From a virus, in IMG/VR virus record IMGVR_UViG_3300008114_000262, positions 1 through 27,709 of that record: a DNA stretch of 27,709 nt. The stretch is one strand, 5' to 3'. The position numbers and the translations under genes are program-made. The notes under the pieces were generated by a model, which worked only from the letters and a program-made list of their open reading frames with translations, was not told where the DNA came from and made no database searches. Positions 1 to 27,709 of this stretch are shown here, piece after piece; the first letter of the stretch is position 1; every line of letters starts with the position of its first letter.

Positions 1-214
1 TAATAATATATCTGCTGAACTTTTTGGAGCACAAACTATTGGAGAACCTAACAAAGACAATTTTAAAGCATTTGATGATTTGGAAAAACAGGATATTATT
101 GATTGGTTAAATGCAGTTATGGATATTTCTGCTTTAGAAGAAAATATTGCACAGAAAATTGAATTAATAGAAAATCCAACCACAGTTACTTTACAATTAA
201 AGAATAAAATATAA
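1..214 (+). CDS. 3' end of an unknown phage gene (5' partial)
   Basis: An open frame enters from the window edge (first full codon at base 2) and ends at TAA 212-214, giving about 70 residues. The visible part begins NNISAELFGAQ and ends TLQLKNKI. It is a soluble, acidic C-terminal piece with no cysteines, no membrane segment and no motif I recognise. It sits 11 bases upstream of the next gene on the same strand, so it is probably part of the same early-packaging transcript. I cannot assign a function. The start lies outside the window. Confidence 0.6.
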   Translation, partial: NNISAELFGAQTIGEPNKDNFKAFDDLEKQDIIDWLNAVMDISALEENIAQKIELIENPTTVTLQLKNKI

Positions 215-227
215 AATTAAATCAAAT
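215..227 (+). repeat. Leader repeat AATTAAATCAAAT, copy 1 (short)
   Basis: The first 13 bases of the repeat found at 5985 and 8645. Here it runs straight into the ATG at 226, so its spacing to the start codon differs from the other two copies. Low complexity makes chance possible for this short copy. Confidence 0.4.
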
Positions 228-453
228 GGATATAAGAAAAATATCAATCGGACCTGACTATAAAAGTGGTGCTATGCACTACATAGTTGGTCAAAAAATA
301 TTAGGAGATTCTAACGAAATTCATCTAATTAAATACGATACGAAAAAACAATCTATACAAATTTACATTATTAATCAAAAAAATGAGGTAGTTTTGTGGA
401 AAGAGTTTACCTTTACGGTTCCAATTTCAATCGAATTTAATATAGACTTTTAA
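226..453 (+). CDS. Small hypothetical phage protein (75 aa)
   Basis: A 75-aa protein starting at ATG 226 directly behind the A-rich leader AATTAAATCAAAT. It is rich in Ile, Lys and aromatic residues with alternating polar and hydrophobic positions, which suggests a small beta-rich fold. There is no signal peptide, membrane helix or cysteine pair. Its stop overlaps the next start by one base (TAATG at 451-455), so it is likely translated together with the GroES-like gene that follows. I do not recognise the family. Support comes from the tight coupling, the same strand and the lack of any competing frame. Confidence 0.65.
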   Translation: MDIRKISIGPDYKSGAMHYIVGQKILGDSNEIHLIKYDTKKQSIQIYIINQKNEVVLWKEFTFTVPISIEFNIDF

Positions 454-1016
454 TGAAATCGCCTTTTTATTTTATAGCTAAGCCTAAAAATGGGAAAAGG
501 TACGACAACACAAAAGACATAGCGGGAATTGAATTTATAATTAGTTCTTCAGAAGAAGACCATAAATTCTCAAACAGATATGCTGAGGTTGTAGAAGTAC
601 CATTAGGTTATACCGGTCCTATAGAGATAGGAGATACGCTTCTTGTGCATCATAATGCTTTCAAGTATTATAATGATATGAGAGGTCGTCAAAAAAGTGG
701 TAAGAGTTTTTTTAAAGATGACTTATTCTTTATTGAAACCGACCAATTCTTTATGTATAAGAAAAAAGATAAATGGTTTGCATACGATAGATATTGTTTT
801 GTAAAACCAATTCCTGCAATTGAATCCTACATCAAAAAACCTTTTAAAGAAGAACCATTAATGGGAATAATGATTTATCCAAATGATTACTTATTAAGTC
901 AAGGTATTGATTCGGGAGATACTATATGTTTCAAACCTGATAGCGAATATGAGTTTGATGTTGACGGAGAAAAGATGTACAGAATGTATGACCACCAAAT
1001 AACTATAAAGCTATGA
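453..1016 (+). CDS. GroES-like (co-chaperonin-type) phage protein
   Basis: A 187-aa protein that appears to contain two GroES-type beta segments. In the first, GIEF (25-28), YAEVVEVP (43-50) and IEIGDTLLVHHN (57-68) follow the GroES order of a VV strand and then a vkvGDxVlf strand. In the second, MGIMIYPNDYLL (137-148) is followed by GIDSGDTICF (151-160). Known: several phages carry their own co-chaperonins (T4 gp31) so that the host GroEL can fold the capsid protein. Inferred: this protein has that role, or is a structural derivative, because it lies just before the terminase and capsid genes. It is longer than a normal GroES (about 95 aa), and no mobile loop can be named with certainty. It overlaps its predecessor by one base and the small terminase by four (ATGA), so it is part of a coupled cluster. 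Confidence 0.5.
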   Translation: MKSPFYFIAKPKNGKRYDNTKDIAGIEFIISSSEEDHKFSNRYAEVVEVPLGYTGPIEIGDTLLVHHNAFKYYNDMRGRQKSGKSFFKDDLFFIETDQFFMYKKKDKWFAYDRYCFVKPIPAIESYIKKPFKEEPLMGIMIYPNDYLLSQGIDSGDTICFKPDSEYEFDVDGEKMYRMYDHQITIKL

Positions 1017-1297
1017 GTACAAAAGACATAAAACTAAAGATTATAGCAGCAGGACATAAAGCTGTAGAAGAATTAATTAAAGTCGCTGAGGACTCTATAT
1101 TGGACCCAAATAGCGAAGGAGATGATTTAGCTGCTGACAAGCTAAAAAATGCAGCAGCAACAAAGAAATTAGCGATATTCGATGCATTTGAAATTCTAAA
1201 TAGAATTGAAGCTGAAAAGGAAAGCATTGAGTTATCTGAAAAAGGTGGAAGTCGAACTGATACAAGACAAGGTTTTGCAGAAAGAAGGTCAAGATAA
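1013..1297 (+). CDS. terS: Terminase small subunit (putative)
   Basis: A 94-aa, highly charged, largely helical protein directly upstream of the large terminase, where a DNA-recognition subunit is expected. The middle (about 18-70) looks like two or three long amphipathic helices rich in Ala, Lys, Glu and Asp, such as KLKNAAATKKLAIFDAFEIL. The end GFAERRSR is a basic tail of a kind I associate with small terminase-like proteins of flavobacterial phages. ATG 1013 overlaps the preceding stop (ATGA). The 3' end overlaps the large terminase frame by about 50 bases. No helix-turn-helix is obvious, so the call rests on position, size and charge pattern; a generic small packaging protein is the alternative. 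Confidence 0.6.
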   Translation: MSTKDIKLKIIAAGHKAVEELIKVAEDSILDPNSEGDDLAADKLKNAAATKKLAIFDAFEILNRIEAEKESIELSEKGGSRTDTRQGFAERRSR

Positions 1298-3521
1298 ATT
1301 ATATACTGTAGTCAATGACTATATTGCTAAAGGAGTTATTTCTAATAAAAATAGAAATAGGTCTTGGGCGTATGGCTATAATGACCAATATGATGTTGTA
1401 GTAATATCAAAGACAGGTCAAATTGGAGACATTATTAATATATCAGGTCTTCATATTGCTATACCACCTGCTCCTGAAAAGTGTTTTCAAACAAGTTCAA
1501 GTAAAGCTGAACAATATTGGGAAAGACAACCGATACCTAAACCTTTAGAAAAAATACAATCTATATTCCAATGGAATGAAATGCCATCTGATTTTAAAAA
1601 TAGATGGGTTGATTATATTGAACAAGAGTTTGATTATAGAGAGCAAGGATATTGGTTTATGAATAATGGAGTTAAAACATATATAACCGGCTCTCATTAT
1701 ATGTACTTACAATGGTCAAGTATTGATGTTGGTTATCCTGACTTCCGTGAAGCTAATAGAATCTATTGGTTGTTTTGGGAAGCTTGTAAAGCAGATGAGC
1801 GTAGTTTTGGTATGATATACCTTAAAATTAGACGTTCAGGATTCTCTTTTATGTCTTCGTCTGAGGCTGTAAATATAGGAACACTTGCTAAAGATTCAAG
1901 GATTGGTATTTTGTCTAAGACAGGAGCCGATGCTAAAAAAATGTTTACAGATAAGGTTGTTCCTATAAATAGTAGACTTCCTTTCTTCTTTAAACCAATT
2001 ATGGATGGTATGGATAAACCTAAGACAGAGTTAGCATTTAGGGTTCCTGCATCTAAGATTACAAAGAAGAATATGTATGAATCTGATGCTGAAATAATTG
2101 AAGGATTAGATACATCAATAGATTGGAAGAATACAGAAGATAACTCTTATGACGGGGAAAAACTTCTATTTTTAGCTCACGATGAGAGCGGTAAGTGGAC
2201 TAAACCAAATAATATTAAAGAGAATTGGCGAGTAACTAAAACGTGTCTTCGATTAGGGTCTAAAATCATTGGTAAGTGTATGATGGGTTCAACGTCAAAT
2301 GCTTTATCAAAAGGAGGTCAGAACTATAAAGATATGTATGAGGATTCTAATGTATTAGTTAGAAATGCCAACGGCCAAACTAAATCAGGATTGTATTCTT
2401 TATTTATTCCTATGGAATGGAATATGGAGGGATTCATAGATAAATATGGTATGCCTATTTTCTATAAACCTGTTGAACCTATAAAAGGTGTAGATGGTTC
2501 TTGGATTAAGAATGGTGCTGTTGATTATTGGGAAGCAGAGGTTGACTCTTTGAAAAATGATGCTGATGCGTTAAATGAGTTCTATCGTCAGTTTCCAAGA
2601 ACAGAGTCTCACGCATTTAGGGATGAAAGTAAGCAGTCTTTGTTTAACCTTACAAAGATATACCAACAAATAGATTATAATGACTCTCTTATAAAAGAGC
2701 ATTATATTACAAGAGGTTCTTTTCATTGGCAGGATGGTATTAAAGATACTAAAGTTCTTTTTACTCCCGACAATAAAGGAAGATTCTTAGTTAGTTGGAC
2801 TCCTGCAAAACACTTGCAAAATAATGTACATATACGAAATGGAGTTAAATATCCGGGGAATGAACATATAGGGTCTTTTGGATGTGACTCTTATGATATA
2901 TCAGCAGTAGTTGGTGGTAGAGGTTCTAATGGTTCTCTTCACGGACTTACTAAATTCAATATGGATGATGCACCTTCCAATGAGTTTTTCTTGGAGTATA
3001 TAGCAAGGCCTCAGACAGCTGAGATATTTTTCGAAGAAGTTCTTATGGCTTGTGTATTCTATGGTATGCCTATTTTAATTGAGAACAATAAACCTCGATT
3101 ACTATACCATTTTAAAAATAGAGGATATAGAGGGTTTTCACTAAATAGACCTGATAAACAATATAATAAATTAACAAAAACAGAACGAGAACTTGGAGGA
3201 ATACCTAACTCTTCTGAAGATGTTAAACAATCTCACGCTTCTGCGATTGAGTCTTACATCGAGAAACATATAGGTTTTGATATGGCAGGGAATTATAGAG
3301 ACCCTGACCAAATAGGCAATATGCCTTTTACGAGAACATTAGAAGATTGGGCTAAGTTTGATATAAACGATAGAACAAAATTTGATGCTTCTATTAGTTC
3401 AGGATTAGCTATTATGGCTAACCAAAAGCATTTATATATTCCTGAGAAAAAAGATTCAAAAATTATTATTAACTTCGCAAGGTATTCTAATGATGGTTCA
3501 ACAAGTCAATTAATTAAATGA
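1245..3521 (+). CDS. terL: Terminase large subunit (packaging ATPase and nuclease)
   Basis: The packaging motor: it hydrolyses ATP to translocate DNA through the portal and cuts concatemers. Counting from GTG 1245 (758 aa), a degenerate Walker A-like loop is at 192-207 (YLKIRRSGFSFMSSSE). Walker B is at about 307-314, LLFLAHDE with D313 and E314. The coupling motif GSTSN is at 348-352. The RNase H-like nuclease domain has D548 and D551 in GCDSYD, E613 in LIENN, and D709/D714 in NDRTKFDASI. The frame has no ATG until about residue 113, well inside conserved sequence. A TTG at 1206 would add 13 residues, but GTG 1245 gives a start resembling the usual xVELIQDK N-terminus and follows the A/G-rich stretch GAAAAAG. 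It overlaps the small subunit, and its stop overlaps the portal start (ATGA at 3518-3521). Confidence 0.93.
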   Translation: MEVELIQDKVLQKEGQDKLYTVVNDYIAKGVISNKNRNRSWAYGYNDQYDVVVISKTGQIGDIINISGLHIAIPPAPEKCFQTSSSKAEQYWERQPIPKPLEKIQSIFQWNEMPSDFKNRWVDYIEQEFDYREQGYWFMNNGVKTYITGSHYMYLQWSSIDVGYPDFREANRIYWLFWEACKADERSFGMIYLKIRRSGFSFMSSSEAVNIGTLAKDSRIGILSKTGADAKKMFTDKVVPINSRLPFFFKPIMDGMDKPKTELAFRVPASKITKKNMYESDAEIIEGLDTSIDWKNTEDNSYDGEKLLFLAHDESGKWTKPNNIKENWRVTKTCLRLGSKIIGKCMMGSTSNALSKGGQNYKDMYEDSNVLVRNANGQTKSGLYSLFIPMEWNMEGFIDKYGMPIFYKPVEPIKGVDGSWIKNGAVDYWEAEVDSLKNDADALNEFYRQFPRTESHAFRDESKQSLFNLTKIYQQIDYNDSLIKEHYITRGSFHWQDGIKDTKVLFTPDNKGRFLVSWTPAKHLQNNVHIRNGVKYPGNEHIGSFGCDSYDISAVVGGRGSNGSLHGLTKFNMDDAPSNEFFLEYIARPQTAEIFFEEVLMACVFYGMPILIENNKPRLLYHFKNRGYRGFSLNRPDKQYNKLTKTERELGGIPNSSEDVKQSHASAIESYIEKHIGFDMAGNYRDPDQIGNMPFTRTLEDWAKFDINDRTKFDASISSGLAIMANQKHLYIPEKKDSKIIINFARYSNDGSTSQLIK

Positions 3522-5953
3522 AAAATATAACAATAGATATTACATCGTCAGTATTTCCAAGTCAGTTAGCTACTGATGCGGAAAAAGCGTCTCCTCAATT
3601 TGGTCTACAAGTTGGTCAAGCTATTCAGTACGAATGGTTCAGAAAAGACGGAAATAATTGTAGATATTATAGCCAATGGAGAGAATTTAATAGGTTAAGA
3701 CTCTATGCGAGAGGAGAACAGCCTATTGCTAAATACAAGAATGAATTAGCTATTGATGGAGATTTATCCTATCTAAATTTAGATTGGACTCCTGTTCCAA
3801 TTATTTCTAAATTTGTTGATATTGTTGTAAACGGTATGTCGGATAGATTGTTTAAAGTTAAGGCATACGCACAAGATGCAATGTCTCAAGCTAAGAGAAG
3901 CAAGTATCAAGAAATGATGGAGTCTCAAGTAGCAGGTAAACAAATCTTATCTCAAATAAAAGAACTTTCAGGAGTTGACCCTTTTGTTATGGACCCTGAT
4001 AAACTTCCTAATAGTGATGAAGAATTAGCATTATATATGCAGCTTAACTATAAGCCTGCTATTGAGATAGCTGAAGAGGAAGCTATCAATACAATGTTTG
4101 ACGAAAACCATTATGATAACATTAGAAAGAGACTTGATTATGACGCTACTGTAATTGGTATTGGAATAGCTAAGCACGAATTTCTTCAAGGTTCAGGTGT
4201 ACAAATTTCTTATGTTGACCCTGCTAATGTTGTTTACTCTTACACAGAAGACCCTTACTTTAGAGATTGTTTCTATTGGGGAGAAATCAAAACGCTTCCT
4301 ATTACGGAGTTAATGAAGATAGACCCTACTCTAACAAAAGAAGACCTTCAAGAAATTACACAATACAGTCAACAATGGTACGATTATTATAATGTTGCTC
4401 AATTTTATGAGAATAGTGTATTCTCAAGAGATACAGCTACATTAATGTATTTCAATTATAAAACTACGAAAAAAATTGTTTACAAGAAAAAAATTCTTGA
4501 TAGCGGAGTTACTCGTATGATTGAGAAAGATGATACTTTCAACCCTCCTACAGAAATGATGGAAGAAGGTAATTTCGAAAAGATTGAAAAAACAATTGAT
4601 GTTTGGTACGAAGGAGTTATGGTTATGGGAACCAATATTCTTTTGAAGTGGGAATTATCTAAAAATATGGTAAGACCAAAATCTGCATCTCAACACGCAA
4701 TACCAAATTATGTTGCTGCGGCACCTCGTATGTATAAAGGAGTAATTGAGTCTTTAGTAAGAAGAATGATTCCTTTTGCAGACCTTATCCAAATAACACA
4801 TTTAAAACTACAACAAGTAATCAATAGAACAGTTCCTGATGGGGTATTTATTGATGCTGATGGTTTAAATGAAGTTGACTTAGGTACAGGAGCGGCATAC
4901 AATCCTGAAGACGCATTAAGATTATACTTTCAAACAGGTTCTGTTATTGGTCGTAGTTATACTCAAGATGGAGACTTTAATAACGCAAGAGTTCCTATTA
5001 CTCAGTTGACTTCTAATTCAGGTGCTTCTAAAACGCAAATGCTTTTAGCTAATTATAATCATTATATGGATATGATTAGAGCTGTAACCGGATTAAATGA
5101 AGCAAGAGATGGTTCTACTCCTGACCCTAACTCTTTAGTTGGTGTTCAGAAGTTAGCAGCATTAAATTCAAATACAGCTACAAGACACATATTAGAAGGA
5201 AGTTTATTTATTTACAGAACATTAGCTGAGGCTTTAACTTATAGAATTGCAGATATATTAGAATACTCTGATTTCAAAGAAGATTTTATTAATAAGATAG
5301 GAAGATTTAATGTTTCTATTTTAAATGATATTAAAGAACTTTATATTTATGATTTTGGTATTTTTATTGAGGTTTCTCCTGATGAAGAACAAAAAGCTCA
5401 ACTTGAGGCTAATATCCAAATGGCATTGTCTAAAGGAGATATTAATCTTGAAGATGCAATTGATATTCGTGAAATTAAAAACCTTAAACTTGCGAACCAA
5501 TTATTGAAACTTAAGAGAGTTAAGAAACAAGAGCGTGAAGAGCAAATGAAGATGCAGCAACAAGCTATGACTGCTCAACAACAATTGAAGTCTCAAGAGA
5601 TGGCAGGCCAAATAGCAGCGGAGAAAATGCAAATAGAACTTCAAACAAAAATGCAGTTAAAACAAGCTGAAATTGCTTTTGACATACAGTTATTAGAAAG
5701 AGAAGCTCAAATGAAATCTGACCTTATGGCTCAAGAGTTTAGCTATAATCAGCAATTAAAAGGTATTGAAATTGAAACACTTAGTGCTCGTGAAAAAGAA
5801 AAAGAAGATGCTAAATCTAAAAGAATAAGTCAACAAAATACAGAGCAATCAAAGTTAATAAATCAACGTAAAAACAACCTACCTCCGTTGAATTTTGAAT
5901 CAAATGAGGATAGCTTAGATGGGTTCGACTTAGGAGAATTTGAGCCTCGATAA
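3518..5953 (+). CDS. Portal protein
   Basis: An 811-aa protein at the position expected for the portal, the dodecameric ring at the capsid vertex through which DNA enters and leaves. The core (about 30-650) is mixed alpha/beta. It includes the YVDPANVVYSYTEDPYFRD segment (about 230-250), a long helical part around MIPFADLIQITHLKLQQVIN, and the MIRAVTGLNEARDG segment (about 517-530), a pattern I know from portals of this group. From about 660 to 790 the protein becomes a Gln/Lys/Glu-rich coiled coil, likely the barrel helices, and it ends in an acidic tail (DSLDGFDLGEFEPR). Its length matches the large portals of crAss-like and related podoviruses. It is translationally coupled to the terminase. 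Confidence 0.88.
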   Translation: MKNITIDITSSVFPSQLATDAEKASPQFGLQVGQAIQYEWFRKDGNNCRYYSQWREFNRLRLYARGEQPIAKYKNELAIDGDLSYLNLDWTPVPIISKFVDIVVNGMSDRLFKVKAYAQDAMSQAKRSKYQEMMESQVAGKQILSQIKELSGVDPFVMDPDKLPNSDEELALYMQLNYKPAIEIAEEEAINTMFDENHYDNIRKRLDYDATVIGIGIAKHEFLQGSGVQISYVDPANVVYSYTEDPYFRDCFYWGEIKTLPITELMKIDPTLTKEDLQEITQYSQQWYDYYNVAQFYENSVFSRDTATLMYFNYKTTKKIVYKKKILDSGVTRMIEKDDTFNPPTEMMEEGNFEKIEKTIDVWYEGVMVMGTNILLKWELSKNMVRPKSASQHAIPNYVAAAPRMYKGVIESLVRRMIPFADLIQITHLKLQQVINRTVPDGVFIDADGLNEVDLGTGAAYNPEDALRLYFQTGSVIGRSYTQDGDFNNARVPITQLTSNSGASKTQMLLANYNHYMDMIRAVTGLNEARDGSTPDPNSLVGVQKLAALNSNTATRHILEGSLFIYRTLAEALTYRIADILEYSDFKEDFINKIGRFNVSILNDIKELYIYDFGIFIEVSPDEEQKAQLEANIQMALSKGDINLEDAIDIREIKNLKLANQLLKLKRVKKQEREEQMKMQQQAMTAQQQLKSQEMAGQIAAEKMQIELQTKMQLKQAEIAFDIQLLEREAQMKSDLMAQEFSYNQQLKGIEIETLSAREKEKEDAKSKRISQQNTEQSKLINQRKNNLPPLNFESNEDSLDGFDLGEFEPR

Positions 5954-5971
5954 AATATAAACATTTTTGTT

Positions 5972-5979
5972 TACATTTG
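5972..5979 (+). promoter_or_regulatory. Putative Bacteroidota -7 promoter box
   Basis: TACATTTG matches the TAnnTTTG -7 element of Bacteroidota promoters and lies in the 58-base gap between portal and scaffold. A start of transcription about 6 bases downstream would place the first base near the leader repeat at 5985. I see no TTG element at the expected distance upstream, so this is a half match. Confidence 0.4.
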
Positions 5980-5984
5980 TAAAA

Positions 5985-6001
5985 AATTAAATCAAATTAA
6001 A
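5985..6001 (+). repeat. Leader repeat AATTAAATCAAATTAAA, copy 2
   Basis: A 17-base sequence identical to 8645-8661, ending exactly 10 bases before the scaffold start codon. Its first 13 bases also occur at 215-227. It is A/T-rich and unlikely to fold, so it may act as a translation enhancer in place of a Shine-Dalgarno site. Confidence 0.6.
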
Positions 6002-6011
6002 ATTAAATAAA

Positions 6012-7142
6012 ATGGAATTAAAAGTAAGAGCCTTAGACGGTACTGAAGAAAAAGGAGTTGCTCAAGTAGAACAAGAGTTACTTGATAGACACGAGCAGCA
6101 GTTTACAGATATTAGTAATCAACAACCGGATGATGTGCCGCATGTTGAAATGCCACAGGTTGATGCGCCAACTGTTGACGCACCACCCGCATACGATGAT
6201 AGTTCGGATGAGTTATCAGAAGAAAAAGTTCTTTCATATATTGGTAAAAAATATAATAAAGAAATTAAATCGTTTGACGATTTAATGGCTGAAAGAAAAG
6301 AATCAATTGATTTACCTGAAGATGTTGCTACTTATTTAAGATACAAGCAAGAAACGGGTAGAGGAATTGAGGACTTTATGAAGCTAAACAAAGATGTAGA
6401 TTCTATGGAGCCTGAAACTCTTTTAAGAGAGTATTTTTCTTCAACTCAAGATGGTCTTGATGCAGATGATATAGAAGTTTTAATGGATGACTATAGATAT
6501 GATGAAGACCTTGATGATGAATCTACAATTAGAAAAATTAAGTTAGAAACCAAAAAGGCTGTTGCCCAAGCTAAGAAGTTTTTTAATTCTCAAAAGGAAA
6601 AATACAAAGTGCCACTTGAGTCAAGTGCCCCACTTATTTCTGAAGAAGAAAAAGAAATCTACGAAAGCTATAAGCAATATACCAAAGAGGCTAAGACTAT
6701 TGAAGAAGAAAACGAGAGAAAAAGAAATTGGTTTGAACAAAAAACCCAAGAAGTTTTCAGTGACGAGTTCAAAGGTTTTGAATTTGCAATTGATGACAAG
6801 AAGATTACTTTTAATCCCGCAGACCGAAATGAATTGAAAAAATTACAATCTAATCCTGCAAACTTTGTAAATAAGTTTTTAGATGAGCAAGGTTTAATTA
6901 AAGATGCTATCGGTTATCATAAGTCATTAGCTGTAGCTATGAATCCTGAGAAGTTTGCAAGGTTCTTTTATGAACAAGGTAAATCAGATGCTGTTGATGG
7001 GACAATGAAGAATATTAAGAATATTCAAATGTCTGAGCGTGTAGCACCTCAAATTACCAAGTCAAATGATGGGGTTCAAGTTAGAGAGGTAAATCCTGAT
7101 TCGGGAAGGAGCCTAAAAATCCGAAGCATTAAAAAATTGTAA
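6012..7142 (+). CDS. Capsid scaffolding protein (putative)
   Basis: A 376-aa, very acidic and predicted mostly helical protein between portal and capsid protein, the usual place for a scaffold, which directs procapsid assembly and is then lost. Residues 35-65 are Asp/Pro-rich and disordered-looking, with a small internal duplication (VDAPTVDAP). The middle (about 185-265) is long charged helix or coiled coil full of Glu and Lys. The extreme C-terminus is basic (SGRSLKIRSIKKL), as in scaffolds whose basic tail contacts the capsid protein. There is no protease motif (no Ser-His-Asp or Lon-like signature). It has its own leader and promoter-like box, which fits separate high expression with the capsid protein 19 bases downstream. 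The call is from position and composition. Confidence 0.7.
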   Translation: MELKVRALDGTEEKGVAQVEQELLDRHEQQFTDISNQQPDDVPHVEMPQVDAPTVDAPPAYDDSSDELSEEKVLSYIGKKYNKEIKSFDDLMAERKESIDLPEDVATYLRYKQETGRGIEDFMKLNKDVDSMEPETLLREYFSSTQDGLDADDIEVLMDDYRYDEDLDDESTIRKIKLETKKAVAQAKKFFNSQKEKYKVPLESSAPLISEEEKEIYESYKQYTKEAKTIEEENERKRNWFEQKTQEVFSDEFKGFEFAIDDKKITFNPADRNELKKLQSNPANFVNKFLDEQGLIKDAIGYHKSLAVAMNPEKFARFFYEQGKSDAVDGTMKNIKNIQMSERVAPQITKSNDGVQVREVNPDSGRSLKIRSIKKL

Positions 7143-7161
7143 AACTTTAAATTAAAAAAAA

Positions 7162-8580
7162 ATGGCAAGTGCTTTATTAAACAATCCTACTTTTGCTTTA
7201 CAGCCAAGTGCTGAGCAAGTAGCTTTACAGACAAACTATATTACTAACTTCAACTTCTTGAATCAGTATCTTCCTGATACTTATGAGAAAGAATTTGAGC
7301 GTTATGGTAATAGAACCATCGCATCATTCTTAAGAATGGTAGGTGCTGAGATGCCTTCTAACTCTGACCAAATTAAATGGGCAGAACAAGGTCGTCTACA
7401 CATTAAATACACTAACTGTACTTCAGCTGCTGCTGCAGGTTCAGGTACAGCAACTTTCACAGTAGCTGACTCAGGTGTTACTTACATCGCAATCCGCGTT
7501 GGACAAACTGTTATGATTCAAAACAACACTTCAGGTGTTTTCAACAAAGCAATCGTAACTGCAGTTCCATCTGCAACTACTTTCACAGTAGCTTACTACG
7601 AAGCAGCAGGACAAGCTTTTGCTGTATCTACTCAATGTACTGTATTCATCTACGGTTCTGAGTTCAAAAAAGGAACTCCGGGAATGGTTGGTTCATTAGA
7701 ATCAGAAGATTCAATCTTCTCTAACAACCCAATTATCATTAAAGATAAATATGCGGTTAATGGTTCTGATATGGCTCAAATCGGATGGGTAGAAGTTACT
7801 ACTGAAAATGGTGCTACAGGATACTTATGGTATTTGAAATCTGAGCACGAAACTCGTTTAAGATTCGAAGATTACTTAGAAACTGCAATGATTGAAGCAG
7901 TTCCTGCTGCGTCAGGTTCAGCTGCTAATTCTCAAGGTTATATGGGTTCTGAAGGTATCTTCTACGTAGTAAACAACAGAGGAAATGTATGGGGTGGTGG
8001 TACACCAACTACTTTACCTGATTGGGATACAATCGTTTCTCGTTTAGATAAACAAGGAGCTATTGAAGAAAATGCTTTATTTGTTAACCGTGGATTGTCT
8101 TTCGACATCGACAATATGTTAGCTACATTGAACGGATTCGCAGGAAGTGGTGTATCTCAGTCTGCATCATTCGGTTTATTCGATAATGACATCAATATGG
8201 CATTAAACTTAGGATTTACAGGATTCCGTAGAGGTTATGATTTCTACAAATCTGATTGGAAATACTTAAATGACCCAACAATGCGTGGAGGTTTAAACCA
8301 AACTGCTGCAACTGCAACAGGTACTGTAACAGGTTTATTAGTTCCTGCAGGTTCTACTTCAGTATACGACCAAATCTTAGGTAAAAACGCTAAGAGACCA
8401 TTCTTACACGTAAGATACCGTGCTTCTGAAGCTGAGGACAGACGTTACAAAACTTGGATTACAGGTTCTGCCGGAGGTGCTCAAACATCTGACTTGGATG
8501 CAATGGAAGTGAACTTCCTATCTGAAAGATGTGTATGTACTTTAGGTGCAAACAACTTCGTATTATTCCGTTTCGGATAA
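7162..8580 (+). CDS. Major capsid protein
   Basis: A 472-aa protein forming the capsid shell, expected to have the HK97 fold. The N-terminal helix and E-loop region occupies about 1-85. An inserted beta domain, Gly/Thr/Ala-rich, spans about 84-165 (GSGTATFTVADSG ... SATTFTVAYY). The P- and A-domain part follows, with GFRRGYDFYKSDWKYLND (355-372) and KRPFLHVRYRASEAEDRRYK (411-430), then FLSERCVCTLGANNF near the end; these are the most recognisable stretches for capsid proteins of flavobacterial podoviruses. Codon use differs from its neighbours: many Phe, Asn, Ile, Tyr and Asp codons end in C, as expected for a very highly expressed gene. The start follows a poly-A leader, and a strong terminator lies immediately downstream. 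Confidence 0.9.
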   Translation: MASALLNNPTFALQPSAEQVALQTNYITNFNFLNQYLPDTYEKEFERYGNRTIASFLRMVGAEMPSNSDQIKWAEQGRLHIKYTNCTSAAAAGSGTATFTVADSGVTYIAIRVGQTVMIQNNTSGVFNKAIVTAVPSATTFTVAYYEAAGQAFAVSTQCTVFIYGSEFKKGTPGMVGSLESEDSIFSNNPIIIKDKYAVNGSDMAQIGWVEVTTENGATGYLWYLKSEHETRLRFEDYLETAMIEAVPAASGSAANSQGYMGSEGIFYVVNNRGNVWGGGTPTTLPDWDTIVSRLDKQGAIEENALFVNRGLSFDIDNMLATLNGFAGSGVSQSASFGLFDNDINMALNLGFTGFRRGYDFYKSDWKYLNDPTMRGGLNQTAATATGTVTGLLVPAGSTSVYDQILGKNAKRPFLHVRYRASEAEDRRYKTWITGSAGGAQTSDLDAMEVNFLSERCVCTLGANNFVLFRFG

Positions 8581-8597
8581 TATATAGTTTAAATATT

Positions 8598-8632
8598 ACA
8601 GAGTCTCATTCGTGAGGCTCTGTATATTTTTT
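8598..8632 (+). terminator. Rho-independent terminator after the capsid gene (UUCG loop)
   Basis: An 11-bp stem, ACAGAGTCTCA (8598-8608) pairing with TGAGGCTCTGT (8613-8623) with one T-G wobble, closes on a TTCG tetraloop (8609-8612). A T-rich stretch follows (8625-8632). UUCG loops are unusually stable. It sits 17 bases after the capsid stop codon. Confidence 0.9.
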
Positions 8633-8644
8633 ATTTAGAAAAAG

Positions 8645-8661
8645 AATTAAATCAAATTAAA
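8645..8661 (+). repeat. Leader repeat AATTAAATCAAATTAAA, copy 3
   Basis: Identical over 17 bases to 5985-6001, and again ending exactly 10 bases before a start codon (8672). Confidence 0.6.
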
Positions 8662-8671
8662 TATTTATAAA

Positions 8672-9415
8672 ATGGCAAAGACAAAAACTGTAGACAAGGT
8701 CTACAAATTATTATCAGGAAATCCGCTTTCATATAGCTTAGCTTCAAGAAATCATCCACGATTCCCTTTAATGTGGTATGATGAAGACAAACAACAAAAC
8801 AGAGCATTAAGATATGCTATAAACCAAAAATCTCCTTTTGAAGATGAACAAGATGGTAACGCTATTATGGAACCAATTATTTTTGAAGATGGTTTCTTAA
8901 GTGTTTCAAGAACTAATCCTGTATTGCAGGAGTTCTTACATTATCATCCTTTAAATGGAAAAGTGTTTGTAGAAGTTGATGAAGAAAAAGAAGCAGAAGA
9001 AGAAGTTGCAGATATGAATCTTGAAATAGATGCATTAATTGCAGCAAGAGAACTTACTATTGAACAAATAGAGACATTAACAAGAGTTATGTTTGGTAAA
9101 GACCCTTCTATTTATCCATCAGATATTCTGAAGAGAGATATTTTAGTATATGCTAAATCTGAACCAAGAGACTTTTTAAATATATTAAACGACCCTGAAC
9201 TTAAATTTCAAGCTAAAATTCATTTATTTTTTGAAAGTAAATTATTAGCATTGAGAAATAATGACAGAGAGATTTGGTTTAATACTTCTACAAATAAAAA
9301 GAAAATGTTATCAGTACCATTCGGAGAAGACCCTTATGAAATGGCAGGACATTTTCTTCAAAGTGATGAAGGATTAGATGCATTAAAAATGTTAGAAGCT
9401 ATTCTTAGTGAATAG
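8672..9415 (+). CDS. Conserved phage structural protein of unknown role (247 aa)
   Basis: A 247-aa soluble protein beginning MAKTKTVDKVYKLLSGNPLSY. The stretches LASRNHPRFPLMWYDEDK, ALRYAINQKSPFEDEQDGN and FLHYHPLNGKVF belong to a family I recall next to the capsid gene in many marine and freshwater phages. Its biochemical role is not established as far as I know. An acidic helical middle (EEKEAEEEVADM, about 105-117) leads to a helical C-terminal half with FGKDPSIYPSDILKRDILVY (137-156) and VPFGEDPYEMAGHFLQ near the end. There is no membrane segment or enzyme motif. It is isolated between two terminators and has the same leader as the scaffold gene, suggesting regulated expression separate from the tail genes. 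A capsid accessory or head-completion protein is plausible but inferred. Confidence 0.75.
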   Translation: MAKTKTVDKVYKLLSGNPLSYSLASRNHPRFPLMWYDEDKQQNRALRYAINQKSPFEDEQDGNAIMEPIIFEDGFLSVSRTNPVLQEFLHYHPLNGKVFVEVDEEKEAEEEVADMNLEIDALIAARELTIEQIETLTRVMFGKDPSIYPSDILKRDILVYAKSEPRDFLNILNDPELKFQAKIHLFFESKLLALRNNDREIWFNTSTNKKKMLSVPFGEDPYEMAGHFLQSDEGLDALKMLEAILSE

Positions 9416-9441
9416 ATAAAAATCGGGATTAGTCGAAAATT

Positions 9442-9471
9442 AGCACAGATTTATTTCTGTGCTTTTTTTTT
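9442..9471 (+). terminator. Rho-independent terminator after the 247-aa gene
   Basis: An 8-bp perfect stem, AGCACAGA (9442-9449) with TCTGTGCT (9456-9463), a 6-base loop TTTATT, and a run of nine T (9463-9471). It lies 26 bases after the stop codon and separates the head genes from the neck and tail genes. Confidence 0.9.
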
Positions 9472-9474
9472 ATG

Positions 9475-9482
9475 TATATTTG
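9475..9482 (+). promoter_or_regulatory. Putative Bacteroidota -7 promoter box for the tail operon
   Basis: TATATTTG matches TAnnTTTG and lies immediately after the terminator and 15 bases before the ATG at 9498. Transcription of the neck and tail genes would have to restart here if the terminator is efficient. No TTG element is visible at the usual spacing. Confidence 0.5.
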
Positions 9483-9497
9483 TAAAAACTATTTAAA

Positions 9498-10448
9498 ATG
9501 ATAAACGAAGTTAGAAACTCAGTATTGTCCGTTCTAAATAAGAACAACTATGGATATATTTCTCCCTCAGATTTCAATTTATTTGCACAGAATGCACAAA
9601 TGGAAATTTATGAGGAGTATTTTAGCAGTTACAATAAAGTAATAAATGCTGAAAATTCTCGTGGTTCAGGTACGGATTATGCAGATATAGAAGCTCCATT
9701 GTCAGAAACTTTAGAAACTTTTTTAGTTACTAATTACCTATCTAATGTTTCAGCAAATTCATATTCAGTTCCTTCTGTTACAACTACAGGAAACACAGCT
9801 TACTATATATTAAAATTATTATGTCGTCCAACTGTTTTAGCGTCAGGTACTAATACTGCAGTATCTGCATCTAATCTTGTTGATTCTGCAGCATCATTTT
9901 CAAGTAATACCATATCTCAAGGAGATATAGTTGTAAATACATCTACTAATACAACAGCTAAAGTTGTTTCTGTAACATCAGCTACTACTATACTTTTAGA
10001 TGCTAATATATTTTTAGCTACAAATAGAAATTATAAAATAATATCATCTGATTCAAAAGAAGCTGATAAGGTTAGTGTTGGTAAAATAACTATGTTAAAT
10101 AGTTCTCCTCTTACTCAACCAAATAATCTATATCCTTCATATACATTAGAAGGGGATAGAATTAAAATATACCCTACAACTGTAAATTCTTATGGTCAAA
10201 TTGAGGCTGTTTATTTTAGACACCCTATACCTCCAAAATGGACCTATATTACTTTAGCAAATGGAGAACCGGTATTTGACCAATCACAATCTGATTATCA
10301 AGACTTTGAGTTACCTTTAGAAGATGCTTACAAGTTAGTAACTAAAATACTTGAATATTGTGGTATGTCTATTCGTGAAACGGAAGTTACTCAATTTGGT
10401 ATGACTCAACAAGCACACGAACAACCTACATTTAGCGTTCAACAATAA
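9498..10448 (+). CDS. Neck/tail structural protein (316 aa, putative)
   Basis: A 316-aa protein opening the operon that follows the head genes. The N-terminus (MINEVRNSVLSVLNKNNYGYISPSDFNLFAQ, in part) is helical and resembles phage neck proteins that bind near the portal. A low-complexity Ser/Thr/Asn-rich beta segment at about 116-182 (ASNLVDSAASFSS, ISQGDIVVNTST, SATTILLDAN) looks like an inserted beta domain. The C-terminal part has YPSYTLEGDRIKIYPTTV, a strand pattern common in such proteins, and a final helix. No enzymatic motif, signal peptide or membrane helix is seen. Thirteen bases separate it from the next neck-type gene. A head-tail joining or tail-completion role is inferred from gene order. 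Confidence 0.6.
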   Translation: MINEVRNSVLSVLNKNNYGYISPSDFNLFAQNAQMEIYEEYFSSYNKVINAENSRGSGTDYADIEAPLSETLETFLVTNYLSNVSANSYSVPSVTTTGNTAYYILKLLCRPTVLASGTNTAVSASNLVDSAASFSSNTISQGDIVVNTSTNTTAKVVSVTSATTILLDANIFLATNRNYKIISSDSKEADKVSVGKITMLNSSPLTQPNNLYPSYTLEGDRIKIYPTTVNSYGQIEAVYFRHPIPPKWTYITLANGEPVFDQSQSDYQDFELPLEDAYKLVTKILEYCGMSIRETEVTQFGMTQQAHEQPTFSVQQ

Positions 10449-10460
10449 AATTAAAAAGAT

Positions 10461-11384
10461 ATGGCATATTTATCACAGTATGAATACTACGAAAATAATG
10501 GTATTACACCTCAAGATGCAAATTGGGGTTCTTATCAATATATTAGTCTTGAAGACATTGTAACAAATTATTTATTGATGTACTATGGAAACCATTCATT
10601 AGTAAATAATGAAGAGCGTTATAAAATTATATTTCACGCAAAACGTGCTGTTCAAGAATTAAACTATGATGCTTTTAAAGAAGTAAAAGTTTTAGAGTTA
10701 AGTGTTACAGATTCTCTTAGATTTATCTTACCTTCGGACTATGTAAATTGGGTTAGAATTTCAATGTATAAAGATGGTTGGCTTAGACCTTTGACAGAAA
10801 ATATTCAAACACTTTCTTCAAATGCTTATCTACAAGACCAACAAGGTAATATCTTATTTGACCAAAATGGAAATATATTACAACCACAATACTCTGATAT
10901 TGATTACGATAGACTTCATAAACTTAAAAAGAGTATATACCTAAATAGAGGTAATCCTTTTGATGGAATGTCAGGTTGGAATTATAATGGAAATTGGTAT
11001 TTTGAAATGGGTGTAGGAACTCATTTTGGTTTGAATACAGAAACAGCTAACTTTAACCCAACTTTTAATGTTGACAAAAAAGCAGGAGTGATAAACTTTG
11101 ATTCAAGTATGGCAGGAGAATTATGTATTCTTGAGTACATATCTGATGGTATGGAAGGGGGAGATGATTCTTTAATTAATGTGAATAAATTATTTGAAAA
11201 GTATATTTATGCTTATATTACTTATGAAATTCTTAACTCAAAATTTGGAGTTCAAGAATATATAGTGGCTCGTGCAAGAAAAGAAAAATCAGCATTGTTA
11301 AGAAACGCAAAAATAAGAATCAGTAATATTCATCCGGGAAGACTACTTATGAACTTAAGAGGAATGGATAAGATAATTAAATAA
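10461..11384 (+). CDS. Adaptor / head-tail connector-type protein (307 aa)
   Basis: A 307-aa protein with a helical N-terminal region (about 30-75) ending in IFHAKRAVQELNYDAFKEVK, followed by FILPSDYVNWVRISMYKDG (about 91-109) and RPLTENIQ. I associate these stretches with adaptor or tail-tubular-A-like proteins of podoviruses and of marine and crAss-like phages, which form the ring joining portal and nozzle. The middle contains a near-duplicated ILFDQNGNILQPQYSD segment and Gly/Asn/Trp-rich loops. The C-terminal helices (YIYAYITYEILNSK and RARKEKSALLRNAK) are typical of neck adaptors. It sits between the 316-aa protein and the nozzle gene, whose start is one base past this stop codon. The role is inferred by family resemblance and position. 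Confidence 0.7.
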   Translation: MAYLSQYEYYENNGITPQDANWGSYQYISLEDIVTNYLLMYYGNHSLVNNEERYKIIFHAKRAVQELNYDAFKEVKVLELSVTDSLRFILPSDYVNWVRISMYKDGWLRPLTENIQTLSSNAYLQDQQGNILFDQNGNILQPQYSDIDYDRLHKLKKSIYLNRGNPFDGMSGWNYNGNWYFEMGVGTHFGLNTETANFNPTFNVDKKAGVINFDSSMAGELCILEYISDGMEGGDDSLINVNKLFEKYIYAYITYEILNSKFGVQEYIVARARKEKSALLRNAKIRISNIHPGRLLMNLRGMDKIIK

Positions 11385-11385
11385 T

Positions 11386-14300
11386 ATGGCAAACATAACG
11401 AGAAATTTTATAGCAGGAAGAATGAATAAGGTCGTTGACCAACGACTACTTCCTGATGGAGAATATGTTGACGCTATGAACGTTAGAATGGGTTCTACTG
11501 AAAAATCTGAAGTAGGAGTTATTACTAATACAATGGGGAATTTACCATTAACTTCATTAGCATATATTGATGGAACTTTATTAAGTGCAAATGCAAGATG
11601 TATTGGTGCTATTGAAGATAGTGCAAATGAAACTATTTATTGGTTTGTACACGACCCTGACTTTACTATAGGAGCTACCGGTAAACTTGATTTAATAGTT
11701 TCTTTTAATATAAATACAAATATATTAACTTATCATGTAATAAGTATAAATGATGGAGATGGTGTAAATACTACTCTTAATTTCAATCCTACTTATCTTA
11801 TAACAGGAGTTAACATAATAGAAAATTTATTATTCTTTACTGATGATTATAATGCTCCACGAAAAATTGATATTACAAAAAACTACGCTAATCCTGTAGC
11901 AAATATAGACCAATTTAGTGCAGAGTCTATTCTTGTTATTAAAAGACCTCCAACTCAGTCCCCTACTGTTCAACTTATAACAACAAGTGGTCAAGAGAAT
12001 TATTTACAAGATAGATTTATTTGTTTTGCTTATAGATACGAATATGAGAACGGAGAATACTCTGCTACTTCTCAATGGTCAGATATTGCATTTATACCTA
12101 ATCCTTTTGAGTTTAGTATAAACAGTATGCTTAATGAAGGTATGACTAACTTCTGTAATACTGCAATTGTTAGTTATAATTCAGGAGGACCTTTAGTTGT
12201 TGGAATTGACTTATTATTTAAAGAGTCAAATAAGAATATTATTAAGGTTATTGAAAAACTTGATAAAGCAAATGATTTAGGTGGTGTAAATAATCAAGTT
12301 CTACAATATTCATTTAACAATAGTAAAATATTTACAGTTTTAAGTGAAGCTGAAATACTTAGACTTTATGATAATGTACCTCGTTTTGCTGAAGCCCAAA
12401 CAATTATGGGCAATAGATTGATGTATGGTAATTATGTTGAGGGATATGATTTGATTGATGGAAATGGGCAACCTGTAAAATTAGAATACGATGCTAATTT
12501 TATAACTGAAGAAATAGGATTAACTAATTTAACTGACAATACACAAACAGGAACTTATCAAATAAATGGACCATTATCTATTCCTAATTCTATAGTTTAT
12601 GTAGATTTAGCAGGAGCTAATCTTGTAGCGGGGTCTTTTATTACATTAGATATAACAATTACTCATAATTCATTTTCAGGAACACTCCCTTATCCTGCTG
12701 AAACATCAGATGATATACAGGTTACATTTAATTTTTTCTTAAATGCAAATTATTCATCTGTATATGCTATGGCTTCAAGTGTCGAGTTTCAATCGGTAGT
12801 TGGTACAGCTGCAAACATACTTCCTGTATATGACCCAACTCCGGGAGCTGAAACATCTTGTGATGGTACTACATTTACGGACAATATAAACTGTCTTTTA
12901 CCAAATAACTTAGATGCTCTACAGAAAGTAGGTAGTGGTATTACAAGTATAAACCAACCTATAAAAATAATAACAACTCCTTCAAGTACGCAAATTGGTT
13001 TTCAATTATGTGCAATGAAATATGTAGATAATCCAACTACACCAACAGGATTTGTTTATGAATACTACAGCATAACTTTTGCAGATGCTTCTTTTCAAGA
13101 AATAGGTAATCCAAAAAGTTTGCATAGTAATAGAGGTTATGAAATTGGTATTGTTTATATGGATGAGTTTAACAGGTCTTCTACAGCTTTAGTTAGTCTT
13201 AATAATGCTGTTCATATACCTTGTGGTTTTTCTGCAAATAAAAATTCAATACAAGTAACAATACCTCCTACTCAAAGAGCTCCTTATTGGGCTACTCGAT
13301 ACAAGTTTGTAATTAAGCCTGATGAAGAAAATTATGAAACTATATATTCTAATTTATTCTTTACAGACCCTGATACAAATTCAGTATGGTTTTTATTAGA
13401 AGGGGAAAATATGCAAAAGGTTGAAATTGGAGATAGACTTATAGTTAAAGCAGATAGCAATGGACCTAAATCAAATTGTGCTTATGCTACAGTTTTAGAA
13501 AAAACATCACAGGCTTCAGGATTTATAGAACCTGTAGGATATGACGTTACAGTACCTGCGGGATTATATATTAAAATCAATCCAAATAGTTTTTCTGCAG
13601 TTCTTGACCCTGATGCTATAATTAAAATACCTGCTCAAGAAGACTGTGCTCCAAAAGGAGGTAATTACTCTATATCAAGACAAACAGTAAATATAAATAG
13701 AGGTGTAGGTTTTGACCCTTTACATCCAACTTGGGCGTATGAGGATTATAGTATTCCTGCAGGAAGTATTATTACTTTAAATTTTGATTGGCATAGAGAA
13801 GGTACAGGAGGCGATTGTGAGCGTAGAGGTTATACATTTAGCAGAAGATTAACTGCTTCTGCTAATTATGACAACTTAATGGATTGGTGGAATGGAGATA
13901 ATGTTGGAGAATTATTAAATACAGGTTTTTCAAAAGACGGAAGTACAAGTTTAGAGTATATACCTACAGTTGGATATTTAAATCAAAATGATTTTAATGT
14001 AAATTATCTTCAGTTTGATAGAATTGTATCTACAAATCAATTACTTCTTCAATATTCCACAGGTAAAAGCTGTACAGGATTGGATAAACCTAATAGAAGA
14101 AAATATTGTGTAACAACAGGTATTGAAGTTCTTAGAGCGGTTGATTTAATGATATTTGAAACTGAACCTCAAGATGCTTTACCTGATGTATTTTTTGAAA
14201 ATAATTTGTCTTTTGGAATTGATTCAAATGGAAACCATTTAGGTAATGTTCAAAATCAAACTACTTCAGTTCCTGCAATAGTTGATACAGAATTTTTCAA

Positions 14301-16245
14301 TTGTTTTTCTTTTGGAAATGGAGCTGAAAGTTATAAAGTTAGAGACTCTCTTGTTGGAAGAAGTTTTAATTTTGGAGAAAGAGTTACTGCAGTAGCTGAA
14401 CAAAATTATGAAGAAGTAGATAGATTTGCAGATATTACTTATAGTGGAAATTATAACAGAGAAACTAATGTAAATAGACTTAATGAGTTTAACAAAGGTT
14501 TGTCTAATTATAAAAATTGTGAAGCTTCTTTTGGTCCTATTCAAATAATGGATGGAAGAGAAACTGATGTATTAGTTCTTCAAGAAGATAAAATATCTTA
14601 TGTATTAGCAGGAAAAAATTTACTATCTGATGCAAGTGCAGGAAATATAATTACAGCTACTCCTGAAGTATTAGGAACTCAAATAGCTCGTACTGAAAAG
14701 TATGGTATTAGTTTTAATCCTGAAAGTTATATTCAATGGGGTTACGATAGATATTTTACAGATGTTAAACGTGGAGCTGTAATTCAAATAAAAGGAGATT
14801 CAGGTCCAAGTGACCAATTAGTAGTAATATCTAACCAAAATATGAGAACTTGGTTTAGAGATGAATTTAATAAATCTTTTAATACTCAAAAACTTGGAGG
14901 TTTTGATCCTTATATGAATGAGTATGTTTTGGCTATGAACGACCAACTACTACCTGTAAATCCTCAGTGTTTAAGTTGTGGTACTTTTCAAACATTTACT
15001 CTTTCAGTGGCTCCTCCTGATACATCAAAAACATTCACATATTGTGTTGATTTAGGTCCTCTTGTAGGAACTACTGAAGTTGAATGGGTATTTACAGACA
15101 TTGAATCAGGAGCTACTTTAGATGTTGAAATTAATTATGATGGAACTGTAGTTAGTTCAGGTCCTACAGCTATTGATGGAAGTTTGTTTTTTAATAAAGA
15201 TAGTATTTCAGTTGAAACAGTTGAGATAACATTAACTTATACCGGAGATATGGTTGTATCTGTTTTAGCTAATTGTTGTGAAGCAGAACCTTTAAACATT
15301 GTTGAAGTTGTTATTACAAATAACTCTGAAGCAGGTCAAACCATTCATACACAATATAGATATACAAATGGTACTTTTGTTGGACCATTATTATCTAATT
15401 TAGTATTGTTCCAAAGTGGTACAGGTACACCGCTTGTTTCAAGATATAATATTACATCAGGCTTTGTAGGTTCAGGTGGATTCCCTCCTGAGTCAAGCAC
15501 GATGAGATTATCTACAAATAAGATAGCTCCTGATACTTATGATTTTAATATTGCACAAGATAAGTTTAAATACTTAAGAAGTAATACATTATATGCAAAT
15601 ACAAACTTAGGTATTCAAGCTATGTTAGCTGCTTCATCAACTGCAACACCAAATGCAGGTTCAAGTCCGTTGTTCTATGCAGACTTTACAGTTCCTGCAA
15701 GTACAAGTGGAATTTACTTATATTTAATTTGGGATTTAAGAGATGCTATACTTGATGAATTATGTTTTGCAGCTACAGCTATAGATGCTTGTTGTGATTG
15801 TACTTCGGGTAATTATTATTTAAATGCTTCATTTGAAAATTCAACATCTATATTTACTAATGCAAATATGACTACATTTGCAGCAAATGGATTTTATTCT
15901 GCTGATGGTATAGTTCGTCAATTAGTAGATGGTGTATTATTACCTGTTCAAACTTGCAATCCTTGTGCAGTTGAAGTAACTTTGTGCTTTGGAGAAAATG
16001 CTGATGATGTTTGTTGTTTCTGCGACACTTCTTGTACAGGGCCATACAATACATATCTTGTATCTAATCCAACTGAATCAGATGTATTGGTAGGATATTA
16101 TAATGAAAATGGATATTTCCAAGAAATTTCATTACCTTCAGAAACTGTTGATTATGAACTATGCAGTATAGGTCTTCCGACTTGTAGTAATCCATTAGTT
16201 TCAGCAACGATAGTATTTGATTCTTGCGATTGTGTAATACCTTAA
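11386..16245 (+). CDS. Tail nozzle / stabilisation protein with Cys-rich C-terminus (1619 aa)
   Basis: The N-terminus (FIAGRMNKVVDQRLLPDGEY, MNVRMGS, then VGVITNTMGN) is a pattern I associate with the gp10/gp12-like stabilisation or nozzle proteins of podoviruses and crAss-like phages, which form the end of the short tail. Beta-rich sequence with propeller-like blades fills most of the chain up to about 1190 (for example ISYVLAGKNLL, YIQWGYDRYFTD and RGAVIQIKG near 1065-1140). From about 1190 the composition changes to extracellular-looking Thr/Ser/Gly-rich beta domains with many cysteines (CLSC, CC, CCDC, CNPC, CCFCDTSC, CDC). A module beginning NYYLNAS at 1476 is repeated in the next gene. 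No signal peptide or membrane helix is seen. It is much longer than T7 gp12, so the C-terminal third is probably an added receptor-binding or decoration region. Confidence 0.75.
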   Translation: MANITRNFIAGRMNKVVDQRLLPDGEYVDAMNVRMGSTEKSEVGVITNTMGNLPLTSLAYIDGTLLSANARCIGAIEDSANETIYWFVHDPDFTIGATGKLDLIVSFNINTNILTYHVISINDGDGVNTTLNFNPTYLITGVNIIENLLFFTDDYNAPRKIDITKNYANPVANIDQFSAESILVIKRPPTQSPTVQLITTSGQENYLQDRFICFAYRYEYENGEYSATSQWSDIAFIPNPFEFSINSMLNEGMTNFCNTAIVSYNSGGPLVVGIDLLFKESNKNIIKVIEKLDKANDLGGVNNQVLQYSFNNSKIFTVLSEAEILRLYDNVPRFAEAQTIMGNRLMYGNYVEGYDLIDGNGQPVKLEYDANFITEEIGLTNLTDNTQTGTYQINGPLSIPNSIVYVDLAGANLVAGSFITLDITITHNSFSGTLPYPAETSDDIQVTFNFFLNANYSSVYAMASSVEFQSVVGTAANILPVYDPTPGAETSCDGTTFTDNINCLLPNNLDALQKVGSGITSINQPIKIITTPSSTQIGFQLCAMKYVDNPTTPTGFVYEYYSITFADASFQEIGNPKSLHSNRGYEIGIVYMDEFNRSSTALVSLNNAVHIPCGFSANKNSIQVTIPPTQRAPYWATRYKFVIKPDEENYETIYSNLFFTDPDTNSVWFLLEGENMQKVEIGDRLIVKADSNGPKSNCAYATVLEKTSQASGFIEPVGYDVTVPAGLYIKINPNSFSAVLDPDAIIKIPAQEDCAPKGGNYSISRQTVNINRGVGFDPLHPTWAYEDYSIPAGSIITLNFDWHREGTGGDCERRGYTFSRRLTASANYDNLMDWWNGDNVGELLNTGFSKDGSTSLEYIPTVGYLNQNDFNVNYLQFDRIVSTNQLLLQYSTGKSCTGLDKPNRRKYCVTTGIEVLRAVDLMIFETEPQDALPDVFFENNLSFGIDSNGNHLGNVQNQTTSVPAIVDTEFFNCFSFGNGAESYKVRDSLVGRSFNFGERVTAVAEQNYEEVDRFADITYSGNYNRETNVNRLNEFNKGLSNYKNCEASFGPIQIMDGRETDVLVLQEDKISYVLAGKNLLSDASAGNIITATPEVLGTQIARTEKYGISFNPESYIQWGYDRYFTDVKRGAVIQIKGDSGPSDQLVVISNQNMRTWFRDEFNKSFNTQKLGGFDPYMNEYVLAMNDQLLPVNPQCLSCGTFQTFTLSVAPPDTSKTFTYCVDLGPLVGTTEVEWVFTDIESGATLDVEINYDGTVVSSGPTAIDGSLFFNKDSISVETVEITLTYTGDMVVSVLANCCEAEPLNIVEVVITNNSEAGQTIHTQYRYTNGTFVGPLLSNLVLFQSGTGTPLVSRYNITSGFVGSGGFPPESSTMRLSTNKIAPDTYDFNIAQDKFKYLRSNTLYANTNLGIQAMLAASSTATPNAGSSPLFYADFTVPASTSGIYLYLIWDLRDAILDELCFAATAIDACCDCTSGNYYLNASFENSTSIFTNANMTTFAANGFYSADGIVRQLVDGVLLPVQTCNPCAVEVTLCFGENADDVCCFCDTSCTGPYNTYLVSNPTESDVLVGYYNENGYFQEISLPSETVDYELCSIGLPTCSNPLVSATIVFDSCDCVIP
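15811..15966 (+). repeat. YYL...GFY...RQ...LL...CxxC module, copy in the 1619-aa protein
   Basis: 52 codons beginning NYYLNAS and ending TCNPC, at residues 1476-1527 of the nozzle protein. They align with 16273-16431 in the next gene, with shared YYL, TS, GFY, RQ, LL and a closing CxxC pair. A more degenerate relative (NTYLVSN ... NENGYF) follows at about 16048-16200. Confidence 0.65.
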
Positions 16246-16257
16246 TTAAATTAAAAT

Positions 16258-17040
16258 ATGGCAATAAATTCAACATATTATTTAGATGCAGCTAACTTAT
16301 CATTGGCTACATCAGTTTATTTAGATGAATCATTATCTTTATTAGCTCCTGATGGATTTTATGGAAATGGAACAATAACAAGACAGCAGTCAGCAGGTAT
16401 TCTGTTGGCTTCTGCAGCTTGTCCTGATTGCGGAACTCCTTGTGGAGGAACTATATCGGCAGGTGGTAATGCAGGTATTTATCTTCTTAATTTAAATGCC
16501 GGTAGTACAGCAGGAGATATAGGAGCTATAATAGTTCAATTTAATCCTCAAAACGTGCCTGATGGAATTAAAGCTACTTATGATGGAAATGTTTATAATA
16601 CATTATGCTCTCCTACAATGGGACTACTTAAAAGTTCAGACCCTACAAGATTTACTGTATTAGGAAGTACAACAATGGTAATACCAAAGACAAGTCCTAC
16701 ACCAAATATAGTTAACTTTGAAGTAATAGGGAATTGTGGTCCTACTGCTTGGGATATAGTGATAAATTGTCCTACTTTGTTGCCTTCTTTTCAAAGTTCA
16801 TTAAAAATTAGTTCTCCAACTGTTCCTTGTGATTCAGAGTTAGTTGATACATATTATTTTGCAAGAGTTCACACTCCTGATGATGGTTATGTGGGATTGT
16901 ATGATTATGTTTTCCAAGACCCATACGGAGAGACTCCTGTAGAAGATGGATATTATCTTGTAGATAGTTTAGCACCTCCAAATCAAGTAATGAGGGTTTT
17001 AAATGGAATAGTAAGAACATTAACAACTTGTACACCATAA
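16258..17040 (+). CDS. Cys-containing tail surface protein (260 aa, putative adhesin)
   Basis: A 260-aa protein made of at least three pieces. Residues 6-58 repeat the YYL...GFY...CxxC module of the upstream nozzle protein. Residues about 70-185 form a beta domain with GAIIVQFNPQNVPDGI, an ATYDGNVYN strand, TMVIPK, and a closing GNCGPTAWDIVINCPTLLP; I recall this domain from tail proteins of flavobacterial phages. Residues 197-260 are a degenerate module copy (DTYYFARV ... VEDGYYLV ... RVLNGIV). There is no signal peptide, consistent with a virion protein rather than a host-secreted one. It starts 12 bases after the nozzle gene with an A/T-rich leader. The role is inferred: a tail-tip or fibre component that touches the host surface. 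Confidence 0.65.
   Translation: MAINSTYYLDAANLSLATSVYLDESLSLLAPDGFYGNGTITRQQSAGILLASAACPDCGTPCGGTISAGGNAGIYLLNLNAGSTAGDIGAIIVQFNPQNVPDGIKATYDGNVYNTLCSPTMGLLKSSDPTRFTVLGSTTMVIPKTSPTPNIVNFEVIGNCGPTAWDIVINCPTLLPSFQSSLKISSPTVPCDSELVDTYYFARVHTPDDGYVGLYDYVFQDPYGETPVEDGYYLVDSLAPPNQVMRVLNGIVRTLTTCTP
16273..16431 (+). repeat. YYL...GFY...RQ...LL...CxxC module, copy in the 260-aa protein
   Basis: 53 codons, TYYLDAA to CPDC, aligning without large gaps to 15811-15966. A third, weaker copy occupies about 16846-17037 at the C-terminus of the same protein. Confidence 0.65.
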
Positions 17041-17042
17041 TT

Positions 17043-17825
17043 ATGAACTATACATTATCATATAGCGAAGGAGTAGCAGGATGGGTATCCTTCTACTCGT
17101 ATTACCCTGATTGGATGATTGGGATGAACAATTTCTTTTACACTTTTAAGGGTGGGAATATTTATAGACACAATGTGAATACTGCAAGGAATACATTTTA
17201 TGGTGTATTTACTCCAACTACTATTCAGAGTGTCTTTAATAATTCAGCTCTTGAAAATAAATTATTTAAAACAATCAACTTAGAAGGAGATGCTCCTTGG
17301 GGTGCTGCTTTAGAAACTGATTTACAAGTATCAGGTTTCATAAACCAAAGTTGGTTCGAAAAGAAAGAGGCTTCTTATTATGCGTTTGTTAGAAATAATT
17401 CAATAGGAGAATTTGCATTAAGAAGTTTAAATGGTATTGGAAATAGCCTTACTGTTACAGGTGCGGGTACTACTTCGGCTACAATAAACTTTAGTATATC
17501 TCCATTAATATCAATTGGTAATATTATAAGTGTTGGAGATTATGTTTATTTTGGACATCCTAACCCAAGCTTTGCAGGTCAGGTTACAGCTATAAATGTT
17601 GACTTACCAAATGGTATAAACCAAATTGTTATAAACAATGCAATGACAAATCCTTTGTCAGTTACAATACCGGGGAATGTAAGATTTTTCTTCTATGTGA
17701 AAAATTCTGTAGCAGAATCACACGGAGTTTTAGGACATTATTGTACCTTTACACTTCAAAATAATTCTAACTCTAAAATAGAATTATTTGCAGTTGAATC
17801 AGAAGTTATGAAAAGTTTCCCTTAA
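17043..17825 (+). CDS. Tail structural protein (260 aa)
   Basis: A beta-rich protein starting MNYTLSYSEGVAGWVSFYS at ATG 17043. An in-frame ATG at 17028 would overlap the previous gene and add only MYTII, so 17043 is preferred. The stretches YYPDWMIGMNNFFYTFKGG and IYRHN, then NKLFKTINLEGDAPW, belong to a family I recall among short-tailed phages of marine Bacteroidota, described only as structural. Residues about 136-220 contain a Gly/Thr/Ile-rich inserted beta segment (GAGTTSATINF ... ISVGDYVYFG). The C-terminal part (HGVLGHYCTFTLQN, IELFAVESEVMKSFP) closes the fold. No enzyme motif is seen. It lies two bases after the preceding gene, so it belongs to the tail operon. Confidence 0.65.
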   Translation: MNYTLSYSEGVAGWVSFYSYYPDWMIGMNNFFYTFKGGNIYRHNVNTARNTFYGVFTPTTIQSVFNNSALENKLFKTINLEGDAPWGAALETDLQVSGFINQSWFEKKEASYYAFVRNNSIGEFALRSLNGIGNSLTVTGAGTTSATINFSISPLISIGNIISVGDYVYFGHPNPSFAGQVTAINVDLPNGINQIVINNAMTNPLSVTIPGNVRFFFYVKNSVAESHGVLGHYCTFTLQNNSNSKIELFAVESEVMKSFP

Positions 17826-17831
17826 TTTTAT

Positions 17832-17839
17832 TATCTTTG
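17832..17839 (+). promoter_or_regulatory. Putative -7 promoter box before the acetyltransferase gene
   Basis: TATCTTTG matches TAnnTTTG in the 21-base gap and ends 7 bases before the ATG at 17847. Transcription starting 5-7 bases downstream would yield a leaderless or nearly leaderless mRNA. No TTG element is found at standard spacing upstream. Confidence 0.45.
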
Positions 17840-17846
17840 TCTCTGT

Positions 17847-18251
17847 ATGAAGTTAACTATTAGACAACTTAACGAAAATGACTACCAAGAAACACTTGTT
17901 AAATGGTGGGAAGATTGGGGTTGGACAGCACCTGAAAAGGACTTTCTTCCTGACGATGGAAAAGGTGGATACATTGTATATGATGAAGATATTCCTGTAT
18001 GTGCAGGTTTTATTTATATAACCAATTCAAGAGTTGCTTGGGTTGATTGGATAATTTCAAATAAAGAATATAAAGAAAAAAGAAGAGAAGCTATAACAAT
18101 GCTTATAGACACTTTAACTAATCTTAGTAAAATGTCAGGAAGCAAATATGCTTATGCTTTAATAAAAAATGAAAGTTTAATAAAGACGTATGAAAGCCTT
18201 GGTTATGTAAAAGGCGATTCATATACAAGTGAAATGATAAAATTACTTTAA
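17847..18251 (+). CDS. GNAT-family acetyltransferase-like protein (134 aa)
   Basis: A small protein with the overall order of a GNAT fold: N-terminal strand and helix MKLTIRQLNENDYQETLVKW, a strand pair YIVYDEDIPVCAGFIYIT (42-59), the core strand VAWVDWIISN (63-72), a helix KEKRREAITMLIDTL (76-90), and a C-terminal YESLGYVKGD (115-124) typical of GNAT motif B. GNAT enzymes move acetyl groups from acetyl-CoA to amines. The acetyl-CoA pyrophosphate loop, normally R/QxxGxG/A, reads KEKRREA here and lacks the glycines, as I have seen in other phage members. Activity and substrate are therefore uncertain. It lies between tail and ejection genes, with its own promoter-like box upstream. Confidence 0.7.
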   Translation: MKLTIRQLNENDYQETLVKWWEDWGWTAPEKDFLPDDGKGGYIVYDEDIPVCAGFIYITNSRVAWVDWIISNKEYKEKRREAITMLIDTLTNLSKMSGSKYAYALIKNESLIKTYESLGYVKGDSYTSEMIKLL

Positions 18252-18252
18252 A

Positions 18253-19056
18253 ATGGGAGTAGCAACAGCAATAGCAATCGGAGGATTGGCAGTATCAGGA
18301 GCATCTACCGCAATGTCTTTTATCCAAGCGGGAGAACAAAAGAATAAAGCAAGACAAGCAGAGGCGGATGCCGCAGCTGCAATGGAAAAAGCACGTAAAA
18401 GACTTGAAATTAATTATGCTAAACAAATAGCTATTAATAAAGAACCTTATGTATTAGCAAGAGAAGCTTCATTATCTGCAGGATTACAAGCTCTTCAAGC
18501 AAGTAGAGAGGCAGATAGAGGTGCTGAGGTTACAGCAGGTAAAGTTCAAATGGCTCAGAACGAAGCTCAAGCAGGTATTCGTACCGAGATGGGTAAAGAG
18601 TTAACTGATATTCAAAAAGATATTACTAACGAGAGTAGCCGTCTTGCAGACTTAGGATTTCAATTAGATACTGAAGAAGCTGCCGGAGCTCAAATGGCTG
18701 CAAGAGGTGCTGAAGAAGCTTCTGCTGCAGCAACTGCTCAAGGTTTTCAAGGTTTAGCATCTACAGCTCAACAAGGTTTAGATATGGTTAATTTATACCA
18801 AAAACAAGCACCTACATCTCAGTTTGATGCAAACGCTACTACATCTGCTAATAAGAATGTTATAAATAATGTGAATCCTGCATTTAAAAGTAGCGCATCT
18901 AATCAATTTGGACAATTAGATAAATCTCAGCAAGCAGCTCAAATTTTTGGAAATTCAGTAAATCCATTTATGCCTTATAGTGTAAGAGGTGGTGTAAAGG
19001 CAGGTCAAATATGGCAAGATTCATTCTCTAATCCTTTTGTTCCAAAAAGAAGATAA
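18253..19056 (+). CDS. Internal virion / ejection protein 1 (267 aa)
   Basis: Residues 2-27 form a hydrophobic small-residue helix (GVATAIAIGGLAVSGAS followed by TAMSFIQAG). Behind it come about 120 residues of Ala/Glu/Lys/Gln-rich coiled coil (QKNKARQAEADAAAAMEK onward), then an Ala/Gly/Gln-rich region (GAEEASAAATAQGFQG) and a polar C-terminal tail ending VPKRR. This matches T7 gp14-like internal virion proteins, which are packaged in the capsid and inserted in the outer membrane to start the DNA channel. The family link is by architecture, not by a diagnostic motif. It starts one base after the acetyltransferase stop and is followed by two larger proteins, giving the small-medium-large order of podovirus ejection sets. 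Confidence 0.75.
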   Translation: MGVATAIAIGGLAVSGASTAMSFIQAGEQKNKARQAEADAAAAMEKARKRLEINYAKQIAINKEPYVLAREASLSAGLQALQASREADRGAEVTAGKVQMAQNEAQAGIRTEMGKELTDIQKDITNESSRLADLGFQLDTEEAAGAQMAARGAEEASAAATAQGFQGLASTAQQGLDMVNLYQKQAPTSQFDANATTSANKNVINNVNPAFKSSASNQFGQLDKSQQAAQIFGNSVNPFMPYSVRGGVKAGQIWQDSFSNPFVPKRR

Positions 19057-19071
19057 TTTTAATAATAAACT

Positions 19072-20679
19072 ATGGCAACATACTACAAATATGCAGAGCG
19101 TGATGCCGACTCACAGGTAAATTGGGCCGAGGTCGGTAAAGGTTTAAGCGATATGCTCGCTGAAACTAATCGTGTAAGACAAGAAAAGAAAGATGCGATT
19201 GATGCCGCTACGCGTGAGACAATGAAATATCTTGCGGAGACTCCAAATGGAGAACACGTTGGTGCAAGAGAGAGTGTATTGGATTATGCAAACAATGCAT
19301 CTAATAGATTAAGAATTGCTGAGCAGCAATTAAAAAGCGGTCAAATGAGTGTAAAGGATTATACCATATTCAGACAAAACTTAATTGATGGTACTAACCT
19401 TGCTTTTAATGCAAACAAAGCTTTTCAAGAAGGTTGGAATCTAACAAGAGAAAGAGAAAGAGAAGGTATAAGTTCAGGGTTAGAGCCTCAGAATTGGGCT
19501 GAAGTAGAAGGGTTTGGAAATTGGAGAAACATAGGTTGGCAGATAGGTCCTAATGGAACTGTTATGGCAGGTAAAATGATTGAAAAAGAAATTGACGGTA
19601 AAAAAGTAAGAACATTAGACGATTCTCCGGGAGGCTTGAGAAGTATGGATTACTTAAACCAAGCTATATTGGGTAGAATTGATAAATATGATTATCAGTC
19701 TAAGGTAAAAAGTTTTGTCGATACTTTAGGAAAAGAGAAAAAAGTTACTACTGTACTTGGAAGAGTAGGTGCTCAAGGTTTATCTCAAAGCGTTGAAGAT
19801 ATTACAAGCAGACAAGACATAGACCCTGCAACTAAACAAATTTTATTTGATTTCAAAAAAGCTGAAGATGAAAAAGTTAAAGAGATTGCAGGTACTAATT
19901 TAGATTCTGCAAGAATACTTTTCGATAGTGCTAAAATAGCACCAAATATGCAGCCTTATAAAATTGTTACAGACCCTAAAGAAGCTAAAAAAGGAGAGAA
20001 CTTTATATTAAAAGTAGTTGACCCTGATTCAGGTGGTTTCACATATCAATTAACAGACGCTCAGAAAAAAGATGCTGAAGAGTTTATCAGAAGCAATATG
20101 AGAGCTCAATATAATTACGAGGAAGAAGATAAAGTAGTAGGACAACTTGAATTACAAGAGTCAGCTGCTACTAAAGCAAAAGCTGCTCGTGACTATGGTC
20201 CGAGAGATGATGAAGCACCTGCTCCTGTAGAAACAGGAGAAATTCTTGTAGTAAGTGGTACTAATAAAAAAGGACAAAAAGTTGCTACAGGAGTATCTCA
20301 AAGATTGACAAATGCAGTGATTAAAGAAGTAGCGGGTGTAGAGAACGAAATTACTGACATAGGGTACAATAATAAAACAGGAGCTCTTGAAATTGTAGGA
20401 TACCAATCTCAAGGTAAAAAATCAACAGGAAGGAAAGGACCTGATGGAGAAATAGAGATTTCAAAAGGTTCAAATGTTGTTAAAAAAATACCATTTAGAG
20501 GTAATAGCAAGAAAAATCCGGGTCTTATGTCAGCAATTATAACAGAAATACCTAATCCAAGCAGTAAGGAAGGCTATAACTTTAGAAATATTGCAGAAGC
20601 ATTGAATTACTATAAAGGAGAGTATTTAAAAGCACGTGGTAAAAAACCTTCAGGTGGTGTAAATTACGGCGGTAAATAA
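19072..20679 (+). CDS. Internal virion / ejection protein 2 (535 aa)
   Basis: A 535-aa soluble, charged protein starting MATYYKYAERDADSQVNWAE. The N-terminal half is mainly helical (DMLAETNRVRQEKKDAIDAA; LRIAEQQLKSGQMSVKDYT). The segment after about 150 holds a WRNIGWQIGPNGTVMAGKM stretch, and the second half is Lys/Glu-rich with a short beta domain near 400-480. The C-terminus is Gly-rich (SGGVNYGGK). There is no membrane helix, signal peptide or catalytic motif. Its place between a gp14-like protein and the giant protein corresponds to T7 gp15, which forms the periplasmic part of the ejection channel. The functional label is inferred from order and composition. The start follows an A/T-rich leader. 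Confidence 0.65.
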   Translation: MATYYKYAERDADSQVNWAEVGKGLSDMLAETNRVRQEKKDAIDAATRETMKYLAETPNGEHVGARESVLDYANNASNRLRIAEQQLKSGQMSVKDYTIFRQNLIDGTNLAFNANKAFQEGWNLTREREREGISSGLEPQNWAEVEGFGNWRNIGWQIGPNGTVMAGKMIEKEIDGKKVRTLDDSPGGLRSMDYLNQAILGRIDKYDYQSKVKSFVDTLGKEKKVTTVLGRVGAQGLSQSVEDITSRQDIDPATKQILFDFKKAEDEKVKEIAGTNLDSARILFDSAKIAPNMQPYKIVTDPKEAKKGENFILKVVDPDSGGFTYQLTDAQKKDAEEFIRSNMRAQYNYEEEDKVVGQLELQESAATKAKAARDYGPRDDEAPAPVETGEILVVSGTNKKGQKVATGVSQRLTNAVIKEVAGVENEITDIGYNNKTGALEIVGYQSQGKKSTGRKGPDGEIEISKGSNVVKKIPFRGNSKKNPGLMSAIITEIPNPSSKEGYNFRNIAEALNYYKGEYLKARGKKPSGGVNYGGK

Positions 20680-20704
20680 AAAAAAATCTTAAACATATAT
20701 AAAA

Positions 20705-23700
20705 ATGGATGAAGAAGTAATCAACGACCTATATTCAAGAGCAAAATCAAAAGGGTATCAAAAAAACAGAGATGAATTTGTAAAACTTTTACATAGTGAT
20801 TCTGAAGTTTTAAATGATATGTATTCTTATGTAAAAAGCAAAGGATATAAGAAAGATATAAATTCTTTTAATTCTCTTATAGGAAAGAACGAAGCTCCTA
20901 CTCAAAAAAAAAAATTCGCTTCGGAATTATCTTCGGTGGATGGTTCATTGGAATCGCCAAGGTCTATTAAACCATTTTCAGATATGCCTACTCTTGACCA
21001 ACAAGGTCTTGAGGAGGCTATGGCTAAAAGGCAATCTGTACCTACAGATATGTCAGGCAAGCCTATTTTACCTAAGCCATCAAAGGAAACTGAAAAATCT
21101 CTAAATAGAATTAAAAAAGAAAATGAGGCTCTTCAATCTGAAAGAAAAAAATATGAAAATGTTTTTGACAAGCAATTAACTATAAAGCCAAAAGTAGAAG
21201 AAAGTCAATATTTAAAAGATAGACTGTCTACTGTTGATACTGAATTAATTAATAAAACAGAAGAGTTTGTTGTTCCTGAATTAGAATATCAATTTGGAGA
21301 TTTAGGATTTAAATTTGAAGAATCAGGAGCTTTAGGAGATTACGTGAAAGTAACAGCTCCTAATGGTCAAATTAAAGAAATTTCTTTAGATAATTTATTT
21401 AGTAGTAAATCAAAAGTTCAATCTGAAATTTTAAAACAATTCATAAAAGATAATACTCCTGCTAAGGGGCTTTTCGTGCTTGAAAAAACTATGAGAGAAC
21501 AGGATAAAAAATTCAATTCTCAAAAACAAGTAGATGAATCTATTAAAGGAATTACTGATGATGTAAATGCTCTTAATTCTAAACAAAAAGAATTTATAAT
21601 TAAGAAGACTCAATTTGATAAAGAATTAAAAAAATTAGGGCCAAATGCTACTAAAGAACAATTAGAATTATTAGAGCAACAAAAAATATCTTTAAATGAT
21701 GAAATGAAATCATTACTTAAAGAAGAAGATAGAATAAAGCAAAAAAGTGGTAAATTATCAAGTGCTGTAGGTAAATACACAATTAATAAATCAAAACAAG
21801 GAGATTGGGTTGGAGGACTTAGAAATGCATTTTTAGGTGGTATTGGAAAATTGTCATCAAGTGCTACAAGTTTAATGACTGATATAGCAGGAGAGGTAAA
21901 TCCTATAGTAGAAGATGGCTCTTTTTTAAGTACGTTTGTTCCTGCTTTGTTTTCTAATGAAGAAGCAACAAAATATGCTTTAGAGGGTGCTGAGAAGTTG
22001 GGGTTTGGAAAGCCAAAAGATAATAGTCAAGAGAGTATAAATAAATTTAAGCAATCTTTAACTGAAAATCAATTAGATGAAATAGAAAGCTACATTAGAG
22101 ACAAAGCAAAAAAGAATGTAAAAAAGGAAATGCTTCCTTTAATGAGAATTGGAACAAAAGAAATTTTTGGAGACCCTGAAACTACTCAGCAGTGGGAAAA
22201 TATTAAAAAACAAGATTTTTGGGGTGGAGCTATATTAGGATTAGCTGAATCAGCACCTGCTATGATTGGTGGTGCAGGACCTGCGGGTTGGGCTCAAAGA
22301 ACTGCTCAAATGTATGCTCAAGTTTCTGATGGTTTAGCTGAGGAAATGGAGAAAAATCCTGAGTTTAAAGATGTAACCGAAAATGAAAAATTAGCTATTA
22401 CTCTTCCAATAGGTATTACAGGTGCAATATTAGAAGAATTTGGTTTAAGAAATATTAAAGGAAGTCAAGGACTTATAAATAGTTTAACCTTAAAAGCTTT
22501 AGGTAAAGCAGGTAAAGGTGTTACAGCTAAAACATTCAGAGAATTAGTTGAGAATGAAGTTGAAAGTGCTATAGCAAGAGGTGCTCTTACTATTACGGCA
22601 GCAGGTGCTGCTGAGTTTGAAACAGGAGCTGCTCAGGAATTATCAGATACATCATTCAAAGCACTGTACAATGAGATAAAAGGTAAAAAAATGTTTGACA
22701 CTCCTGAATCTGTTCAGGACTTATTAGAAAATGTAGCAGTTGCCGGAGCTCAAGAAGCTGTTGGTGGTTTTGTTTTAGGTGTACCTACAGGAGTAAGTGC
22801 TGCTTATTCTGAAAAAGGATTTTTAAAAATGGATGATGTTACATTTGAAACATTTGCTAATATGGCAAATGATGATAAAATGCAAAGCGCATTCATTGCA
22901 AGTCTAAAAGATAAAATAAGCCAAGGGATAATAACTACTGCTGAAGGAAAGGAACAACTAAATAATTATAGAAATTCAGTTGGATTGTTTAGACAATTAC
23001 CTGATGGATTAAATACACGGCAGAAAAAAGAAGCTATGAATCTTTTAAAAGAAAAGAAAGATTTAGAGAACTATGTAAATGGTAAAGACCCTGCTTTAGT
23101 TGTAAAACAAAAAAATAGAATTGCAGAGATAAATGATTCATTAACTAAATTAACAGAAGAAGATGCCATTCAAGAGCAAAGCACAACAGAGATTCCTGTT
23201 CAGTCAGAAACCGGAGTTAGCGAAGAAGTGGAGGGAAGAACACCCGAAGCAGAACCTGAAATCGTTACCGAACAGGTTACGCAAGAAGAAGTAGTTGAAG
23301 AGCCAACAATAAAAGATAGTCAAATACCTTTAAAGAGAGAAACTTATGAGGTTTTAAATGATAATGGAGATATAATTACTGTAAAAGTAACTATAAATAA
23401 AGATGGAAGCAGAAATATAAGACAAGAAATTGATGGAGATTTTGCCGGAGAGGAAAGAGTTGGCAAAGACGTTACACTATCAAATGAAGAGTACGTAACA
23501 AAAGCTTATGGTGATATACAGGGCGAGCCTAAAACGCAATCAATGGAAGAAATTATGAATCCTAAGATGAAAGAAAAACTAACTCCTCAACAAAAATCTG
23601 AATTAGGTATTGAAGGCGAAGTAACCGCACCGCAAACTATCATCAAGGAGCCTACTATTGTGGTTCACGCTACAGCAGATGAAAGAGGATTTGCTTTAAA

Positions 23701-25153
23701 TTATTTTGAAGGAATTGATAAAACGAATATAACTACACCTGAAGACCCAAGAGGCTTTACTCGAAATTCAACTCCTGAGCAAAGAAAAGAATTTGGTAAA
23801 GGAAACGCTGTAATTACGGTAAACGAAATATCTGAAAATGGAGATAAAAATATTTCTTTTGTATCTGAAATAGAAGAAATTGGCGGTAGAGCAGGAGGTA
23901 CTGTATTTGATTTTGTGGTACCTAACGGTAGTAATGCTACCGCTGAAGGAATAAAAGATATTTACGATAAATTAAGAAAAGATTTAAAAGGAGAAAAACT
24001 TATTAATGAGACTGTAAAACAAGTTAAAGAATATATAAAGTCTTCAAGAACACAACCAACAAATCAAACACAAGAAAATGAAACAGAACAACAACCAACA
24101 GTACAACCCGAACCAACCGGAGACAGAGGAAGACGGACTGATAGCAGGGAAATTGCGCCTCTTGAAGGCACGCCAACAATTCAAGGAGCTACAGGGCCGG
24201 ACCCACAACTTGTTGCCGTTGCCGAACAATATGCAGCAGACAATGGAATCGACCTCAAACGACAATCAGAATATGTAGAAGTAGATGAGGAAAGAGCTCA
24301 ACGTATAGCACAGGCTTACGAAGAAATGGCTCACGACCCTCAGAACCCAAAAGTAAAAGAAGCATACGCTGAACTTATTAAACAAACAATAGCTCAATAT
24401 CAAGCATTAGTTGATGCAGGATATAAGTTTTGGTTTATGGATTTGAACATACCAAGTAATGTTGAGTATGCAGAAAGTCCGTATAATGCTATGCGTGATT
24501 TACGTCAAAACAAAGAAATGGGAGTATTCCCTACTACTGATGGTTTCGGCACAAGCGAACTTGATGTAAACGATAATCCATTATTAGCTGAAACAGGATT
24601 CGAATGGCCTGTCGGAGGACTTGATGGAGAAATGAAACCTGTACTTGCAAATGATTTATTCAGAGCTGTTCACGATGCTTTCGGTCACGGATTAGAAGGC
24701 TCAGGGTTTAGAGCAAGAGGAGAAGAGAATGCTTGGCAAGCTCACATAAGATTGTTTACAGGACCTGCTAAAGGAGCTATAACAAGTGAGACAAGAGGTC
24801 AAAACTCTTGGCTTAACTATGGACCTGAAGGAGAGAACAATAGAGCAGCTAAAGTAGAAGATACTATTTTTGCTGACCAAAAAACAGGACTTATGCCTGA
24901 GTGGACTTGGATAGAAGGGCTTGCAGGAGATGTGGAGGCTGAAGCTCAAGTTGCTGAAAACTTATCCCAAGAATTATCTGAGACTGATTTACCGGGCTAC
25001 GATAGAACTATGGCTGAGGTTGAAGGTATTGTTCAGAAATCAAAACAAAGAAAGGTTAGTGAGCCTAAGATATTTGATAACGTAATGAATTATGTTATGG
25101 GTTCAAAAAAAAGGCGCAAGAGAATCAATACAAGCTTGGAAGAATCAAACTAA
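20705..25153 (+). CDS. Giant ejection protein, N-terminal 1482 aa (frame broken at an A8 tract)
   Basis: Probably the largest ejection protein, entering the cell with the DNA. Residues 4-63 are two tandem 30-residue repeats (EVINDLYSRAKSKGY and EVLNDMYSYVKSKGY). Helical, coiled-coil sequence follows to about 350. Small-residue hydrophobic stretches occur at about 505-530 (ILGLAESAPAMIGGAGPAG), 563-578 (LPIGITGAILEEFGL) and 674-700 (VAVAGAQEAVGGFVLGV), as in membrane-penetrating proteins. E/Q/T/P-rich linkers separate further domains. Residues about 1166-1420 hold a conserved phage domain with VHDAFGHG (H1323, H1328), RGEENAW (E1340, E1341) and TRGQNSWLNYGP, then EWTWIEG. The last residues (KKRRKRINTSLEESN) look out of frame. 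Removing one A from the tract at 25105-25112 would join this frame to the open frame that runs to the window end, so the natural product may be much longer. Confidence 0.8.
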   Translation: MDEEVINDLYSRAKSKGYQKNRDEFVKLLHSDSEVLNDMYSYVKSKGYKKDINSFNSLIGKNEAPTQKKKFASELSSVDGSLESPRSIKPFSDMPTLDQQGLEEAMAKRQSVPTDMSGKPILPKPSKETEKSLNRIKKENEALQSERKKYENVFDKQLTIKPKVEESQYLKDRLSTVDTELINKTEEFVVPELEYQFGDLGFKFEESGALGDYVKVTAPNGQIKEISLDNLFSSKSKVQSEILKQFIKDNTPAKGLFVLEKTMREQDKKFNSQKQVDESIKGITDDVNALNSKQKEFIIKKTQFDKELKKLGPNATKEQLELLEQQKISLNDEMKSLLKEEDRIKQKSGKLSSAVGKYTINKSKQGDWVGGLRNAFLGGIGKLSSSATSLMTDIAGEVNPIVEDGSFLSTFVPALFSNEEATKYALEGAEKLGFGKPKDNSQESINKFKQSLTENQLDEIESYIRDKAKKNVKKEMLPLMRIGTKEIFGDPETTQQWENIKKQDFWGGAILGLAESAPAMIGGAGPAGWAQRTAQMYAQVSDGLAEEMEKNPEFKDVTENEKLAITLPIGITGAILEEFGLRNIKGSQGLINSLTLKALGKAGKGVTAKTFRELVENEVESAIARGALTITAAGAAEFETGAAQELSDTSFKALYNEIKGKKMFDTPESVQDLLENVAVAGAQEAVGGFVLGVPTGVSAAYSEKGFLKMDDVTFETFANMANDDKMQSAFIASLKDKISQGIITTAEGKEQLNNYRNSVGLFRQLPDGLNTRQKKEAMNLLKEKKDLENYVNGKDPALVVKQKNRIAEINDSLTKLTEEDAIQEQSTTEIPVQSETGVSEEVEGRTPEAEPEIVTEQVTQEEVVEEPTIKDSQIPLKRETYEVLNDNGDIITVKVTINKDGSRNIRQEIDGDFAGEERVGKDVTLSNEEYVTKAYGDIQGEPKTQSMEEIMNPKMKEKLTPQQKSELGIEGEVTAPQTIIKEPTIVVHATADERGFALNYFEGIDKTNITTPEDPRGFTRNSTPEQRKEFGKGNAVITVNEISENGDKNISFVSEIEEIGGRAGGTVFDFVVPNGSNATAEGIKDIYDKLRKDLKGEKLINETVKQVKEYIKSSRTQPTNQTQENETEQQPTVQPEPTGDRGRRTDSREIAPLEGTPTIQGATGPDPQLVAVAEQYAADNGIDLKRQSEYVEVDEERAQRIAQAYEEMAHDPQNPKVKEAYAELIKQTIAQYQALVDAGYKFWFMDLNIPSNVEYAESPYNAMRDLRQNKEMGVFPTTDGFGTSELDVNDNPLLAETGFEWPVGGLDGEMKPVLANDLFRAVHDAFGHGLEGSGFRARGEENAWQAHIRLFTGPAKGAITSETRGQNSWLNYGPEGENNRAAKVEDTIFADQKTGLMPEWTWIEGLAGDVEAEAQVAENLSQELSETDLPGYDRTMAEVEGIVQKSKQRKVSEPKIFDNVMNYVMGSKKRRKRINTSLEESN
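20714..20893 (+). repeat. Two tandem 30-codon repeats at the N-terminus of the giant protein
   Basis: Residues 4-33 and 34-63 align with a period of exactly 30, sharing EV-ND-YS, KSKGY-K and F-LL/SLI positions. The DNA copies have diverged, so this is an old or selected protein-level repeat rather than a recent duplication. Confidence 0.8.
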
Positions 25154-27709
25154 AGAATTAACTAAAGAACTTAATGATTTAGTTAAGTCAGGTAAAATAA
25201 CTGCAAGACAAAGTGGTATTATCCTTAATAAGTTTGGAAAGGTAAATATATTCAGCGAAAAGTCGGTAGGTAGATTTACTGATTATATGGTAAAAGTATT
25301 TAATGATGCTGACTATAAAAACAAATTATCTAATGCAAGAAAAACATTATCTTCATTAAAGAAATTATCTAAAGACCAAACTAAGAATGCTGACCTTAGA
25401 GCATTAGCTTCTGAGTTTGTAAAAATAGACCCGTCTTTCGTAGATAATATCGATGAGTATAATGATATTGCAAATAAATTAAAAACAGCAGTAGATGGCT
25501 CTAAAATTAGAAAAGCCAATACTAAATTTGCAGAAACAGTAAATGCTCAGGATGTAATATCTTATGTAGAGAAAATACTTGTAGACCAAGAACAAAAAAT
25601 CAAACAAGAAAAGATTCAAGAGATACAAGACCTATTAGGTGTAGACGCTTCTGAGTTTAGTGCAGAAGAGATTGATACTTTGTTGGAATCAGATAAAGAT
25701 ATTTCTAAAGACGATGAGAAAATAGTAAGAGCTACAATTAAAAAAGCATTTGATATTTACTCAACTGTAATAAAAGAAATGTTGAACACAGGTGTCGACC
25801 CATTCACAGAAGAAGATATTACTTTTACTAAAGAACAAAAAAACCTTATTGAAAGGTTTATGAAAATAGACCCTGATAAGATTACAGATGCAAAAGAAGC
25901 ATTGAGAACTGTTGACTCTCTTATAAATTTCATACAGAATAAATCAACAGCAGGAATGTTAAAATCAATTGCTCAGTATGAGGGGATAGAAGGAGGAGAG
26001 CAAGTTGTTAGTGAAGGATTAAAAGCAACAAGACTTAGAAAATATTTTAGTACAAGATTGGGATTAGGTCTCGGAGAGCAAGTTACATCGCTACCTGTAT
26101 TGTTTGATAAAATGTTCAAAGGAGTTACAAGAGCATTAAGAGTTGAAGAGCTTATAGGTATGTCTGATTTAATTAATAATAGCTCTAAAAAAGAATCTGA
26201 ATCTAATAGAATAGTTAAAGAGTATGTAAATAAATTCTACAAAACAAAAGCAAACGGAGAGTCTTTTAATTCTGCGTACAATGATATTGAACGAGGGGTA
26301 TTTGCTCATATTTTTAGAAATGTAATTGGACCTGAATCAAGAATGAAAGAAGTTTTCAATAAAAGAAAACAAGAAGCTTTAGATGCTATTGAGTTATTAT
26401 CTAAAAGAGGAAATGATTCAGAAAAAGAAATAGCTCAACTTTTACAAAAAGTATATGATAAAATATTAGATGGTTCTGAAAATATTCAAGATGTTATTGG
26501 TAAAACTGATGCTAACAATGTAAAAGCTGTTGAGCATTGGGTAAAAGAATGGTCTAATAAATACGACTCATTAGCTGATTTGGCTCTTAACTTCTACAAT
26601 AAAGTATTAGGTAGAGACTTAAACTATACTCCTGATAAAATTAAAAAGCTTCAGGATAAAATGCAGGATATTGATTTAGAAGATATACAATCTCAATTCT
26701 TTGCTAATACTGACGAAATTTTATATGATAAAAAATCAGGAAGTTTAATGGATAAGCAAGAGAATAGAAGTATACCTAAAGATATGTATGTAGATTTCTC
26801 ATTTGATAAGAAGAATGCAAATGCTATGAGCGATGCTTTGGCTGATTTATATACTGCATTTGATGTAGCTAAAGTGGGTTCATTCCTTAAATCTAAAGAA
26901 TTTAGAAAGGTATTTCCATCAGCTAAAGATGCAAATCTTATAGATAAAAGAATAAAAAAATTCGTTAGATTAACAAGAAAGAAAACTCCTTTTTCTAATC
27001 AAGATATATCTAACCTTTTAAAAGCAGCAAATAAATTAGCTAAGCTTGGTGTTGCAGCATCATTAGCATCTCCTGCTCAGCCATTTAAACAAACCATACC
27101 GGTTATGTTTAGTACTGCTATGAGTGCGGGTAATGTAGGTCTTGGTATAGCATTTAATAAAAACTTCAATAATTGGCTTGATAATTTAGGATTAGCTATA
27201 TCAAATAGAGGTGTTGAGGCTCAGGCTGAGATAGAGTCGTTAAATAAATTATTAGAGAAAGCAGCAGATATGCCACTTGATAAAGCTTTAAAATTTATAG
27301 AAAGAACAAACGATAAAGCATTGAAAGTATTGTTGGTTAACTTTGATGTTTGGATTGCAAGAGCTTCATTTAAAGCTTATTACGAACAGTCATTAAAGAA
27401 ACAAGGATTACAATCAAGTGGTATAGATTATAGTACCCACGAAGTGAATAAACAGGCTGCTAATTATGCTCAAAGGATGGTAGATAGACAACAAAATATA
27501 TCTAACCCTGAATTAGCCGGAGATTTATTTACAACCGAAGATGCTGCAAAAAAAGCATTTGTTAAAATGCTTATGCCTTTCTCAAGTTTTAGAACGAATC
27601 AATCTGCAAGACTTGGAGCTGACTTAAGTACATTAGAATATTGGAATACTTCTACAAAAGAAGATAAAGTTATTGCTCTAAGGTCTATAGCAGGATATGT
27701 ATTAGAAGC
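25092..27709 (+). CDS. Continuation of the giant ejection protein, 3' partial (or separate overlapping gene)
   Basis: An open frame, one base ahead of the upstream gene's phase, runs without a stop to the window edge (over 850 codons). The protein sense resumes right after the A8 tract with GARESIQAWKNQTKEL and continues helical. If it is a separate gene, the only close start is ATG 25092 (MLWVQKK), just after an in-frame TGA at 25086, which would give a 62-base overlap. I favour one gene with a frame break. It is a long, charged helical protein. From about 27046 it shows a small-residue segment (LGVAASLASPAQPFKQ ... VGLGIAF), then LLVNFDVWIARASFKAYYEQ, YAQRMVDRQQN, and MLMPFSSFRTNQSARLGADL. 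I know this order from very large internal proteins of phages, including polyvalent-type proteins. No catalytic motif could be identified. Confidence 0.75.
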   Translation, partial: MLWVQKKGARESIQAWKNQTKELTKELNDLVKSGKITARQSGIILNKFGKVNIFSEKSVGRFTDYMVKVFNDADYKNKLSNARKTLSSLKKLSKDQTKNADLRALASEFVKIDPSFVDNIDEYNDIANKLKTAVDGSKIRKANTKFAETVNAQDVISYVEKILVDQEQKIKQEKIQEIQDLLGVDASEFSAEEIDTLLESDKDISKDDEKIVRATIKKAFDIYSTVIKEMLNTGVDPFTEEDITFTKEQKNLIERFMKIDPDKITDAKEALRTVDSLINFIQNKSTAGMLKSIAQYEGIEGGEQVVSEGLKATRLRKYFSTRLGLGLGEQVTSLPVLFDKMFKGVTRALRVEELIGMSDLINNSSKKESESNRIVKEYVNKFYKTKANGESFNSAYNDIERGVFAHIFRNVIGPESRMKEVFNKRKQEALDAIELLSKRGNDSEKEIAQLLQKVYDKILDGSENIQDVIGKTDANNVKAVEHWVKEWSNKYDSLADLALNFYNKVLGRDLNYTPDKIKKLQDKMQDIDLEDIQSQFFANTDEILYDKKSGSLMDKQENRSIPKDMYVDFSFDKKNANAMSDALADLYTAFDVAKVGSFLKSKEFRKVFPSAKDANLIDKRIKKFVRLTRKKTPFSNQDISNLLKAANKLAKLGVAASLASPAQPFKQTIPVMFSTAMSAGNVGLGIAFNKNFNNWLDNLGLAISNRGVEAQAEIESLNKLLEKAADMPLDKALKFIERTNDKALKVLLVNFDVWIARASFKAYYEQSLKKQGLQSSGIDYSTHEVNKQAANYAQRMVDRQQNISNPELAGDLFTTEDAAKKAFVKMLMPFSSFRTNQSARLGADLSTLEYWNTSTKEDKVIALRSIAGYVLE
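25105..25112 (+). other. A8 tract at the reading-frame break
   Basis: Eight consecutive A. The upstream frame reads TCA AAA AAA AGG and stops 39 bases on; the downstream frame reads AAA GGC GCA AGA and stays open. Seven A would make the two continuous (SKKGARESIQ). The shift is +1 (or -2), not the common -1 slip. Confidence 0.85.

Follow-up and report, generated by a model that had tools for sequence, protein, structure and literature searches.

A candidate metal-dependent enzyme domain carried by phage polyvalent proteins and early genes

The locus and its giant gene

The stretch of DNA analysed here (the window, 27.7 kb) is a phage fragment that encodes a terminase (1206-3521), a portal protein (3518-5953) and further virion structural proteins, with a GroES-like co-chaperonin gene (PHROG_13932, 453-1016) just ahead of the terminase gene. 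Located in the block of virion genes, among those for head and packaging, is a plus-strand ORF (20705-25153) that encodes the N-terminal 1482 residues of a giant phage protein and carries the domain discussed below. The protein continues in another frame in the next plus-strand ORF (25092-27707), which is still open at the window end and supplies the C-terminal part; in blastp its product is 48% identical over 880 residues to the relative L002, right behind the domain region. L002 is a single protein of 2733 residues that spans both window ORFs with its frame intact. The break in the window lies close to an A-rich run inside the overlap of the two ORFs (25092-25153), and could stem from misassembly or mark a recoding site (a programmed frameshift); intact copies exist. 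Judging from the position of its gene, the giant protein would presumably either be delivered into the host along with the DNA or be made soon afterwards; as an ejection protein it is at most putative.

Searches with ORF 20705-25153 returned no Pfam or NCBIfam family, and its sole family match is PHROG_3170, a Mycobacterium phage gp99-type family of unknown function (match to P0001 at 2e-12). An earlier note, made from the sequence of the window, had placed the domain in phage proteins of unknown function, and PHROG_3170 is indeed where it was known so far. The domain-family profile finds Mycobacterium phage Alice gp99 with an E value of 4.2e-31, and PHROG_3170 holds the same domain, with the common core FRAVHDxFGH...GE..A...H...ET.GQ. 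The mycobacteriophage version is a stand-alone protein of 433 residues, whereas in the window the domain is built into a giant protein as one of its modules. Literature searches for DUF7178, DUF3293, the motif and the PHROG numbers were without a hit.

A conserved domain with a candidate metal site

The domain comprises residues 1151-1408 (24155-24928, plus strand), which both AlphaFold and the conservation profile delimit as one folded unit; the model of these 258 residues, made with 106 relatives, has a pLDDT of 95.6 and a pTM of 0.92. The compact, conserved domain that the earlier note had seen inside the giant protein is thus borne out by the model and by 144 relatives, although its real extent is slightly more N-terminal than the 1166-1420 proposed there. 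The ORF reads ANDLFRAVH1323-D-A-F-G-H1328-GLEGSGFRARG-E1340-E1341-NAWQAH1347...TSE1362-TRGQ1366-N1367-SWLNYGP...EWTWIEG (codons of H1323 and H1328 at 24671 and 24686), and its translation has H1323-D-A-F-G-H1328, E1340/E1341 and H1347 where that note had put them.

All of the conserved motifs are on the plus strand. N1316-D-L-F-R-A-V-H1323-D1324-A-F-G-H1328 (24650-24688) forms the first of three helices that would build the metal site (P0001 165-179) and bears H1323/H1328. It is followed by G1339-E1340-E1341-N-A-W-Q-A-H1347 (24719-24745) on the second helix (P0001 186-198), where E1340 is the glutamate of an HDxxGH-x11-E pattern and is accompanied by H1347. E1362-T-R-G-Q1366-N1367-S (24788-24808), which is apparent from conservation and from the alignment with a minimal family described below, lies on the third helix (P0001 205-222), which bears E1362/Q1366, and contributes a second conserved acid and the Q/N pair. 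A conserved C-terminal segment, A1390-D-Q1392-K1393...P1398 (24872-24898), corresponds to FP-DQ in the minimal family. From the order of these three consecutive predicted helices, the candidate ligands would be expected to cluster in space.

In 144 of 144 non-redundant relatives, N1316, R1320, H1323, D1324, H1328, H1347 and Y1255 are invariant, as are E1362, T1363, Q1366, N1367 and K1393. E1340 is present in 143 of the 144 and Q1392 in 141, compared with just 122 for E1341. The HDxxGH-x11-E pattern is found in 182 of 185 relatives, and the full pattern, HD...H-x11-E-x6-H...E-x2-GQ, in 175 of 185. Judged from these alignments, the conservation of the HDxFGH region is far from chance, and E1362 is a better candidate than E1341 for the second acid. 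The earlier note had suggested a possible metal site, to be checked by the invariance of H1323, H1328 and E1340/E1341 in homologues; H1323, H1328 and E1340 are invariant or nearly so, and the H, D, H and E are kept in most members of the minimal family, which supports the site as a candidate. Its choice of E1340/E1341 as acids holds for E1340 but not for the more variable E1341, and although it had cited part of the stretch from E1362 to N1367, it had counted neither the E-T-R-G-Q-N motif nor the invariant glutamate E1362 within it among the site residues.

A module of polyvalent proteins

Coverage among the 185 relatives is about 98% for the domain and 1-12% for most other parts of the window ORF, indicating that the domain moves as a module under strong purifying selection, while the protein as a whole is not conserved. 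Scanning IMG/VR with a pattern of the domain gave 306 confirmed relatives, and scanning it with a broader alignment gave at least 600 viral stretches, all confirmed. The domain thus resides in at least 600 viral stretches within otherwise unrelated giant proteins; it is also present on plasmids, in mycobacteriophages and in a small number of bacteria (1 of 369 Gammaproteobacteria). The first 80 loci are 65-90% identical over about 260 residues and mostly lie in proteins of 900-4300 residues; a genome scan added 21 loci, many within giant prophage-like ORFs. Relatives contain ART-PolyVal or DUF7178, or are annotated as large polyvalent proteins. The domain-bearing protein is polyvalent in the phage sense, in that its modules are swapped between otherwise unrelated multidomain proteins. 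In this it resembles the polyvalent proteins described for phages and for conjugative elements (PMC5512222), which are likewise giant and multidomain with exchangeable modules. As points of difference, the domain is fitted by no Pfam model, and the terms looked for in PMC5512222 did not lead to it.

A frequent companion is DUF7178, present in 21 of the 50 phage records counted, all of them domain-bearing, and mostly within the same giant ORF; it may be just another common module of polyvalent proteins. It is fused to the domain in Acidipila (L102) and adjoins the domain gene in the phages Alice (Mycobacterium) and Skog (Gordonia). DUF7178 (PF23802) has invariant WY, SP..N, K..F..N and T.D motifs, and the places where it accompanies the domain include L022, L102, L082 gp98 and L229 gp165. 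Its likeness to an HhH DNA glycosylase was seen by eye, and this identity was dropped when a PDB sequence search gave no support. One giant ORF (L101) also holds a DUF3293-like sequence.

A minimal version encoded by early genes

A cut-down relative was reached through Xanthomonas phage DoCa2 gp6 (148 residues), which is the entry point to a minimal family in Autographiviridae that includes LKA1 ORF7, phi15 ORF2, Caulobacter phage Percy gp6 and BL199 gp6, Bordetella phage BB8 p03, Friunavirus IME-200 and others. Its members are mostly PHROG_7806, have about 150-200 residues and are encoded in the early region of T7-like phages. Compared as profiles, the minimal and main families match with a probability of 95.4, an E value of 1.7e-8 and a score of 59.5, the shuffles reaching 22.8 at most. 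PHROG_7806 and the domain have in common the core N..FR..HD..H-x11-E...[D/E]xxGQ...F.DQ; PHROG_7806 is half the size and lacks most of the N-terminal half, H1347 and, mostly, the extra glycine before the second histidine. Most members keep H-D-x-x-H-x11-E and [D/E]-x-x-G-Q. The loss of H1347, together with the absence of the x11-E spacing in IME-200, makes the exact ligand set uncertain.

With the minimal protein as query, a pattern-based scan of viruses gave no match; tblastn in a phage collection did find relatives. An early protein of an Acinetobacter phage (Friunavirus; L232:2887-3483), itself a member of PHROG_7131, can be aligned with the minimal family (match to PHROG_7806 at 0.0034) but has a different spacing after HDxxH.

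Comparison with known enzymes

Searches of Pfam, NCBIfam, PDB sequences and PDB folds gave no match for the domain. Foldseek with two confident models of the domain returned zero matches in the PDB, a miss that is not in itself proof, and VIA-align on Foldseek candidates gave nothing at Z>=2. The first model found 21 viral relatives in BFVD at E<=0.001, which indicates that the search itself works. The fold is thus unrecognisable in solved structures, which falls short of proving it new.

The earlier note had likened the site to that of aromatic amino acid hydroxylases (PF00351), and the domain could accordingly be imagined as a divergent hydroxylase fold with a 2-His-1-Glu iron site made of H1323, H1328 and E1362, which the alignment offers as HxxxxH + Glu candidates invariant in all 144 relatives. 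Its HDxFGH is identical to the consensus of the bacterial hydroxylases collected by Biopterin_H; these read EPDxFHDxFGH, with the glutamate two helices on, in TVEFG, and the succession helix-strand-helix-strand-HDxFGH helix-helix-Glu helix looks the same when the two are compared by eye. The domain family scores 34.2 against the hydroxylase profile (Prob 32), above the column-shuffle maximum of 23.6, but masking the six motif columns lowers the score to 12.5, under the shuffle mean of 15. A masked score at noise level indicates that the resemblance is confined to the hexapeptide. Biopterin_H has no match in the window at E<=10, the minimal family fails to align its own motif to hydroxylases, and Foldseek found no hydroxylase in the PDB, which contains structures of these enzymes. 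The glutamate of the domain lies 34 residues past the second histidine, versus 40-41 in hydroxylases. Both the profile search against this iron-enzyme family and the fold comparison proposed by the earlier note therefore ended without a relative, homology to the hydroxylases was rejected as a likeness of motif, and a hydroxylase fold appears quite improbable.

The spacing of the motif fits another protein better. In the ubiquinone-biosynthesis protein COQ4 (PF05019), HDxxH-x11-E is a conserved divalent-metal motif, and the homologue Alr8543 ligates Mg by D and E of it (PMC9774615). Most of the minimal family has this spacing exactly, and the main family differs by one extra glycine (HDxxGH-x11-E, in 182 of 185), so that the sequence is closer to the COQ4 motif than to the hydroxylase site, as a match of motif only. 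By analogy, the site probably works like a COQ4-type His/Asp/Glu metal site. That the domain also has the fold of COQ4 is a bolder proposal: the minimal family does align to COQ4 with the two motifs matched column for column (E value 8e-4; score 30.5, compared with at most 20.9 in shuffles), whereas the main family scores 21.9, below its shuffle maximum of 24.7, Foldseek did not match the COQ4 structure, Pfam gave no COQ4 match, and the ETRGQN motif was not found in COQ4. With the likeness confined to the motif, COQ4 homology was set aside, and a COQ4-like fold is about as improbable as a hydroxylase one.

The HD dyad and the RelA/SpoT annotation of a relative in Synechococcus phage MinM2 could be taken to suggest an HD-type phosphohydrolase (SpoT/dGTPase-like). 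This annotation spans the entire large protein, however, no HD-family Pfam model matches, and the conserved upstream histidine and downstream aspartate of the H...HD...D pattern are absent; rejected for want of profile support, this is by far the least probable of the readings considered.

Genome context in bacteria and plasmids

In Enterovibrio (L100, 6784-9120), a divergent S-adenosylhomocysteine hydrolase (SAHH)-like gene is followed by the domain gene and a DUF3293 gene, all overlapping. L255 has the same gene order with the genes separate, and in the BD1-7 clade (L103, 6669-9140, and L104) the same SAHH-like gene lies upstream of a domain that is fused to DUF3293. The divergent upstream protein matches S-inosyl-homocysteine hydrolase (PDB 7r3a) at 2.2e-10, and the BD1-7 copy matches AdoHcyase_NAD at 4.9e-11. 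A different order is found in genome G942, where a divergent domain protein of 243 residues is followed by a homocysteine S-methyltransferase (5dml, 8.5e-27), a methyltransferase-like gene assigned by eye, and a canonical SAHH (8.8e-148). The small bacterial operons that combine the domain with SAHH-family, homocysteine S-methyltransferase and DUF3293 genes comprise L100:6784-9120, L103:6669-9140 and L263:3694-7595. In our estimate, which is not a computed test, chance is an unlikely explanation for the same enzyme family lying beside a rare gene in two independent arrangements. The SAHH/homocysteine link consists of these two chromosomal arrangements, and the rarity of the bacterial form limits a wider operon survey.

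On actinobacterial plasmids, the domain is the C-terminus of proteins of 410-470 residues, and on plasmid pYJNG its gene lies three genes before an ArdC-like gene. The N-terminal half of the plasmid proteins is conserved (L227:5332-5946, L228:5161-5745, L261:2311-2925). An S-AdoMet lyase domain in this position is retained as no more than a lead, the weak Pfam matches (0.0015 and 0.25) being below cut-off and a PDB profile search unsupportive.

These contexts also bear on a non-catalytic reading, in which the His/Glu cluster, stabilised by metal or by hydrogen bonds, would be a piece of the fold that holds the giant protein in place within the virion or tunnel. Such a structural module would suit a gene located among head and packaging genes and a domain with no known enzyme relative. 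It sits poorly with the stand-alone versions in early genes, on plasmids and in bacterial operons, which lack virion genes, and with invariant residues that are polar and not merely hydrophobic. We regard it as unlikely, if somewhat less so than a hydroxylase or COQ4 fold.

Proposed function

The reading that we prefer, at a probability of roughly 0.55, is that phage polyvalent proteins and early genes harbour an enzyme domain that depends on a metal, with metal binding and catalysis suggested by the conserved residues. This domain would be a self-contained, mobile unit that probably binds divalent metal, drawing its ligands from three consecutive helices: H1323/D1324/H1328 from the first, E1340 and perhaps H1347 from the second, and E1362 from the third. 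H1323, D1324, H1328, E1340 and E1362 could form a site for one or two divalent metal ions, at which Q1366/N1367 and R1364 may position substrate or water. The giant polyvalent protein, whose gene lies together with the virion genes, would be brought in with the DNA or made soon after, and the domain would act at the start of infection, inside the host cell; T7-like phages encode a shortened form of the domain among their early genes.

The gene neighbourhoods offer a lead to the substrate, which might tentatively be sought within S-adenosylmethionine/S-adenosylhomocysteine/homocysteine chemistry. If it were SAM or SAH, a role in anti-restriction or methylation control would fit. The early SAM lyase of phage T3 is the known parallel for such an anti-restriction role. 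More speculative still is the full form of this proposal, a metalloenzyme with a new fold, whose substrate would be SAM, SAH or a product of these and which, delivered in polyvalent proteins or made from a very early gene, disarms SAM-dependent restriction or DNA methylation in functional parallel to the T3 enzyme.

For phage biology, the domain is a module of hundreds of giant phage proteins that has had no assigned function and no Pfam model, and that resembles no PDB structure in a recognisable way. The named residues, the small minimal versions, which are easy to express, and the operons with SAHH and homocysteine methyltransferase genes now allow a specific proposal of enzymatic function, which names both a candidate metal site and a candidate class of substrate.
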